The position numbers and the translations under genes were made by a program. The notes beneath the pieces are model-generated. The model did no database searches. It was not told the origin of the DNA and was given only the letters and a program-made list of their open reading frames with translations. Below, in pieces: positions 1 to 64,000 of a DNA stretch of 64,000 bases. The first letter of the stretch is position 1. Each line of letters starts with the position of its first letter. This stretch comes from Rhodobiaceae bacterium (GTDB lineage: Bacteria > Pseudomonadota > Alphaproteobacteria > Parvibaculales > Parvibaculaceae). Where the stretch lies: assembly GCA_003330885.1 (NCBI GenBank), contig CP030277.1:2108001-2172000 (forward strand), written 5' to 3'.

Positions 1-482
1 TCGGACATCGCCTGTCACCCATCCGTTTTGACGACATTAATTTTGAAACCACGGACTATGATAAGTGGGTCGCCTACGGGCAGGCAAAAACAGCCAACGC
101 CCTTTTTGCCGTTGAGCTAAACCGCCGCTTGTCAGGCAAAGGGGTAAACGCCTTCTCCGTCCACCCCGGCGGTATTATGACAAACCTGCAACGGGACATG
201 TCAGATGCTGAGATCAAAGGCATGGGTTGGGTCGATGATGACGGCAATGTTCGGGAAGGATTCAAAACACCCGCAGGCGGCGCAGCAACAGCTGTCTGGG
301 CTGCAACCAGCACGAGCCTAAATGGTCGCGGCGGCGAATATTGCGAAGATTGTCATATCGCAGAACCTGCCAGAGACGATGTACCTTTTGCTGGCGTGCA
401 GGCACATGCACAGGACGCCGACGCTGCCAAAAAACTGTGGACGGCATCCGAGAAAATGTTGGGCGAAACCTTCGACATTTAA
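1..482 (+). CDS. Short-chain dehydrogenase/reductase, C-terminal part (5' truncated by window)
   Basis: This is the C-terminal part of an NAD(P)-dependent oxidoreductase of the short-chain dehydrogenase (SDR) family. The open frame runs in from before base 1 in phase with base 3. It contains the active-site Tyr-x-x-x-Lys as YGQAKTAN, followed by the usual VHPGGIMTN segment after the catalytic helix. The pattern resembles the retinol-dehydrogenase/WWOX-like branch of SDRs. The Rossmann nucleotide-binding half lies outside the window, so cofactor and substrate cannot be inferred. The ATG at 129 is internal to the SDR fold and is not a real start. The gene ends 27 nt before the convergent exoD-like gene. 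Confidence 0.85.
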   Translation, partial: GHRLSPIRFDDINFETTDYDKWVAYGQAKTANALFAVELNRRLSGKGVNAFSVHPGGIMTNLQRDMSDAEIKGMGWVDDDGNVREGFKTPAGGAATAVWAATSTSLNGRGGEYCEDCHIAEPARDDVPFAGVQAHAQDADAAKKLWTASEKMLGETFDI

Positions 483-509
483 GCAGTCAAACTGCGACCT
501 CACTTGAGA

Positions 510-1112
510 TCATGTGGCGAAGTACCCAATGCCGAAATAGAATGCGACGATGATCGCAATCGAAATAAGGATTGAAATCGTGGCGAGCGTCGCGCCCAAG
601 GCGACGATGGCACCGTCATGTTCAATCAGCCCGATCCCCAAAACGGCAAATGAGATTGCCGGCAACCAGGCACTAAGCGGGATTGGCAGACACAGATTGA
701 TTGCAGAGGCGAGCAGCAAGCCGCCCAGCAGACGCTCAGCACGTCCTTCAAACAGAAAAGACAGGCGGGCTTTAGTCAGGCGCGCCACAGGCCGCGCAAC
801 TGGCAGGGCTTTCAACGCCGCATTACGCCATTTTTCTCTCTTGAGATGACGGTTAAGCAGAAACTTTGGCAACCAAAGGTCGGGGCGCCCCATCACCATC
901 TGAACCGAGATAAACAACGCGGGGACGCCAAAAATCAGATTGGACCCGTATGGCAGAGGCAGCATGTTGAGCAACCCCACAAGCAGCAGCGCCCAGCCGA
1001 AGCTCCGGTCGCCTAGCCCGTCCAGGACATCTCCCAATGTGCTGCCCTCTGGGCCATTTCGGGCCCCAAGGCCCGCCAACCCGCGGATCGCATCGCTTCT
1101 CTTCTTAGCCAT
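510..1112 (-). CDS. ExoD family membrane protein
   Basis: A 200-residue integral membrane protein of the ExoD family, named for a Sinorhizobium protein affecting exopolysaccharide synthesis and alkaline tolerance. The family signature is visible: an N-terminal segment ending in LGDVLDGLGDRSFGW, then hydrophobic segments rich in Pro (LLNMLPLPYGSNLIFGVPAL), a basic loop around residues 85-120, and two or three C-terminal membrane segments. Length is normal for the family. It stands alone, convergent with the preceding SDR and followed by a b561 gene on the same strand. Biochemical function of the family is not established; a role in exopolysaccharide is only by name. Confidence 0.85.
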   Translation of the reverse strand: MAKKRSDAIRGLAGLGARNGPEGSTLGDVLDGLGDRSFGWALLLVGLLNMLPLPYGSNLIFGVPALFISVQMVMGRPDLWLPKFLLNRHLKREKWRNAALKALPVARPVARLTKARLSFLFEGRAERLLGGLLLASAINLCLPIPLSAWLPAISFAVLGIGLIEHDGAIVALGATLATISILISIAIIVAFYFGIGYFAT

Positions 1113-1176
1113 TTACTGCCCGAAACACTGTTCCGGAAGGAAATACCATATTGCGCCAAACGAGGGTAGCGCTCTG

Positions 1177-2220
1177 TTAGGTCACCATACGTTTGAAGGC
1201 ATCATCGTGCTTATCGACAAACCGGTGCTTCAAGGCACCGGCAATATGAGCTGCAAACACCACATAAAATATGATCGGCAGCGCGAGCTTGTGAAGAACC
1301 GCCCAGGGCACAATGAGATCCGCATCTGGCGCCCAGAAAAGAGGCGTATCCCAAAAGAAGAAGTGTGAGTATTTGCCACCAAAAGTCGACATGACAAACC
1401 CGGTGATCGGAAATCCGATCATCAAGATGTAGAGCAACACATGAGCCGTATGAGCAGACCTCCGCTCCCAAGGCTTTAGACCAGAATCTAATCCTGGGGT
1501 CGGGCTTACCCGGTGCCAGAAAAGGCGAAGGATGACCAGCAACAACACTGTAAGGCCAAGGGATTTATGCACAACATAGTATCCCTGCCGATACCAAACA
1601 TCCTCCGGGATCATTGAGGTAAAAATCCCCATGGGGATCAGCGCAACAAAAAGAAGGGCCGTCGTCCAGTGAATGATCCGTGTCGCACGACCATATCGCT
1701 CTGATTCATTTCCGTTTTGCAATGCCAACACATCGCTTCGTTTGGTCTGCCAATAAGTCACCAGCAGCAAAAACAGCCCGCCAATGGTAAAGGCAATCCC
1801 CAAAAGCCTCATAAGATTGGGTTTCAGATCGTCGGTCGGAAGAAGTGGTGGGCGGACAGTGTCCAGCGAGCCCAACAGCTGGAGCCAGCCGATCATCAGA
1901 CCTATGCCCAATGTCATTGCCGCCGTCAGGAACGTCCCGACAACCCGCCGGCTGGGAGACGCGTGGTTTAACCAGGCCGCAGCAAGCACCACAACGACAA
2001 GCATCACGACACCAGCGATACTGTCTGCCTGGTAAGCCATGCGATGATCATTATCGGCTGCATTGGCAATCAGCTTCGCCGTCATTTCATTGCCGGCCTC
2101 AGTCGGTGCGAGAGGCCCCTCCGGCCCAGAACCATCTGCTAAGGCCAATGACGGCACGAAGCCAACCATGGTCAGCATCATCAATAGAACCAAATTTCTC
2201 GATATCCCGGTCATGGCCAC
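1177..2220 (-). CDS. Cytochrome b561 family membrane protein with N-terminal extension
   Basis: A 347-residue diheme-type membrane cytochrome that probably passes electrons between quinones and a periplasmic partner. Residues 1-28 are a signal peptide ending LALA. Two or three membrane segments fill residues about 66-158. The cytochrome b561 domain occupies about 176-345. Likely heme ligands are H184 (IIHW), H218 (VHKSLG), H310 (LHKLA) and H325 (AAHIAGALKH), the standard pattern of bacterial b561. The N-terminal 170 residues are not part of the usual 170-190-residue b561 protein, so this is an extended version. No periplasmic cytochrome or reductase gene is adjacent, so the electron partner is unknown. 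Confidence 0.85.
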   Translation of the reverse strand: MAMTGISRNLVLLMMLTMVGFVPSLALADGSGPEGPLAPTEAGNEMTAKLIANAADNDHRMAYQADSIAGVVMLVVVVLAAAWLNHASPSRRVVGTFLTAAMTLGIGLMIGWLQLLGSLDTVRPPLLPTDDLKPNLMRLLGIAFTIGGLFLLLVTYWQTKRSDVLALQNGNESERYGRATRIIHWTTALLFVALIPMGIFTSMIPEDVWYRQGYYVVHKSLGLTVLLLVILRLFWHRVSPTPGLDSGLKPWERRSAHTAHVLLYILMIGFPITGFVMSTFGGKYSHFFFWDTPLFWAPDADLIVPWAVLHKLALPIIFYVVFAAHIAGALKHRFVDKHDDAFKRMVT

Positions 2221-2362
2221 CCTCCCTTATCAATTCGTCCCACTAAATGGGGAAGGATGATATCAGGTGCAGTACCAGTCATTTTTGAATGACAAAAGAT
2301 ATGGTAATTTGTGACCAGAAACTTGTGCGCACCCATCATCAACAATAGGCATACAGAGCAGA

Positions 2363-2620
2363 ATGAAAGAAAAGCCCTGGTTTCTCTACATTCTGGAGTG
2401 TTCGGGGAACCGCCTATATACCGGCATCACCGTGGACGTTGACGCCCGGTTCGCTGCCCATGCCAGCGGGAAAGGCGCCAAATTCACCAAAAGCTTCCCG
2501 CCTCAGCAAATCCTGTTCAAGGCGGAATTTCCAGACAGGGCGGCGGCGAGCCGAGCAGAAGCCGACATCAAGAAACTGTCTGCCAAAGAAAAACGACACT
2601 TCGTGCAAACCAACACCTGA
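2363..2620 (+). CDS. GIY-YIG nuclease superfamily protein (YhbQ-like)
   Basis: A compact 85-residue single-domain protein of the GIY-YIG endonuclease superfamily. The two defining strands are FLYILEC (residues 8-14) and LYTGIT, followed by the Arg of DVDARFAAH and the basic helix region. Length matches the YhbQ/UPF0213 group of stand-alone GIY-YIG proteins, which have been linked to DNA damage responses but lack a firmly defined substrate. It is followed after 17 nt by slyX on the same strand and may be co-transcribed with it. Confidence 0.9.
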   Translation: MKEKPWFLYILECSGNRLYTGITVDVDARFAAHASGKGAKFTKSFPPQQILFKAEFPDRAAASRAEADIKKLSAKEKRHFVQTNT

Positions 2621-2637
2621 ATCGGAAACCACCCTCT

Positions 2638-2859
2638 ATGACCTCACCGGATGAAAACGAAAAAATAGGCGATCTGGAGGTTCAGGTAGCCCATCAAACG
2701 AAACTTCTGGACGAACTCAATGAAACTGTTCGTGCGCAATGGACGGAGATCGACAAGCTCACAAGGTCGATCACCCTGCTCGCCGACCGGTTGCTAAACA
2801 TCGAAGCAACCAGCAAAAAGGGAACGCCAGGCGAAGAGCCGCCTCCACCTCACTATTGA
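2638..2859 (+). CDS. slyX: SlyX family protein
   Basis: A 73-residue SlyX homologue. The sequence has an early heptad-rich stretch (about residues 8-60) predicted to be coiled coil, with the family pattern LEVQVAHQTKLLDELN, and ends in the characteristic PPPPHY tail. SlyX proteins are small cytoplasmic proteins of unknown biochemical role. The gene follows the GIY-YIG gene after 17 nt and precedes the pseudouridine synthase gene after 49 nt, so the three may share a transcript. Confidence 0.88.
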   Translation: MTSPDENEKIGDLEVQVAHQTKLLDELNETVRAQWTEIDKLTRSITLLADRLLNIEATSKKGTPGEEPPPPHY

Positions 2860-2908
2860 GCCAGCAGTTCTTTTTGCTGTCGCCACGGAGAAAGCCTATA
2901 GGTGAAGA

Positions 2909-3577
2909 ATGAGCCAAGATGCACCTCGCCCTATCACCTACGCCCCACCACAAGATCCGTTGAAGGTGGTGCATCACGACGCACACATTCTCATCCTGTC
3001 AAAACCATCCGGGCTATTGACGGTACCGGGCAAGCCCGCCGCCCACGCCGACTGCCTTGAAACCAGGGCCCGCATTGAGTTCCCGACAGCAACGATCGTC
3101 CATCGTCTAGATATGGATACGTCTGGCATTCTGGTCATGGCGATGACGCCAAATGCGCATCGGCACCTGGGCCTGCAGTTCGAAAAGCGGAAGACGAAAA
3201 AAACCTATACCGCCCGTGTCTGGGGTAAAATGACAGAGGATGAGGGGACAGTCGTGGCACCCATAATCACCGACTGGCCCAACAGACCAAGGCAGATGAT
3301 TGATTTTGAGAAGGGTCGATCAGCTGAAACCCGTTGGCAGGTGCTTGATCGGGAAGCAGGCGCCTCCCGCGTTGCACTTTATCCCCACACCGGACGCTCG
3401 CACCAATTGCGCGTCCACATGTTGAGCCTTGGACATCCAATCCTGGGCGATAACATCTACGCACATGACGACGCGTTTAACGCGGCAGATAGACTGCAGC
3501 TCCACAGCACATCTCTTACCCTGCATCACCCGGACGGTGGGCAACGCATAACCTTTTCTGATCCCTGCCCGTTCTAA
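2909..3577 (+). CDS. rluA: RluA family pseudouridine synthase
   Basis: A 222-residue RNA pseudouridine synthase that isomerises uridine in rRNA and/or tRNA. The catalytic Asp is D68 within HRLDMDTSG. The other family motifs are present: KPSGLLTVPG near residue 32, and HTGRSHQLRVHM near the C-terminal third followed by LGHPILGD. There is no N-terminal S4 domain, and the length is that of the short RluA group (23S U746 / tRNA U32 in E. coli) rather than RluC or RluD. The exact site cannot be told from sequence. It is convergent with the MFS gene, 18 nt away. Confidence 0.9.
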   Translation: MSQDAPRPITYAPPQDPLKVVHHDAHILILSKPSGLLTVPGKPAAHADCLETRARIEFPTATIVHRLDMDTSGILVMAMTPNAHRHLGLQFEKRKTKKTYTARVWGKMTEDEGTVVAPIITDWPNRPRQMIDFEKGRSAETRWQVLDREAGASRVALYPHTGRSHQLRVHMLSLGHPILGDNIYAHDDAFNAADRLQLHSTSLTLHHPDGGQRITFSDPCPF

Positions 3578-3595
3578 AGCGAGAACCGACCCGGT

Positions 3596-4741
3596 TCATT
3601 CAGATATTTCGGGGCCATGCGCTCTGATCATCAGAGCAGCTAAACCCGCGCCCGAGAGAGCCAGCGCTCCAAGGAAAAGGAATGCGCTCTGTTCACCACC
3701 AAAGGAAACAGCGATCCCCGCAATTGCTGGAATGGCGATGCCCCCGCACATGCCCATACCGACGAGCAGGCTTGATAGCCTGGGCGACGCCATCATTGGT
3801 CGGGCCAGCCAGGCAAACATGTTCGGAAAAATCAACGAGATGGCAGCACCAGCAAGCACAAAGGCATAGGGCGCGATCGGTTCGCTGAAGGTCAGAAACA
3901 GGCAAACGCCACCGGTCAGCAGTCCGGCAGAGACCAGCCAGCCAGGACGCACAAAAAGACTAATCCCCACAGCGGCCAGACGCATGCAAGTAAAGGCAAC
4001 ATAGAAAAGGGAGGTATAAACAGCGGCATCAGCCTCGCTCATCCCTTGAGCAACAAGAACAGTCGCGCCCCAGCCGACAGCAGATATCTCAATCCCCACA
4101 CCGAGCGCCATCAGAAACAGGATCCAACGATAGCGCCGAAACAGCACAGAAAGATCCTCGCCCCGGTCTGTGACGTCTGGCCCCCTGTCATCGCTGAGAA
4201 GTGCTAAGGGTAAGATTGCCAGAGCAAACAGAAAGATCGCGAAAAACGCCGCATCGGGGCGACCGGTGAACCACACCAAAAGCAGGGGCGCGCCGATAGC
4301 CCCAACTCCAAACACAGCGTTCAGCACATTGAGAACGACTGGGGAGCGATCACCAAAGGATGCCGCAGCGAAGCCGTTAAACCCAACCGTTAGAAAACCG
4401 TACCCACACCCGTTGAAGGCTGCACCTATGAGCGCAACCTCCCAGGAAGTAGTTGATGAAATTGCAGACGTCCCAATAAGGAGACTCACAATGCCGGCTG
4501 CCGGGCGCCAGCGCAGCACATAAGCAGGCAGACGGAGCGCCGTTGCAGACACACCAATAAATGCTCCAACCCAATGTGCGCTCAATATCAACCCGGCGGC
4601 ACCAGGCCCGAGATCGAAACCCCGCTCGAACGCCGGCAGCGATGGCCCGAAAAGGGCCTGGGCAATACCGATGAGCGAAAAGGCAAGGAAACCTGTCCCC
4701 ATCGTGAGGCTTTTGGACATAGGCATAGTTATATGAGGCAA
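3596..4741 (-). CDS. Major facilitator superfamily transporter
   Basis: A 381-residue polytopic inner-membrane transporter of the major facilitator superfamily, with about twelve hydrophobic segments in two halves separated by a charged loop near residue 190 (LSDDRGPDVTDRGEDLS). N-terminal features fit MFS: FGPSLPAFERGF, then LSAHWVGAFIGV. The topology resembles sugar/FucP-like or YfmO-like efflux members, but no substrate can be assigned. It is separated by 1 nt from the upstream GFA gene on the same strand, so the two are very likely co-transcribed. Confidence 0.85.
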   Translation of the reverse strand: MPHITMPMSKSLTMGTGFLAFSLIGIAQALFGPSLPAFERGFDLGPGAAGLILSAHWVGAFIGVSATALRLPAYVLRWRPAAGIVSLLIGTSAISSTTSWEVALIGAAFNGCGYGFLTVGFNGFAAASFGDRSPVVLNVLNAVFGVGAIGAPLLLVWFTGRPDAAFFAIFLFALAILPLALLSDDRGPDVTDRGEDLSVLFRRYRWILFLMALGVGIEISAVGWGATVLVAQGMSEADAAVYTSLFYVAFTCMRLAAVGISLFVRPGWLVSAGLLTGGVCLFLTFSEPIAPYAFVLAGAAISLIFPNMFAWLARPMMASPRLSSLLVGMGMCGGIAIPAIAGIAVSFGGEQSAFLFLGALALSGAGLAALMIRAHGPEISE

Positions 4742-4742
4742 A

Positions 4743-5156
4743 TCAGCTTTGTTGATCGAGCGAAGGCAAGCTATCTAAGTCATCAAGCCATCTTGGATGA
4801 GACTGGTGCCATACGTTAATGCGTGGCGGAAGCTTATCTCTCACATCCAAAATAGGAACCCGAATGGAAGCGAACGGCGCCGGGTCTTCTTCTGGAGGCA
4901 CCGATCCAATATTCGTCCCGCAAGTCGCGCAGAACAGTTGGCGCCTTGTGTTTCCACTATCGCCTACCTTGTCAAATTTCGTCACGTCTCCGGATTGAAA
5001 CTTGAGCGTCGTCTTGTCCGCAAACACTGTGTGTCGAAAGGCTGAACCACTTACCTGCTGACAGTCAAGACAATGGCATAGGGCCACCTTCGACGGGTCC
5101 ACCTCTACTGTGAAGCGGACATCGCCACAGAAACACGTTCCTTTGGCCTCAATCAT
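4743..5156 (-). CDS. GFA / CENP-V domain protein
   Basis: A 137-residue zinc protein of the GFA (glutathione-dependent formaldehyde-activating enzyme) / CENP-V family. The metal-binding Cys pattern is complete: C8 and C10 (TCFCGDVRF), C27, C29 and C32 (CHCLDCQQVSGSAF), and C76 and C79 (CATCG). Members react with glutathione-bound small molecules or have no known activity, and the presence of a GFA fold does not prove formaldehyde metabolism. It is the first gene of a two-gene unit with the MFS transporter and is divergent from the PAS gene. Confidence 0.88.
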   Translation of the reverse strand: MIEAKGTCFCGDVRFTVEVDPSKVALCHCLDCQQVSGSAFRHTVFADKTTLKFQSGDVTKFDKVGDSGNTRRQLFCATCGTNIGSVPPEEDPAPFASIRVPILDVRDKLPPRINVWHQSHPRWLDDLDSLPSLDQQS

Positions 5157-5223
5157 TCCGAAGAACCTCTGTTACTTTCGTCCCGCACACCCATCACAGC
5201 ACCTGGGGACATTCGCCAAAGTC

Positions 5224-5244
5224 TACAGGATACAGGATACAGGA
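5224..5244. repeat. Three tandem copies of a 7-bp unit
   Basis: TACAGGA is repeated three times without gaps in the divergent region between the GFA and PAS genes. The unit is not translated in any supported gene. It could be simple slippage or a set of binding sites in phase with less than one helical turn. Confidence 0.8.
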
Positions 5245-5280
5245 AAAAATGCGCACCCAAGCGCCTCGATAGACACCCCT

Positions 5281-5305
5281 AAAGACTTAAGTCTTTATCT
5301 TAAGA
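5281..5305. promoter_or_regulatory. Perfect 16-bp palindrome followed by an 8-bp palindrome
   Basis: AAAGACTTAAGTCTTT (5281-5296) is a perfect inverted repeat. Two bases later TCTTAAGA (5298-5305) is a second palindrome with the same CTTAAG core. They lie about 68 nt upstream of the chosen PAS gene start and 125 nt from the divergent GFA start. A dimeric regulator binding site is a plausible reading. A hairpin role is less likely because no T-tract or gene end is nearby. Confidence 0.5.
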
Positions 5306-5372
5306 GTTCCGCAATTTGTGAACTTTATAATTCACCTAACAAATCGCCTTGGCATCGAAGAGGGTTTCATCG

Positions 5373-5996
5373 ATGAAGAAGGAACAGCAGATTGAGTTGG
5401 GCGACATTCTGGTCGCGCATTGGCGATCGCTACTCACATGCGAGTGCCTCCCGGCTGCCAGGAAATTTAGGCCCGATGCGAGCCTAAAACCCGTCCTACC
5501 GCACCTCCTCATTCTTGAAATCGTGGATGGAGATGTGAAACTGGGCCTTATTGGCCCTGGGCACGATGGGCGATTAGAAATCAATCCCATGGGGCATTCC
5601 TACCTCGACACAATCCCCGCAGAACGCAGATACGCGACAATGATGCGGGTCCAGGCGATGTTGCAGCACAAGTGCGGTGCCAAGATTGAAATAGAAGAAG
5701 AAATGGCAAACGGAGAACTCGGCACTGCTTATCTGACTGTCGTGCCCTATGCTGCAGACGAGACCCACGGTGCCTATCTCGTGACGGTGGTTCCTCCAAA
5801 CACATTGGCGGAGGCAGATGAAACCGCAACCGCGTCATCCTTCCTCAGCAGGCCGTTCAAATCGTTTGAGTATTTGGACTTAGGCTTTGGCACCCCGCCT
5901 GCGCTAGCTGAAAAGATTATGGGCGTCGACGCTCCCTCACCAGACCTCCAATGGCCTGACCTTAAAACGGTGATCGACGAAACAGTCCCATCATAG
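5373..5996 (+). CDS. PAS domain-containing protein (PAS_5 / PF07310 type)
   Basis: A 207-residue cytoplasmic protein made mainly of one PAS-like domain of the PAS_5 group, which is abundant in Alphaproteobacteria. Typical features are the LGDILVAHWRSLL start, LPHLLILEIVDGDVKLGLIGP and the middle SYLDTIPAERRYATMMRVQAML segment, followed by a C-terminal tail of about 50 residues with no recognised domain. I chose ATG 5373, which has GAGG nine bases upstream, over a TTG at 5349. No output domain is fused, so it may act as a partner of another regulator. It is convergent with the helicase gene and stops 3 nt before it. Confidence 0.8.
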   Translation: MKKEQQIELGDILVAHWRSLLTCECLPAARKFRPDASLKPVLPHLLILEIVDGDVKLGLIGPGHDGRLEINPMGHSYLDTIPAERRYATMMRVQAMLQHKCGAKIEIEEEMANGELGTAYLTVVPYAADETHGAYLVTVVPPNTLAEADETATASSFLSRPFKSFEYLDLGFGTPPALAEKIMGVDAPSPDLQWPDLKTVIDETVPS

Positions 5997-5999
5997 AAG

Positions 6000-7304
6000 T
6001 TATGCGGCCTTCGCAGCTGGTCGACGCGAACGCCGCGATGCAGGTTTGCGCTTTCCATTCTTGCTCTGACCTTGCGGCTTTTTCTGACCCGGTGATTTTT
6101 TCTGTCCTTGAGGTCTTTTTTGGCCCTGTGATTTGCGCTTCGCTGTGCCGGTAGCGCTCGCGATCTCCGGGGAATGGTAAGGCTGGTCTTCCATCACCGG
6201 TATTGTTTGACGAATGGTTTTCTCGATATCCCGCAATACCGCCCGCTCCTCAAGATCACAGAATGAGAGTGCAATACCGGAGGATCCGGCCCTCGCTGTC
6301 CGGCCAATTCTGTGGACATAATTCTCAGGATCATCTGGCAGCTCAAAATTAATAACGTGAGTAACCCCATCAACATCAATGCCACGTGCCGCAATGTCAG
6401 TGGCAACCAATGCCCGAATGCGTCCTGACTTAAAACCAGCCAATGCGCGTTGCCGAGCGTTCTGCGCCTTATTGCCGTGGATCGCGTCGGCACGGACACC
6501 ACTATTTTGAAGAAATTTGGCGACCCGGTCTGCACCGCGTTTGGTCCGCGTAAACACCAAAACCCGCTTGATGGCCTCGTCCTTCAACAGCTCACACATC
6601 AACTCCCTCTTTTTTTCCTTTGGAACAAAGAGAATTTTTTGTGCAATTTTTTCTGCCGTGGTCGCAGCTGGAGCCACCTCAACGCGAACAGGGTCTGTTA
6701 GCAAACCGTTCGCCAACCCTTGCACGACCTTGGGCATTGTCGCTGAGAAAAGAACTGTCTGGCGTTCACGGGGCAGCGCAGCGGCAATTTTTTTGACATC
6801 CCGCACAAATCCCATATCAAGCATGCGATCTGCTTCATCAAGAACAAACACTTCAACATTATCAAGGAGAATATGGCCTTGAGCCATGAGGTCCATAAAT
6901 CGGCCGGGTGTCGCGACAAGAATGTGCACCCCGCGCGCCATGGCCTGAATTTGAGCACGGATCGAAGTCCCACCAAATACCACAGCTGTACGAAGATGCA
7001 GATGGCGGCCATAGGCAAACAGATTTTCTGAAATCTGAGTTGCAAGTTCACGTGTTGGCGCAAGGATAAGAGCCTGGGGTTTGTTGCTGACAGCTTTTCT
7101 GTTTGACAGAGACAAACGATGGAGAAGAGGCAGAGCAAAGGACGCCGTTTTTCCCGTTCCAGTTTGTGCAACTCCTAACAGGTCACGCTGTTCAAGCAGC
7201 GCAGGAATGGATTTTCCCTGTATCGGAGTTGGCGTTGCATACCCTTCCTCACCAAGCGCGCGTAGCAATGGTTCAGCGAGTTTTAGATCTTTAAAATCGG
7301 TCAT
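6000..7304 (-). CDS. DEAD-box ATP-dependent RNA helicase (RhlE-like)
   Basis: A 434-residue DEAD-box RNA helicase acting in RNA unwinding, ribosome assembly or decay. All core motifs are visible: Q motif GYATPTPIQ (21-29), Walker A AQTGTGKT (46-53), PTRELA, TPGRFMD, DEAD, SAT, then in the second domain ARGID and HRIGRTARAG. The C-terminal 60 residues are a basic low-complexity tail containing repeated G-Q-K-K/R-P units, typical of RhlE-type RNA-binding tails. The gene is monocistronic and has a 360-bp region upstream before the next gene. Confidence 0.93.
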   Translation of the reverse strand: MTDFKDLKLAEPLLRALGEEGYATPTPIQGKSIPALLEQRDLLGVAQTGTGKTASFALPLLHRLSLSNRKAVSNKPQALILAPTRELATQISENLFAYGRHLHLRTAVVFGGTSIRAQIQAMARGVHILVATPGRFMDLMAQGHILLDNVEVFVLDEADRMLDMGFVRDVKKIAAALPRERQTVLFSATMPKVVQGLANGLLTDPVRVEVAPAATTAEKIAQKILFVPKEKKRELMCELLKDEAIKRVLVFTRTKRGADRVAKFLQNSGVRADAIHGNKAQNARQRALAGFKSGRIRALVATDIAARGIDVDGVTHVINFELPDDPENYVHRIGRTARAGSSGIALSFCDLEERAVLRDIEKTIRQTIPVMEDQPYHSPEIASATGTAKRKSQGQKRPQGQKKSPGQKKPQGQSKNGKRKPASRRSRRPAAKAA

Positions 7305-7664
7305 AGAAGTGGTCTCACACGTATGCGCACTCCCCCTTTTTTACATCACACCAGGGGGCGAACTTTATTAAAGGCACAACGATCAAGGCGATTGCCGTAT
7401 TGACTTCACCTATCTAACGAAACGCCCACATGTGATGAAAGAAACGTGGCCAACACGCAAAGCGCTGGGCTGGAGACCGACAAATTCGATCAAATAGCAA
7501 GAGTCGCTGGGTGCAGATGGCGCACCAAGCTGTCTAAAGTCAAGATGAATTCGGCAATACAACAAACTGCCTCAAAAAGCCGATACCTCAAGATCAGTTG
7601 TTTTCCATTCCAATAAGCCGAAATATGATGAGTATCGACTCACATAATCAAAGGCTGTTTCAGC
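7305..7664. other. 360-bp intergenic region between divergent helicase and MAPEG genes
   Basis: No supported gene is seen here. It should hold the promoter and 5' leader of the minus-strand helicase and the promoter of the plus-strand MAPEG gene. A small CCCCC/GGGGG inverted repeat lies at about 7332-7358, inside the likely helicase leader. I find no clear operator or RNA gene. Confidence 0.5.
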
Positions 7665-8072
7665 ATGGACTTCACCTACCCGCTCGCAGGTATTGTAACT
7701 GTTATTACCCTGTTCATTTACATGTGGATGGCGGTGCAAGTCGGAAAATCCCGCGGAAAACATGATGTTCCTGCCCCTCAGAACACCGGACCTGACGAGT
7801 TTCTCCGCGCGCTCCGCGTTCACGAGAACACAGTAGAAGGGCTCCTCCTGTTCCTACCAGCCCTCTGGATGTTTGCACTGACCTTTGGCGACCTGTGGGC
7901 CGGCCTGATCGGCCTTTTCTACCCGCTCGGTCGCATGATCTATGCTCAAGGCTATTATCAGGCGGCTGACAAGCGAAGCCGTGGTTTTATGATTGGCCTT
8001 ATCTCCACCGCCATCCTCCTGATTGGCAGTCTGATCGGGTTTGTTCTCTCCGCCCTAACGCTGTACCTATAG
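7665..8072 (+). CDS. MAPEG family membrane protein
   Basis: A 135-residue inner-membrane protein of the MAPEG superfamily (membrane-associated proteins in eicosanoid and glutathione metabolism). It has four hydrophobic segments and the family signature RALRVHENTVEGLLLFLPAL (residues 48-67), which includes the conserved Arg, His, Asn and Glu of the glutathione-binding region. Bacterial members are usually annotated as possible glutathione transferases with unknown substrates. It is a single gene. Confidence 0.87.
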   Translation: MDFTYPLAGIVTVITLFIYMWMAVQVGKSRGKHDVPAPQNTGPDEFLRALRVHENTVEGLLLFLPALWMFALTFGDLWAGLIGLFYPLGRMIYAQGYYQAADKRSRGFMIGLISTAILLIGSLIGFVLSALTLYL

Positions 8073-8232
8073 TCGCCGAAAACACAGCAATTGGCGGAAA
8101 CTAAGTGATTTTCGGAGAGATCAATCTCGATATGCAGTTTGTCAGATTTGTTCAGACATATTTGTTACAAACCATGAGTAGGCTTGTCGTGGCTGCCTAT
8201 GTGAAACCCCCTCAGAAAAGTTAGGGACCCTG

Positions 8233-9252
8233 TTGCAGAAATCAGTTCCTGAAGCGAGCGAGCTCATCAAGAAAGATTGGCTCAAAACTCTCGCCAAGTA
8301 CCGTGTGCCCAGTCACAGACGTAGCCTTTTTGAGCTGGGCGTCACGGCTCTTCCCTTCGTCGCCCTCTGGGGGGCTGCATGGTGGGCCTTATCTGTAAGC
8401 TATTGGCTGGCGTTTGGGCTCAGCATTGGTGCGGGCCTTTTTCTCCTCCGACTTTTCTTGATCCAGCATGATTGCGGTCATGGGGCCTTCTTCCGAACGA
8501 AGTGGGCCAATGACTGGGTCGGAAGAGCGCTTGGCGTCCTCACTCTCACGCCTTACGACGTTTGGGCACGCAGCCACACCATCCATCACGGAACATCCGG
8601 CAACCTTTCCAAACGCGGTACAGGTGATATCGATACACTGACAGTTCGCGAATTCCTGGCGCTCCCAAAGTGGCGACAGGTTTTGTATCGCCTATACAGA
8701 CACCCTCTGGTCATGTTCGGCGTGGGTCCAGCCTACATCTACTATGTCCGCAATCGGTTGCCGCTTGGGTTTATGCGTTCGGGACCTCGGTATTGGATAA
8801 GCGCCATGGGAACCAACGTGGTCACTGCATTGTTCGTTGCCCTTGCAATCTACGCAGTAGGTCTTGGTCCATTCCTCCTTGTTTACCTGCCGACCACTCT
8901 ATTGGCGGCCTCGGTAGGCATTTGGCTGTTCTATGTTCAACACCAGTTCGAAGATACGTTTTGGGCTGAGTCTGATGATTGGTCGCTCAATGATGCGGCG
9001 TTGACAGGCAGTTCACATTTCGACCTTCCGCCAGGATTCCGGTGGATCACCGCCAATATTGGTATGCATCATGTGCATCATTTCAGCAGCCGCATTCCAT
9101 ACTATCGCCTGCCAGCAGTGCTACGCGACTATCCGGAGTTAGCGAATGTGAGACGTCTTACATTCCGACAGAGCTTCGCCTGCCTTAAGCTTCGCCTATG
9201 GGATGAACAACAGCAGCGTTTGGTTCCGTTTTCGGCACTCAGGGCGACATAA
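8233..9252 (+). CDS. Membrane fatty acid desaturase
   Basis: A 339-residue integral membrane di-iron desaturase that introduces a double bond into acyl chains. The three histidine boxes are complete: H79-D-C-G-H83, H115-T-I-H-H119 and H279-H-V-H-H283, with four or so membrane segments between them. The third box sits in GMHHVHHFSSRIPYYRL, like Delta12/omega-type acyl-lipid desaturases. The start must be non-ATG, because the first in-frame ATG lies beyond the second His box. TTG at 8233 has GGGA seven bases upstream. There is no fused cytochrome b5, and regiospecificity cannot be read from sequence. Confidence 0.9.
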   Translation: MQKSVPEASELIKKDWLKTLAKYRVPSHRRSLFELGVTALPFVALWGAAWWALSVSYWLAFGLSIGAGLFLLRLFLIQHDCGHGAFFRTKWANDWVGRALGVLTLTPYDVWARSHTIHHGTSGNLSKRGTGDIDTLTVREFLALPKWRQVLYRLYRHPLVMFGVGPAYIYYVRNRLPLGFMRSGPRYWISAMGTNVVTALFVALAIYAVGLGPFLLVYLPTTLLAASVGIWLFYVQHQFEDTFWAESDDWSLNDAALTGSSHFDLPPGFRWITANIGMHHVHHFSSRIPYYRLPAVLRDYPELANVRRLTFRQSFACLKLRLWDEQQQRLVPFSALRAT

Positions 9253-9341
9253 ACCGGCGGCATTTCAGCACCCCCGCGCCTTACGCCATCAGGCATTCCG
9301 CTCTATCCTGATAACAGTTTGGACGTTATCGGGAGAAGGCA

Positions 9342-10025
9342 ATGGAAAAGAGCGGCATACTAGGTGTTCTGGTTTTACTGTGGGCTCTGCTGTCTCTCAA
9401 CGTGTCTGCCCAGGCGGGCAGCCTGTATGCCTACAGCCCGACAACACCCGTTCATGAAACCCCGGACGCAGACCAACCCACCCTTCACTCGCTTGCCTAT
9501 GGCGACCAGATAACGGTTTCAGATGACACCGTCACATCAACGCCTGGTGGATGGATCAAGGGCAAGATTGAAGCTGAGGCTACATGTATTGTGGGATACC
9601 TCCAGGCCGGCGCACTCCTCCCGCTTCCCGCACCCGACCTGTCACTAAGTGGTTTTCAGTCGTTGACCAGCCATCTACACGAAGTGGGGCCTGCCAAATT
9701 CGAGCGGCAAGAAGATGTCACCAAATTGACGCAACATTACGACCATGGCGTCACACTCAGCACCCGCATATTTCATACACCCTATGGCGACTTTGAAGAC
9801 CAGAGCCTACTGGTTTCAGACATCACAGTTGCTCAAGGCTTTCTCCTCGCCCGGTCCATCGTCAATCAGGATGGCGTGGAGTCTGAACACATGAACCGCC
9901 TCCCCAAAATCGAAGAGGACGAGCAAGGAGACGCCTATGTCCTGGATGACGGCTATTGGCAAATAATCTCTGTTAGAAAAACGCCTGATGGAGTCCTGAT
10001 CCAGTTTCCCGAGCGCGCTGACTAG
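9342..10025 (+). CDS. Secreted protein of unknown function with SH3-like N-terminal region
   Basis: A 227-residue protein with a clear signal peptide (residues 1-25, ending VSAQA). Residues about 26-95 have the strand pattern of bacterial SH3 domains (YAYSPTTPVHETPD ... LAYGDQITVSD ... GGWIKGKI ... GYLQAG). The C-terminal half, about 105-225, is not recognised. It has a good ribosome site (GGGAGAAGGCA) before the ATG. It lies between the desaturase and the alkaline phosphatase on the same strand, 150 nt from the latter. An envelope location is likely; function is unknown. Confidence 0.65.
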   Translation: MEKSGILGVLVLLWALLSLNVSAQAGSLYAYSPTTPVHETPDADQPTLHSLAYGDQITVSDDTVTSTPGGWIKGKIEAEATCIVGYLQAGALLPLPAPDLSLSGFQSLTSHLHEVGPAKFERQEDVTKLTQHYDHGVTLSTRIFHTPYGDFEDQSLLVSDITVAQGFLLARSIVNQDGVESEHMNRLPKIEEDEQGDAYVLDDGYWQIISVRKTPDGVLIQFPERAD

Positions 10026-10175
10026 GACACCCCTTCTTACGGAGGCACCGCATAGCGGCCCGAAATGCCTGGAAAAAAGGGGGTTTCCAAACTACCCTTA
10101 GTGCGTGGTTTCCTATCTCCAACAGACAAAAGCTGTTCCCTTCTTGTGTCTGAGCAAACAGGCTGTCTATCCATC

Positions 10176-11624
10176 ATGCAAAACCTATTCACCAAACGTC
10201 ACATTCTAGCCAGCTCAATATGCATTATTTGGGGGAGCGTCTTCAGCTCCATGGCTTCCGCCGAACCCGCATCGACAGCAACCCAAGAAACAACAGCGAT
10301 GGTGTCCGAAGCGACGTCTGCAAAAAATGTCATTCTGATTATTGGCGATGGCATGGACGATCATCAGATTACCATTGCCCGCAATTATCTGGCGGGGGTC
10401 AACGGACAGCTGACCCTCGATACAATGGCACGCAGAAGCATTGCTCAAGTCTTAACAGTCTCCAATATGCAGCCTGACCTGCCAGTCTATGTTGCAGACT
10501 CCGCCAACAGCGCCACCTCCATCGCGACGGGAACAGTGACAAGCCGCGGGCGTATTTCTACGACAGCAGGCTCGGACGAAGACCTCACAACCGTCGTCGA
10601 GCTGGCAACCAAAGCTGGATTGAGAACAGGCGTAGTGAGCACTGCAAGCGTCACGGATGCAACCGTCGCCGCCTTCTACGCCCATATCAGCCTACGCGTC
10701 TGCGAAAACCCAGGCATGATGCACGACGCCCTGCTTTTTGACCGCATCCCGATCGATTGCTCCCCAGACATGAAAGAGAATGGCGGCCTTGGCTCTATCT
10801 CTGAACAATTGGTGAGTTCAAACCTCGACCTTGCTCTTGGCGGTGGCGCAAAACATTTTGCGCCGAACATGGAGGGCGGAACCGACAGCGTAACCACAGC
10901 AGCCGAAGCAGCCGGCTTCCAAATCATCAGCAGCATCGACGAACTCAACTCCGCCTCTCCAGATACAAGATGGCTTGGCCTTTTTGGCCCCAGTACCTTG
11001 CCCACCAGACTTCAAGGTGAGGGCGGACGATCAGCGGAAAAGCCAGCGCCTTCATTTATGAACCGCGTTCACTGGAGTCAGGGACAGGTCACGCTTCCAG
11101 ACCCCATAGGCTGTGAGGAAAATCCTGAGTTCGAAGGCATCCCAAGTCTGAAACTAATGACAGACCGAGCGCTGGATCACCTAACCAATGACAATGGGTT
11201 CTTCTTGATGATCGAGTCCGCCTCAATCGACAAGCAATCACACCTGCGCAATGCATGTGGCAGCATTGGTGAGGTCGAACAATTGGAAGAAGCACTGCAG
11301 AGCGCGTTGGCGTTTGCAGACAAAAACCCTGGGACATTGATCATTGTAACCGCCGACCACGGCCAGGCCGCCCAACTCATTCCCAATGAGAGTCTGTTCG
11401 ACGCCTTCGGGCTTCCGGTCTATACCCCTGGCCACGTCATGCGAATAAAAACACCCGAAGGTGCTCTCATGGCAGTGAACTATGCAACCAACAGTTTCCT
11501 GTCAGAAGAGCACACCGGCGTGAGCGTGCCTGTCCTTACCAACAGCAAAGCCCCTTTCCCAACCATGGTCACACAGCCTGGGCTGTTTGAGATCATGGTC
11601 GACCACTTAGGCCTTACCGATTAA
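10176..11624 (+). CDS. Alkaline phosphatase, PhoA family
   Basis: A periplasmic or secreted metal-dependent phosphomonoesterase of the classical alkaline phosphatase family (482 residues from this start). Key parts are NVILIIGDGMDDHQ (first metal Asp), the nucleophile Ser109 in VADSANSATSIATG, the SIDKQSH metal-binding loop, TADHGQ near the C-terminus, and EHTGVSVPVL with the last metal His. The frame is open from 10065, but I prefer ATG 10176 because it begins a standard signal peptide (MQNLFTKRHILASS ... ASA). The upstream 37 codons lack signal-peptide character. Ribosome sites are weak for both. Confidence 0.88.
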   Translation: MQNLFTKRHILASSICIIWGSVFSSMASAEPASTATQETTAMVSEATSAKNVILIIGDGMDDHQITIARNYLAGVNGQLTLDTMARRSIAQVLTVSNMQPDLPVYVADSANSATSIATGTVTSRGRISTTAGSDEDLTTVVELATKAGLRTGVVSTASVTDATVAAFYAHISLRVCENPGMMHDALLFDRIPIDCSPDMKENGGLGSISEQLVSSNLDLALGGGAKHFAPNMEGGTDSVTTAAEAAGFQIISSIDELNSASPDTRWLGLFGPSTLPTRLQGEGGRSAEKPAPSFMNRVHWSQGQVTLPDPIGCEENPEFEGIPSLKLMTDRALDHLTNDNGFFLMIESASIDKQSHLRNACGSIGEVEQLEEALQSALAFADKNPGTLIIVTADHGQAAQLIPNESLFDAFGLPVYTPGHVMRIKTPEGALMAVNYATNSFLSEEHTGVSVPVLTNSKAPFPTMVTQPGLFEIMVDHLGLTD

Positions 11625-11654
11625 GCCAAGCCGACTGTAGCGGGGACAGCGCCT

Positions 11655-14600
11655 TTAGAACTGGTACCGGATGGCAGCTGTGATGGAATGTTCCTGATAA
11701 TCGGTCTGGAACTCCCCGTCATAGAGGAAGCGGATCGAGAACTGATCGTCCATCTCATAAGTGATGCCTGCCCCGGTGGCGTAGGAGAACTTATCCCGCT
11801 CTGTCGTCTGACTGATGAAGCTGCCACCTCCGACAACATTCCCGGTGATCGCCTCATTCGGATCAGCAAGCTCCTGCAGACCGCGCACATAGGCTTCAGG
11901 AATGAGCTTCGCCCCATCTTCAAGAACATGCGTGTAACGACCGCTGAGACCCAACACACCCCGCAGAGAGGTCAGGCTCTGACTGCCCACCGTTGTCGGC
12001 AGAATACCCGTCTCTGTGTAGCCATCAATCGAGACCTTGTTGTAACGCAGACCCACATGAGGAGAGAGATCCAAGGCACCTTCTGAGAACACTTTGCCCA
12101 CTTCCACCCGGCTCATGAACTGTGTGCCATCATAATTAGCCGTGTTCACACCACCAGCTGCCAAACGCCTGCTGTCATACTCATTCATGCCATAACCAAC
12201 AGTGGCATTCACATAGAAGTCTTGCGGACGGTAGGTGCCGTAAAGCAGCACCCCATAGCCTTCAATGTCCTGATTGCTGTTAGCGCCGGTCCCAATCTCA
12301 TCCACCTTGGTGTCTGAATAGAAGAGTGCAAGCCCCATGCGCAGATGCTCTGCAACGTCTCCATCCATCCCCAGAGAGACCGCATAGGTGTCAGACTCAA
12401 AACCGTTCACACCCGACGGGTCAAACTCTGCAAAGCTGGCCCCAGCCCGGCCCCAGAGTGCCCAGTTCCCGGCACCACCAAGGAACTGTTCACCAGCAGC
12501 CACGCCCGTCTGGCGCTCGCCGCTATCCACGACCGTAAACCCACCACCACTCAGCCGATCCATGATGAGATCAAGCACCATGTCCGTGGAGACCACTGTG
12601 CTTGATCCAGTCGACCCACTTTCCGAGGGAAGACTGTCCTGAACCAGCTTAGCCAACTGAGCTTCCTGCTGCTCTACAGGGAACTGCGCCAGGAACTGAA
12701 CAATGGGATTATCCGTTGGGGCATTATCGATGAACTCGTCAATGGCGTCCGCAATGACTTCTGCATTGGTGCGGCCACCCTGGTTCTCCGTGGCTGTGCG
12801 CGCCCGAAGTTCTCTCTTCGTGATGAGAAAGAGCTCACTATTGGTGCGCACTTCAGAGGTAAAGCTGAAGAGCACCGTGTTGTCATAGACCTTGGCACCG
12901 CCGACATTATTGTCGACAATCATGCCCCCTTCACTGCCATCAATACCGGCAATCTTGATGGCACCCCCATCAGTGAGCTCCACACCCCGCGTCACATCCG
13001 CATAGATCTCAGAGCCCGCATTAAACGTCACCGAGCCATCGCCACCATTCAGGTACCCCGCACTTGTGTCCGACGCCACCCCAACACGGAAACGACCACC
13101 CGCATTAAACGTCGTGTCGCCTGTCACACGGATCGTTGACCCCGCAGGAGCCTGCAATGTCCCACGAGATGTCCCCATGCCAGAGACATTCAATTGACGC
13201 GTATTCACAGCAAAAGTCGTAGAACTCGTCGACAGCGTCGCACCCGCATTCACATTGACTTGCGTTGGAGTGGAGTAAGAGTAGAGATTGATCGCCGTCT
13301 CATTTCCAAACCGAGTTGTTCCGCTGTTGAAATTCACCGTTCCGAACCGCGCAATCGCGAAGTTGCCCATAGGCGTTCCCTTGGTGATCTCCAACGTGTC
13401 GCTCTGGCCAAAATTTACCACATTGTCTGCGGCGGCATTCCCCACAATCGACGACAGAGCCCCATTGATGACATTGCCAGTGCCCGTAATTGTCACAGAA
13501 TTGCTGGGGCCGTTTACACGAACAGCATAGGTTCCATCGCCAATCGTCCCGCCATTATTTGTGATCTTAGATGCTAAACTGAACCCAGTAACAACCTGCC
13601 CGTTAATGGTCCCAGAGTTGGTAAGGGCGAAAGTCGGGACGACCATTCCAAATCCGCCAGGGCGCTTCCGCCCGCTTTCATCAACATTACCATTTACCGT
13701 TCCATCATTCACGATAGTGACTGCGGTAGCGTAACCTATACGAATTGCGGTATCTGTACCGGTGATCGTACCCGTAGAGGTGTTGGTAATATTCACCGTC
13801 GGACCATAGGCAAAGATGGCGCTCGCGCCATACCGCAATAGAACCATCGTGCCATCGCCATTTGCCTGAGTGATGGTGCCGGAATTGGTGACATTCGTGG
13901 TGGCCAGCGTGACCGAAGTTGCGCGAACCCCATAAGCAGCATCTCCGGTGACAGAAACGGTGCCCGTATTGTTCACATTCGTCGTATTGCCATACGTGAC
14001 GATACCAGCGCTATTGTCACCGGTAACCGTGATCGATCCGTTGTTGGTCGCCGTCGATGTCCCGCCAGTCCCAAAAGCGACCAGGCCCTGACTGCGATCA
14101 CCTGTCAGAGTGATGGTTCCATCATTGGTGGCATTCGCCGTGCCGCCCGCATACTTACCGCCCAGCATTGCACCTTTATCAAACGGATTAACAACGCTCG
14201 CTGTGGCGAAAACACCAATGGAACTTCCTTGACCGCTATCTATGATGGATGCGCCCATGCCATTTGTCGCCGTTGCTGTCCCATACGTGCTGGCAAAAAC
14301 GCCGATATCTTGACTGTAACCCCTATAGTACATTGCGTCGGGGACATTTGACTGAAGCGTAACCTGTCCCGTATTGCTCGCGGTGGCGGCACCAAGGAAA
14401 CTCAAGGCGGCAACAGCTGCCGCGCCATCATCACCGGTCACGTTGATCGTACCGGCATTTGAGGCATTACTGGTTCCCGCACCAGTGCTTCCTATAGAGA
14501 TCACACCAGCAGTCAGGTCTCCACCTACATTGATGGTTGCACCACTAGCGTTTGTTGCCGTCGCTGATCCGCCTGTTGTGCTTGTTTCGGCGTACACCCC

Positions 14601-15317
14601 ATGAGACTGGTCGCCCTGCGTCGTCACAGTCCCATAGTTTCGACTTACCGCAGCATTCGCGTTTGATGCCGCCACACCGTAGCTTTCGCGTGCCTGGGTC
14701 AGGATTGTGCCGCGGTTGATGGCAGTCGAGGTACCAGTCGTCGCCGAAACCTGAATGCCAGCGCTCTCTACTGCCGTTGTCGTGATGGAGCCTGTTGCGG
14801 TGTTCTCCGCCGACACGTCACCAGCCCCACCAATAATGTAGAGACCATTGTGACGGCCATAGGTCCCCATCCCTTCCGGGATTTCACCAGTCCGGATGGT
14901 CCCGCTATGCTGGATCGTCCCGCCACTACCGGTAATGAAAATCCCGGAATTTATTCGTTGCTGATTGATAGTGACGCCTGTCGAATCGAGATTGAAGGCA
15001 TCTGTTGCAATGATCGTTAGATCGTCGCCCACAAACGGCGCAATCGAGTTAGTGGCAGGGCCCACGCATGTGATCGTCGCGCCATTTGTAGTTCCAGGTG
15101 TGCAAATTGTCGCTGCGGAGGCCGGTCCGCCCAGCACCATAATCGAGCTAGACGAGAGGAGCGCCGCCGCAAAGAAACGCTTCAAACCCGTTGCAGTCGA
15201 CCGATCACCCGAGGGAGCAATCACAGTCGAGCTGTAATAGCTGTACGCGCTCTGATTAAGCCTTTCAGAAACGGTCTGCTTCTCAGTTGAACCGGTCGTG
15301 CCTTTGATCAAAGCCAT
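11655..15317 (-). CDS. Large autotransporter (type V secretion) with repetitive passenger
   Basis: A 1220-residue outer-membrane autotransporter. An extended, basic signal region of about 69 residues ends in ASA. The passenger, about 70-860, is Gly/Thr/Asn/Ser-rich and is built of many degenerate units ending in TGD or GGD (for example TITLTGDRSQGL and SITVTGDNSAGI), the typical pattern of a right-handed beta-helix. The C-terminal autotransporter barrel spans about 940-1220, starting near NWALWGRAGASF and ending in the aromatic residue F1220 (AAIRYQF). Adhesion or surface-layer roles are common for such proteins, but none can be assigned. The ribosome site is strong (GGGTGGGG). The gene is convergent with the phosphatase gene. 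Confidence 0.92.
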   Translation of the reverse strand: MALIKGTTGSTEKQTVSERLNQSAYSYYSSTVIAPSGDRSTATGLKRFFAAALLSSSSIMVLGGPASAATICTPGTTNGATITCVGPATNSIAPFVGDDLTIIATDAFNLDSTGVTINQQRINSGIFITGSGGTIQHSGTIRTGEIPEGMGTYGRHNGLYIIGGAGDVSAENTATGSITTTAVESAGIQVSATTGTSTAINRGTILTQARESYGVAASNANAAVSRNYGTVTTQGDQSHGVYAETSTTGGSATATNASGATINVGGDLTAGVISIGSTGAGTSNASNAGTINVTGDDGAAAVAALSFLGAATASNTGQVTLQSNVPDAMYYRGYSQDIGVFASTYGTATATNGMGASIIDSGQGSSIGVFATASVVNPFDKGAMLGGKYAGGTANATNDGTITLTGDRSQGLVAFGTGGTSTATNNGSITVTGDNSAGIVTYGNTTNVNNTGTVSVTGDAAYGVRATSVTLATTNVTNSGTITQANGDGTMVLLRYGASAIFAYGPTVNITNTSTGTITGTDTAIRIGYATAVTIVNDGTVNGNVDESGRKRPGGFGMVVPTFALTNSGTINGQVVTGFSLASKITNNGGTIGDGTYAVRVNGPSNSVTITGTGNVINGALSSIVGNAAADNVVNFGQSDTLEITKGTPMGNFAIARFGTVNFNSGTTRFGNETAINLYSYSTPTQVNVNAGATLSTSSTTFAVNTRQLNVSGMGTSRGTLQAPAGSTIRVTGDTTFNAGGRFRVGVASDTSAGYLNGGDGSVTFNAGSEIYADVTRGVELTDGGAIKIAGIDGSEGGMIVDNNVGGAKVYDNTVLFSFTSEVRTNSELFLITKRELRARTATENQGGRTNAEVIADAIDEFIDNAPTDNPIVQFLAQFPVEQQEAQLAKLVQDSLPSESGSTGSSTVVSTDMVLDLIMDRLSGGGFTVVDSGERQTGVAAGEQFLGGAGNWALWGRAGASFAEFDPSGVNGFESDTYAVSLGMDGDVAEHLRMGLALFYSDTKVDEIGTGANSNQDIEGYGVLLYGTYRPQDFYVNATVGYGMNEYDSRRLAAGGVNTANYDGTQFMSRVEVGKVFSEGALDLSPHVGLRYNKVSIDGYTETGILPTTVGSQSLTSLRGVLGLSGRYTHVLEDGAKLIPEAYVRGLQELADPNEAITGNVVGGGSFISQTTERDKFSYATGAGITYEMDDQFSIRFLYDGEFQTDYQEHSITAAIRYQF

Positions 15318-15518
15318 CTTCGTCGCCCCACCCTATTTGCCAACTGGCGATACAAAACTCAGCGCGAACAGCAGGATCAGTTCCTGCGCATCGCATTAAG
15401 AAATGAGTAAGGAATCCCGGCAAACCGGTCACTCACCCAAAAGGGTGAAAGATGAAAAAAACGGCTGATTTCTGCGGTTTGCAAACGTTACAAAATCAAA
15501 AAATCATCATGAACATGG

Positions 15519-16613
15519 TTAAGACGGGCGATCTGCCTCGTCCCAATCCTCAATTGTGATCATCGTTTGAAGATTCGGGTCCATAAGCCCTAATGCCATA
15601 GGGTTTTTCACGCCTGGTAGGGAAAACACATCAAACAGCTCGCGGATTTCACCCACGAGCCGTACCCAATGCACAACATCACCATTCCTTGTGTCGATAA
15701 CCTGCACGCCACACCAGGGGTCCGCGTCTCGCTTTTCCAGCTCACCATCAAGCTCAAGTCCGGAAAAACTCCCATCACGAGGGAGCGACATGCCAACAAA
15801 GGCAAAAGGCCCGTGGAATGCAAGGCCGCGCAGGAAGCCAGGCAGGAACGCAACCGTTTCCGTCGATCCATCTTCCTCGTTCACCACACACAGACGCCCA
15901 CGACCGGAATCGAGAACCCATAAGCGACCATCATGCATGCGCGGCGAATGCGGCATGGAAAGTTTCTGAGTGACGAATTCATTCGACTTCACGTCGATGA
16001 TGCACCCGCCTTCCGCGCGTCTGTCACGCCATCCGCTCACCACGTCGCTTTTACACACGGCTGTAACGTAGCGGGCTTCTCCCTCATGCATCGCCAGACC
16101 GTTGAGATGACAGCGGTCTTCAGGCGCAAGGCGGGAGATAAAGTGCGGCTTCCAAATCGGTTTGAAGCTGTGCGTGACACTCGGCGTCGCGAGGCAGGAA
16201 TACTTGGTGTTGACGAAAATAACGCGGCCGGACGTTTCAACCCCCACATCGTGGGCGTCGAGATCACCAGTAGTCTGGGCATTTCGCGGCACATAATTCG
16301 CGTCAAATCCATCCAGCTCTTGACCAGGCGCCAGAATGTTCTCCAGACGCCAAATCTGAAACTGATTGGCGAGCAGCAACCGGTCTCGCGTTGCCGCTAC
16401 GCCCATCGCCCGTGAAAAATGTCTTTCATGAAAGCTCAGAACACCGCCCGGCTGATGTCCAACCAGGTAAAGGCGTCCAGACTGATAGGAGGTCAGGCCA
16501 AAACTTACATTCTGATCCCTCAGCCAGTCAGCAAAACCTCCAGAACACGAAATCTGTGTACCCGGCTGCTCGTCTGACGCCTCAGCTGATGCTGTTTGCT
16601 GCTGTTCTTCCAT
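15519..16613 (-). CDS. TIGR03032 family protein
   Basis: A 364-residue protein of the TIGR03032 (DUF4915-like) group. Diagnostic blocks are FADWLRDQNVSFGLTSYQSGRLYLVG at the start, LDAHDVGVETSGRVIFVNTKYSCLA in the middle, CHLNGLAM, and the SPRMHDGRLWVLDSGRGRL segment. Repeated short strands suggest a beta-propeller-like fold. No signal peptide is seen. Family function is unknown; in other genomes members occur near glycosyltransferase and Tpr/2OG genes. Here it is divergent from a lipoprotein hydrolase and a putative 2OG oxygenase, which may be meaningful. Confidence 0.75.
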   Translation of the reverse strand: MEEQQQTASAEASDEQPGTQISCSGGFADWLRDQNVSFGLTSYQSGRLYLVGHQPGGVLSFHERHFSRAMGVAATRDRLLLANQFQIWRLENILAPGQELDGFDANYVPRNAQTTGDLDAHDVGVETSGRVIFVNTKYSCLATPSVTHSFKPIWKPHFISRLAPEDRCHLNGLAMHEGEARYVTAVCKSDVVSGWRDRRAEGGCIIDVKSNEFVTQKLSMPHSPRMHDGRLWVLDSGRGRLCVVNEEDGSTETVAFLPGFLRGLAFHGPFAFVGMSLPRDGSFSGLELDGELEKRDADPWCGVQVIDTRNGDVVHWVRLVGEIRELFDVFSLPGVKNPMALGLMDPNLQTMITIEDWDEADRPS

Positions 16614-16760
16614 CTGTATAGTCGCCGTCCCTATCGCTACTTACCTTGACCGAAAAACTCTATACATCATTGGGATGCAGCCTTGCGGCATTTATCAGCA
16701 GTTGGAAAATTCCTGAAAGACGGTCATCATCATCGTCTCAACGGGTATCGACTAAACAAA

Positions 16761-17618
16761 ATGAAACTGAAGTTAGCAACGTTTTTCTGGCCTTTGGCCG
16801 CGCTTGGCATGCTGAGCCTCAATGGCTGCAGTGCGCCTGACCTGAAAGCGCGCCAGCTGGGGGCCACATCAATCGTCCCTGCAACCTACGAAGAACTGAC
16901 ACTGGCAACACAGTCTTTTGACTTGCGCAGCTATGCCCCCAGAGACAGATCGCCGAGGCAAGAGCTACGCGTGTTCATCGAAGGGGATGGTTTTGCGTGG
17001 GAGAGACGAGACAGACCATCGCCCGATCCAACTCCCATCACACAAACGGTTTTATCGCTTGTCGCCGCCAGCAACCAACCCAACCTGATCTATTTGGCTC
17101 GTCCTTGCCAATTTGTCGGCGCAAGAAGCCGCAACTGCCAGGAAAGCCTCTGGACAAATGAGCGATATAGCGAAGCCGTTGTGTCGTCGCTTAACCAGGC
17201 TATTGACCATCTGATGACTGAGTACAAAGCCAAGCATCTTATTCTTATTGGGTATTCAGGCGGCGGCACTCTTGCCGCCCTGCTCGCCGCAAGACGGTCA
17301 GATGTGTCAGGGTTTGTGACGCTCGCCGCACCTTTGGATACCGCCGCGTTCTCTGAGTTCCACAATGTCTCCCCCATGACAGGCTCTCTGAATCCAATGG
17401 ATCAAGCCCACCTTCTCTCCCGCATTCCGCAAATTCATTTTGCAGGTGATAATGATGAAATCGTCCCGCTCCAGCTCGTTCTGACCTACCAACATGCGCT
17501 GGCAAACGATCAGTGTTCCATGATCATAACGGCATCGGCGGACCACTGGTCTGGCTGGACCGGCATTACCCCTAATCCTGCTGACATCACCCCAACCTGC
17601 AAGGCATACGAACAGTGA
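16761..17618 (+). CDS. Alpha/beta hydrolase lipoprotein
   Basis: A 285-residue probable lipoprotein with an alpha/beta-hydrolase fold. The N-terminus has a lipobox (LNGC near residue 22). The nucleophile elbow is GYSGGG with Ser166. An acidic residue follows in FAGDNDEIVP, and a likely catalytic His is H262 in ADHWSGW. I chose ATG 16761 over the TTG at 16683 because only this start gives a lipoprotein signal. Its stop codon overlaps the GTG start of the next gene by four bases, so translation is probably coupled. The substrate is unknown. Confidence 0.8.
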   Translation: MKLKLATFFWPLAALGMLSLNGCSAPDLKARQLGATSIVPATYEELTLATQSFDLRSYAPRDRSPRQELRVFIEGDGFAWERRDRPSPDPTPITQTVLSLVAASNQPNLIYLARPCQFVGARSRNCQESLWTNERYSEAVVSSLNQAIDHLMTEYKAKHLILIGYSGGGTLAALLAARRSDVSGFVTLAAPLDTAAFSEFHNVSPMTGSLNPMDQAHLLSRIPQIHFAGDNDEIVPLQLVLTYQHALANDQCSMIITASADHWSGWTGITPNPADITPTCKAYEQ

Positions 17619-18259
17619 CTGGTTCAAACGAAACCCAAAATACATTTGCGCCGGAAATGCTGTTCTCCGTGCCCATCTGGTTGCGCACAGTCGTCGACCA
17701 TGAGCGGATAAACAAAGATCTTCGGACAAAAATCGGCGCCCTTGAGGCAAGCGGGTCTTCGATCAAACGGTCAAATGTAGGGGGGTGGCATAGCGCCGCC
17801 GATTTGCACTTCAACGAAGACTTCGCAGAGATCAGACGCATCATTGGCACAGCGTGTGCTCAGTGCGCCGAGTCATTGGGGTTTGATTTTAATGGGTACC
17901 ATCTGAAATTTGCTGAAATGTGGGCAAACCGAAATGGTCCTGGCGCCTACAACCGCGCGCATATCCATCCAAATGCATTTCTATCGGGCGCATATTACGT
18001 CACTCTGCCGCCAGACGCAGGAGACATTGAGTTCTATGATCCGGTACGCGAGCGCGCAATGCAGGCACTTCCGTTGAAAAGCAGAAGCCTTCTGAACAGC
18101 CAGAGCGTTGAATATGAATGCGAAGAAGGAAGCTTGGTCATCTTTCCCGCCTGGCTTCAACACGCTGTCGCCGCAAACAATAGCAGCTCAGATAGAATCT
18201 CGATAAGCTTCAACATGTTCGTTGAAAAGACATCTCCAGAAACGCCCGGCACCACTTAA
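17615..18259 (+). CDS. Putative 2OG-Fe(II) oxygenase (TIGR02466 family)
   Basis: A 214-residue protein of the TIGR02466 putative 2-oxoglutarate/Fe(II) oxygenase family. Candidate iron ligands and 2OG-binding residues are H116 and H118 (NRAHIHPNAFLSG), H183 (PAWLQHAV) and R194 (SDRISISFN), on a jelly-roll pattern of short strands. The start is GTG at 17615, overlapping the upstream TGA as GTGA. Its stop overlaps the next ATG as TAATG. It is therefore the middle gene of a tight three-gene unit. Substrate is unknown; hydroxylation of a small molecule or protein is an inference from the fold. Confidence 0.8.
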   Translation: MTGSNETQNTFAPEMLFSVPIWLRTVVDHERINKDLRTKIGALEASGSSIKRSNVGGWHSAADLHFNEDFAEIRRIIGTACAQCAESLGFDFNGYHLKFAEMWANRNGPGAYNRAHIHPNAFLSGAYYVTLPPDAGDIEFYDPVRERAMQALPLKSRSLLNSQSVEYECEEGSLVIFPAWLQHAVAANNSSSDRISISFNMFVEKTSPETPGTT

Positions 18260-18921
18260 TGTCGAAAAAGATCAACATTGCGCTCATTGACGACCATCAG
18301 ATGTTCTTGGACGGCCTGAGAGAAGTCATCAACTCTCTTAGTCCTGCCTATGTTTGTGAGAGTTATGCGTCGCCGCGCGAGACAATCGCCGAAATCGAGG
18401 ATGGTCGCACCTTCGACCTTATCGTTTCAGATTTTGTCATGGAGGAAATGAACGGGATCGCACTCATCCTCGCACTGAAGGCACGCCAGTGTCAGGTTCC
18501 CGTGCTGATCGTGTCCGGAATAGACACGCTGCCCCCAGTGGAAAAAGTTCTTCAAAACGGAGCAATGGGATTTGTTCCAAAATCCGCACCGACCAAAGTT
18601 CTTGGCCAGGGCATTTCTGCAGCGCTCAAGGGTGAGGTATTTTTGCCGCCGGAATTGTGGACCGTGATGGAGGCAAGCTCAAGATCACCACAAGCGATGA
18701 ACGCGCAGCCGCCTACGGAAGATGAGCCCCTGATAGGGCCCCGTCAGATGGAGGTACTCAAGCTCGTCGCTGAAGGGTATTCGAACAAACGCATCTCAGA
18801 TGTACTCGCCATCAGTGAGAATACCGTCAAGACGCACGTTAAGCAGATATTCCGACAGCTAAATGTGACGCGCCGCACAGCTTGTGTCAGCAAGGCGCAA
18901 ACACTTGGGCTCCTCGAATAG
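18259..18921 (+). CDS. LuxR/NarL-type response regulator
   Basis: A 220-residue DNA-binding response regulator. The receiver domain (about 5-125) has the acidic pair D11-D12, the phospho-acceptor D58 in LIVSDFVMEEMNG and the conserved Lys in FVPKSA. The C-terminal LuxR helix-turn-helix (about 155-218) carries GPRQMEVLKLVAEGYSNKRI and SENTVKTHVKQIF. Its start overlaps the stop of the oxygenase gene by one base. The convergent hybrid kinase 12 nt downstream on the other strand is the probable partner, possibly via its own receiver and a phosphotransfer protein. Confidence 0.9.
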   Translation: MSKKINIALIDDHQMFLDGLREVINSLSPAYVCESYASPRETIAEIEDGRTFDLIVSDFVMEEMNGIALILALKARQCQVPVLIVSGIDTLPPVEKVLQNGAMGFVPKSAPTKVLGQGISAALKGEVFLPPELWTVMEASSRSPQAMNAQPPTEDEPLIGPRQMEVLKLVAEGYSNKRISDVLAISENTVKTHVKQIFRQLNVTRRTACVSKAQTLGLLE

Positions 18922-18933
18922 AAGCCTTCGTAG

Positions 18934-20748
18934 TTAGAAAGCGTCGCGGGCCGCGTTTGTTTTGCGTTCAGCAATCTCAGCCAGAAGGCTCTGAACCATC
19001 GACGGTTCAACTGGCTTATGGAGCAGTTTGAGCCCCGGTATCGAAAAATCTTCCGGCGCAGCGGCAATGTCTCCGGTCATAAGAACAACAGGAATGTCTT
19101 CGTTAAGCTCGTCACGAACGCGTTCAACCACATCCATCCCGGTTTCTGCGCCCCCGAGCCGACGGTCAATAAGAAGAACGTCCGGCGTTGCCTGATCATG
19201 ACTCAAGAGAGCAACTGCATCATCGCCACTACCGGCTGAGAGCACCTGACATCCCCAGCTTGAGAGAAGCGTCGTCATGCCCGATCGAATGGCATCCTCA
19301 TCATCAACAATCAGAATACAAAGATCACTCGCAACAGGACCCCGGCCCTGCCCTTGTTCTTCGCGACCAAGCTCACCATCCTGCCCCAGGTTTGCCACCG
19401 GGACTCCCAAGCGAAAAACTGTCCCCTCTCCCAAATTTGAAACAAGAGACAGGTCAATCTTCAGAAGACTTGCGAGTCTGCGAACAATTGACAACCCCAG
19501 ACCCAGCCCCTTCTCCCGGTTCCGCTCTCTATTACCAAGCTGCACATATTCATCAAAAACCAGCGTCTGTTTGTCCAACGGAATGCCACAACCTGTATCG
19601 GAGATCAGCACCTCAATCATCTCAGGTTGCGCGTTAACGGATACCTCAACACGCCCGCCAGGGTCTGTGAACTTGATAGCATTCGACAAAAGATTCCGGA
19701 CAACTCGCGCAAACAATATGGGGTCGGTCTGCGCGGCGACTGATCCGCAATCAATTTTAAGGTCGACGCCTTTTTCATCAGCGACGGCAGTAAACTCACC
19801 GGCAATCCGCCCCGCGAAAGACCCCAGGTCAAGAGTCCTCTGATCGGCAACGATTGCGCCGGCATCCAACCGCGAAACGTCAACCAGTCCATCAAGAAGA
19901 TTACCAAGACCACGCCAGCTATTTTCGATTTTTGCCAATAATTCAAATTGAGCTGGCTCTGTTAGCTTGTCCTTCAACGCCGCCAGAAAGAAGCCTTGAG
20001 CGTGTAAAGGTTGCGCCAGATCATGACTGGTGGCCGCCAAAAACCGCGTTTTGTCGTCGCTGACCTTTTGCAGCTCATCACGTTGAACACGCAGCTGCTC
20101 CAAAAGAGCCTTGTTCTGTCGAACAGCAATGGCATCACGCGTCGCAAGTTCAACTCGCGCGCTGGAAGACATAAAAAAGGCATAGCCCAGCAGCACACCA
20201 GCCCCAGTCGCCGACACAGGCCATGGCGCAGTGAGCAAAATGAAAAAGCCGTAGGGCAGCATCACAAAGGTTGCGAGGCCGACATAAGAACGACGGTACG
20301 CAGATTGAGGAGAAACGCCCCCCAGCGTGATACCGAGCACCATCATACTCGTAGTGAAGACACTGAGCACATCATCAACATTGGTCAGAAAAATACTGCC
20401 CAAACCCCACGTGATACCCGTAACACTCGAGATAAGCGTATGCCACCAAAGGTAATCGCGCGCATTCTCAAGCGTGATACCGGTAGTGCGAAAGCAGACA
20501 GGCTGTACCAGCGTTACGGCAATCATAAACAGCGATGCACAAAACCACATCGCGACGCCGGACAAAGGAACCGTGAATGTCAGCATCGCGCAGTAAACCG
20601 ACACAACCATGAAAACTGCTATGGCAGATGAACGCGCACGCTCATAGAGCAGTTGAGCCTGTTGACGCTCCAGCGTCGCACTATCTAGCAACGTCAAGTC
20701 CGTATCAGTATGCTGCGCCAAAACGTCCCCTTCTGTGACCTGCGACAA
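18934..20748 (-). CDS. Hybrid sensor histidine kinase with C-terminal receiver
   Basis: A 604-residue membrane histidine kinase. Residues about 40-195 form six membrane segments with no large periplasmic loop, suggesting sensing within or near the membrane. A coiled linker (200-232) leads to the HisKA domain with phospho-acceptor H242 in the unusual box SHDLAQPLHAQ. The HATPase domain shows NLLSNAIKFTD, DTGCGIP and GLGLGLSIVRRL. A receiver follows at about 470-595 with LIVDDED and the phospho-Asp in LLIDRRLGG. The SHDLAQPL box is shared by a known group of hybrid kinases that lack a periplasmic sensor domain. Convergent with the LuxR regulator. Confidence 0.9.
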   Translation of the reverse strand: MSQVTEGDVLAQHTDTDLTLLDSATLERQQAQLLYERARSSAIAVFMVVSVYCAMLTFTVPLSGVAMWFCASLFMIAVTLVQPVCFRTTGITLENARDYLWWHTLISSVTGITWGLGSIFLTNVDDVLSVFTTSMMVLGITLGGVSPQSAYRRSYVGLATFVMLPYGFFILLTAPWPVSATGAGVLLGYAFFMSSSARVELATRDAIAVRQNKALLEQLRVQRDELQKVSDDKTRFLAATSHDLAQPLHAQGFFLAALKDKLTEPAQFELLAKIENSWRGLGNLLDGLVDVSRLDAGAIVADQRTLDLGSFAGRIAGEFTAVADEKGVDLKIDCGSVAAQTDPILFARVVRNLLSNAIKFTDPGGRVEVSVNAQPEMIEVLISDTGCGIPLDKQTLVFDEYVQLGNRERNREKGLGLGLSIVRRLASLLKIDLSLVSNLGEGTVFRLGVPVANLGQDGELGREEQGQGRGPVASDLCILIVDDEDAIRSGMTTLLSSWGCQVLSAGSGDDAVALLSHDQATPDVLLIDRRLGGAETGMDVVERVRDELNEDIPVVLMTGDIAAAPEDFSIPGLKLLHKPVEPSMVQSLLAEIAERKTNAARDAF

Positions 20749-21001
20749 ACATCGTCCTGCCGCAACATGACGACTCTGGATAGTAAGGTCAAACCTACCG
20801 CCACCTGCTGCACCCAGGCTGGTGGGACAGCACCATCAAGAAACGCTTTCCGTTCGCACCAACACTCTTATTGAAAAGTGTGCCACGAACCAAGACGAGA
20901 ACGTCCTCGCGCCCGTCATCAATATCAGCGACCGTTGAGCTTTTGAGTTACCCACGTAGCTCAGCCGCTTCCGCTAACCTGAGCAGGTCTGGAGGCCTTA
21001 A

Positions 21002-21787
21002 TCACCTCAGAGCAAAGATGATGGGGATTTGTGTTGAAAAGGGCGCGACAGGCGGCGGGGGAAAAGGCGCCGACTTTTCGACCATCCGTCTCGCCGCACG
21101 GTCCAGATGAAACGAGCCTGAACCGGTGATGACGCGGACATCAGTCAGATGCCCTTGCCCGTCAATCGTGATCTTCAGCGTCGCCATACCTTCTTCCCGG
21201 CGTCGGCGGGCGGCAGACGGATAGGTTCGGTTCTGTTCAATGCGAGCCCGGATCAGAGCGAGATAAGCGTCCCGTTCGCCCCCGGCATTTGCATCAGAGG
21301 CACCAATACCCGCAGTCTGTGACACGGCACCCTCCCCAATATTAGGGGTTCCGGCATTTGAGGTCCCAACAGGGTGACCATCACCTTGTTCAGCAAGCGC
21401 CTGGCTCTCGAGCATCTCTTGCTCAACAGGCTCTGTCACCCGCGGAACTTCCACCGGCCGACGGTCGATGGGCATAGCCTGAACGACCCGTGGTTTCGGC
21501 GCGATTGTCTCCACGACCCGTTGAGTTGGTGTTTCTAGCCGAGGCTCAGGCTGGAGACTAGGCACCTCAATAACAGGCTCGCGAGCTGCTTGCTCAACCG
21601 ACCCAGTTGCTCCAGTACCACCTAGACGAACACTCAACTGACCGAGCACCTGCCCGCCACCGCCGCCGGACGGTGGAGAAAAGAAGAAAACACCCAACAC
21701 CAGACCATGTACTGCAAGCGCAAAAAAGATGGCAGCCGGAACATAACGACCGAGCCTAGGGGATGGGTTGAGTGCAATCATCGTCAC
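21002..21787 (-). CDS. tonB: TonB-type energy transducer of the heme operon
   Basis: A 261-residue TonB protein that links the ExbB/ExbD motor in the inner membrane to the outer-membrane heme receptor. One N-terminal membrane anchor is at about 15-36 (YVPAAIFFALAVHGLVLGVFF). A Pro/Glu/Arg-rich periplasmic spacer covers about 70-130, and the TonB C-terminal domain about 170-261 carries RIEQNRTYPSAARRRREEGMA and ends IPIIFALR. It is the last gene of the heme operon and overlaps the upstream exbD by four bases, which ties it to heme rather than general siderophore uptake. Confidence 0.9.
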   Translation of the reverse strand: MTMIALNPSPRLGRYVPAAIFFALAVHGLVLGVFFFSPPSGGGGGQVLGQLSVRLGGTGATGSVEQAAREPVIEVPSLQPEPRLETPTQRVVETIAPKPRVVQAMPIDRRPVEVPRVTEPVEQEMLESQALAEQGDGHPVGTSNAGTPNIGEGAVSQTAGIGASDANAGGERDAYLALIRARIEQNRTYPSAARRRREEGMATLKITIDGQGHLTDVRVITGSGSFHLDRAARRMVEKSAPFPPPPVAPFSTQIPIIFALR

Positions 21788-22188
21788 TTCCGCGCCAGTG
21801 TTACAATCTGCACATGCTGGATACCGGCCCCTTCCACGGACCGCAGAAGTGTGATGACCCGAACCGCCGGGCTTCGTGCATCCGCTCTCACCTCCAAAAC
21901 ATCGTCGCCCCCCCCTAAAACGCCGAGCAGAGCGTCCAAGTCATCACTGGTGAGATTGATACCCTCTCGCGAGAGGGCACCTTCAGCATCCATCGTCAGA
22001 ACGACTGTTTGCACCACCTCTTCCCTGGGCACTTCTGCTTCTGATCGAAGAGGATCAAATTCAGGGGGCAAAGGCTCTACAAAAGTACCCGCCATCATAA
22101 AAGCCAGCACCAACAACAGAACTATATTGATCAATGGCAAGGTGCCATCTGGCTTGTAACCTGTCGTTCTGGTGCGCAAAGTTTTCAT
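21784..22188 (-). CDS. exbD2: ExbD-like protein lacking the channel Asp
   Basis: A 134-residue ExbD/TolR-family protein with one N-terminal membrane helix and a periplasmic domain. In ordinary ExbD the helix carries a proton-conducting Asp in a PxIDV context. Here the same position is Asn21 (LPLINIVLLLVLAF), encoded by AAT. Its neighbour exbD has the normal Asp, so this copy is probably a partner subunit and not the sole proton carrier. The helix is otherwise intact, and the periplasmic half keeps ExbD-like strands (VQTVVLTMDAEGAL). It overlaps exbD upstream and tonB downstream by four bases each. Confidence 0.82.
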   Translation of the reverse strand: MKTLRTRTTGYKPDGTLPLINIVLLLVLAFMMAGTFVEPLPPEFDPLRSEAEVPREEVVQTVVLTMDAEGALSREGINLTSDDLDALLGVLGGGDDVLEVRADARSPAVRVITLLRSVEGAGIQHVQIVTLARK

Positions 22189-22586
22189 GGAGCGGCGTAC
22201 CCCACTGCGCCGGAAAGTTGCACCTTGGTAAAACCGGACGCGTTCAAAGCTTCGATCACGTCAATGACGCTCTGAATTTCAACGGCCTCTTGCGGCTCAA
22301 TAAAAACGGTTCTGTTTTTCCCGTGAGAGATCAGTGCAGCTATCGCTAGCTGCAATCCTTCAACAGCTTGACCGTCCAGCATGAACGATCCATCGTTCTG
22401 CAATATCAGGGATAACGTTTGTTCCTCGCCTGCCGCTTCTGAGAACTGCGCCTGGGGCGTCAATTTGATTTGACGCCAATCCACAAATTGAGACGCAAGC
22501 ATGAAGAAAATGAGCAAAATGAAGACAACATCAATGAGCGGTGTCAGACTCAAAACCAGCTTTGATCTAGGTTGCCGCAAAACCAT
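22185..22586 (-). CDS. exbD: Biopolymer transport protein ExbD
   Basis: A 133-residue ExbD with the canonical membrane helix LTPLIDVVFILLIFFM, including the essential Asp as D19, and a periplasmic domain of about 85 residues (TLSLILQNDGSFMLDGQAV). With ExbB it forms the proton-motive-force motor that energises TonB. The gene begins 12 nt after exbB and its stop overlaps the start of the second exbD-like gene as ATGA, indicating coupled synthesis of the two ExbD chains. Confidence 0.93.
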   Translation of the reverse strand: MVLRQPRSKLVLSLTPLIDVVFILLIFFMLASQFVDWRQIKLTPQAQFSEAAGEEQTLSLILQNDGSFMLDGQAVEGLQLAIAALISHGKNRTVFIEPQEAVEIQSVIDVIEALNASGFTKVQLSGAVGYAAP

Positions 22587-22598
22587 GAATGCTGCTCC

Positions 22599-23246
22599 TC
22601 AGTCCGCAGCCATTCCAAGAGTCTTTGGCAGGTCTCTGCGAACCTCTGCCACTTCCCCTATCGCTTGTTCCGCAAGGTCCGCAAACCGCATCAAGCGTCC
22701 TTCAAACCATCCATGAGCAAGCGTTGCTGGAATTGCGACAATGAGCCCAGCGGCTGTTGTGAGAAGCGCTACCCAGATACCTGCCGACAAGAGACCCGGG
22801 TCAACCGCACCGCCCGCTTCGGAAAGAGCTCGAAAGGCATCGATCATGCCGACCACGGTCCCAAGAAGACCGATAAGAGGGCTTAACATGGCAATCAAGC
22901 CAAGCATTCCGAGGCCACCTTCCAGAGGTCTCAGCTCACGGCGGGCAGCGCGAAACCCTGCCCTCTCAATCTGTTTCTCTTCCTTCAGCGCGTTGACCGC
23001 GGCTTGGGTTGCCGTCCGGACCCGCGCTAGAGCCCCTCTCTTTGCACGCTCTCCCAGCCGTGCTGAGGAGAACTGCATCACCTTGGCAAAAATCAACACA
23101 AGGGTGACGAAAGAAAGAGCGGCGAGCAGATAGAGAACCGGGCCACCCGCACTGGCCAACTCGAGTGCCGCCGTAAGAGCATCAACCGCCTGAGGGTCAA
23201 CAACCGACGCTTCTGATCCGCTAGAACTCAGAACAGTTTCTTCCAT
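22599..23246 (-). CDS. exbB: ExbB/TolQ/MotA family proton channel protein
   Basis: A 215-residue ExbB with three membrane helices: about 35-55 (VLYLLAALSFVTLVLIFAK), about 115-140 (LGMLGLIAMLSPLIGLLGTVVGMIDAF) and about 150-178 (LLSAGIWVALLTTAAGLIVAIPA). The second and third carry the conserved Pro, Thr and Gly residues of ExbB/TolQ. It forms the pentameric stator around ExbD. It starts 15 nt after hmuV, within the heme operon, so it is dedicated to heme transport. Confidence 0.92.
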   Translation of the reverse strand: MEETVLSSSGSEASVVDPQAVDALTAALELASAGGPVLYLLAALSFVTLVLIFAKVMQFSSARLGERAKRGALARVRTATQAAVNALKEEKQIERAGFRAARRELRPLEGGLGMLGLIAMLSPLIGLLGTVVGMIDAFRALSEAGGAVDPGLLSAGIWVALLTTAAGLIVAIPATLAHGWFEGRLMRFADLAEQAIGEVAEVRRDLPKTLGMAAD

Positions 23247-23261
23247 CGTTAAATTTCCTAC

Positions 23262-24095
23262 TCAAAGAGCCTGTCGAAAATCAATGACGGAGGCGTTCCG
23301 CCGATGATTCCCTGTCGGCACGATTAGCCTGCGCCCTGTATCCGGGTCTTCGACCTGGCGAACAGAGAGATCAAACACGTCTGCAATCAGAGACGGTTGC
23401 AGAACATCATCCGGAGCCCCGGTCGCCACCACACACCCATTGGCAAGAATGACAACTCGCGTTGCGTAGAGCGCCGCAAGATTGAGATCATGAACAACAG
23501 CCACCACGCCAACGCCTTTTTCCGCGAGCCTCACGGCCAAATGCAAAACGGAATGTTGATGCGCGAGGTCGAGACTTGACGTCGGTTCATCCAGGAGAAG
23601 AAAGCGAGGTTCGTCGTCGTTCTCCCGCCATATCTGTGCGAGCACGCGAGCGAGCTGAACACGTTGCTGCTCCCCGCCTGACAGTTGCGTGTACACCCGT
23701 CCAGCGAGGTGACCTATGTCAGTTTCTTCAAGGGCGCAGTCGACAGCAATCCTGTTCGACGATGCATCAACCGAGGCTCGAAAAGGGTCGCGTCCCATGG
23801 CCACCACATCACGCACCTTGAAGGGAAAACTAAGGGACGCCTTTTGAGGCATCAGAGCTCTTTTGCAGGCAAGAGACGCAGGAGAGAGATGTTGAAGTTC
23901 ATCTTCGCCTATTCGCACATCTCCGCTCAGCACTCTTTGTTCACCGCTCAATACGTTGAGGAAGGTAGATTTACCCGCCCCATTTGGACCGAGAACCGCA
24001 ACCAGTTCACCCGGGTGGACTTCCATGGACGCGCCGGTCAAAACCTGACGCGACCCCAGCACCACATCCACATTCCGCGCTGCAAGGGTCACCAT
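23262..24095 (-). CDS. hmuV: Heme ABC transporter ATP-binding protein HmuV
   Basis: The ATPase of an inner-membrane heme importer (277 residues). Walker A is GPNGAGKST, the ABC signature LSGGEQQRVQLARVLAQ, Walker B RFLLLDEPTSSLD and the H-loop VAVVHDLNLAAL. The frame is open to 24221, but ATG 24095 has a strong ribosome site (GGGAGGG) and begins at the family's normal first strand. The start lies seven bases inside the end of hmuU. It drives transport of heme delivered by HmuT through HmuU. Confidence 0.93.
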   Translation of the reverse strand: MVTLAARNVDVVLGSRQVLTGASMEVHPGELVAVLGPNGAGKSTFLNVLSGEQRVLSGDVRIGEDELQHLSPASLACKRALMPQKASLSFPFKVRDVVAMGRDPFRASVDASSNRIAVDCALEETDIGHLAGRVYTQLSGGEQQRVQLARVLAQIWRENDDEPRFLLLDEPTSSLDLAHQHSVLHLAVRLAEKGVGVVAVVHDLNLAALYATRVVILANGCVVATGAPDDVLQPSLIADVFDLSVRQVEDPDTGRRLIVPTGNHRRNASVIDFRQAL

Positions 24096-25168
24096 GATGT
24101 TCCCTCCCGCGCTGCTCTGCGCAACAACCAAAGGAAAAAGGGAGCGCCCAGCAGCGCTGTCAGAACACCGATAGGCAGCTCCGCGGGTAGTGCCAGCGTT
24201 CTTGCAACTACGTCGGCCCATAAGAGAAGTGCCGCTCCCCCAAGCGCCGATGCAGGCAGGAGAATGCGGTGATCAGGACCAACCACCATGCGCAACAGAT
24301 GGGGAATAACGATCCCCACAAAACCAATCGTGCCGGACACAGCAACCGCAGCGCCCACACCTGCGGCCACCAGCGCAACGCAGAGATATTTGAACCGGTC
24401 CACATTCAAACCGAGCGAGGCAGCCTCCCGTTCTCCTAACAACATAAGATTGAGCTTGTGCATCAGCATGGGCATCGCGAGGAGAATGACACTCATGATC
24501 GCGATAGCCGGAAGTATCGTTGTCCAGGTCGCACCGCCTAAGCTTCCAAGCATCCAAAACGTGATGGATCTCAACTGTTCATCATTGCTGATAAACATCA
24601 TGAGACCCATGATGGCACTGCCAAGCGCTGCCACCGCAATGCCACTCAACAAAATCGTTGTTATCGGCGTCTGCCCATTCACCCGAGCAACCGCAACAAC
24701 AATCATCGTCGCAACAAACCCACCAGCGAATGCAGCCACTGGAAGCGCATAGAGAATGATTGCACCCATGGCACCAAACGCTGTGCCGAGCACGATCGTC
24801 GTCACCGCTGCGGCCCCGGCGCCCGCCGACACACCGATAATGCTGGGCTCTGCAAGAGGGTTGCGGAACAGTGCCTGCAGAACAGCACCCGAAACCGCCA
24901 GCGTCGCACCAACCATGCCGCCGAGCAAAACCCGCGGCATCCTGATTTCCAGGACAATGGCGTGTGCGAGAGGGTCTACGGCACCCTGCCCCGTCGCAAA
25001 ACTCCACAAGACAGTAACAACGTCCCCGGCCCCCAGATCGGCAGCGCCACTGGTAAGGCCGGTTAACACCGCTGCAAAGAGCAACACGCCTAGCACTGGC
25101 AATGCCAAAGACCGCAAGACCACCGAAAGATCGATGCGGCCCCGCTCCTGGATCCCGAGGGTGCTCAC
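24089..25168 (-). CDS. hmuU: Heme ABC transporter permease HmuU (FecCD family)
   Basis: A 359-residue FecCD/BtuC-type permease with about ten membrane segments. Typical blocks are RMPRVLLGGMVGATLAVSGA near residue 73, NPLAEPSIIGVSAGAGA, FWMLGSLGGATW and GTIGFVGIVIPHLLRM, the last with the Gly-rich loop that contacts the ATPase. It starts four bases inside the end of hmuT and its end overlaps hmuV. It forms the inner-membrane heme channel. Confidence 0.93.
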   Translation of the reverse strand: MSTLGIQERGRIDLSVVLRSLALPVLGVLLFAAVLTGLTSGAADLGAGDVVTVLWSFATGQGAVDPLAHAIVLEIRMPRVLLGGMVGATLAVSGAVLQALFRNPLAEPSIIGVSAGAGAAAVTTIVLGTAFGAMGAIILYALPVAAFAGGFVATMIVVAVARVNGQTPITTILLSGIAVAALGSAIMGLMMFISNDEQLRSITFWMLGSLGGATWTTILPAIAIMSVILLAMPMLMHKLNLMLLGEREAASLGLNVDRFKYLCVALVAAGVGAAVAVSGTIGFVGIVIPHLLRMVVGPDHRILLPASALGGAALLLWADVVARTLALPAELPIGVLTALLGAPFFLWLLRRAAREGTSW

Positions 25169-26091
25169 GGCGCCCCCAAAACCATCACATGTGACGATGG
25201 GACAGCTTCGCGCCCCAATGTGGGAATGTCGGCCTCTGGGTAGAGAAGAGTTGCAAGGTCAGCTGCAGCCTCTGGAGCCCGAGGACCAAATCCAAGCAGA
25301 TAGTGGCTATCGATTATGGCCACCCGCCCCTCGGCGCCAGCTGCGGTGCGAGAAACAATGTCCAGTTTGGCAACGCCCTCTGGACCACCCAGCGCCTCGC
25401 ACACATGGCTGGGCAAAACAATCCAGTCTGGGTTGGCAGCCAGGACAGGCTCCATGGAGATCGCCTTGTACCCTTCCATCTCCGGGAAGGCCAAAGCACC
25501 GCCAGCAAAATCAATAATTGCCGAGGCAGCGGTGTTTGCGCCAGCTCCCAACAGGGGCCCATTGCCCGCCGAAAGGATAAGCAGCACACTCTTCTTAGGG
25601 CCTGCAGACAGTCCAGCTGCCAAACTATCGAGTTGCTTTGCAACGCTCTGTGCAAGACGCCGAGCATCCTCCGTAAGACCTGTTGCTTCACCAACAGCAT
25701 TGATCATCGCGCTCAGTCCGTCAGCGGTCCGCCCGACCGGAATTTGTGCCAAAGGAATGCCTGACCCCTTCAGCTGATCAATGGCCGCCGCAGGACCGGC
25801 CTCACTAGAGAGCAGGATGAGATCCGGCTCCATAGACAAGACACCCTCAGCAGAAAGCTGACGAAGGTACCCAACCTTTGGGAGCTGCAGAGCGGAAACC
25901 GGATAAGTACTCGTCGTATCTACCGCACGAAGCTTGTCTCCCAGTCCGAGCGCGAACACTGTCTCCGTGACCGCACCGCCAACGGATATGATCCGGGCAT
26001 ATGAACTGGATTGCGCGAGCGCACCGCGCCTGGATAGGAACACTGCGCTGCCCGCGCCGAGCCCTGCAAGGGCTGACCGCCGGGAGATCAT
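25165..26091 (-). CDS. hmuT: Periplasmic heme-binding protein HmuT
   Basis: The substrate-binding protein of the heme importer (308 residues from this start). The N-terminus MISRRSALAGLGAGSAVFLSRRGALA looks like a twin-arginine or Sec signal. The mature part is a two-lobed periplasmic-binding fold: RIISVGGAVTETVFALGLGDKL at the N-lobe, KVGYLRQLSAEGVLSMEPDLIL, and the C-lobe with SGAGN-like GNGPLLGAG. ATG 26091 overlaps the hmuS stop as ATGA and has AGGGG upstream, so it is preferred to an open frame reaching 26139. The heme ligand residue cannot be picked with certainty. Confidence 0.9.
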   Translation of the reverse strand: MISRRSALAGLGAGSAVFLSRRGALAQSSSYARIISVGGAVTETVFALGLGDKLRAVDTTSTYPVSALQLPKVGYLRQLSAEGVLSMEPDLILLSSEAGPAAAIDQLKGSGIPLAQIPVGRTADGLSAMINAVGEATGLTEDARRLAQSVAKQLDSLAAGLSAGPKKSVLLILSAGNGPLLGAGANTAASAIIDFAGGALAFPEMEGYKAISMEPVLAANPDWIVLPSHVCEALGGPEGVAKLDIVSRTAAGAEGRVAIIDSHYLLGFGPRAPEAAADLATLLYPEADIPTLGREAVPSSHVMVLGAP

Positions 26092-27146
26092 GCGGCCACC
26101 CCTTTGTCCAAAACATTCTCCGACACAATGGCACGCCAATCATCGCGTTCCACTTGTCCAGGTTTCCGTTCACCGAAAAACTGAATAAGCATCACACCGT
26201 CTTTGTCATAAAGCTCGACTGAAGTGACATCTCCATCTTCAGTCGGCTTCCGCACGACCCAGGCGTCAGTCACAAGGTCGGACCGCAAATGGAGGTTGAA
26301 GCCATCATCAAGCACATTGATCCACGGCCCCATCGGCTCAATGCGAGTCACCTGGCCGGTATGGATTTGAATAATGCCCTTATTGCCAACGAAAGCCATG
26401 ATCGGCGCTCCATTGCCTGACGCTGCGTGAAGCAGACGCTCCGCCGCATCAACGGGCGCGCGTTCGGCAAAGCGGCCTTCGGCAAGCCGAAGTGCCTGCT
26501 GGCGCCCCACTTTAAACTTCCGGATAAGCGGGAAAAAATCATGCGTATCCTTCAGTGTGCTCCACTTTGCCAGAAGCCCCTCTGCATCAATCTCGCCGTC
26601 CGGACGATCCGGCGTTTCAGCAGGCAGCGGTGTTACGTCAACAAGCGTCGCCTGATCCTCGTGAATAAAGCGTGCGACGAGCGCGTCATAAGCAGTGTCG
26701 TTGCTTTCTGCCCGCAGATAGACCTTGTGAAGCGCTGTGCCGTCCGGCCCAAAAAATTGCAAGCTGCGACGAGGACCAGACCGTGTATCCTCATTAACGG
26801 CGAAACCAAACTCCCAATTCTTCAAAAACAGACGAAGGTCAATGTCGTGATTGAGCACAATGCCGCCATGCGCCCCAAATGACATGTTGGCGTATTCACC
26901 GACCTTCTCATGCACCACGCCATGATTGCGCGTCAGCGCCATCACTTCACCCAAATCACCAAAGGCAGTGATCACCTCTGACCAAGGGCCTGTTAACCTG
27001 GTAGCAGTCGTGCCAAGACCCGCACAGACAAGCTGCGCTTCGCTAATCTCCAATCGCTCCGCGAGATCCCGTGCTCTGATATTCGGGGTGTTGGCGCGCT
27101 CGGCCTCAATTTTGGATCGCAATTGATCAATGGAAGTTGCGGTCAT
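26088..27146 (-). CDS. hmuS: Hemin-degrading factor HmuS/HemS
   Basis: A 352-residue cytoplasmic heme-handling protein of the HemS/HmuS/ChuS family, which binds incoming heme and in some species breaks it down. The tandem structural repeat is visible: two halves each with a W-x-x-L/I segment (NHDIDLRLFLKNW and ILDDGFNLHLRSD-like) and matching helices RARDLAERLEISEAQLVCAG and KVGRQQALRLAEGRFAERAP. Whether this one is a true oxygenase or a heme chaperone cannot be told. It lies 18 nt after hmuR and overlaps hmuT by four bases. Confidence 0.92.
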   Translation of the reverse strand: MTATSIDQLRSKIEAERANTPNIRARDLAERLEISEAQLVCAGLGTTATRLTGPWSEVITAFGDLGEVMALTRNHGVVHEKVGEYANMSFGAHGGIVLNHDIDLRLFLKNWEFGFAVNEDTRSGPRRSLQFFGPDGTALHKVYLRAESNDTAYDALVARFIHEDQATLVDVTPLPAETPDRPDGEIDAEGLLAKWSTLKDTHDFFPLIRKFKVGRQQALRLAEGRFAERAPVDAAERLLHAASGNGAPIMAFVGNKGIIQIHTGQVTRIEPMGPWINVLDDGFNLHLRSDLVTDAWVVRKPTEDGDVTSVELYDKDGVMLIQFFGERKPGQVERDDWRAIVSENVLDKGVAA

Positions 27147-27164
27147 TTGAATCTTCCTCTCCGA

Positions 27165-29369
27165 TTACCAGTTAAGGGTGTAGGTGACATCGACCAGAAC
27201 CGAGCGGCCTTCTTCAAGCGTGTCAGACGACACCCGCTGATATTCTGCGTCGAAGAGATTTTCCGCCGTCACGCCAAAGCTGAACCCGTCGAGAGGCCCC
27301 TCCACCGGACGCCACCGGGCATAGACTTCATGGATCTGATAACTGTCGCGATGTTCGCTGGTATCTGTGCCTTCGCTGAAGTCATCAGCAAAAGTTGACT
27401 GCCAACCAACGAAAGAGGCGATCTCAGGAAGCTTCACCCGGATATCCGCGGTAACCTGATCGGCTTGTTCGATGCCAATGGGCTGACCTGTGGCCGTGTT
27501 TTCCGTTTCCATTGTCTGACCAGAAAGAGAGACCCGGAACCGATCTGAGTCATAACTCGTCTCCAGCTCGAAACCAGACAGCTCAGCATCTGCAATATTC
27601 ACTGTTTGTGTAGTTCCACCACATCCTGTTGGGTCAACAGCAATCGAGACAAAAGCCCGACACGTGAAGCCTGGCACCAGGAAGGGCGCCGGGAAGAATT
27701 GTGGGTTTGTTACGTCGGCACGTTGAATAACTTCTAACGATAGGAAATTTTCACCCTCTGTTGAATAGTACCCACCTTTGGCCTGGAAAATGTCGCCAGC
27801 GCTCAAAACGTCTTCGAATTCAAAGCCAAGCCCCGTTTCCCAAGTCGTCGTGCTTTGTGCTTCCAAGCTCGTGTTGGGGACAAAAGTGTTAAAACCCGCA
27901 AGTCCACCAGGTCCAAATACTGGGAAATGGGTTCCCAGCGGGAAGAGTTCATCCAGCCGTGGCGCGCGGAATGCGTCACCATAAGATCCATAGACAAAGG
28001 TCCAAGGCACAGGTGCAAAACGAGCCGTTATTTTCGGGGAGACCTGGCTATCGCTCGTTTCAGTCCCAGCCGTGTTTGCACTATCAAATGTGTCAAATCG
28101 CACGCCCGGCGTGAGGGAAAGCTCACCATCTTCCAATCCGAACGGGGAGAACCAGGTAAAACTAGTCTGGACAAAGGCACCAAAGAAGTCCTGATCACCG
28201 GTAACCACACCACCCCGGACGCCCGCACCGCTGGCGCCTACCGCGCTATCCCTGGCGACCTCGAAGCCACCTGTCACAGCAAGAGCGACATCATCTGACA
28301 GCATGAACCGGCTGGTGTTTGTCATCTCGAGACCAACGGTGTCCAGGTCGCGTTGATTCAATACGCCAGCACCCGTGCCCGTCAGCGGCGTCTCGTCAAC
28401 TGTGTTTGTTGAGCTATAGACAACACCAGAAAAGTCGACAAGATCTTGCCCTGCGGGTTTGGAGGTAAACCCAAGAGTGAAAGTCTCACTGTCGATGTCT
28501 TTATCGTTGAGAGCACCACCGGCAGCCTGCCCATTTCCAGGTTCGCGGGCATCATTGGAGAAGCGCTGCCAGGAAAGACGAAGTGCCGTGTTATCTCCAA
28601 TATCGAACGTGCCTTTCACCAGACCTGAGATGATGTCATCTTCAGCATCTAGCTCAGTCCCATTTCCCAAGCGCACATCGCCAGACTGACGCAGCACGAG
28701 GCCAGCAAAAATGTCCGCCTCTTCCATGGGCTTCGTATATGCCAACAAGCGCTGGGCGAACTCATCATTGCCACTTCGAAAACTCAATCCGGTCCGCAGA
28801 CCATGGGTCTGCCCGCCTCGAAGTAAATCGCCCGCCGTGAGTGTGCGCAGCGCTATGACGCCACCGGTCCCACCGGACCCATAAAGTGCGGAGCTCGATC
28901 CCCGGACCACTTCAAGTTCACCCAAAAAGGCTGGGTCAATAAATGCGCGGCCATCATGGCCCGAAACGAAGCTCTGACGTGCACCATCAAGCGTTACGAT
29001 AATGTCCGCACCAGAGAACCCTCTAATCGTCGGCACTTCGCCTGTACGTCGCGGACCACCTACTGCCGTGACGCCCGGAATGTCGTCGAACAGATCACCA
29101 AGGTTAGAGGGAATTTCTTCCGCGATGTCCTCTGCGCCTTTGACAGTCACCATGCCAGGGACAGCAAAAGCCTCCATCGGCGTACGAGTTGCTGTCACGC
29201 TGATGGGCGCAACTCTGTCGCGTGCTTCCTCTGCCATTGCCCCTGTTGAGACAAGTACCGCTGCACCACTGATTGCGAGGGCCGATACACCACCCAGAAG
29301 AGCTGACCGCCGCATATTGCCCGTCAGGACACCCGCTAAACTCACATTGCACTCAAAATTTTTACCCAT
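27165..29369 (-). CDS. hmuR: TonB-dependent outer-membrane heme receptor HmuR
   Basis: A 735-residue outer-membrane receptor for heme or hemoproteins. The signal region ends at GAMA, followed by a TonB-box-like PISVTATRTP and a plug domain with VPTIRGFSGADIIVTLDGAR and VVRGSSSALYGSGGTGG. The barrel has the heme-receptor FRAP box (AFRAPRLDELF) followed by a His (LGTHFPVF) and a VPNTSLEAQ segment in place of the usual NPNL. The final residue is W after VTYTLN. ATG 29369 is preferred to the upstream frame reaching 29462 because it starts a plausible long signal peptide. It is the first gene of the operon. Confidence 0.92.
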   Translation of the reverse strand: MGKNFECNVSLAGVLTGNMRRSALLGGVSALAISGAAVLVSTGAMAEEARDRVAPISVTATRTPMEAFAVPGMVTVKGAEDIAEEIPSNLGDLFDDIPGVTAVGGPRRTGEVPTIRGFSGADIIVTLDGARQSFVSGHDGRAFIDPAFLGELEVVRGSSSALYGSGGTGGVIALRTLTAGDLLRGGQTHGLRTGLSFRSGNDEFAQRLLAYTKPMEEADIFAGLVLRQSGDVRLGNGTELDAEDDIISGLVKGTFDIGDNTALRLSWQRFSNDAREPGNGQAAGGALNDKDIDSETFTLGFTSKPAGQDLVDFSGVVYSSTNTVDETPLTGTGAGVLNQRDLDTVGLEMTNTSRFMLSDDVALAVTGGFEVARDSAVGASGAGVRGGVVTGDQDFFGAFVQTSFTWFSPFGLEDGELSLTPGVRFDTFDSANTAGTETSDSQVSPKITARFAPVPWTFVYGSYGDAFRAPRLDELFPLGTHFPVFGPGGLAGFNTFVPNTSLEAQSTTTWETGLGFEFEDVLSAGDIFQAKGGYYSTEGENFLSLEVIQRADVTNPQFFPAPFLVPGFTCRAFVSIAVDPTGCGGTTQTVNIADAELSGFELETSYDSDRFRVSLSGQTMETENTATGQPIGIEQADQVTADIRVKLPEIASFVGWQSTFADDFSEGTDTSEHRDSYQIHEVYARWRPVEGPLDGFSFGVTAENLFDAEYQRVSSDTLEEGRSVLVDVTYTLNW

Positions 29370-30041
29370 TACCCCAAAACCCCTGTAGCTATTTAGACCT
29401 ATTTGCAACATCAAGTACGCACAAGATGTCCGATCCCCCAGGTTACATGGGCGTTTTGTCACTGTTGTTATTAAGAGTCAATATTATTTGCAAAAAGATT
29501 TTGTCAGAAGACGCTCAGGCGGCATCCAACCGTGAAGAAACCAGACCGCACGGCACAGGCTCGTCCGGTCGCAGACAGCCACGGAGATCAAAGATGCCAA
29601 AGACCAGAGACCAGAGGTTCACTGTCTTCAGAGTTTTGTTCTGGATGAAATTTGGGTGCGGAGACAGGCAGCGCTCACCCGCATGCCGGCGTTCGAGACC
29701 TACGCCCAGACAGCAAGGGCAGCGCTAACGTTAGTGTCTCTACGAACTGAAGGATCGAGATCCATCTGACCGGACGCAGGAGGTAAGAAGGCAGCCATGA
29801 CACTGACCAGGTTCTGATCCATGGCAGAACCCGACGAACGATCAAGCGTCAGACTGGTCGTCAATTGTCATAGCATCACCATCAACTTCCAGAACCAAGA
29901 CATAAACCCGGAATTTTCACCAATATGTCTTGTTCGATAGTCCTGGCGCTAAGTAGCGATTATGCTCATTCCACCAGGTATTTAGAAAACGACCACCGCA
30001 CCATCTCCATCATCACCGTCTATTGACCAAAGGAAAATGCC
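29370..30041. other. 672-bp intergenic region upstream of hmuR and the Tat-SDR gene
   Basis: This region separates the divergent hmuR and SDR genes. It should hold both promoters. An AT-rich candidate metal-regulator site lies at 29467-29493. On the minus strand, positions 29700-29822 form a 40-codon open frame (MDQNLVSVMAAFLPPASGQ and on) whose composition looks coding-like. It has no recognisable homology and could be a relic. I see no tRNA, no mobile element and no convincing further gene. Confidence 0.45.
29467..29493 (-). promoter_or_regulatory. Candidate Fur/iron-regulator site upstream of hmuR
   Basis: On the minus strand this reads TGCAAATAATATTGACTC followed by TTAATAAC, an AT-rich imperfect inverted repeat. 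The TGCAAATAAT half resembles Fur sites reported in Alphaproteobacteria. It is about 100 nt upstream of the hmuR start, a suitable place for iron repression of the heme operon. The match is partial, and Irr or RirA type control is equally possible. Confidence 0.3.
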
Positions 30042-31034
30042 ATGACCGACAAATTGAACATCAATCGTCGTCACCTACTTGCGGGCGCGGGGGTTGTCGC
30101 GACGGCCGCAGTCGCAGCAAACGCTCATGGTGAGACAAACCAGCCTGACCTCAGCGGCAAATCGATCTTAATCACCGGCACATCATCAGGCTTTGGGCGT
30201 CTTGGCGCAGAACACTATGCCCGGTTGGGAGCAAAAGTCTTCGCGACAATGCGTAACCTGCCGCGCACAGAAGCTGATGAGCTTACCGCACTTGCAGATC
30301 AGGAAAATCTGGACATCACCGTGATCCAAATTGATGTCACCAAGGATGATCAGGTTGAAGCAGGCGTCGCAAAAGCGCTTTCAGCGACAAACGGAAAATT
30401 GGATGTTCTTATCAACAACGCAGGCATAGCATTTTCCGGGCCTATTGAAGTTCAGGACCTAGAAGCTACGCAGCTGATATTTGACACCAATGTTTTTGGT
30501 CCTCAGAGAATGATCCGTGCTGTTCTTCCTTCAATGCGGAAAGCGAGCAGTGGCCACATTATCAACATTACATCTCAGCTTGGCCGCGTGATTATTCCTG
30601 GAATCGGGCAATATTCGCCAACCAAATTCGCTCTAGAAGCACTGAGTGAACAACTCGCCTATGAGACAGCCCCACAAGGCATTGAAGTAACCGCCATTCA
30701 ACCAGGAGGTTATCCAACAGAGATATGGGAGAACCAGAGTCTGTTGTCAGCGGCGCTAAAAGCGCGTTCTTCGCAGGAGCTGTTGGCCGCCTACCCACAA
30801 ATGACGGCAAACATGGGTGCGCCTGGCGGCGGCACCAGCGACACGGACCCAATGGACATTCCCCATGCCATCGCAGAGATCATCGCCATGCCAGCGGGGA
30901 CAAGACCATTGAGACGGGCACTCCATCCTGTTTCCCGCCCTCAAGAAGCAATTAACGCCGTCTCTGCCGAGCAGCAACTCGCCATGCTCGGAAACTCGCC
31001 CTATGGCCCACTGATCAAGGCCGTGTTGGACTGA
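30042..31034 (+). CDS. SDR family oxidoreductase with a twin-arginine signal
   Basis: A 330-residue short-chain dehydrogenase. The SDR core is complete: cofactor motif T45GTSSGFG52, NNAG near residue 127 and catalytic Y191-x-x-x-K195 (QYSPTKFALEAL). The unusual part is the N-terminus: NRRHLLAGAGVVATAAVAANA (residues 8-28) reads as a twin-arginine signal peptide, implying export of a folded, cofactor-loaded enzyme. A strong ribosome site (AAAGGA) precedes the ATG, so the leader is translated. A clear terminator follows. Substrate is unknown. Confidence 0.88.
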   Translation: MTDKLNINRRHLLAGAGVVATAAVAANAHGETNQPDLSGKSILITGTSSGFGRLGAEHYARLGAKVFATMRNLPRTEADELTALADQENLDITVIQIDVTKDDQVEAGVAKALSATNGKLDVLINNAGIAFSGPIEVQDLEATQLIFDTNVFGPQRMIRAVLPSMRKASSGHIINITSQLGRVIIPGIGQYSPTKFALEALSEQLAYETAPQGIEVTAIQPGGYPTEIWENQSLLSAALKARSSQELLAAYPQMTANMGAPGGGTSDTDPMDIPHAIAEIIAMPAGTRPLRRALHPVSRPQEAINAVSAEQQLAMLGNSPYGPLIKAVLD

Positions 31035-31061
31035 CTTTTGGATTAAGCTTCGCCACGCTCC

Positions 31062-31098
31062 AGGCCATCCCTCGTTCCACGGGATGGCCTTTTTCTTT
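31062..31098 (+). terminator. Rho-independent terminator after the Tat-SDR gene
   Basis: A perfect 10-bp stem, AGGCCATCCC (31062-31071) and GGGATGGCCT (31081-31090), with a 9-base loop, followed by TTTTTCTTTC-like sequence. It is 28 nt after the SDR stop codon. Confidence 0.9.
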
Positions 31099-31121
31099 CA
31101 GCGAACAAATACCAGAGAATT

Positions 31122-31198
31122 TGGTAGCGGAGGAGAGACTTGAACTCCCGACACGCGGATTATGATTCCGCTGCTCTAACCAGCTGAGCTACTCCGCC
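31122..31198 (-). tRNA. tRNA-Met (CAT), elongator type
   Basis: A 77-nt tRNA on the minus strand. The acceptor stem is GGCGGAG with CTCCGCT, closed at the first position by a G-U pair. The D arm is GCTCAGCTGGTTAGAGC. The anticodon arm GCGGA-ATCATAA-TCCGC gives anticodon CAT. The T arm contains GTTCAAGTC and the CCA end is encoded. It lacks the initiator features and matches alphaproteobacterial elongator tRNA-Met; a tRNA-Ile2 with modified C34 is less likely. Confidence 0.93.
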
Positions 31199-31352
31199 CC
31201 AAAAGGGCTCCCGCGCCAGAACTTCTAACGGCCCGTCCCGAAGGCAGGCAGACGGTCGAAACCGCCCGGAAAGTCAGGGGATATAAGGGGCCAAAGCCCC
31301 ACCTGTCAAGGATGACGATAGCAGCCTGTACCGACCGCTATTTCAGGCGAAA

Positions 31353-32000
31353 TCAGGCCGCTTTTTCGGCCGGTTTCTTGAACCGCAGCATGGTGAAAAG
31401 ACCCATAGGGTGCATCGGCCGTGCCTCGATCAATTCAAGGTCGGTTATGCCCGTAATTGTCTCAATAACGAAATCAGGGTGCCAGCCAAGAAGTCGAGAA
31501 AAGGGGGTCATCCACTTTTCAACCGACCCGCGAACCCCATGGTCCTGGGCGAAGTGGTTGACGATCATCACCTCACCGCCCGGTGCGCACACACGCTCTA
31601 GTTCGCGCATCACTTTCTGAGGGTCAGGCACCACGGTCATCACATACATCGCCACAACCGTGTCGAACTTCCCGTCATCAAACTCCATAGCGCTCGCATC
31701 CATCTCATAGATGCCGTCGACATTATTGAGATGATGTTTGCGAACCTTGTCCCGCGCCTTGTCGAGCATTTCAGGTGAGAGGTCGATGCCCGTGATACGG
31801 AGTTGCGGACCATAGGTTGGCAAAGTAATGCCCGTGCCCACACCCACTTCCAGCAGAGCTCCTTTGCGCGAATTGATCGCGTTCACAGCCGCTTTCCGAC
31901 CAAACGCTGCAATGGCGCCAAAGGTGAAGTCATAAACCGGCGCCCATCGGGCATAGGCCTTGAGTACCGAACTTCTGTCGAGACGGGCGGATGCAGCCAA
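31353..32000 (-). CDS. Class I SAM methyltransferase, PmtA-like
   Basis: A 215-residue S-adenosylmethionine-dependent methyltransferase. Motif I is LEVGVGTG (residues 50-57), followed by ITGIDLSPEMLDKAR, MDASAMEFDDGKFDTVVAMYV and RVCAPGGEVMIVNHF. The N-terminal YARWAPVYDFTFG and the overall pattern resemble the Rhodobacter-type phosphatidylethanolamine N-methyltransferase PmtA, which makes phosphatidylcholine. That assignment is by resemblance; related methyltransferases act on other substrates. It is a single gene located between tRNA-Met and mnmA on the same strand. Confidence 0.75.
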   Translation of the reverse strand: MAASARLDRSSVLKAYARWAPVYDFTFGAIAAFGRKAAVNAINSRKGALLEVGVGTGITLPTYGPQLRITGIDLSPEMLDKARDKVRKHHLNNVDGIYEMDASAMEFDDGKFDTVVAMYVMTVVPDPQKVMRELERVCAPGGEVMIVNHFAQDHGVRGSVEKWMTPFSRLLGWHPDFVIETITGITDLELIEARPMHPMGLFTMLRFKKPAEKAA

Positions 32001-32212
32001 TGGAAAACTCCCAGTCGGACGGACAAGAGAAACAGATACGTGCCAGGAGCCGCCTCACCCAACACACGCACATCACATAGGATCAACGCCGAATAAGCAT
32101 TGATCATGCGCAAGACGAAAACCCATCTTTTCTAGACGAGAAAGCCCTGCCAGAAAACAGGCTAGCCACAAAACAGTCAAAAAAGGGCAGGATTGCGGCG
32201 CCTGAGCCCTAT

Positions 32213-33430
32213 CTAGCCCGCATATTGCGCCGCATCGGCAGTAGAGCTGCTTTTTACCGCATTGCCCAAAAGATTGTAGGCGGCCCGGATCCAGCCACCT
32301 CCCAACACCCGCGCGCCAGATGCATCATGGGCGTAAAAAACGCAGGCCTGACCAGGCGCCACCCCATCTTCACCCTCTTCGAGGATGATCTCTGCGCAAG
32401 CGTTTGGCTTAGCCACCAGACGTGCCGGCAAAGGAGGCCGCGTTGAGCGCACTTTTGCCAGAATTGGTAACCCTTCACTTGGAACCTGATCGAAAGGTGT
32501 ATCTCCAAGCCAGTTAACTTCGGACAGCTCAATGCGCTCGGTCAGAAGCGCTGGCCGTGGACCAACGACAACCTGTTTCTTTTCTGCATCCAGCTTCACG
32601 ACAAAGAGTGGATCACCGGTGGCGATACCAAGGCCGCGACGTTGGCCGATCGTGTAGCGGATAATGCCTTCATGACGGCCCAGAACATTGCCTTCGAGAT
32701 CGACAATGTCACCCGGCGCCGCAGCACCCGGACGAAGCCGCTCGATAACGTCTGTATATTTGCCATCTGGCACAAAACAAATGTCCTGGCTGTCAGGCTT
32801 GCTCGCCACGCCAAGCTCTAGCCGCTCTGCAATCGCCCGCGTCTCTGCCTTCGACAGCGCACCGAGTGGAAAGCGCAGATAATCCAGCTGGTCCCGCCGG
32901 GTCGTAAAGAGGAAATAGGATTGGTCCTTATCCGGGTCAGCCCCGCCATAGAGATCACGGCCGGCAATGCCAGGCTTTGAGATGACATAATGCCCTGTCG
33001 CCAGAGCAGCAGCGCCCAGATCCTTTGCTGTGGCCAGCATATCGCGAAACTTCACCCGTTCATTGCAGCGGACACACGGGATCGGTGTTTCACCCGCCAG
33101 ATAGCTATCGGCGAAGTCATCCATCACGCTTTCACGGAACGTGTGTTCATAGTCGAGAACATAGTGCGGAATACCAAGCTTATCGGCCACCTGCCGCGCG
33201 TCATGAATATCCTGTCCTGCGCAGCACGCCCCGACACGCCGAACCGCTTCCCCATGATCATAGAGTTGCAGAGTAATCCCGACGACATCATACCCCTGCT
33301 CCTTCAGAAGCGCTGCCGTCACGGATGAGTCAACGCCGCCCGACATGGCGACAACCACACGGGTATCTTCAGGGCGACCGGGTAGGTCCAGGCTGTTTAA
33401 GCCGGTATCTGGATCAAATGCTGCTGACAT
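32213..33430 (-). CDS. mnmA: tRNA-specific 2-thiouridylase MnmA
   Basis: A 405-residue enzyme that installs the 2-thio group on wobble U34 of tRNA for Lys, Glu and Gln. The ATP-pyrophosphatase loop SGGVDSS is at about 30-36, the first catalytic Cys in [12 protein letters not shown] and the second in [12 protein letters not shown], followed by GQRRGLGI. The frame is open to 33538, but ATG 33430 begins a sequence of normal length, and the extra residues are not conserved in character. No strong ribosome site is seen. Confidence 0.95.
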
Positions 33431-33604
33431 GAAGCGCAATATAGGGGCTGAAGCCACAAGCGCAATCCAAAGGCTGACACTTGCTCGGCAAATCACGCCG
33501 AACCCGGCAGTTCTTGCCGGGAAATTACGGTCGTCCATCGGAATTCGAAAAGGAAAAACCTAGTAAGCAATTGAATTTATTGAACTAATTAACACGCCCC
33601 ACCC

Positions 33605-33620
33605 TGGCGCGCCGATTGCT
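33605..33620 (+). promoter_or_regulatory. Sigma-54 (-24/-12) promoter upstream of fliK
   Basis: TGGCGCG-CCGA-TTGCT matches the sigma-54 consensus TGGCACG-N4-TTGCW with one difference, and the GG and GC are at the required spacing. Transcription would begin at about 33631. That excludes the ATG at 33629 as the fliK start and supports ATG 33662. The sigma-54 activator FlbD is encoded in the same island. Confidence 0.7.
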
Positions 33621-33661
33621 TATGGAGGATGCACCATTGTACGAAGATCAGGGTAATAGGC

Positions 33662-35233
33662 ATGGAAGTCACGAACACCAATACCAATCAGTTTGCACCA
33701 AAAATCGGTCAGACTGCCTCGGACACATTCTCGTCCGACGCGTTTTCCACGCATTTGGCAGAAACAGACACCTATGCGTCCGACGACACTGACGCCCGCC
33801 TGGATGACCGCAACGCCAAAGCTGATGACCACCGTGCGGAAGAACGCCAGGCCGACGCAGAAAAAGCCGACGCAGCTGCCGAGGAAGAACGCAGAGCTGA
33901 CGAACGTGAACGAGATGCCGACGCACGCAGTGATGACGATGCTGAAACCACTGATGACCAAGATGCGACTGGTGAGGACTCCGCCTCTGATGTGAATCTG
34001 ACTGCCGCAGAAGTGGTCGCCCCCTTGGACGATGACAGCGCAATTTCCGAAGATGTTGAGATCGCAATTGATGCCGAGAATGGAACGATAGGCGATGCAA
34101 ATGACAGCGAACTGACAGCAGGTTCCTCTGAGGAGACCAGCGGGATCAGTGTGCCGGAAAACACCACAGACAACACACAATCCGGAGTCGCTCAAACAGC
34201 TGCCACCGATATAGATGAGACAACAGACGCGGCAACGAACCTCGATGACACGGACACACTGACGGCCGACGAACTTGCGCTCCAATCAGCTCAAGCATCG
34301 AATAACAGTGCAACCGCCAATGCCGATGCAACCGCCGGCAGCTCAGCACAGCAAGCCGCCCGCCCTGTCCAAAACACAACAACACAAACTGCCCAACAGG
34401 CAACGCAGGCTGCAGCTGGTGCGGATGATCAATCATCCGGTTTGCCCAATCCACTGGACGCTGGTCTCCAGACTGATGTCGATGCTGATGCAGACGGCGA
34501 AAGAGGTCTAGGTCATCAGGCGGCAGAAGCCATGGCTGGCAAAGCCAAGTCTGCTGCAACAAACGCACAAACTGCGTCCGCGTCACAGCCGGTACAGGCA
34601 GCACCAGCCGCCGCTCCTACTGCTGCGGTTACGCCTCTGCAGGCAATGGCAGCCGCCGGTTTGAACCTCAGCTCACTACCCGCAGATCTGAATCTTGATC
34701 TCCTCAATCTCAACGCACCCAACCAAGTCTCGCCGACGGGCACACCGCAGAACAGCAATCCGGTTCTCGTCCGATTTGGCGCGCTTCCAGGACAGGCACA
34801 AGCGACCCAAGTGCCTAACACCGCCATTGCGCTCCAAATTTCCAAACACGTCGCCAGGGGCGTATCAACTTTTGAGATCCGTCTGGATCCCGCTGAAATG
34901 GGTCGCATTGACGTTAAGCTTGAGCTTGCGCAAGACGGCCGCGTGACCGCACATCTGGCAGTTGAAAAAGCAGAAACGCTCGACCTGTTGCAGAAGGATG
35001 CCAAGGCCCTGGAACAAGCCCTCAAAGACGCAGGCCTTGATGCAGACAGCGATACACTGAACTTCAGCCTGAAGAGCGGCAACGAAAATGCGGACGGCAA
35101 CGGCTCAGACACTCTTGCGTCTGGCGAAGACCAACTTAGTGGCGACGAAGATGGCGAAGACATTTTGTTGAACGCTGTCGCTGCCCGACAGATCGAAGCC
35201 GCCGCACGCGGCGGTATCGACGTAAGTATATAG
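33662..35233 (+). CDS. fliK: Flagellar hook-length control protein FliK
   Basis: A 523-residue hook-length ruler secreted through the flagellar export gate. Residues about 1-350 are disordered and rich in Asp, Glu, Ala and Thr, with Gln-rich stretches. The conserved C-terminal Flg_hook domain is at about 385-470: LQISKHVARGVSTFEIRLDP, EMGRIDVKLELAQDGRVTAHL, ETLDLLQKDAKALEQALKDAG. ATG 33662 has AGGG eight bases upstream. The acidic N-terminal composition produces long shadow frames on the other strand. flgD follows after 15 nt. Confidence 0.88.
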   Translation: MEVTNTNTNQFAPKIGQTASDTFSSDAFSTHLAETDTYASDDTDARLDDRNAKADDHRAEERQADAEKADAAAEEERRADERERDADARSDDDAETTDDQDATGEDSASDVNLTAAEVVAPLDDDSAISEDVEIAIDAENGTIGDANDSELTAGSSEETSGISVPENTTDNTQSGVAQTAATDIDETTDAATNLDDTDTLTADELALQSAQASNNSATANADATAGSSAQQAARPVQNTTTQTAQQATQAAAGADDQSSGLPNPLDAGLQTDVDADADGERGLGHQAAEAMAGKAKSAATNAQTASASQPVQAAPAAAPTAAVTPLQAMAAAGLNLSSLPADLNLDLLNLNAPNQVSPTGTPQNSNPVLVRFGALPGQAQATQVPNTAIALQISKHVARGVSTFEIRLDPAEMGRIDVKLELAQDGRVTAHLAVEKAETLDLLQKDAKALEQALKDAGLDADSDTLNFSLKSGNENADGNGSDTLASGEDQLSGDEDGEDILLNAVAARQIEAAARGGIDVSI

Positions 35234-35248
35234 AGTTAGGAGCGACCC

Positions 35249-35944
35249 ATGTTGGAAGCAGTTTCAAACACCCAGCCCGCAACACAGGCTCAGACAACAG
35301 AGACATCTGCTTCTCAGTCTGCCCAAGAGGCTGCGGATGAAAACTTCAACCTGTTTCTGTCATTGCTCACGACTCAATTGCAGAACCAGGACCCGCTTGA
35401 CCCCATGGATACAGGCGAAATGACAAACCAGCTTGTTCAGTTCTCGTCGGTGGAGCAGAGCATTGCAACAAACTCAAACCTCGAAGAATTGATCTCGCTC
35501 ACCAACTCTCAGTCATCCGACAATGCCGTTCAGTATATCGGCAAAGAAGTGGAAGCACTCTCCACGGCTAGGGAGTTCAAAGACGGTGAAACTTCCGATT
35601 GGCGTTTCTCGATTGCCGAAGACTCGCCCGAGGTTAAAATCTCAATCGTCGATTCATCTGGTGCCGCCGTCTATTCAGAAACGCTTTCTGAAGACGCAGG
35701 CACCCATGACTTCAGTTGGGACGGCTCGCTGGATGAGGGTGGAACAGCTGCTGAGGGCACCTACTTCCTATCCGTCACAGCACTCGACGCTGATGGTGAA
35801 CCCGTCAACACAGATGTCCGTACATTCGGCACTGTCGACACGGTCGATTTCACGTCCAATCCGCCAATCTTGCTCGTTGACGGACTGCCCGTGAGCCTCC
35901 CAAGCGTCACATCAGTCTCCGAACCTAAAGATGAGGGCACTTAA
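35249..35944 (+). CDS. flgD: Flagellar hook assembly protein FlgD
   Basis: A 231-residue hook-cap scaffold. The conserved N-terminal block is LFLSLLTTQLQNQDPLDPMD (about 32-51) followed by TGEMTNQLVQFSSVEQS. The C-terminal half carries the FlgD Ig-like/TUDOR region (VKISIVDSSGAAVYSE and GTHDFSWDG). It lies 15 nt downstream of fliK and should share its sigma-54 promoter. FliK and FlgD act together on hook length and cap. Confidence 0.93.
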   Translation: MLEAVSNTQPATQAQTTETSASQSAQEAADENFNLFLSLLTTQLQNQDPLDPMDTGEMTNQLVQFSSVEQSIATNSNLEELISLTNSQSSDNAVQYIGKEVEALSTAREFKDGETSDWRFSIAEDSPEVKISIVDSSGAAVYSETLSEDAGTHDFSWDGSLDEGGTAAEGTYFLSVTALDADGEPVNTDVRTFGTVDTVDFTSNPPILLVDGLPVSLPSVTSVSEPKDEGT

Positions 35945-36075
35945 TGCAAAAAAGTGTGCCACTCTGAAACACTTAACTCATTGATTTCATTGAAAATTTA
36001 CCCTGGCATTTAGCCCTTTTTTAAAGTCGCTCCGATAGTCTAGCCCCAGTCGTGAGTACAAGGATCGGGACGGCA

Positions 36076-36351
36076 ATGAGCGAGCACCAGTCATCTCGGG
36101 TCAACTATGTGATAGGACCGGACGGAAGTCCCCTAACCATAGCGGACCTGCCACCACCAAACACAAAACGGTGGGTCATTCGGCGCAAAGCCGAAGTCGT
36201 CGCCGCTGTGCGCGGTGGACTTCTAAGCCTGGAGGAAGCCTGCAGTCGCTATACGCTGACTGTAGAGGAATTCCTGAGTTGGCAGCGCTCCATCGAAAAA
36301 CACGGTCTTGCCGGTCTTCGCGCGACGCGGGTTCAGCAATACCGGCAGTGA
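36076..36351 (+). CDS. sciP: CtrA inhibitor SciP (DUF1153)
   Basis: A 91-residue small DNA-associated protein of the DUF1153 family. In Caulobacter, SciP binds CtrA and prevents it from recruiting RNA polymerase. Conserved blocks are YVIGPDGSPLTIADLPPP, KRWVIRRKAEVVAAVRGGLL and SLEEACSRYTLTVEEFLSWQ, the latter a helix-turn-helix. ATG 36076 with GGGA upstream is preferred to the GTG at 36052. It sits between flgD and fliF with a terminator after it, so it is transcribed alone. Confidence 0.9.
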   Translation: MSEHQSSRVNYVIGPDGSPLTIADLPPPNTKRWVIRRKAEVVAAVRGGLLSLEEACSRYTLTVEEFLSWQRSIEKHGLAGLRATRVQQYRQ

Positions 36352-36383
36352 GATAGAAAAGTAGCTGCGTACTTATCTGCCGC

Positions 36384-36420
36384 AAGGCGCTGGTGTCCAA
36401 AAGACACCGGCGCCTTTCTG
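36384..36420 (+). terminator. Hairpin terminator after sciP
   Basis: A 14-bp stem, AAGGCGCTGGTGTC (36384-36397) and GACACCGGCGCCTT (36403-36416), has a single G-T pair and a 5-base loop. The T run is short (TTTCTG). It separates sciP from the fliF region. Confidence 0.7.
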
Positions 36421-36464
36421 CTATCTAGAGCGACTTATCCACAAGCCAGGCAATTTTTTCCACC

Positions 36465-36500
36465 GAATCCATGCGCGTTAAACCTCTGTTTAGGCTAACG
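36465..36500 (+). promoter_or_regulatory. CtrA-like site and GANTC methylation site upstream of fliF
   Basis: TTAA (36478-36481), seven bases, then TTTA (36489-36492) nearly matches the CtrA consensus TTAA-N7-TTAA. GAATC (36465-36469), a CcrM-type methylation site, is next to it, and TTAGGCTAAC (36490-36499) follows. The latter decamer also occurs in the ctrA/fliI region. The site is about 150 nt upstream of fliF. Confidence 0.5.
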
Positions 36501-36641
36501 GGGTAAATTTTGCCTACTGACACGGGGGCAAGGTCCATATCGGGACCAAATTGCCAATGAGATAGCCACAGGATGTAGCCACTCCCCGTCGACCAAACGC
36601 AAGTCCGGCCCAAGAACAGGATCCGGCACGCAAGGGCGACA

Positions 36642-38336
36642 ATGGATGGTGAGCGCGTGGATAGCTTCACTGAATTTTTGAAGACGCTGGGACCGGCAAG
36701 GATCATTTCTCTCGGTCTCGTTGCGGCTGGCTTGTTTGCATTCTTTGCCTATGTCGGCCTGCGCGTCAGCGAATCCCCCATGTCTTTGCTCTATTCCGAT
36801 CTCACTCAGGAAGACGCCGCACAAATTATCTCTGAGCTTGACGCCCAAGAAATTCCTTATGAACTAAAAGGCGACGGCACAAAGATTTTTGTCCCCAATG
36901 ACCGTGCCCTGCGCTTGCGGATGGCAATGGCCGAACAGGGTCTTCCGTCTGGCGGGTCCGTTGGCTACGAGATTTTTGACAATGCTGATGCATTGGGAAC
37001 CACGAGTTTTGTTCAAAACCTGAACTATTTGCGGGCGCTCGAAGGCGAACTTGCACGCACCATCAAGGCAATCGATCGTGTAAAAGCAGCCCGCGTACAT
37101 CTAGTCCTTCCCGAGCGCGAAGTTTTTTCCCGCGAACGCCGGGACCCAAGCGCATCCATCGTGGTCCGTATCACTGGCGAGCCGCTCTCGCGCGCACAAA
37201 TTCGCTCTATCCAGCACCTTGCCGCTTCCGCCATTGAAGGCCTAACGCCTGGCAATGTCTCAATTGTGGACGAAAAAGGCACCTTGCTCGCAAGCGGCGC
37301 TGATGGTGAAGAAGATGGGCTTCTCTCTTCATCCATTGATGAACGCAACATTGCCTACGAGCGTCGCCTTCAGTCGCAGATCCGGACGATTGTTGAAAGC
37401 ATTGTCGGGCCTGATAACGCACGCATTCAGGTCAGCGCCGAACTAGATTTCAATCGCATTACCCGGACTTCCGATACATTTGACCCGGAAGGTCAGGTCG
37501 TTCGCTCGACACAGACTGTAGAAGAATCCAACTCCAGCTCAGATGGACTTCCAAATGACGCGGTGACGGTCGGAAATGCCGTTCCAGGTGCCGGTGACGC
37601 AGACGGCGGTGCGAATGGCTCACTCGATCAGTCAAATCGACTGGAGGAGACAGTCAACTACGAAATCTCCCGAACAACGCAGACAGAAATTATCGAAGCA
37701 GGTTCTGTGAAGCGCCTGTCAGTCGCAGTTGCTGTTGATGGAATTTACAGTGTTGCCGATAATGGCACGACGACCTATTCGCCCCGTTCTGAGGATGAGG
37801 TGAACAAGATTTCCGCTCTTGTCCGCTCAGCAATCGGGTTCGACCAGGGACGCGGTGACCTTGTGGAAGTCGTCAATATTCAGTTCGCCGCCAAGGCAGC
37901 GCTAGAGCCCCTTGAGGCTATTGAAGAGCCATTTCTCGGTCTCACCAAAGCTGACTATTTCCGCATGGGAGAAACAGGTGTACTCGCGCTCATCTCCTTA
38001 CTGGTCCTGATGTTCGTTGTCCGCCCTCTCATTCGCGGCATTATTAATCCAACACCTGTGGGTGAACAGCTGGCCCTTGCTGGTGCCGTCGCTGGCGGCG
38101 GTGAAGTCGGCGCCGCTGCGCTGCCCGGCGCCGAAGGCCAAGCACAACTTCCCGCGCCTGACGGATCCGTCAATGAAGAAACCGGTGAGCCGAAATCAGC
38201 TGTCGAACAGATGATCGACATCGCTCAGGTCGAAGGCAAAGTAAAAGAGTCCTCCGTGAACAAAGTCGGTGAACTCGTCGCAAACCACCCTGATGAAACC
38301 ATGTCCATTCTTCGGTCATGGTTGCACGAAGGGTAA
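36642..38336 (+). CDS. fliF: Flagellar MS-ring protein FliF
   Basis: A 564-residue inner-membrane ring protein, the base of the flagellar motor and export gate. A membrane segment lies at about 20-42 and a second at about 446-464. Between them are the periplasmic ring-building motifs: SLLYSDLTQEDAAQIISELD, EIFDNADALGTTSFVQNLNY, ARVHLVLPEREVFSRERRDPSAS. The C-terminal tail (SVNKVGELVANHPDETMSILRSWLHEG) binds FliG. The ribosome site is AAGGG. It leads a gene string through flhF. Confidence 0.95.
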   Translation: MDGERVDSFTEFLKTLGPARIISLGLVAAGLFAFFAYVGLRVSESPMSLLYSDLTQEDAAQIISELDAQEIPYELKGDGTKIFVPNDRALRLRMAMAEQGLPSGGSVGYEIFDNADALGTTSFVQNLNYLRALEGELARTIKAIDRVKAARVHLVLPEREVFSRERRDPSASIVVRITGEPLSRAQIRSIQHLAASAIEGLTPGNVSIVDEKGTLLASGADGEEDGLLSSSIDERNIAYERRLQSQIRTIVESIVGPDNARIQVSAELDFNRITRTSDTFDPEGQVVRSTQTVEESNSSSDGLPNDAVTVGNAVPGAGDADGGANGSLDQSNRLEETVNYEISRTTQTEIIEAGSVKRLSVAVAVDGIYSVADNGTTTYSPRSEDEVNKISALVRSAIGFDQGRGDLVEVVNIQFAAKAALEPLEAIEEPFLGLTKADYFRMGETGVLALISLLVLMFVVRPLIRGIINPTPVGEQLALAGAVAGGGEVGAAALPGAEGQAQLPAPDGSVNEETGEPKSAVEQMIDIAQVEGKVKESSVNKVGELVANHPDETMSILRSWLHEG

Positions 38337-38351
38337 GAGAGGTCATCGACA

Positions 38352-39383
38352 ATGGCTGCGGCTGACGAAAAGATTAAAGACGACATCAAGTCCGTCTCGG
38401 GTGCCGAGAAGGCGGCAATCTTCATGTTGTCGCTGACCGATGATCATGCGGCGGCCATCTGGGATCTGTTTGATGAGGACGAAATCAGAGAAATTTCGGT
38501 CACCATGTCCAACTTAGGCCAGGTGAGCTCATCCCTGGTTGAAAAACTGCTTGTAGAATTCGCCGGAAAGCTTTCCGGATCTGGTGCAATCGTCGGTTCC
38601 TATGAAGCAACCCAGCGCTTGCTAAATCGCTTCCTACCCGACGACCGCGTCAACCAGGTGATGGACGAGATCCGTGGCCCTGCCGGTCGCACCATGTGGG
38701 AGAAACTTGGCAATGTGAACGAACAGGTTCTCGCCAATTACCTCAAGAACGAGTACCCACAAACAGTTGCTGTCGTCCTTTCCAAGATTAAGTCTGACCA
38801 CGCCGCTCGGGTGCTCGGCTGCTTGCCGGAAGACTTCGCCTTGGAAGTCATCAACCGCATGCTGCGCATGGAAGCCGTTCAGAAAGAAATCCTGGAAAAG
38901 GTAGAACAAACGCTCCGCGCCGAGTTCATGTCCAACCTGTCGCGCACCAATCGCCGCGATAGCCACGAGATGATGGCCGACATTTTCAACAATTTCGACC
39001 GCCAGACGGAAGGGCGTTTCATGGCGTCGCTGGAAGAACGCAATCGCGAAGCCGCTGAAAAAATCAAGGCGCTGATGTTCACATTTGAAGACCTCAGCCA
39101 GCTCGACCCAGGCAGTATTCAGACCCTGTTGCGGGCCTTTGACAAGGACAAGCTGGGCTTGGCGCTTAAAGGTGCATCAGACAGCTTGCGTGATCTGTTC
39201 TTCTCAAACATGTCGGAACGCGCAGGGAAAATCCTCAAAGAAGACATGGAAGTTATGGGCCCTGTCCGTCTCCGCGACGTCGATGAGGCGCAAATGCTGA
39301 TGGTCAACATTGCCAAGGATCTCGCAGCACGAGGCGAAATCATGCTGGCAGACAGTAAGGGAGAGGACGAGCTCGTCTACTAG
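38352..39383 (+). CDS. fliG: Flagellar motor switch protein FliG
   Basis: A 343-residue rotor protein that takes torque from the stator. Conserved parts are [18 protein letters not shown] at the N-terminus, the [13 protein letters not shown] middle block (usual EHPQ), and the C-terminal torque helix region with [20 protein letters not shown] and [13 protein letters not shown] carrying the charged residues. It begins 15 nt after fliF and fliH follows after 17 nt. Confidence 0.95.
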
Positions 39384-39400
39384 ACAGCTCCCGGAACCCT

Positions 39401-40075
39401 ATGACTGAAGCCATCAAATTCACATTCAACGAAATGTTCGACGACGATGTCGGCGCGAATGACGCCAGCACCGCACAAAAGGGTGTGCGTAAATCACGTT
39501 GGACTGATGAAGAAATCGAAGCATTAAAGGCAGAAGCACGAGCAGAGGGCTCAGCCGAAGCCTTGGCTTCTATCGAAGCCAAAACGCTCGAGGCAAATAC
39601 CGCCGCTTTTGGACAAATCGCCACCGCCGCTTCTGCCGCACTCAGCGATTTGACCCATGTGAAAAGTGAAGTCCAGGTGGATGCCGCAGAACTCGCATTT
39701 TCTATCGCACGGAAACTGGCCGATGCCCTTCTCGAGGTTCAACCTGAAAAGGAAATCGAAGCGGTCATCCATGAATGCCTGAAACACCTGAACCGCGAAC
39801 CCCGCCTTGTTGTCAGGATCAATGACGCCCTGGTTGATGATATCCAAACATCAATGCAGCAAGCCGCCGCAGAGCGCGGCATGGCAGAGAAGATGATGGT
39901 GGTCGGTGACCCGACAATCGCCCTTGGCGACTGCGAAATAGAATGGTCCGACGGCGGCGTGACACGCAGCCGCGCTGAGCTGGAAGACAGCGCTGCTGAG
40001 ATCATCAACAGATATATCGAGACCTTGACGCGCGGCTCAGAGATGCCCGCAAACATGGAGAGCCACAATGTCTGA
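39401..40075 (+). CDS. fliH: Flagellar export-associated protein FliH
   Basis: A 224-residue FliH/YscL-type protein that binds the export ATPase FliI and the C-ring protein FliN. The N-terminus has WTDEEIEALKAEARAEGSAEA, with a Gly/Ala-rich helix, and the C-terminal domain carries LAFSIARKLADALLEVQP and ALGDCEIEWSDGGVTRS, the usual features. FliI and FliJ themselves are on the other strand at 47-48.8 kb. The end overlaps fliN by eight bases. Confidence 0.85.
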   Translation: MTEAIKFTFNEMFDDDVGANDASTAQKGVRKSRWTDEEIEALKAEARAEGSAEALASIEAKTLEANTAAFGQIATAASAALSDLTHVKSEVQVDAAELAFSIARKLADALLEVQPEKEIEAVIHECLKHLNREPRLVVRINDALVDDIQTSMQQAAAERGMAEKMMVVGDPTIALGDCEIEWSDGGVTRSRAELEDSAAEIINRYIETLTRGSEMPANMESHNV

Positions 40076-40430
40076 TCAAGAAGAAGGCATGGAATTGCCA
40101 GACCTGGCAGATGAAGCAAATCTGCCAATCGAAGGGGATGCTGAAGACGCAGGAGCGCCTGTGGACGACGGAGAAGAGAAAACAGCCGCTGACCTTGAAG
40201 CCGTTTTTGATGTTCCGGTCAATGTCTCTGCTGTGCTCGGAAAAACAGACATCGAAATCAGTGACCTGCTGAAACTGGACTCTGGTACGACCGTTGAACT
40301 CGATCGCAAGGTCGGCGAAGCAATCGACATTTACGTCAACGATCGTCTGGTCGCCCGCGGCGAGGTTGTCATCGTTGAAGAACAGCTCGGTGTCACCATG
40401 ACAGAGATCATTAAGGGCGGCGCCAACTAG
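40068..40430 (+). CDS. fliN: Flagellar motor switch protein FliN
   Basis: A 120-residue C-ring protein. The acidic N-terminus is followed by the SpoA/FliN domain: VFDVPVNVSAVLGKTDIEIS, LLKLDSGTTVELDRKVGEAID and VNDRLVARGEVVIVEEQLG. FliM is not in the window. It overlaps fliH by eight bases and is 18 nt before the motA-like gene. Confidence 0.93.
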   Translation: MSDQEEGMELPDLADEANLPIEGDAEDAGAPVDDGEEKTAADLEAVFDVPVNVSAVLGKTDIEISDLLKLDSGTTVELDRKVGEAIDIYVNDRLVARGEVVIVEEQLGVTMTEIIKGGAN

Positions 40431-40448
40431 GCCGGCCGGAGTAAACCC

Positions 40449-41216
40449 ATGAACAACGCTACAATCATCGGACTCTTTGCAGGATTGGGCCTCGTCGCCC
40501 TTGCCATTGGCTTGGGTGGAGACGCCAGTGCATTTCTCAATGCGCGTGCATTCCTGATCGTTTTCGGCGGCACTGTAGCAGTTACTCTTATCTCCTTCCG
40601 CGCCAGCGAAGTGCTCGACGCCCTGCGCGCCGCCGGAAGAACCCTTACAGGCACACCGACAAACACCCGCGGATCCATCGAGAAGCTCATTCATCTGGCC
40701 GAAAGCTCCCGCAAAGACGGCGTACATACGCTTGAACGGCGTATGAAGGATTTCCGCTCAAATCCATTCCTAATGCGCGCCCTCTCCCTGGTGGTTGACG
40801 GAGCTGCGCCGGAAGACATTGAACGCCTGCTGAACACTGAAAGAGCTGCTGCCCAGGACCGCGCCACCAAATCATCCGCCGTTCTGAGACGGGCTGCAGA
40901 AATCGCGCCCGCAATGGGTTTGATCGGTACGCTGGTCGGCCTGGTTCAGATGCTCTCCGTCCTGGACGATCCAGCTCAGATTGGGCCAGCAATGGCTGTT
41001 GCCCTTATCACGACATTCTATGGCGCCATTCTCGGCAACATGGTCCTCGCCCCCTTGGCAGCCAAGCTTGATCGCCTGACTCAAGAGCGCAATGTGCACC
41101 TTGCTGTGTATTCAGCAAGCGCTGCTGCGATCAGCCGTAAAGAAAACCCGCGCCACCTCCAATCCCTTGTAAATGCCATGCTCCCTCCGTCGGAGCAGGT
41201 AAACGTATTTAGTTGA
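40449..41216 (+). CDS. MotA/PomA-family stator channel protein
   Basis: A 255-residue MotA-like protein with four membrane segments (about 5-22, 34-52, 150-170, 180-203). Helix three has APAMGLIGTLVGLVQML and helix four ALITTFYGAILGNMVLAPLA, with the charged cytoplasmic loop between. It resembles the short PomA-like MotA group. Such proteins work with a MotB-type plug, but no motB is within the window, unlike the ordinary motA-motB pair. It is inside the fliF string, so it belongs to the motility regulon. Confidence 0.85.
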   Translation: MNNATIIGLFAGLGLVALAIGLGGDASAFLNARAFLIVFGGTVAVTLISFRASEVLDALRAAGRTLTGTPTNTRGSIEKLIHLAESSRKDGVHTLERRMKDFRSNPFLMRALSLVVDGAAPEDIERLLNTERAAAQDRATKSSAVLRRAAEIAPAMGLIGTLVGLVQMLSVLDDPAQIGPAMAVALITTFYGAILGNMVLAPLAAKLDRLTQERNVHLAVYSASAAAISRKENPRHLQSLVNAMLPPSEQVNVFS

Positions 41217-41234
41217 AGAGAAGGAACTGCTCCC

Positions 41235-42605
41235 ATGAGACTTCTGATCGTAGGAACACTGAACGGCCAGCTCTCCACAGCCACAAAGATGGCGATGGAA
41301 AAAGGGGCGAAAGTGACCCACGCCGAACGGGGCGACCAAGCAGTTGAAATTCTTCGCGCCGGTCGCGGCGCAGATTTGCTGATGGTAGATGTCGGCATCG
41401 ATATTGCGCGCTTGATCGCTCAACTTGAAAGCGAACATATCTGCTTACCCGTCGTTGCCTGCGGCACCGGCACCGATGCCAAAGCAGCCGTGGCTGCCAT
41501 ACAGGCAGGCGCGAAAGAATACATCCCACTGCCACCAGACGCAGAACTGATCGCCGCAGTCCTCTCCGCAGTTGCTGATGACACCCATCAGCTCATCTTC
41601 CAGGATGAAAAGATGGCAGAAGCGATCACCTTCGCCGATCAGGTGGCAAAATCAGAAGCCAGCATCTTCATCACCGGTGAGTCAGGGACCGGCAAGGAAG
41701 TCATGGCTCGCTATGTACATCGTAAATCGAACCGCGCCGACAAGCCGTTCATCTCTGTGAACTGCGCTGCCATCCCCGAAAATCTTCTGGAGTCCGAACT
41801 GTTTGGACACGAGAAAGGCTCCTTTACAGGCGCCGTCGCACGACGGATCGGTAAGTTTGAAGAGGCAAATGGCGGGACCCTTCTTCTCGATGAAATTAGC
41901 GAGATGGACATCCGCCTGCAGTCCAAGTTGCTCCGCGCCATCCAAGAAAAAGAGATTGATCGTGTCGGCGGCAAAGGCCCGATCAAGGTGGATATTCGCA
42001 TCATCGCCACGTCGAACCGCGATCTGCAGGAGTCCATTCGGGAAGGTAGTTTCCGTGAAGATCTTTTCTACCGCCTGAATGTGGTCAACCTTGCCCTGCC
42101 CGCTCTCCGCGAGCGCCCAGCTGACATTGTGGCTCTGGCTGAACATTTTGCAAAAAAATATGCAGCCGTGAATGGCTTGGAAGGCAAAGCAATTTCGCTC
42201 GAAGCCCGCCGCCACCTAGCAAAACATCGCTGGGCTGGCAACGTACGAGAGCTCGAAAACACGATCCACCGCGCCGTCCTGCTTGCGATGGGCCCCGAAA
42301 TCGATGTAGCCGCCATTCGCCTGCCAGACGGATCACGCCTGGATGCAAGTCCAGCACCCGTCGACGGTTTGGCGGCTAAGGTTGCTGCGACTGCAGATGC
42401 GGTTTCGCGCACCTATGTTGGGCAGACAGTTGCTGCAGTGGAGCAAGAGCTCATCCTGAACACACTTGACCATTGCATTGGCAACCGGACACACGCCGCA
42501 AATATTCTTGGCATCTCAATCCGCACGCTCCGCAACAAGCTGAAGCAATACTCGGACGAAGGCGTCCAGGTACCACAACCTGGCGAAGCACGCTTGGCTG
42601 GCTAA
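41235..42605 (+). CDS. flbD: Sigma-54-dependent flagellar regulator FlbD
   Basis: A 456-residue NtrC-type activator of late flagellar genes. The receiver-like domain (1-115) keeps the phospho-Asp position (D52) but has Gly-Thr where the acidic pair should be and no Lys in the YIPLPP loop, so ordinary phosphorylation is doubtful. The AAA+ domain (about 125-350) has Walker A G148ESGTGKE155, GSFTGA at 195-200 in place of GAFTGA, and Walker B LLLDEI. The C-terminal helix-turn-helix is [19 protein letters not shown]. It is the likely activator at the fliK sigma-54 promoter. Confidence 0.92.
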
Positions 42606-42650
42606 CCAGCGACGTCTTTGGGTCATTGAGAGTATTTGGGGAACAACAGT

Positions 42651-44777
42651 ATGAGTGAAGTGGGGACGAGTAAGACCGGAGGTGGCGGCTTAGCTAGCCT
42701 GACGCCACAGCGGATCTTTACAGAGATCGGTAAGCGCAGCGATCTCGGGCTCGCGCTTGGCGTTCTGACAATTATCGTTGTCCTTATTCTGCCTATGCCG
42801 GCGTTTATGCTGGATTTCGCTCTGGCGATTTCGATCACTTTCTCCGTTCTCGTCCTCATGACGGCCCTCTTCATTCAGAAGCCGCTTGAATTTAGTGCTT
42901 TCCCGACCGTTCTCTTGATCGCCACCATGATCCGGCTGGCGCTCAACCTTGCCTCAACACGCCTCATTCTCTCCCATGGTCACGAAGGAACCGGCGCGGC
43001 GGGCAAGGTAATCGAGGCCTTCGGTAATTTTGTGATGCAGGGCAATTTTGTCATTGGCATCATCGTCTTCGCCATCCTGGTGATCGTAAACTTTGTTGTC
43101 ATCACCAAAGGTTCTGGACGTATCGCAGAAGTCGCAGCCCGCTTTACCCTGGACGCCATGCCCGGCAAACAGATGGCGATCGATGCCGATCTGTCCTCTG
43201 GCCTGATTGATGAAGACCAGGCACGTGAGCGCCGGAAAAACCTTGAAAACGAAGCAGCCTTCTTTGGTTCCATGGATGGCGCGTCCAAATTCGTTCGCGG
43301 CGATGCCATTGCGGGATTGCTGATCACCTTCATCAACATTATTGGCGGCATCATCGTCGGCGTCGGCCAGATGGAAATGTCTTTCGCAGATGCAAGCGCA
43401 GGTTACACCCTGCTGACCATCGGCGACGGACTTGTCAGTCAGATCCCTGCGCTCATCGTATCAACCGCTGCAGGCCTGCTCGTATCTAAAGCAGGGGTCG
43501 AAGGCGCTGCCGACAAAGCTATGTTCGAACAGCTGTCGGGTTACCCACAAGCACTCGGCATGTCTTCCTTTGTCCTCGGTGTCATGGCGCTTCTGCCAGG
43601 CATTCCGATGTTGCCTTTCGTCGCACTTTCCGCTGGGACCGGATATCTCGCCTACCGGATCGTTTCAAAGAGAAAGAACGTGGCGGCGACCGAAGCTGCA
43701 GAAGCTATTGCCTCAACAGAAGCGATAGAAGCAGAGCCCAAAGAAGAGCCCATCTCGCAAACATTGAAAATTGACGAGCTGCGCCTGGAGATCGGTTACG
43801 GGCTCCTGCCTTTGATCAACGATTCAGAGGGTCAGAAACTCACCGACCAGATCAAAGCGCTGCGACGCCAGTTCGCTGCTGATATGGGTTTTGTCATGCC
43901 TCCCGTGCGGATCCTGGACAATATGCAACTTGAAGCAAGCCACTATATGGTGCGCGTGAAAGAGGTCGAAGCCGGCGCAGGTGAAGTTTATGTGGGCCAA
44001 CTACTGGTGATGGACCCTCATGGCGGTCAAATTGACCTCCCCGGTCTTCACACCAAAGAACCTACATTTGGCCTTCCAGCCACATGGATTGATGCGGGCA
44101 TTCGTGAGGAAGCTGCCTTCCGCGGCTACACTGTTGTCGATCCTCCAACCGTTATCACCACCCACCTCACCGAGGTCATTCGCGACAATATGCAGGAACT
44201 TCTCTCCTACGCAGAAGTTCAGAAACTGCTCGACGAAATGGGTGATGAACATAAGAAGCTGCTTGAAGACATTGCGCCGAGCCAGATCACCATTTCCGGC
44301 ATCCAGCGTGTTCTTCAGACACTTCTGGCCGAACGCATTTCCATCCGCGATCTGGGTACCATCATGGAAGGCATCGCAGAAGCCGTCGTCCATACCAAGC
44401 AGCTCACCCATATCGGGGAACATGTGCGCATGCGCCTCGCCCGCCAGCTTTGTGCGTCCTATGCCGCCCCTGACGGAACACTGGGTCTCATCACCCTCTC
44501 TCCACAATGGGAGCAGGCTTTTGCTGAATCTCTGGTCGGTCAGGGTGATGAAAAACAACTCGCAATGGCCCCAAGTGAACTACAACAGTTCATCGCCACT
44601 GTTCGCGACAAATTCGAACGCGCCGCAGAAGATGGCGAAATGCCTGTCCTTCTCACAAGCCCCGGTGTCCGCCCTTACGTCCGTTCGATCATTGAACGGT
44701 TCCGACCGCAGACAATTGTCATGTCTCAGAACGAGGTGCATCCAAAAGCACGCCTCAAGACAGTCGCAACTGTATAA
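42651..44777 (+). CDS. flhA: Flagellar export gate protein FlhA
   Basis: A 708-residue export-gate membrane protein with about eight membrane segments in the first 330 residues (FSAFPTVLLIATMIRLALNLASTRLIL is the family hallmark, with the FHIPEP-like region MDGASKFVRGDAIAGL) and a cytoplasmic domain binding export substrates. ATG 42651 has GGGG ten bases upstream and is preferred to the TTG at 42636. It is 45 nt after flbD. Confidence 0.95.
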   Translation: MSEVGTSKTGGGGLASLTPQRIFTEIGKRSDLGLALGVLTIIVVLILPMPAFMLDFALAISITFSVLVLMTALFIQKPLEFSAFPTVLLIATMIRLALNLASTRLILSHGHEGTGAAGKVIEAFGNFVMQGNFVIGIIVFAILVIVNFVVITKGSGRIAEVAARFTLDAMPGKQMAIDADLSSGLIDEDQARERRKNLENEAAFFGSMDGASKFVRGDAIAGLLITFINIIGGIIVGVGQMEMSFADASAGYTLLTIGDGLVSQIPALIVSTAAGLLVSKAGVEGAADKAMFEQLSGYPQALGMSSFVLGVMALLPGIPMLPFVALSAGTGYLAYRIVSKRKNVAATEAAEAIASTEAIEAEPKEEPISQTLKIDELRLEIGYGLLPLINDSEGQKLTDQIKALRRQFAADMGFVMPPVRILDNMQLEASHYMVRVKEVEAGAGEVYVGQLLVMDPHGGQIDLPGLHTKEPTFGLPATWIDAGIREEAAFRGYTVVDPPTVITTHLTEVIRDNMQELLSYAEVQKLLDEMGDEHKKLLEDIAPSQITISGIQRVLQTLLAERISIRDLGTIMEGIAEAVVHTKQLTHIGEHVRMRLARQLCASYAAPDGTLGLITLSPQWEQAFAESLVGQGDEKQLAMAPSELQQFIATVRDKFERAAEDGEMPVLLTSPGVRPYVRSIIERFRPQTIVMSQNEVHPKARLKTVATV

Positions 44778-44796
44778 GACCGGGAACCCAGAGTAG

Positions 44797-45930
44797 ATGC
44801 GCATGCGAACATTCATCGCCGATTCCATGGCCGAGGCTGTAGATCAAGTCCGCGATGCTATGGGAGTGGATGCCATCATTGTGTCGAGCATCGAAGGTGA
44901 GAATGGCGGGTTCGAAGTAACCGCCACACTTGATCAGCGTGCCCAAGACCTTCCGGCCTCTGCCCCCTCTGAAGACACAGTCCTTGAGGAAATCCTAAAA
45001 GAGCACCTGAGCGCATCAACCAAATCAGCAGAAACACGCCTCGCCCATCCGGCCGAGCGCGCCGACGAGCAGGTAGCACAGACTGAGACCGGTCTGGTGC
45101 TTTCCGAGACCACTTTGCTAAAGGCGCTTGAAGATCAAGGCGTTCCAACCATTCTGGCAAGCGCCCTGACAGCAAAAGCGATGAGCGCTGGGATCGATGA
45201 TCCGGTAAATGCTCTCGCGACAGCGTTGGCTGACCGCTTTTCCTTTGAACCCCTGCCGATCGCGCCACCTCACCCTATTATGGCTGTCGGACTGCCCGGC
45301 CACGGCAAGACGGTGACCGTTGCCAAACTAGCCGCACGCGCTGCTGTCGAAAATGTACGCGCTCAAATCATCTCAACGGATGCAGAGCGTACCGGTGCAA
45401 AAGCCCAAGCAGCAGCTTACGGCGACTTATTGCAAATACCTGTGGACCACGCAGAAACAGTCGACGCCATGGGGCTGGTTCTCGATCAGCGGACCGACCG
45501 GATGGGTATTGAGGCAGCTGACCGGCGCGAAGCCTGTTTCATCGACACTGCTGCAGCCAATCTCCTCACACCGGAAGGACGTCAGTCACTCCAACATCAA
45601 ATTGCATCAGGACAACAAATCGCAGGCGCAGAACCTATCCTGGTTTTAGCCGCGAGCGGGGATGCCCGCAGTATGGCTGAAATCGCACAGGACTTTGCAA
45701 ACCTCGGCGTCCGTCGCATCATCGTCACACAGCTGGATGCGTCACGTCGCTTTGGTGGCATTCTTGCGGCAGCTGAAATCGCTGAGCTTTCTTTTGCTCA
45801 ATTCTCTGACACACCCTATCTCGCCCGCGGTGTGTCCGCTGCGACACCACTGCGCTTGGCGCAGATGCTTTTGGGGCAAGCGATAAAAGCGCCGCTTACG
45901 GAACATACCAGTCCCATTTCAGCGAACTAA
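44797..45930 (+). CDS. flhF: FlhF-like SRP-type GTPase with eroded motifs
   Basis: A 377-residue protein of the FlhF/SRP54 GTPase group, which positions flagella at the pole. The start MRMRTFIADSMAEAVDQVRD is the FlhF pattern. The P-loop G165LPGHGKT172 and KLAARAA follow. Other motifs are changed: D250TAAAN replaces the DTAG motif, and T311QLDA replaces TKLD, the guanine-specificity motif. It may be a weak GTPase or a nucleotide-locked protein. No fleN/flhG is in the window. It is 19 nt after flhA, at the end of the fliF string. Confidence 0.8.
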   Translation: MRMRTFIADSMAEAVDQVRDAMGVDAIIVSSIEGENGGFEVTATLDQRAQDLPASAPSEDTVLEEILKEHLSASTKSAETRLAHPAERADEQVAQTETGLVLSETTLLKALEDQGVPTILASALTAKAMSAGIDDPVNALATALADRFSFEPLPIAPPHPIMAVGLPGHGKTVTVAKLAARAAVENVRAQIISTDAERTGAKAQAAAYGDLLQIPVDHAETVDAMGLVLDQRTDRMGIEAADRREACFIDTAAANLLTPEGRQSLQHQIASGQQIAGAEPILVLAASGDARSMAEIAQDFANLGVRRIIVTQLDASRRFGGILAAAEIAELSFAQFSDTPYLARGVSAATPLRLAQMLLGQAIKAPLTEHTSPISAN

Positions 45931-46074
45931 CGCCCAAAATTTGGCGGAATCCTTGAGCAGTTAACCTCGTCCAAATTAGAACTGGGATAACGCCCCTCTC
46001 CTCATGTACCCTTTCAACAGGGGTCCGGGGAGTGGCACCCGGGCGCGACGGAACGACAATTCGGGGGAAGCATA

Positions 46075-46395
46075 GTGAACGACATTCTCAACCAGGCCAT
46101 TGCCCTATTCCAACAGGGTTTTGACACTGTAAACTCAATTCAAGGATTGATTATTGCGTTGATCGCTGCGTTTTTGATGCGCAGATTTGGGCAGATCATC
46201 GCTTGGACCTTTGCCGCCACAATCATCCATGAGGTTGTTTCCGGCGGTCGCCGATATCTTGCAGGTGACACAAGCCCACTACCAAATCTGACCGACGTGG
46301 ATGGAGATCTGAAACTTATCGGAATTCGATTCCTAGGATATCTGGTTGCGATCGCAGTTCTCTACATCGTGCGCCGCATTGTGATGAACCGATAA
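46075..46395 (+). CDS. Small membrane protein of unknown function
   Basis: A 106-residue protein with two hydrophobic segments, about 22-40 (SIQGLIIALIAAFLMRRFGQ) and about 82-100 (GYLVAIAVLYIVRRI), and a loop between them. The start is GTG 46075 with a strong GGGGGAAG ribosome site. It lies between the flagellar string and yajQ, 144 nt after the flhF-like gene, so it need not be part of motility. I recognise no family. Confidence 0.6.
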   Translation: MNDILNQAIALFQQGFDTVNSIQGLIIALIAAFLMRRFGQIIAWTFAATIIHEVVSGGRRYLAGDTSPLPNLTDVDGDLKLIGIRFLGYLVAIAVLYIVRRIVMNR

Positions 46396-46410
46396 CCAGA
46401 GACGGTAAGC

Positions 46411-46896
46411 TCAGTCGCGGAAGTTTTCGAACTGAAGCGGCTGTTCGCCGCCTTTTTCTTTCAGAAACGCGATGACCTCTTGTAGGTCGTCGCGTTTTTT
46501 TCCAGTGATGCGCAGCTCATCACCCTGAATGGCAACCTGGACCTTCATTTTGGTCCCTTTGATTTCCTTCACGAGCTTCTTGGCAAGGTCTTTTGCAATG
46601 CCCTGCTTGATCTCAACCTTCTGACGCACACTCTGACCTGCTGCAGGTTCGACCGTCTTATAGTCGAGCATGCCGGGCTCTATACCGCGTCGCGAGAGAT
46701 GCCCTTGCAGAAGTTCCTGAACTTGTTTCAGCTTGAGGTCATCATCAGCTTTGATGGTGATTTCAGCCTCATCCAGCTCAACCGAGCTCTTTGATCCCTT
46801 AAAGTCGTAGCGCTGGCCAATCTCGCGCATGACATTTTGGAGGGCATTGTCGACCTCAGCCAAATCAGTTTTCGAAACAACATCAAAAGACGGCAT
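46411..46896 (-). CDS. yajQ: YajQ family nucleotide-binding protein
   Basis: A 161-residue YajQ protein; some homologues bind cyclic di-GMP and influence transcription. The sequence begins MPSFDVVSKTDLAEVDNALQN and has YDFKGSKSSVELDE, RGIEPGMLDYKTVEPA and ITGKKRDDLQEVIAFLK, giving the double KH-like fold. The frame is open to 47088, but ATG 46896 is the family's normal start. It follows fliJ on the same strand after 94 nt. Confidence 0.93.
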   Translation of the reverse strand: MPSFDVVSKTDLAEVDNALQNVMREIGQRYDFKGSKSSVELDEAEITIKADDDLKLKQVQELLQGHLSRRGIEPGMLDYKTVEPAAGQSVRQKVEIKQGIAKDLAKKLVKEIKGTKMKVQVAIQGDELRITGKKRDDLQEVIAFLKEKGGEQPLQFENFRD

Positions 46897-46990
46897 GACT
46901 ATGCACTCCCTCTGCCCAGGATGACGAGAAGCGCATTCTAACCAACTATGGCTTGAGGAAAAGGAGCAAACCGACGCAAAGAGGCATCTT

Positions 46991-47422
46991 CTATTGGTTG
47001 CTCGCCTCGATATTGTTCTGACGGTGAATATTGAGAGAAATCTCGTCCATCTCTTTTTGATCGAGCCGGACTGCCTCTTTCTTCGCACGTCGCTTGCGAT
47101 TTTCTTCCATCAGCTCATATTTTTTGAGATCGCGATAGCTGTCAGCCAATTGTTCTTTGGCATCGTCCAGCTGTTTGCTGATCTCATCAATGGACTGAAG
47201 AAGGTTTTCACGGCGAACCAGCATAGATTTGGCAAACATCGGATAGGCAAAATGCCCAACATCCGAGATACCCGCCTTATCCTGCTCAGCCTGAACCTGC
47301 TTGTTCAGATCACCTTCACGGCGATGAAACTCATCCAACATGGATTCCAGGTCTGCCACCTGGCGCCGGCGTTCATCGACCTGAAATCGATGTAACCGAA
47401 TTAGCGACTCTTTGTTTCTCAT
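46991..47422 (-). CDS. fliJ: Flagellar export chaperone FliJ
   Basis: A 143-residue coiled-coil protein of the FliJ group that couples the export ATPase to the gate. Nearly the whole length is heptad-rich (LIRLHRFQVDERRRQVADLE, QLDDAKEQLADSYRDLKKYE), as expected. The ATG at 47422 overlaps the fliI stop as TGATG; a GTG one codon earlier is the alternative. The pairing fliI-fliJ is universal in flagellar export. Confidence 0.85.
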   Translation of the reverse strand: MRNKESLIRLHRFQVDERRRQVADLESMLDEFHRREGDLNKQVQAEQDKAGISDVGHFAYPMFAKSMLVRRENLLQSIDEISKQLDDAKEQLADSYRDLKKYELMEENRKRRAKKEAVRLDQKEMDEISLNIHRQNNIEASNQ

Positions 47423-48783
47423 CACTCACCCTCCTGGGCCTCACTAGTGTCCACCGGTTGAGCGCGCAAAATCTCTTCCAGCAAAGCAAATCCAGCAGCT
47501 CTGTCGGTCTGCTCAGACTTCGCCTGCGATAGGAATCCTTCCAAGGCAGGCTGATAAAAAATGGCCTCATCTACTTTTCCGTCAGAGCCAGGCCGGTACG
47601 CACCCAGACGGATTAACTCTTCCATGTCGTCATATGTCGCGAGCAATTGCCGCGCTTCCCTGATCAGCTCCTGCTGCTCAGGTTCGTTGCACGACGGCAT
47701 TGTCCGTGAAACAGATTTCAAAATGTTTATCGCCGGATACCGACCGCGCTCTGCAATAGAGCGTTCCATAACAATGTGCCCGTCAAGAATGCCGCGCACA
47801 CTGTCGGCAACAGGCTCATCATGGTCGTCGCCATCCACCAGAACGGTGAACAACCCCGTAATCGAACCTGAACCTGTACCAGGTCCAGCACGTTCCAGAA
47901 GCTTCGGCAGCTCAGAGAAGACAGTCGGCGTATATCCTTTACTTGCCGGCGGCTCACCACAGGAAAGACCAATCTCTCGCTGCGCCATGGCAAATCGCGT
48001 GACACTATCCATCATGCAAAGGACTTGAGACTCCTGGTCTCGAAAATACTCCGCAAGCGCCATCGTCAAAAGGGCCGCCTGGCGGCGCATCAGCGCTGTT
48101 TCGTCCGAGGTGGCAACCACCACGACAGATCGGGCAAGCCCTTCGTCTCCCAGATCATCTTCAATAAATTCTTGGACCTCACGGCCACGCTCACCGATCA
48201 GCCCGACAACGGCTACATCGCAAGCGGTATTACGGGCCATCATGGACATAAGGACCGACTTACCAACGCCGGAACCGGCGAAGATGCCCATGCGCTGCCC
48301 GGCACAACAGGTCGCGAACGTGTTAAGAGCACGAACACCCAGATCAATCGGCCCACCCACGCGGCTCCGCAAGTGAGCAGGCGGGGGCGAATTCCTCAGG
48401 TGATAGGGATGAGGCCCCTGCGGGAGCGGTCCTTTGCCGTCGATCGGCTCGCCCATGGCGTTAATGACGCGTCCAAGCCAGGCCGGTGAAGGGTGAACAG
48501 CTGGAACATTTTCATGAATGGCAGCATGTGCGCCGACGCCGATGCCCTCAAGAGAGCCAAATGGAAGACATAAAGCGCGGTCTGACCGAAACCCGACAAC
48601 CTCTGCAAGGATCTGGCGACCCCCACGCGCTGTGATTTCCACACGGCTTCCCACGCTCATCGCATGCAAGGGACCTGCGATCTCCACCATGAGCCCTTGT
48701 ACGCTCACGACGCGACCATAATAGGTAACCTCTTGAATTTCCTGGATTTCTGCCAGCAGAGCGCGCAAAGAACCTATCCCCAA
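47422..48783 (-). CDS. fliI: Flagellar export ATPase FliI
   Basis: A 453-residue F1-like ATPase that drives or primes flagellar protein export. Walker A is GSGVGKSVL in [12 protein letters not shown], the Walker B region [20 protein letters not shown], and there is a [23 protein letters not shown] loop. Length is normal. fliJ follows with a one-base overlap. It is divergent from ctrA across a 277-bp control region. Confidence 0.95.
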
Positions 48784-48906
48784 TCAAGCCGAAAGACCGG
48801 CTGAAACAACTCAGGTAGGCATAATGTGCCGGAAGGCTTTAAGACGCGGTAAACCTTGGGCACAACTATTGGGGATAAGACAATCTCCATCTTAGGGCGA
48901 TATTTA

Positions 48907-49015
48907 TTAGGCTAACCGGAGTATGAATCCGGTATCCGAAAATTTTGTGTATTTTTTTCGATCTGATTAACCTTTGTTAACCAAATCAGCTTATGTTTCT
49001 GAATATGGATTAACC
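48907..49015. promoter_or_regulatory. ctrA/fliI divergent control region with CtrA-like elements
   Basis: TTAGGCTAAC (48907-48916) is shared with the fliF promoter. GAATC (48925-48929) is a GANTC methylation site. TTAACC occurs at 48967, 48977 and 49010; the first two are exactly 10 bp apart. TTAACC is the CtrA half-site. Together they suggest autoregulation of ctrA and methylation-sensitive timing, as known for ctrA in Caulobacter. Confidence 0.5.
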
Positions 49016-49060
49016 AAGGGGAGCCGGGTTGCGGTGACGTAGAGCCCGGTCAGACTTGCG

Positions 49061-49762
49061 ATGCGAGTTCTGCTGATAGAAGACGATAGCGCGACAGCGC
49101 AGAGCATTGATTTGATGCTCAAATCTGAGGGTTTCAACGTTTACACCACCGATTTAGGTGAAGAAGGCGTCGACCTCGGCAAATTGTATGATTACGACAT
49201 CATCCTGCTGGATCTTAACCTGCCGGATATGAGCGGATATGAGGTCCTTAAGACATTGCGCACAGGCAAGGTCGGAACCCCAATTCTCATTCTGTCCGGC
49301 CTGGCCGGCATTGAGAACAAGGTTCGCGGTCTGGGCTTTGGCGCCGATGACTATATGACCAAACCGTTCCATAAGGATGAGCTGGTCGCGCGTATCCACG
49401 CTGTGGTGCGCCGTTCCAAAGGTCATTCTCAGTCCGTCATCACGACCGGCAAACTGACGGTCAATCTGGACACGAAAACGGTAGAAGTCGACGCACAACG
49501 CGTTCACCTCACCGGCAAGGAATACCAGATGCTGGAGCTTCTTTCGCTCCGTAAAGGCACGACGCTCACCAAAGAGATGTTCCTAAACCATCTCTACGGA
49601 GGAATGGACGAGCCTGAACTCAAGATCATTGACGTGTTCATCTGTAAGCTCCGTAAGAAACTTGCAGCAGCCACGAATGGTGAACACTATATCGAAACTG
49701 TCTGGGGCCGCGGCTATGTTCTGCGTGATCCAGTTGCAGAGGTCGAAAAGGCAACAGCCTAA
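49061..49762 (+). CDS. ctrA: Cell-cycle response regulator CtrA
   Basis: A 233-residue OmpR-type regulator, the alphaproteobacterial master regulator of cell cycle and motility. The receiver has E7-D8-D9, phospho-Asp D51 ([14 protein letters not shown]) and Lys in [10 protein letters not shown]. The DNA-binding domain includes [39 protein letters not shown] and the GRGYVLRDP end. The match to CtrA is along its whole length. It is divergent from fliI and followed by a strong terminator. Confidence 0.97.
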
Positions 49763-49804
49763 AGACCCAACGAGCTTCTCTCTCTGCGCTATCTGGGGGA
49801 GATG

Positions 49805-49843
49805 AAAGGACGCCGCTTCGGGGGGAGCGCGTCCTTTCTTTTT
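49805..49843 (+). terminator. Rho-independent terminator after ctrA
   Basis: Stem AAAGGACGC (49805-49813) with GCGTCCTTT (49829-49837), followed by CTTTTT. It is 42 nt after the ctrA stop. Confidence 0.85.
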
Positions 49844-49879
49844 GCCTGCTCTCCTGGCTTCCAGACAAATATTGCGAAC

Positions 49880-49911
49880 AAAAAAGCCGCCTGCAATGCA
49901 GACGGCTTTTT
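49880..49911. terminator. Bidirectional terminator between ctrA and cheR
   Basis: AAAAAGCCG pairs with CGGCTTTTT around an inner CTGC/GCAG stem with loop AAT. The A and T flanks allow function on both strands, so it can end both the ctrA transcript and the chemotaxis operon. Confidence 0.8.
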
Positions 49912-49932
49912 CGTGACTAAGTATCGATGCAG

Positions 49933-50769
49933 TTAGGCGACCGCAGCACCCTTCAGCTGGGCAGCGGGAATATAGAGCCCACGTTGGCCAGCTTGAGGTT
50001 TGAATGAGTCTGTAATCCCGATCACTGTTTCAGCAGCCCCAAGGAACAAGTACCCGTCAGGGGCAAGCATCTGAGACATACGCTCAAGAATCTCTGCTTT
50101 TGTCGGCTGATCGAAATAGATCAGAACGTTCCGGCAGAAAATGACATCGAACTTGCCCAGGCTGCTAAAATTATCCAGAAGATTCAGCTTGCGATACTGG
50201 ACCATTGATCGAATTTCAGAGGCGACTTCCCAATCATTGCCTTCTTGCTTGAAATACTTCATGAGCATCTGAACCGGCAGGCCACGTTGAACTTCAAACT
50301 GCGTGTACTGCCCGAGCTTTGCCCGTCTCAGCACGTCCGCCGAAAGATCTGTCCCGACAATTTCACTGTTCCAAGCAGGGTTTTTCTCCGCCCATTCCTT
50401 CAAGATCATGGCGATCGAATAGGGCTCCTGCCCTGTTGAAGCTGCAGCACACCAGATCCGAAGCTTGCGAGAGGCGCCACGAGTCTCCTGAAACTTAGGA
50501 AGCACTGTCTCTTCAAAGATTGTGAAAGGTGTTTTATCGCGAAAGAAGAATGACTCATTTGTCGTCATCGCTTCTGTGACTTCATCAAGCAGCGCTTTTT
50601 GAGCACCAGACCGCATCTTTTTCACAAGACCGGAAACATCATCCAGACCCTGCTCACGAGCGATAGGCAGCAGGCGGCTCTCAATCAGATAGCCCTTGTT
50701 TTCGCTGACGACCAGCCCAGATTCCTTCTTCAGGAAATCAGCCAGGTACGAAAATTCCTCTGGCGTCAT
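49933..50769 (-). CDS. cheR: Chemotaxis methyltransferase CheR
   Basis: A 278-residue S-adenosylmethionine-dependent methyltransferase that methylates glutamates of chemoreceptors. Domains: an N-terminal helical region and the SAM domain with TTNESFFFRDKTPFTIFE, LRIWCAAASTGQEPYSIAMIL and VIFCRNVLIYFD. It ends the che operon and its start overlaps the cheB stop as ATGA. No chemoreceptor gene is present in the window. Confidence 0.95.
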   Translation of the reverse strand: MTPEEFSYLADFLKKESGLVVSENKGYLIESRLLPIAREQGLDDVSGLVKKMRSGAQKALLDEVTEAMTTNESFFFRDKTPFTIFEETVLPKFQETRGASRKLRIWCAAASTGQEPYSIAMILKEWAEKNPAWNSEIVGTDLSADVLRRAKLGQYTQFEVQRGLPVQMLMKYFKQEGNDWEVASEIRSMVQYRKLNLLDNFSSLGKFDVIFCRNVLIYFDQPTKAEILERMSQMLAPDGYLFLGAAETVIGITDSFKPQAGQRGLYIPAAQLKGAAVA

Positions 50770-51932
50770 AGCCGTCTCCCTTCAATAAGCTTCGATGCCA
50801 CTTCGGACAATTCTTTTAGCGGTACGACCTTGTGGCATACGCCTGCTTGAGCAACTGCCCCTGGCATGCCCCAGACAACACTCGATGCCTCGTCCTGCGC
50901 GATGATCGTGCCCCCTTCAGACTGAACGCGTTTCGAGGCGTCCCGTCCATCATGACCCATGCCTGTTAGAATACAGACCAGCAAGGACGCACCGTAAATT
51001 GGAATAAGGCTCTCTAGCATCGGATCCACAGCTGGCTTGCAAAAATTCACAGGCGGACCGTCATCCAGTTGAATGCGAACACTTGTGCCCTCTTGTTTCA
51101 TGAGCATGTGCTTTCCACCTGGCGCGACGTAGATTTTTCCAGGCTCCACAAGCATGCCGTCTTCACCCTCCACGCAAACGCGGTTTGCGCTGCTGCTAAG
51201 GTGCTCCGCCAAAATCGCAGTGAAGGTCGGGGGCATATGTTGTGTGATAACGACAGGAATTTTTGAGAGCGAGGGAGACAACGCTTCAAAGAAATCGAAG
51301 AGTGCCTTTGGCCCACCAGTCGAGCTTCCAACCGCCAGAATTCTAGGCCGTGTTTTAGACGCTGGCTTAAACTGGAGGCTTAGAGCTGCCTCAACCGGCG
51401 CCATCGTACCTTTTGCGATCGCTGTCTTTTCTGCGGCAAAAACCCGACGCGGTGCCTTCGGTTTTCTTGCTTGCCCTACAGCTCTGATCTTGTCCACAAG
51501 CTCAGTTTGAAAGCCCTCAGATGCATGCCCGTCACGGGTGGACTCAGGCTTGGGCACATAATCTGTCGCTCCCAGCGTCAAAGCCTTAATCGAAATCGCG
51601 GCATTTCTACGTGTCAGGGTCGACGCCATTAAAACACGAGAGGATGGTGACGCCTCCAGGATTTTTGGAAGTGCCGTCAGCCCATCCATCACCGGCATTT
51701 CGATGTCGAGCACCACAACGTCCGGCTTGATCCGAGCAACCTGCTCCACAGCATCCTGTCCATTGCGGCAGCGGGCCACAACATCCATATCTGGCAGGGC
51801 ATCAAGCCACCGACCAATCAAACCACGAATGACGACTGAGTCATCGACAATCATGACCTTGATTTTTGCGCCGCTACTACTCGCGGGCGAAGATGGCTTC
51901 TCTAACGCTGACACTTTATGCAACCCACTCAA
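50766..51932 (-). CDS. cheB: Chemotaxis methylesterase CheB
   Basis: A 388-residue response-regulator methylesterase/glutamine deamidase. The receiver (about 23-140) has IVDDS and phospho-Asp in VVVLDIEMPVMDG. The esterase domain has the catalytic Ser in AVGSSTGGPKAL, His in THMPPTFT and Asp in GMGHDGRD. The first codon is TTG at 51932, with GTG at 51914 as an alternative; no ATG precedes the receiver. It follows cheY after 12 nt. Confidence 0.93.
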   Translation of the reverse strand: MSGLHKVSALEKPSSPASSSGAKIKVMIVDDSVVIRGLIGRWLDALPDMDVVARCRNGQDAVEQVARIKPDVVVLDIEMPVMDGLTALPKILEASPSSRVLMASTLTRRNAAISIKALTLGATDYVPKPESTRDGHASEGFQTELVDKIRAVGQARKPKAPRRVFAAEKTAIAKGTMAPVEAALSLQFKPASKTRPRILAVGSSTGGPKALFDFFEALSPSLSKIPVVITQHMPPTFTAILAEHLSSSANRVCVEGEDGMLVEPGKIYVAPGGKHMLMKQEGTSVRIQLDDGPPVNFCKPAVDPMLESLIPIYGASLLVCILTGMGHDGRDASKRVQSEGGTIIAQDEASSVVWGMPGAVAQAGVCHKVVPLKELSEVASKLIEGRRL

Positions 51933-51944
51933 TTGAATTCGGAA

Positions 51945-52313
51945 TCAAATTAGCCCGGCTTGGGCGAACTTGGATTCGATAATCTCTTTGTCAAAGGGCT
52001 TCATGATGTACTCATTTGCCCCAGCTGAAATCGCTTCAGTGATATGAGACATATCGTTTTCGGTTGTACAAAAGACGACAATCGGCTCTGCCCCACCATC
52101 TGACTTACGAAGCGCTGTAAGGAACTCCATTCCGTCCATCACCGGCATATTCCAGTCAAGCAAAATGGCGTCCGGCATTGATCCAACGCATTGATCCAAC
52201 GCCTGCTTCCCGTCTGCAGCTTCAGCGATGGAAAAATCCATCTCCTCCAGAATCCGCCGGGCAACCTTCCGGATCACCGAGCTATCATCTACTACCAAAC
52301 ATGTTTTCATCAT
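51945..52313 (-). CDS. cheY: Chemotaxis response regulator CheY
   Basis: A 122-residue single-domain receiver. The acidic pair is VVDDS, the phospho-Asp is in AILLDWNMPVMDGMEF, and the Lys is in YIMKPFDKE. It likely binds the flagellar switch. It lies between cheW and cheB on the same strand. Receiver-only proteins can serve other partners, but its place in the operon argues for chemotaxis. Confidence 0.92.
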   Translation of the reverse strand: MMKTCLVVDDSSVIRKVARRILEEMDFSIAEAADGKQALDQCVGSMPDAILLDWNMPVMDGMEFLTALRKSDGGAEPIVVFCTTENDMSHITEAISAGANEYIMKPFDKEIIESKFAQAGLI

Positions 52314-52339
52314 TTTGTCCCTAGCTTCATCACCCAGCT

Positions 52340-52855
52340 TTAGGCCGCGATTGAACGCCCTTGAAAGTCGAGAACCTTTTCAACATCGATAAGAACCATC
52401 AACCGGTCTTTAAGCTGCTGAACGCCCATTGAAATGGAACGCCACCGTGGGTCGAGGTTAGAAGGGTTGCGTTCCAGCGAAGAGTCGCCCACCCGCAACA
52501 CTTCACCCACGCTGTCAATCACAAGACCGTATGACTCACCGCGATATTCAACACCCACTGCCAGACCGTTTTTCCCATCAGTTCGTGGGGGCAGATCTAG
52601 CCGACGACGCATATCAATCGCTGTCACGATCCGACCACGCATATTGAGAACACCGGCAACTTCCGGCATCGCCATGGGCACCGGCGTAACAGATTCCGGC
52701 ATGAAGACGTCCTGTACCATCGGGACCGAAATCCCGAAGAGCTGATCCCCGATCATCACGGTGATATATTCCGACGTCGCACCATCAAGAACGAAATTGT
52801 CATCTATACTCATCACAGCTTCATCCAAACCTGTTGTTTCGCTAGGCGCACTCAT
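52340..52855 (-). CDS. cheW: Chemotaxis coupling protein CheW
   Basis: A 171-residue adaptor linking receptors to CheA. The CheW fold shows ITVMIGDQLFGISVPMVQDVF, PEVAGVLNMRGRIVTAIDMRRRL and YGLVIDSVGEVL. ATG 52855 overlaps the cheA stop as ATGA and is preferred to the ATG at 52873. Confidence 0.94.
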   Translation of the reverse strand: MSAPSETTGLDEAVMSIDDNFVLDGATSEYITVMIGDQLFGISVPMVQDVFMPESVTPVPMAMPEVAGVLNMRGRIVTAIDMRRRLDLPPRTDGKNGLAVGVEYRGESYGLVIDSVGEVLRVGDSSLERNPSNLDPRWRSISMGVQQLKDRLMVLIDVEKVLDFQGRSIAA

Positions 52856-55653
52856 GCCGCTTCTCCCTTGCACGTAACAATTTCATTCACGACCTGAACA
52901 AGACCATCGCGATCAAATTTTGCAACATAGTCATCAAACCCGGCGTCGCGGCCGCGGTTGAGGTCTTCAGCCGTCCCGTGTGCAGAAAGCGCTACAAGAG
53001 GAATACTCATCCAAGCACCGTCTGACTTAACCGCTCCGGCAAACTCAAAGCCGCTCATACCAGGCATCTCAATGTCTGAGATGATGACATCAAACTCTTC
53101 GCCCTTTTCTCGAAGAGCAAGAGCATCAGCGCCACAGGTGACTTCAGTTACCTCATATCCAGCCATGCTCAGCATTGGCCGCACGATTGCACGGAAGAAC
53201 GAGCTATCATCAACCAACAGCACTTTCTTGCCATAGGCCTCAGGAACACCAGCCGGTCCTTCTTTCCGGAACCAGTCTTCAAAGACTTGCGTCAAATAAT
53301 GACCAACGTCGAGCACTTCCGTAGCTTTGCCGCGGACGATCGCTGAGCCCATCATGCCAGGCATTTCTGATGTCAGCTCGACATTCAGCTGGTCGGTCAC
53401 AATGTCCACGATTTCATCAACAGCGAGACCGATTGACCGTTCGTCTTCAGTGAACACCAGAACAGGCTGACGGCCCTCTGTTTTGAGCGGCGCATTATCA
53501 ACAACATTGATAATCGGCATCAGCTTACCGCGATACTGAATTAGGCTCTGATCGTTCGAATGCTCCAGATCAGAAACGTCGAACTCCTCAAGGCGTGTCA
53601 CGAGAGACAGTGGCACAGCCTTAGGCTCGTCAGATCCTGCACGGAAGACGAGGAGTGACATTTCGCCATCAACGCCGCCAGAGCCTTCTTCTGCTGCACT
53701 TGCTTTGTCGCTGGCCTCAGAAAGTTCGCTGGTGATCGACTGCGCAATACCATTCGGATCGACAATCATGATGACACTGCCATCACCAAGAATGGTGTTT
53801 CCGGAGAACATTGTAATGTCACGAAGGATCGATGCCGCTGGTTTGACCACAATTTCTTCGGTGTCAAAAACGCTGTCGACAACGATACCAAACTGCTGGT
53901 CCCCTACATGGGTAACAACGATGAACGCCTCTTCATTCTCCGCAGTCCGACGCACGGGTTCAGGGTTTGAGTTTGCCGCCTCAACGACATCTGCATCACC
54001 TTCTTCAACAACTTCGATATCATCATGTTCGATAATCTCAGGAGCGACCCGGTCAAGTTGAAGCAGGTCATCCATAAAGACGAGCGGCAACAGATGATTG
54101 CGCAACCGCAAGACAGGCGTCTTGTTGATATGCTCAATCCGGTGTTCGCTGTCTGCTTTCGCCCGCACAAGCTCGACAACAGCAAGCTGTGGAATAGCAA
54201 ACCGTTCATTGGCCGACTCAACAATAAGAGCTGACACAATGGCCAGTGTGAGCGGTATCTTGATTGTAAAGGTCGAACCTTTTCCGGCAGCGGTGCGCAG
54301 GTCAATCGAACCACCAATCAGCTCAATATTGGTCCGCACCACATCCATGCCAACGCCACGGCCGGACACACTTGTGACTTCCGCCGCGGTTGAGAGACCA
54401 GGATGGAAGATGAAGCGGCAGATTTGCTGCTCTGTCAGCTTCTCAAGTTCAGCTTCAGTCGCCAACCCATTGGAAGCTACTTTCTGCTTAATCCGCTCAA
54501 CATTCAGGCCGCGCCCATCATCTTCGATCTCGATGATGATGTGCCCGCCCTCATGATATGCACGAAGCGTGACACGCCCTTTGTCAGATTTGCCCGCAGC
54601 GATCCGCTCTTCTGGACCTTCCAACCCGTGGTCAGCTGAGTTGCGAACCATATGAGTGAGGGGGTCTTTGATGAGATCAAGGACCTGCCGGTCAAGCTCT
54701 GTGTCGGCACCGACCATTTCCAGATCGATTTTCTTGTTCAGTTCTCTAGATAGATCACGAATGATACGTGGCAGTTTCTGCCAGGCATTACCAATCGGCT
54801 GCATCCGTGTTTCCATAACAGCGCCCTGAAGCTCGCCAGTCACGTTGGACAGGCGCTGCAAAGGAACTTTAAACTCGCTGTCATCGAGACGGCGAACCAT
54901 CTCCATAAGCTGATTACGCGTAAGAACAAGCTCCGACACCATCGTCATGAGATTTTCGAGCGTATCAACATTTACCCGAATTGACTGGGCAGCAACGGAG
55001 CCCTCTTTCTTTGGCGCTCCATCATTGGGCTTAGCATCCGCTTTCGGAGATTCCACTTTAGGCGCTTCGGCAACCGGCGCAGGCTCTGGTTCTGCAGGGG
55101 TTGCAGCCTGGGCTTCTGCCGGAGATGGCACCATATCTTCTGGACCTTCTGCCTCCTGGAAAGCACGCTCAAGTTCTTCTTCTGAGACTTCCCCAGGGCG
55201 TATTTCACGCTCAGGCTGCGCTGGCTCGACAGGCGCCTCAGGAGCGGCGGCCGCCTCACCTGATGCCTCTACCGTCGTCCCGCCTTCTGAGAGCACAACC
55301 AATTTGTCGATTAGATCGCCATCGACGCCTTCCGGTTCTGCTTCAGTGGCTTCCAGCTCTGCCAGAATTTCTTTAATTCGGTCGATCGAGTGGAGGATGA
55401 TGGTCACACCGTCATCCGTCACCGCCATGCCATCTCTATACTTGCCCATCAGGGTCTCAGCGGCATGCGCAATGGCCTCCAGACGTGGCAGTCCTAGAAA
55501 GCCGCAGGTTCCTTTGACTGTGTGAACCAGCCGAAAAATGTTGCCGAGGATCTCATCATTATTTGGTTCTTGTTCAAATTTGACGAGTTCAACATCAACG
55601 ACATCAAGACTTTCATTGGTCTCAGTCAGAAATTCACTTAGCAGATCGTCCAT
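52852..55653 (-). CDS. cheA: Hybrid chemotaxis kinase CheA with C-terminal receiver
   Basis: A 933-residue CheA-type kinase. The order is HPt with phospho-His H44 (RLVHTVKGTCGFL), an Ala/Pro/Glu-rich linker (about 130-225) where a CheY-binding P2 domain would be, dimerisation helices, the ATPase domain (NSADHGLEGPEER, DDGRGLN, GRGVGMDVV), two CheW-like domains, and a receiver (about 815-930, phospho-Asp in VIISDIEMPGMSG). The extra receiver and second CheW domain make it a hybrid, FrzE-like kinase and not a plain CheA. It is the first gene of cheA-W-Y-B-R. Confidence 0.93.
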   Translation of the reverse strand: MDDLLSEFLTETNESLDVVDVELVKFEQEPNNDEILGNIFRLVHTVKGTCGFLGLPRLEAIAHAAETLMGKYRDGMAVTDDGVTIILHSIDRIKEILAELEATEAEPEGVDGDLIDKLVVLSEGGTTVEASGEAAAAPEAPVEPAQPEREIRPGEVSEEELERAFQEAEGPEDMVPSPAEAQAATPAEPEPAPVAEAPKVESPKADAKPNDGAPKKEGSVAAQSIRVNVDTLENLMTMVSELVLTRNQLMEMVRRLDDSEFKVPLQRLSNVTGELQGAVMETRMQPIGNAWQKLPRIIRDLSRELNKKIDLEMVGADTELDRQVLDLIKDPLTHMVRNSADHGLEGPEERIAAGKSDKGRVTLRAYHEGGHIIIEIEDDGRGLNVERIKQKVASNGLATEAELEKLTEQQICRFIFHPGLSTAAEVTSVSGRGVGMDVVRTNIELIGGSIDLRTAAGKGSTFTIKIPLTLAIVSALIVESANERFAIPQLAVVELVRAKADSEHRIEHINKTPVLRLRNHLLPLVFMDDLLQLDRVAPEIIEHDDIEVVEEGDADVVEAANSNPEPVRRTAENEEAFIVVTHVGDQQFGIVVDSVFDTEEIVVKPAASILRDITMFSGNTILGDGSVIMIVDPNGIAQSITSELSEASDKASAAEEGSGGVDGEMSLLVFRAGSDEPKAVPLSLVTRLEEFDVSDLEHSNDQSLIQYRGKLMPIINVVDNAPLKTEGRQPVLVFTEDERSIGLAVDEIVDIVTDQLNVELTSEMPGMMGSAIVRGKATEVLDVGHYLTQVFEDWFRKEGPAGVPEAYGKKVLLVDDSSFFRAIVRPMLSMAGYEVTEVTCGADALALREKGEEFDVIISDIEMPGMSGFEFAGAVKSDGAWMSIPLVALSAHGTAEDLNRGRDAGFDDYVAKFDRDGLVQVVNEIVTCKGEAA

Positions 55654-55895
55654 CTCAGCCCCTCATATCAGCCTGCTCTTGTGAGCAGCGACTTTGTCTT
55701 GGTCCTTGTTAAGCGGACCGACGACATTGGGGAGATCGTGCCTGTGAACTGTTAAAAACCTCTGAAAAACCCGTGCTTTTGGTTTACATCACAACCATAA
55801 GGAGAAATTTACCCCGTTTTTCAGCCGTCGAGGCGCGCTCAAACCAGGTTCTTGGTCAGAGCAGCCCTCAAACCCAACTGGGTAAAGAAGAGACT

Positions 55896-56543
55896 TTAGT
55901 CGCTGGGCTTGGCAATCAGCCGGAAGTCTTCGCCGTCCATCTCTGCGGCAATATCCATCTTACATTCCCGAGCAACAAGCCCAGTGAAATAGGGCTGAAT
56001 GGCTCGCGCATCGAGCACATCGTCCGCAGAACGTCCATTCAAGAAACGTTCGGTCTCCGTCGGCACGCGCGCGTTGATCCCTTGTGACACCAAAGAGAAC
56101 GTTGGCCTCTCTGGATCACCTGAGACATTAAGTGAGACGTTCCCTCCGCGCGGGATCGCAGCAAGTGCAATAAGGATCATATTGAGAAGGAGTTTGACGA
56201 GATCCTTCGGCATGACAGCCGAAGGCCCTTCCCAGGTCATCTCAGCCTTCTCGTGAGAGACAAAGCCCATGGCAACATCCTTGGCATCGTTCAGATCTAG
56301 CGATGCACCAGCTGAGCCAGCCGCTCCAAAAGCCAAACGGGCAAACTGCAATTTCGAGGATGCCTGGGTTGCACTTTTCTGGATGAGTTCCATCGCATAG
56401 CGCTGCATCTCTGCATCGTCTTCGTCTTCCAGAACCTCAAGACCATTGGTAATCGCGCCGACGGGGCTGATCACATCGTGGCAAACACGGCTGCACAAAA
56501 GCGCCGCTAAATCCAAAGCCTCAATCTCGTTCGCCTGTCCCAT
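55896..56543 (-). CDS. chpT: ChpT-type histidine phosphotransferase
   Basis: A 215-residue phosphotransfer protein. In Caulobacter, ChpT passes phosphate from the hybrid kinase CckA to CtrA and CpdR. The hallmark LAALLCSRVCHDVISPVGAITNGLE carries the phospho-His H22. The C-terminal part is a degenerate ATPase-like fold. It lies upstream of cheA on the same strand with a 242-bp gap. CckA is not in the window. Confidence 0.92.
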   Translation of the reverse strand: MGQANEIEALDLAALLCSRVCHDVISPVGAITNGLEVLEDEDDAEMQRYAMELIQKSATQASSKLQFARLAFGAAGSAGASLDLNDAKDVAMGFVSHEKAEMTWEGPSAVMPKDLVKLLLNMILIALAAIPRGGNVSLNVSGDPERPTFSLVSQGINARVPTETERFLNGRSADDVLDARAIQPYFTGLVARECKMDIAAEMDGEDFRLIAKPSD

Positions 56544-56553
56544 CGATCCCCCC

Positions 56554-56563
56554 GGTTAACCAT
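56554..56563. promoter_or_regulatory. GGTTAACC palindrome with a TTAACCAT half-site upstream of chpT
   Basis: GGTTAACC (56554-56561) is palindromic, and the plus strand reads TTAACCAT, the classical CtrA-type half-site, 10 nt upstream of the chpT start. One half-site in a short window is weak evidence. Confidence 0.35.
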
Positions 56564-56710
56564 CCGCAATGGCCGCTGATACCATTTCTGGAGGCTCCGG
56601 GCCAACCCTGTTGCGATATTGAGGCACCCAGAAAAGATCAATTGACCTGCTGACCCGGAAAATGCTGTTCTCCGGCCTTTCAGAGTGGCCATTTTGTAAG
56701 GAAAGCGCGC

Positions 56711-57526
56711 GTGACAAAGTTTCAAGGCGACCGAAATGAGCTCATGGAGGCTCTCTGCCGAATCGCTGTGCAAGCCGGCGCCGCAATCATGGACCATTAC
56801 GCGACCGATATTGTCGTCAACGAAAAGGATGACAAAACACCAGTAACCGCAGCTGATCAGGATGCCGAAGACATAATCCTGCCAGCGCTTGCGATTGCCG
56901 CACCGGGCATCCCCATCGTTTCCGAGGAAGCAACTGCGGCAGGCACCAAGCCGGAAGTTGGACCCGCCTTCTTTCTCGTCGACCCGCTTGATGGCACCCG
57001 GGAATTCATCAACAAGAACGGCGAATTCACAGTCAACATCGCCCTCATTGAAGACGGACACCCCACAATGGGTGTTGTCTACGCGCCCGCGAAAAACCGT
57101 ATATTCTATTCCGCAGGTTCCGGGAAAGCCTATGAGCAGGACATAGAACCTAACGCAACAGGGTCTCTCGACAAAGCCACAAAGCCTGCCCGCCTGGCAG
57201 TTAGGACGGCGGACCCGAAAGGCATGATTGCAGTCGCCAGCCGGTCACACCGCGATCACAAAACAGACGAATATCTCGAGATGTACAACATCAAGGATTT
57301 TCTAACCGCTGGCTCATCTCTGAAATTCTGTTTGATTGCAGCCGGTGAGGCCGACATTTACCCGCGCCACGGCCGCACGATGGAATGGGATACCGCCGCG
57401 GGCCATGCTGTTCTTTCCGGCGCGGGCGGGCGTGTAGATGAGATGGATGGGTCACCGCTCAAATATGGGAAGCTAGAACGGGGATTGGATAATCCCTATT
57501 TCGTCGCCAAGGGAGGCATAGGCTAA
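56711..57526 (+). CDS. cysQ: 3'(2'),5'-bisphosphate nucleotidase CysQ
   Basis: A 271-residue magnesium-dependent phosphatase that removes PAP (adenosine bisphosphate) made in sulfate assimilation. The inositol-monophosphatase-fold motifs are DPLDGTREFINKNGEFTVNIAL and EWDTAAGHAVLSGAGG, with SEE and TAADQDAE near the N-terminus. The start is GTG 56711 with TAAGGA upstream. A small symmetric hairpin covers its stop codon. Convergent with fnrL. Confidence 0.93.
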   Translation: MTKFQGDRNELMEALCRIAVQAGAAIMDHYATDIVVNEKDDKTPVTAADQDAEDIILPALAIAAPGIPIVSEEATAAGTKPEVGPAFFLVDPLDGTREFINKNGEFTVNIALIEDGHPTMGVVYAPAKNRIFYSAGSGKAYEQDIEPNATGSLDKATKPARLAVRTADPKGMIAVASRSHRDHKTDEYLEMYNIKDFLTAGSSLKFCLIAAGEADIYPRHGRTMEWDTAAGHAVLSGAGGRVDEMDGSPLKYGKLERGLDNPYFVAKGGIG

Positions 57527-57561
57527 AAGGGTTTTTAGCCTAGCGACAATCACGGTCACCA

Positions 57562-58305
57562 CTATCCAGCGGCAATATCTTCAAGTCGGTCGATATCTCT
57601 GATCTCTATGATGCCCTTGTCCGCAAGGTGAATAACACCAGCAGTCTTCAGCTTTGTGACCGTCCGGCTGACGGTCTCAACGGTGAGCCCGAGATAATCG
57701 CCCATATCCGTGCGGCTCATCGGCACATAAAGCTTGATGGCACTATCCCCGCGGTCTTCAGCGCGCGCACTCAGCCAAAGCAGAAATGAGGCAAGCCGTT
57801 CTTGCGCTGTCTTTCTGCCCAATAGAAGCATTTGCTCTTGCGCTGATGCGATACCCCGATTGGCAACCTGAAGAAGCTTGCGCCCCAGTGGTTGCGAGTC
57901 GCCAACCAGCATCTCGAAAGTGCTTCGCGGCATCTGGCAGAGTTTGACACCCTCCAGAGCCTCCGCAGTCACTGAATGCTCGTCGGCAAATGTGAGTCCA
58001 AGAAAGTCTCCCTTGAACAGAAAGCCCGTAACCTGCCGACGCCCATCAGCAAGCAATTTGTAGAGCTTCAGCGAACCATCCAGGACAACGTAATAAGCCT
58101 CATTGGGGTCGCCCTCAAAAAACAGACATTCGCCTGATTCAAGAGATTTATCCCTATTGACGCTCGCAAGCTCAGCCAGCTCAGAATTATCCAGCGCGGC
58201 ACAAATCGCCCGTGAACGCACATCACAATCAGCGCAAGGGTTCGCGTCGCCCACAGCGCTTCCGCCTGAGCGCACTTCCATCCCCATATCAGAGATCATT
58301 TTCAT
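57562..58305 (-). CDS. fnrL: Fnr/FixK-type oxygen-responsive regulator FnrL
   Basis: A 247-residue Crp/Fnr family transcription factor. Four cysteines, C24, C27, C35 and C123, match the oxygen-sensing [4Fe-4S] ligands of Fnr/FnrL (CxxC-x7-C plus an internal Cys). A cyclic-nucleotide-fold effector domain lies at about 45-170 and a winged helix at the C-terminus (MSRTDMGDYLGLTVETVSRTVTKL). FnrL activates genes for low-oxygen respiration such as cbb3 oxidase. ccoN begins 5 kb away with an FNR-like box. Confidence 0.92.
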   Translation of the reverse strand: MKMISDMGMEVRSGGSAVGDANPCADCDVRSRAICAALDNSELAELASVNRDKSLESGECLFFEGDPNEAYYVVLDGSLKLYKLLADGRRQVTGFLFKGDFLGLTFADEHSVTAEALEGVKLCQMPRSTFEMLVGDSQPLGRKLLQVANRGIASAQEQMLLLGRKTAQERLASFLLWLSARAEDRGDSAIKLYVPMSRTDMGDYLGLTVETVSRTVTKLKTAGVIHLADKGIIEIRDIDRLEDIAAG

Positions 58306-58485
58306 GCCAGACCACCCCGCCGATTTTCACACGCCCGCAACCGGGCCTGTTTCATACATTCAGCATCTGTAAAATTAGGCAGTTTAGCACTGTACTGCAA
58401 GAAGCTTAGACAAGCCGAAATGACGCAGGCAAAGGGATGCCCGCCACGTCAAACCGCAATCAGCGAACGAAATGAGGTAGTTACG

Positions 58486-58845
58486 CTATTTCCGCACCCA
58501 GGCACCCGAGGCACTTTGCACATATTGTCCTGCTGGGGTCTGGCCGATAATTTTCGCACCTGCGAGAGCCTCAACATCCGCCAGCGTTGACCCTGGCGTC
58601 GCCTGAGCAATTTCACGGTACCTGTCACGACGCTTCAGGTTGATGTCTTGGACCAGCCGCTGAGTAGCTGCATCCGCGCCTGAGGAAACAAGGCCCAGAT
58701 AGCCATCACGCTTTTCGCCGACAATTCCGGCAGCCTTAGCATCGTCCAGTGCGTCCGCGAATGCCGCCGGTGAAAACAGTGTCACAGCAAAGGCCACCCC
58801 AATGAGGGCCACCAGCATGCGAAATTTAGAAACAGATTTTCTCAT
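58486..58845 (-). CDS. ydbL: YdbL family protein (DUF1318)
   Basis: A 119-residue secreted protein of the YdbL/DUF1318 family. Signal peptide residues 1-30 (ending AFA) are followed by DALDDAKAAGIVGEKRDGYLGLV and RRDRYREIAQATPGSTLADVEALAGAKII. ATG 58845 with GGGAGG is preferred to the upstream frame reaching 58890. With ydbH and ynbE it makes the envelope lipid-homeostasis set known from E. coli. It is 10 nt after ynbE. Confidence 0.88.
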   Translation of the reverse strand: MRKSVSKFRMLVALIGVAFAVTLFSPAAFADALDDAKAAGIVGEKRDGYLGLVSSGADAATQRLVQDINLKRRDRYREIAQATPGSTLADVEALAGAKIIGQTPAGQYVQSASGAWVRK

Positions 58846-58855
58846 AGCGCCCTCC

Positions 58856-59056
58856 CTAGAAAAGGTCTGGATTTTCAGCAAGCAGATCATCCAATTCCCG
58901 GTCCACCTTGACCCGAATTTCCTGCTCGATTTTTACGTTCAGATTGATCTCGATGGGCTTATCCGGCGCTTCAATTTTAACCGTTGGCTGACATGCAGCC
59001 AAACCACCCACTAAGACAATTGCCAGAGATGGCAACACAATGCGTTTTTTCATCAT
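58856..59056 (-). CDS. ynbE: YnbE-like lipoprotein
   Basis: A 66-residue lipoprotein. The signal peptide ends in the lipobox LAAC, and the short mature part (VKIEAPDKPIEINLNVKIEQE) is the YnbE pattern. In E. coli, YnbE extends YdbH toward the outer membrane. The open frame reaches 59167, but the lipoprotein start is clearly at 59056, or at 59053. It lies between ydbH and ydbL. Confidence 0.85.
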   Translation of the reverse strand: MMKKRIVLPSLAIVLVGGLAACQPTVKIEAPDKPIEINLNVKIEQEIRVKVDRELDDLLAENPDLF

Positions 59057-59129
59057 AGAGCCAATCCTGTCATGCAGCGGATGAACCCAGGCTGAATAGC
59101 CACCCGCACCCTCGGGGCAAATTTTATTG

Positions 59130-61121
59130 TCATTGACCGGTGACTCCTTTGCCCCGAATGAGATCAATCGCGTTCGCCCCTAGCGTAGCAGACCGCAACA
59201 ACTCCGCAAATGATGCTTCCGTATTGATATTGATCGCAAATGGATACCCGTCATAAAGCCCCGGGTTTGCACCTTCGAGATTGAGTTTCAACGTGAGACG
59301 ATCCTGTGCGTTCCCCTCTAGGGAAAGGGTCAGACCAGTATATTGAAAGTCCTCCAGCGCCTGGAAAACCAGAGCACCTTGACCTCCACCAACAGCATCA
59401 GTGCCACCTCCTTTATAAGACAGCTGCCCTGGCTCGCTGGCGGTCAGAACACCACCTGCAATAATGGGATCTCCATCTCGAATGGTAATCGGAATGCGTC
59501 CGCTGATAACACCCGTCCCGCTCGCCCCATCCAGTGCCAGCAGGCTGATAAAGGCAGATAGATCAACTTCATCCACCGCAAGTTCAAACGCCTGTTCAGA
59601 CGCGCCTGGCTCTATGACGCCGGATGAAAGGGTGATCGTGCCTCCCGCGAAAGGCCACGCCGCGCTTTCAACAATGACACCGCCTGATCCATCGAGACTG
59701 AAGGTCACAGTACCATCGGTGAGAACCATACCCGCTTCAACAGAACCGACATCCAAGAGTTGACCTTCAGAGGTTCGAGGGGGGAACAGTTCATTAAATG
59801 CAAGGTCACCACGCACGCCCTCAATGCGGGCGGCTTCGGTGCTAAATCCAAGGTCGTCAAGCCGCGCATCGGCAGTACCTCGGACCACACCTGGGCGCCA
59901 ACTAATATTGGCTCTCCCACTCATACTGCCCGCTACGTTGGTCAGAAGTCCTTTCAACATCGGAAGCAATACCTGAGGTTGAAGGCCGGCTGGCGAATAG
60001 ATAAGCGGCCCTGCGATAACTTGAGCCGAGCCACGGCCATTGACAATGCTATGAGTCCCTTCAACCGAGGCGAGGAGCGAGAACGTAGCGGCATCCGAAA
60101 CCAGCAGGTCAAAGCTCGTAGAATCCGCTGTTACGCCACCGTCACCGACAATGTCCAACGGCGCAAATCGAGTGGCTTCTGACAAGTCGCGTAGTCTTCC
60201 AGCAGTCAAACGCCACTGGCCTTTCAACGAAAAGAGGTCATCAAAAGCGATCTCAAAACCTACCTTTCCAATCGAGAGGTTTTGCGCCGCGAGTGAAAAC
60301 TCAGCCCCTTTTGTTCGCAGCTGAAGTTTTATTTGCTGATCAAGCGCCATATCGGCTTGAAGTGTCTCGAATTGGGCGTCAAGCAGCGTATCGCCAAGGT
60401 CGCTCCGCACAACAAGCGGTACAGCGTCAGTTCGAAAGGCGATGCCCGACGTCGGTGGCCAATAAACATCGCCATCCACACTGGTCGTGCAGATTTGGGT
60501 TGAAAAAGGATCTAACACAATGCCACCAAGGCGAAGCTTGCCCAAACCGACGCCCACGCACCCGTCCGTCGGTGCGATCCTGTAGCCCGTTCCTGCCTGC
60601 TGGATGACTCCAGCCCCATCGACATTGACGGCACCCTGCGGCAAATCGAGAGCAGCAATGAAGGACGCCACGGAAATAGGCCCGGTCTGAAAACCACCTC
60701 CGCCTCCGCCACCACCACCCATGAGCGGCAGGAGCGGTCCCAGATCGAGCCCGCCCTCATCCGCAGACAAAGAGATGGCAACAGACCCTATCTCAATTGA
60801 CCCAAGACGCTGGTCCAGAAGACCTGCGAGGGTGTAGTCGATGCGAACATCCTCGACCAGGAGTGTGGGACGCACGGGATCGCCTACGATGAAGAATTCA
60901 ACGTGAGCGCCACGAAGCCCCACATCCACTAAGGCAAAGTCAAATTCAACAAGTCCCGTTTCTCTCAACGCCACGCGAATCTGCTCATCGACCAAAGCAA
61001 CGCGCTCCGACCACCAATAGGTGCCAGCTGCAAACCCACCAACAAGCAGCAGCAGCACAATCGGCCGCCTCAGCCAGCGCAGACGTCCCTTTTTGCCACT
61101 TTCGTCAGGTTTCTTGCTCAC
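59130..61121 (-). CDS. ydbH: YdbH family inter-membrane protein
   Basis: A 663-residue protein of the YdbH family (AsmA-like), which in E. coli acts redundantly with TamB and YhdP in phospholipid movement to the outer membrane. One N-terminal membrane anchor (IVLLLLVGGFAAGTYWW) is followed by a long periplasmic part of beta-strand repeats. A run of nine Gly occurs near residue 134. GTG 61121 with AAGGAAG upstream is my start; the frame is open to a GTG at 61193. ynbE and ydbL follow. Confidence 0.85.
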   Translation of the reverse strand: MSKKPDESGKKGRLRWLRRPIVLLLLVGGFAAGTYWWSERVALVDEQIRVALRETGLVEFDFALVDVGLRGAHVEFFIVGDPVRPTLLVEDVRIDYTLAGLLDQRLGSIEIGSVAISLSADEGGLDLGPLLPLMGGGGGGGGGFQTGPISVASFIAALDLPQGAVNVDGAGVIQQAGTGYRIAPTDGCVGVGLGKLRLGGIVLDPFSTQICTTSVDGDVYWPPTSGIAFRTDAVPLVVRSDLGDTLLDAQFETLQADMALDQQIKLQLRTKGAEFSLAAQNLSIGKVGFEIAFDDLFSLKGQWRLTAGRLRDLSEATRFAPLDIVGDGGVTADSTSFDLLVSDAATFSLLASVEGTHSIVNGRGSAQVIAGPLIYSPAGLQPQVLLPMLKGLLTNVAGSMSGRANISWRPGVVRGTADARLDDLGFSTEAARIEGVRGDLAFNELFPPRTSEGQLLDVGSVEAGMVLTDGTVTFSLDGSGGVIVESAAWPFAGGTITLSSGVIEPGASEQAFELAVDEVDLSAFISLLALDGASGTGVISGRIPITIRDGDPIIAGGVLTASEPGQLSYKGGGTDAVGGGQGALVFQALEDFQYTGLTLSLEGNAQDRLTLKLNLEGANPGLYDGYPFAININTEASFAELLRSATLGANAIDLIRGKGVTGQ

Positions 61122-61321
61122 GTCGGAGACTTCCTTGGACCAGCACTTGTCAACTAATAGGCAAGTGCCACTGATTTGCCGATTTTTTGCCACACTAGTG
61201 TGGTGGCATGCATTTTTATGGGACTGCCAGAGATTTCGCGAATTGGCAGGTTAAGCGCTCCTGATTGAACCGCATAGTGGGGTTGCAGGATACCGGAATG
61301 TCCGGCGCGCCCAAGGCAGAT

Positions 61322-61945
61322 ATGGGGACAACAATGTTGGCAGCTCTTCTTCAACGCCGAAACAAGACCAAAGCGGCGGCTATTGCCTTCGCAGGGGTCC
61401 TCTCTCTGGGACTGTCGGCCGCCCATGCCGAAAGCGAGCAAACTCCCACCCAAGAAACAGATCCCAGATATTCAGAAGAAGAGATCTACGCAGCCGCATC
61501 AGAATTTTTCGGCGGCACAGCTGAAGGGCTGGCAGAAGTCGTGCATCGGGTCTTCTCTGAAAACGGAGAGCCCAACGCCTATATCCAGGGCGAAGAGGGC
61601 AGCGGCGCAATTGTGGTTGGCGCGAGATACGGTGACGGCACACTTGTCACTAAGGCAGGGCCCACGGCCCGAGTCTTTTGGCAAGGACCATCCGCTGGGT
61701 GGGATTTTGGCGGGGACGCCGCCAAAACCTTCACGCTCGTCTATAACCTTCCCAATACCGATGCCATCTATCAACGATTTCCCGGTGTTTCAGGAAGCGC
61801 CTTTTTTATAGGCGGTGTAGGCGCAAATTATCAGCAGCGTGGCGAAATTATCTTGGTTCCCATGAGGGCAGGTGTTGGCCTTCGCCTCGGAGCAAATATT
61901 GGCTATCTGAACTATACGCGGGAGCGAGACTGGTTGCCTTTCTAA
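61322..61945 (+). CDS. EipA-like envelope protein (DUF1134)
   Basis: A 207-residue DUF1134 protein. In Brucella the homologue EipA is a periplasmic protein needed for cell envelope integrity. It has a signal peptide (about 1-38, ending AHA) and the family core EFFGGTAEGLAEVVHRVFSENGEPNAYIQGEEGSGAIVVGARYGDG, then WDFGGDAAKTFTLVYNL. ATG codons at 61298, 61322 and 61334 are all usable; 61322 has AAGG upstream. It is divergent from ydbH. Confidence 0.88.
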   Translation: MGTTMLAALLQRRNKTKAAAIAFAGVLSLGLSAAHAESEQTPTQETDPRYSEEEIYAAASEFFGGTAEGLAEVVHRVFSENGEPNAYIQGEEGSGAIVVGARYGDGTLVTKAGPTARVFWQGPSAGWDFGGDAAKTFTLVYNLPNTDAIYQRFPGVSGSAFFIGGVGANYQQRGEIILVPMRAGVGLRLGANIGYLNYTRERDWLPF

Positions 61946-62100
61946 GGCAATAAACGCCGTCATACTCCCCTTACACGCATTGGGCAGAATATTTAAAAGT
62001 GGCAGCACTTTTGCGTATCATGTGATCATCAGGCGTGGGCTGTCCCGTTACAGCACACCCTGACCTGTGTGTGAGACGATAATAGGTAGCGAGCAATCTG

Positions 62101-62880
62101 ATGTCCGAGAGTTTACTTTTCGCCATATTGGGCTTCCTCGTAGCCTGTCTCCTTGGAACCGTGTTTGCGAGCTTCCTATGGCGGCGGGCTGTCACCGTGA
62201 CAACGCGCAGAATTATGGAAGATGAGAATTTTGCCGGTCTGGATGAGGTCGCGGACCTCAAAGCTGACCTGCGCACTGCACAGAACACAATTGGCTCCAA
62301 AGACCGCGAAATTGGTGCGGCTGAAACAAAAGCAGCTGAACTAGAGGCAGCAATTGCCGAAGCTAAAGCATCCGGCGAAGGAACCGCAGAAAACCTCAAG
62401 CAGGAACTCCAAAACGCAGGAACCGCACTTGAGGCAGCACAGAGCGAAAGAGATGTCGCCAAAGCTGCTCTCACTGCGAAAGATGAAGAGATCAAAGCGG
62501 CCGAAGGACGCGTAGAAGCGGCTCAGAAGCGTGTATCTGAATTGGAAAATGCCATTCGTGTGCTTGTCAAAGAAACCTCCCTTTTCGAGGCCAGCGCACC
62601 TAGAGAAACACCCTTGGAAGCAAATGCCCCCGAGGCCAAGGCGGTGATTGCCGCCGCTACCACACCAAATGCCGACGGCAGCAAAGAGGACGACGCGAAT
62701 TCCCCTGTCGCGGAGATCACCACGTCGACTGAGGCGCCCAAGGCTGAAGAAACAAAGCCGACCGCACCAACAGCATCTGGTGCCGACGACAAAGACACAG
62801 CAGAACCGTCATTGGCGATCAGCCGGTCTTTAGAAGAGCGGATTGAAGCTCTGAAACAGGGCGAAAACGCTTCCGCTTAG
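62101..62880 (+). CDS. Membrane-anchored coiled-coil protein, unknown function
   Basis: A 259-residue protein with one N-terminal membrane segment (about 6-26, LLFAILGFLVACLLGTVFASF). A long coiled coil rich in Ala, Glu and Lys covers about 48-160 (LKADLRTAQNTIGSKDREI and on), followed by an acidic, Pro/Thr-rich tail and a short helix at the C-terminus (SRSLEERIEALKQGE). No family is recognised. It lies between the EipA-like gene and ccoN and has its own region upstream. Confidence 0.65.
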   Translation: MSESLLFAILGFLVACLLGTVFASFLWRRAVTVTTRRIMEDENFAGLDEVADLKADLRTAQNTIGSKDREIGAAETKAAELEAAIAEAKASGEGTAENLKQELQNAGTALEAAQSERDVAKAALTAKDEEIKAAEGRVEAAQKRVSELENAIRVLVKETSLFEASAPRETPLEANAPEAKAVIAAATTPNADGSKEDDANSPVAEITTSTEAPKAEETKPTAPTASGADDKDTAEPSLAISRSLEERIEALKQGENASA

Positions 62881-63048
62881 GCAAACGCGTTCTGCCATGG
62901 CCCGGACTGACAATCTGTCGCGCGTCATTATTCCACAATAAAACCTAGTGAAAGTTGCTTGCGGCGACTCGACAGCCGTCGCATGCTTATTAAGCCACAG
63001 TCTCGTTGGGGATATTTGGCGGTTTTCTTTGGAAAATCGGTCGTTCAA

Positions 63049-63062
63049 TTGATCTACGGCAA
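63049..63062 (+). promoter_or_regulatory. FNR-like box upstream of ccoN
   Basis: TTGAT-CTAC-GGCAA matches 8 of 10 defined positions of the FNR/FixK consensus TTGAT-N4-ATCAA. It is 61 nt before the ccoN start, an expected distance for activation by FnrL, which is encoded at 57.6-58.3 kb. Confidence 0.5.
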
Positions 63063-63122
63063 GTACGGGGCGAACGAGTCAATCTAAAGAAGAGCAAGGC
63101 AACAAGCTTTAGGAGATCTATT

Positions 63123-64000
63123 ATGGCGGCTTCCAAAGAAGCGGCCCCAGGCACATTGACAGCTGCGTCTTTTGGCGTTGGCGGTCTCTTTGTGGTCGGT
63201 GCGCTCATTTCAATGTTCATTGCGGCAGGGACACATGACAGCGTCATGGCGTTTCACGCGACCCTTTTCATCCTCTTTTTCGTGCTCGGCATATTTGCCA
63301 TCGGCAAACGCCACTTTGATGCACAGGAAAACCCGCCGGAACCCCCTGCCCGCGACGGCATCGCCTACCATGACGGTCCAATCCGCGTGGCGACCGTCGC
63401 CTCCCTCTTTTGGGGCATCGCAGGGTTCCTGGCAGGACTGGTGATCGCACTGCAACTGGCTTTCCCGGTTCTCAACTTCGATCTAGCCTGGCTGAACTTT
63501 GGGCGCCTTCGTCCCCTCCATACTTCAGCGGTGATTTTTGCCTTTGGGGGCAACGCCCTTATCGCGACATCGCTCTATGTGGTCCAACGGACATGCAAAA
63601 CCCGGATCGCTGGCGATCTGGCACCATGGTTCATTGTATGGGGCTATCAGCTCTTCATCGTACTGGCGGCCACCGGCTATCTGCTGGGTGTCACACAGGG
63701 CAAGGAATATGCAGAACCTGAATGGTATGTAGACCTCTGGCTCACCATCGTCTGGGTCACTTATCTCCTGGTCTTCCTGTTCACTCTGGCCAAGAGAAAA
63801 GAACCCCACATCTATGTGGCGAACTGGTTCTATCTCGCCTTCATCGTCACCATTGCCATGCTGCACCTGGTGAACAATGCGGCAGTGCCCGTCTCGCTGA
63901 CATCGCCTAAGTCCTACATCATCTGGTCTGGCGTCCAAGACGCGCTGATCCAGTGGTGGTATGGCCATAACGCGGTTGGCTTCTTCCTCACCGCTGGCTT
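63123..64000 (+). CDS. ccoN: cbb3-type cytochrome c oxidase subunit I, CcoN (3' truncated by window)
   Basis: The first 292 codons of CcoN, the catalytic subunit of the high-affinity cbb3 oxidase. A predicted N-terminal pair of membrane helices precedes the oxidase core. H133 in [15 protein letters not shown] is the expected low-spin heme b ligand and H282 in [13 protein letters not shown] is the expected CuB ligand. The frame stays open to base 64000 without interruption. The ATG has GGAGATCT-type sequence upstream. The FNR box upstream fits low-oxygen induction. ccoO, ccoQ and ccoP would lie beyond the window. Confidence 0.93.

Follow-up and report, generated by a model that had tools for sequence, protein, structure and literature searches.

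A tandem of Asp-type and Asn-type ExbD genes in a heme-uptake operon: a putative variant Ton motor with one proton site

In the usual model of 5:2 motors the two aspartates of the axle take turns, each proton corresponding to a step of 36 degrees. Solved motors of this stoichiometry have two ExbD helices in the ExbB pore. Their aspartates lie in unlike environments, and at each step the proton is likely carried by just one of them (PMC12215075). A heme-uptake operon of a Rhodobiaceae bacterium, found in a stretch of 64,000 nucleotides (contig CP030277.1, positions 2,108,001 to 2,172,000; the window), codes for two ExbD proteins, the second of which has an asparagine in place of the channel aspartate. 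The question raised by this locus is what kind of axle such a pair builds.

The heme operon and its two exbD genes

The operon is complete, with the gene order hemin receptor, hmuS, periplasmic binding protein, FecCD permease, ATPase, exbB, exbD1, exbD2 and tonB (Table 1). The tandem exbD genes were correctly described in the initial annotation, in coordinates as in residues (D19 followed by N21). Both products exceed the cut-off of the Pfam ExbD/TolR family PF02472 (25.4 bits). D19 belongs to the ExbD1 helix SLTPLID19VVFILLIFFMLA, within SLTPLIDVVFILLIFFMLA, and N21 to the ExbD2 helix TLPLIN21IVLLLVLAFMMAG, within TLPLINIVLLLVLAFMMAG. Searches of the PDB by profile and by sequence pair both residues with Asp25 of the E. 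coli ExbD (6tyi_Y) and with that of the ExbD in 7ajq, in agreement with that description; the aspartate at the Asp25 place is present in ExbD1 and absent in ExbD2. ExbD1 matches the canonical Ton ExbD equivalogs TIGR02803, TIGR02804 and NF008429 with 43.9, 33.5 and 44.6 bits, every score being below the NCBI equivalog cut-off, while ExbD2 gives no match to these three. By sequence ExbD2 is a homologue of ExbD, yet not an Asp-type ExbD.

Table 1. Features of the heme-uptake operon, in window coordinates
Feature	Coordinates	Strand	Evidence
tonB of the operon	21002..21787	-	TonB_C, 61.9 bits
exbD2, Asn-type ExbD (N21 replaces channel Asp)	21784..22188	-	PF02472, 38.8 bits; 134 aa
Asn21 codon AAT of exbD2	22126..22128	-	sequence
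ATGA overlap, exbD2 start / exbD1 stop	22185..22188	-	sequence
exbD1, canonical Asp-type ExbD (D19)	22185..22586	-	PF02472, 83.8 bits; 133 aa
Asp19 codon GAT of exbD1	22530..22532	-	sequence
exbB, MotA/TolQ/ExbB ring protein	22599..23246	-	Pfam MotA_ExbB (PF01618), 96 bits; alignment to TolQ 8odt
ExbB Trp158 codon (GIW signature)	22773..22775	-	sequence
Heme ABC transporter ATPase (HmuV type)	23262..24221	-	NF010068, 318.7 bits vs cut-off 261
FecCD-type permease	24089..25168	-	306.7 bits
Periplasmic binding protein	25165..26139	-	Peripla_BP_2, 115.6 bits
HmuS/HemS-type protein	26088..27146	-	HemS, 271.8 bits
TonB-dependent heme/hemoglobin receptor	27165..29462	-	TIGR01785, 362.8 bits vs cut-off 316.85

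The complete genome has six matches to the MotA/ExbB family. Three of them adjoin ExbD-type genes and correspond to TolQ and to the ExbBs of two D/N pairs, as tandems of an Asp-type and an Asn-type exbD are termed here; one other is a flagellar MotA-type gene inside the window. The ExbD set of the genome consists of TolR and the two D/N pairs, the second pair being localized at G000:C1:1241082-1241848, and the two D/N motors are the only ExbBD-type motors besides TolQR. As the genome also codes for six Plug-domain TonB-dependent receptors, the D/N motors are presumably active, and Ton-dependent uptake in this bacterium presumably runs on them unless TolQR substitutes.

The gene that follows the second D/N pair (L038:8166-9077, same contig) codes for a protein with a TonB-like amino terminus and no TonB_C domain. 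Its carboxyl terminus, DCYDM..LRLYYxxC..SSxLCKxGR, is conserved across the family in the partner of the second D/N motor. A solitary second TonB (G000:C1:106624-106860, L208) is encoded away from any ExbBD and must share a D/N motor or TolQR. The window also has a 1220-aa ORF (11655-15317, minus strand) coding for a putative autotransporter with a repetitive passenger and a barrel-like carboxyl terminus.

Distribution of the Asn-type ExbD

Within the genus, all relatives that were read have Asn in the second ExbD of the orthologous heme operon (41-70% identity), and the residue recurs in the corresponding heme-operon ExbDs of the family's more distant genera and of further families. The alignment of such copies, proposed in the initial annotation as a check, thus finds Asn conserved, and the concern that it might be a private change is excluded. 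The Asn-type second copy is present in non-heme tandems too, so that the D/N pair extends well beyond heme operons.

The search with an Asn-type profile covered 241 genomes from the class and 249 from the phylum, and the loci were read. This sampling yielded 77 distinct Asn-type ExbDs. Together with loci found by an ExbB motif (see below), it places the D/N pair in no fewer than 31 families, 27 of them in the class and 4 in other parts of the phylum. Among the 237 genomes of the class sample that do not belong to the family of the window, at least 33 carry the pair, a lower bound as weak matches were only partly read. The Asp-type gene comes first and the Asn-type gene second wherever the flank is readable. 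Phaeobacter inhibens, with a D/N operon on pP72_b (L180), and plasmids of Leisingera are among the carriers; there both genes bear no other annotation than 'biopolymer transporter ExbD'. Plasmid copies were retrieved with divergent Asn-type queries, while the window ExbD2 as query gave no match in plasmids. Very divergent D/N pairs are found at loci L108 and L109 (genomes G053 and G272), followed by a gene for a long protein with no obvious TonB carboxyl terminus.

The Asn-type ExbDs have a mean pairwise identity of ~32%, and Asn is constant in 77/77, a figure that is partly circular since the sequences were grouped by this same residue; its codon is AAT in 40 and AAC in 37 of them. The 46 other ExbDs of the sampled set all have Asp. 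Because of the circularity, two tests independent of the ExbD2 residue were added, one based on an ExbB motif and one on a tree of ExbB and ExbD1. Judged from these sequences and from the tree below, the recurrence of Asn is far above chance.

The ExbB ring of the D/N systems

The window ExbB scores above the PF01618 cut-off and has both pore threonines, T130 and T164 being the equivalents of E. coli Thr148 and Thr181 in the alignment to TolQ 8odt. These threonines are found in 73/73 ExbBs of D/N systems. The ring of the D/N systems differs from that of most Asp-only systems in the residue before position 176 (motif GIWxALLTT), which is Trp in 72 of the 73 D/N ExbBs and Ser or Ala in most Asp-only systems. 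The window ExbB carries this signature at W158, followed by V159 (22770-22772) at the place of E. coli Glu176, and the window genes display the three features of the proposed Trp-ExbB D/N class: GIWxALLTT in ExbB, Asp in the first ExbD and Asn in the second. With the threonines kept and Trp added, the proton path is retained in a ring that is marked as different. This combination is the strongest indirect argument for a joint evolution of ring and paired axle. A link between Asn and loss of Glu176, a residue called 'essential' in E. coli ExbB (PMC8599685), was considered and rejected, as position 176 in D/N systems is V in 31, E in 27 and other residues in the rest. This position is variable in D/N ExbBs, and absence of the glutamate should not be taken as loss of function.

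The first test used a DNA pattern for GIWxALLTTA, blind to ExbD, in 299 genomes; the control gave zero. It found 29 loci in 23 genomes, with an ExbD tandem at 29/29, of which 27 are D/N and 2 have Asp in both copies (D/D). For the second test a tree of ExbB and ExbD1 was built with ExbD2 left aside. It was also preferred for counting changes because the full-set tree, a quick one, has many open forks. With L119, wrongly labelled as Trp-type, left out, it comprises 89 Trp-ExbB tandems, 85 with Asn and 4 with Asp in the second copy. Parsimony places Asn at the base with three changes to Asp, some branch supports being modest.

The three lineages of the Trp-ExbB class with Asp in both ExbDs are G489 (L081/L138), G132 (L111/L161) and the DUF4384-linked plasmid tandems. 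The first two are chromosomal tandems of the class in which the second Asp was apparently regained; in both the next gene is TonB-like. The plasmid tandems of Leisingera and Parasedimentitalea share with the window a Trp-ExbB (GIWQALLTT) and an ExbD tandem and nest inside the D/N class on the tree, but they have Asp in the second ExbD as well, followed by a gene for a DUF4384 protein, not TonB. The suggestion that a second-copy Asp accompanies a non-TonB partner was accepted in part, as the plasmid tandems fit and the two chromosomal ones do not. The cassette Trp-ExbB, ExbD, ExbD, DUF4384 with Asp in both ExbDs occurs on Roseobacter-group plasmids (including L182 and L183), one of which has type VI secretion genes adjacent.

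Tandem exbD operons are already known. Sphingobium SYK-6 (PMC8599685) and Xanthomonas (PMC3551730) have, like the window, exbD1-exbD2 behind exbB, the likeness of the latter being one of gene arrangement; unlike the window, SYK-6 keeps Asp25 in both copies (PMC8599685). The non-Trp D/D tandems that were read have an ExbB of the GIA or GIS type. The E. coli and S. marcescens ExbB-ExbD-TonB systems of the 5:2 family have in common with the window the ExbB and ExbD families, the ring threonines, an Asp-type ExbD and an adjacent TonB; the window differs by its two ExbD genes, the second with Asn, and by Trp before position 176 and Val at Glu176. Two axle-type proteins per ring family are also found in Myxococcus gliding, with AglQ/AglS and AglR, and in paired vWA transducers, for which a heterodimer is proposed or discussed; there, in contrast to the window, Asp is kept in both partners (PMC9389320 and PMC12204202, respectively). 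No earlier description of the D/N ExbD pair was found in the open-access literature, preprints aside. The pair, filed as an ExbBD motor variant, is likely new to the literature.

A probable heterodimeric axle and its alternatives

Membership of ExbD2 in the ExbB complex, on which the initial annotation had made its proposal depend, is supported indirectly by the invariant tandem with a single upstream exbB, the translational overlap, the co-divergence of the two ExbDs and the Trp signature, which is specific to these tandems. The -4 (ATGA) overlap of exbD1 and exbD2 recurs in 47 of 85 tandems. ExbD1 and ExbD2 distances are correlated beyond ExbB (partial r 0.65, reached in 0/500 permutations), a correlation to which noisily measured shared ancestry can contribute. 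Compared with three relatives, exbD2 has a pN/pS of 0.31-0.37 and exbD1 a similar one of 0.26-0.30 (pS ~0.6-0.7); ExbD2 is under purifying selection.

The reading favoured here, with a probability of roughly 0.6, is a variant Ton motor in which an Asp-type ExbD1 and an Asn-type ExbD2 would sit together in an ExbB pentamer whose ring threonines are normal, leaving one proton site. As the ExbB pore has room for only two helices, the simplest partner for an ExbD2 with a conserved pore helix is ExbD1, probably 1:1 in one pore. The heterodimeric axle would drive the operon's own TonB and hemin receptor, with the proton carried by the Asp of ExbD1 only. Asn resembles a neutral, protonated Asp, so that one of the two axle positions would be held permanently in that state and could hydrogen-bond the threonine ring. 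Such an axle would make one protonated contact per 72 degrees and use ~5 rather than 10 protons per turn, with fewer power strokes; it might alternatively rock between two states. The broader proposal, a widespread and ancient class of Ton-type motors whose heterodimeric axle has one Asp and one near-invariant Asn in a Trp-adapted ExbB ring, is held with slightly better than even confidence.

Two observations made in other bacteria count against the D/N heterodimer. E. coli ExbD D25N is inactive (PMC11658791), hence Asn is not neutral in every background. Xanthomonas takes up iron without its tandem exbD2 (PMC3551730), which by the likeness of gene arrangement may weigh in the same direction.

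The inactivity of D25N also means that an Asn/Asn axle should be dead, and ExbD2 could then form homodimers in the same ExbB rings as a non-conducting pool, regulatory or idling, that holds TonB or limits proton leak while ExbD1 homodimers do the work. The strongly conserved pore motif of ExbD2 makes its entry into the pore probable. This reading is nevertheless unlikely: a dead motor translationally coupled 1:1 in every system would be wasteful, and the ExbB signature and pair-wise co-divergence would be left unexplained.

Somewhat more doubtful is an adaptor role of ExbD2 outside the pore, such as periplasmic docking of TonB or peptidoglycan, around an axle of ExbD1 homodimers. Iron uptake without exbD2 in Xanthomonas would fit such a role. 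The most conserved part of ExbD2, however, is the pore helix PLINVVFLLLIFF and not the periplasmic domain, and an adaptor gives no reason for Asn at the proton site.

It is improbable that both subunits act and the Asn-type copy performs a complete rotary step by itself, in which protons would be relayed by Asn or pass it by, the pair having evolved mainly to bind an asymmetric TonB. The three lineages that tolerate Asp in the second copy do suggest that asymmetry of the dimer predates or outweighs Asn. Against it, Asn has no titratable group and the neutral state is kept in 85/89 tandems though Asp is one transition away; a search of the ExbD2 helix for an acid replacing the missing Asp found none in the core, which has no other ionisable residue, and only periplasmic-end residues in some sequences. 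A private mutation or a decaying duplicate can practically be dismissed, with conservation in at least 31 families, purifying selection and nothing found in its favour.

The obligate heterodimer with one proton-carrying Asp put forward in the initial annotation appears, from comparative evidence, to be the best reading of the window operon, though not as a strict obligation within the Trp-ExbB class: the three D/D lineages indicate that the architecture does not depend on having just one Asp. These lineages provide natural controls for the role of Asn. ExbBD, TolQR and MotAB are currently modelled with two equivalent aspartates that alternate in steps of 36 degrees. A natural motor with only one Asp, kept in many families, would directly probe the need for both aspartates, the number of protons per turn and rotation versus rocking; if the heterodimeric reading is true, the D/N pair would represent a naturally occurring 5:2 rotary motor with a single site.
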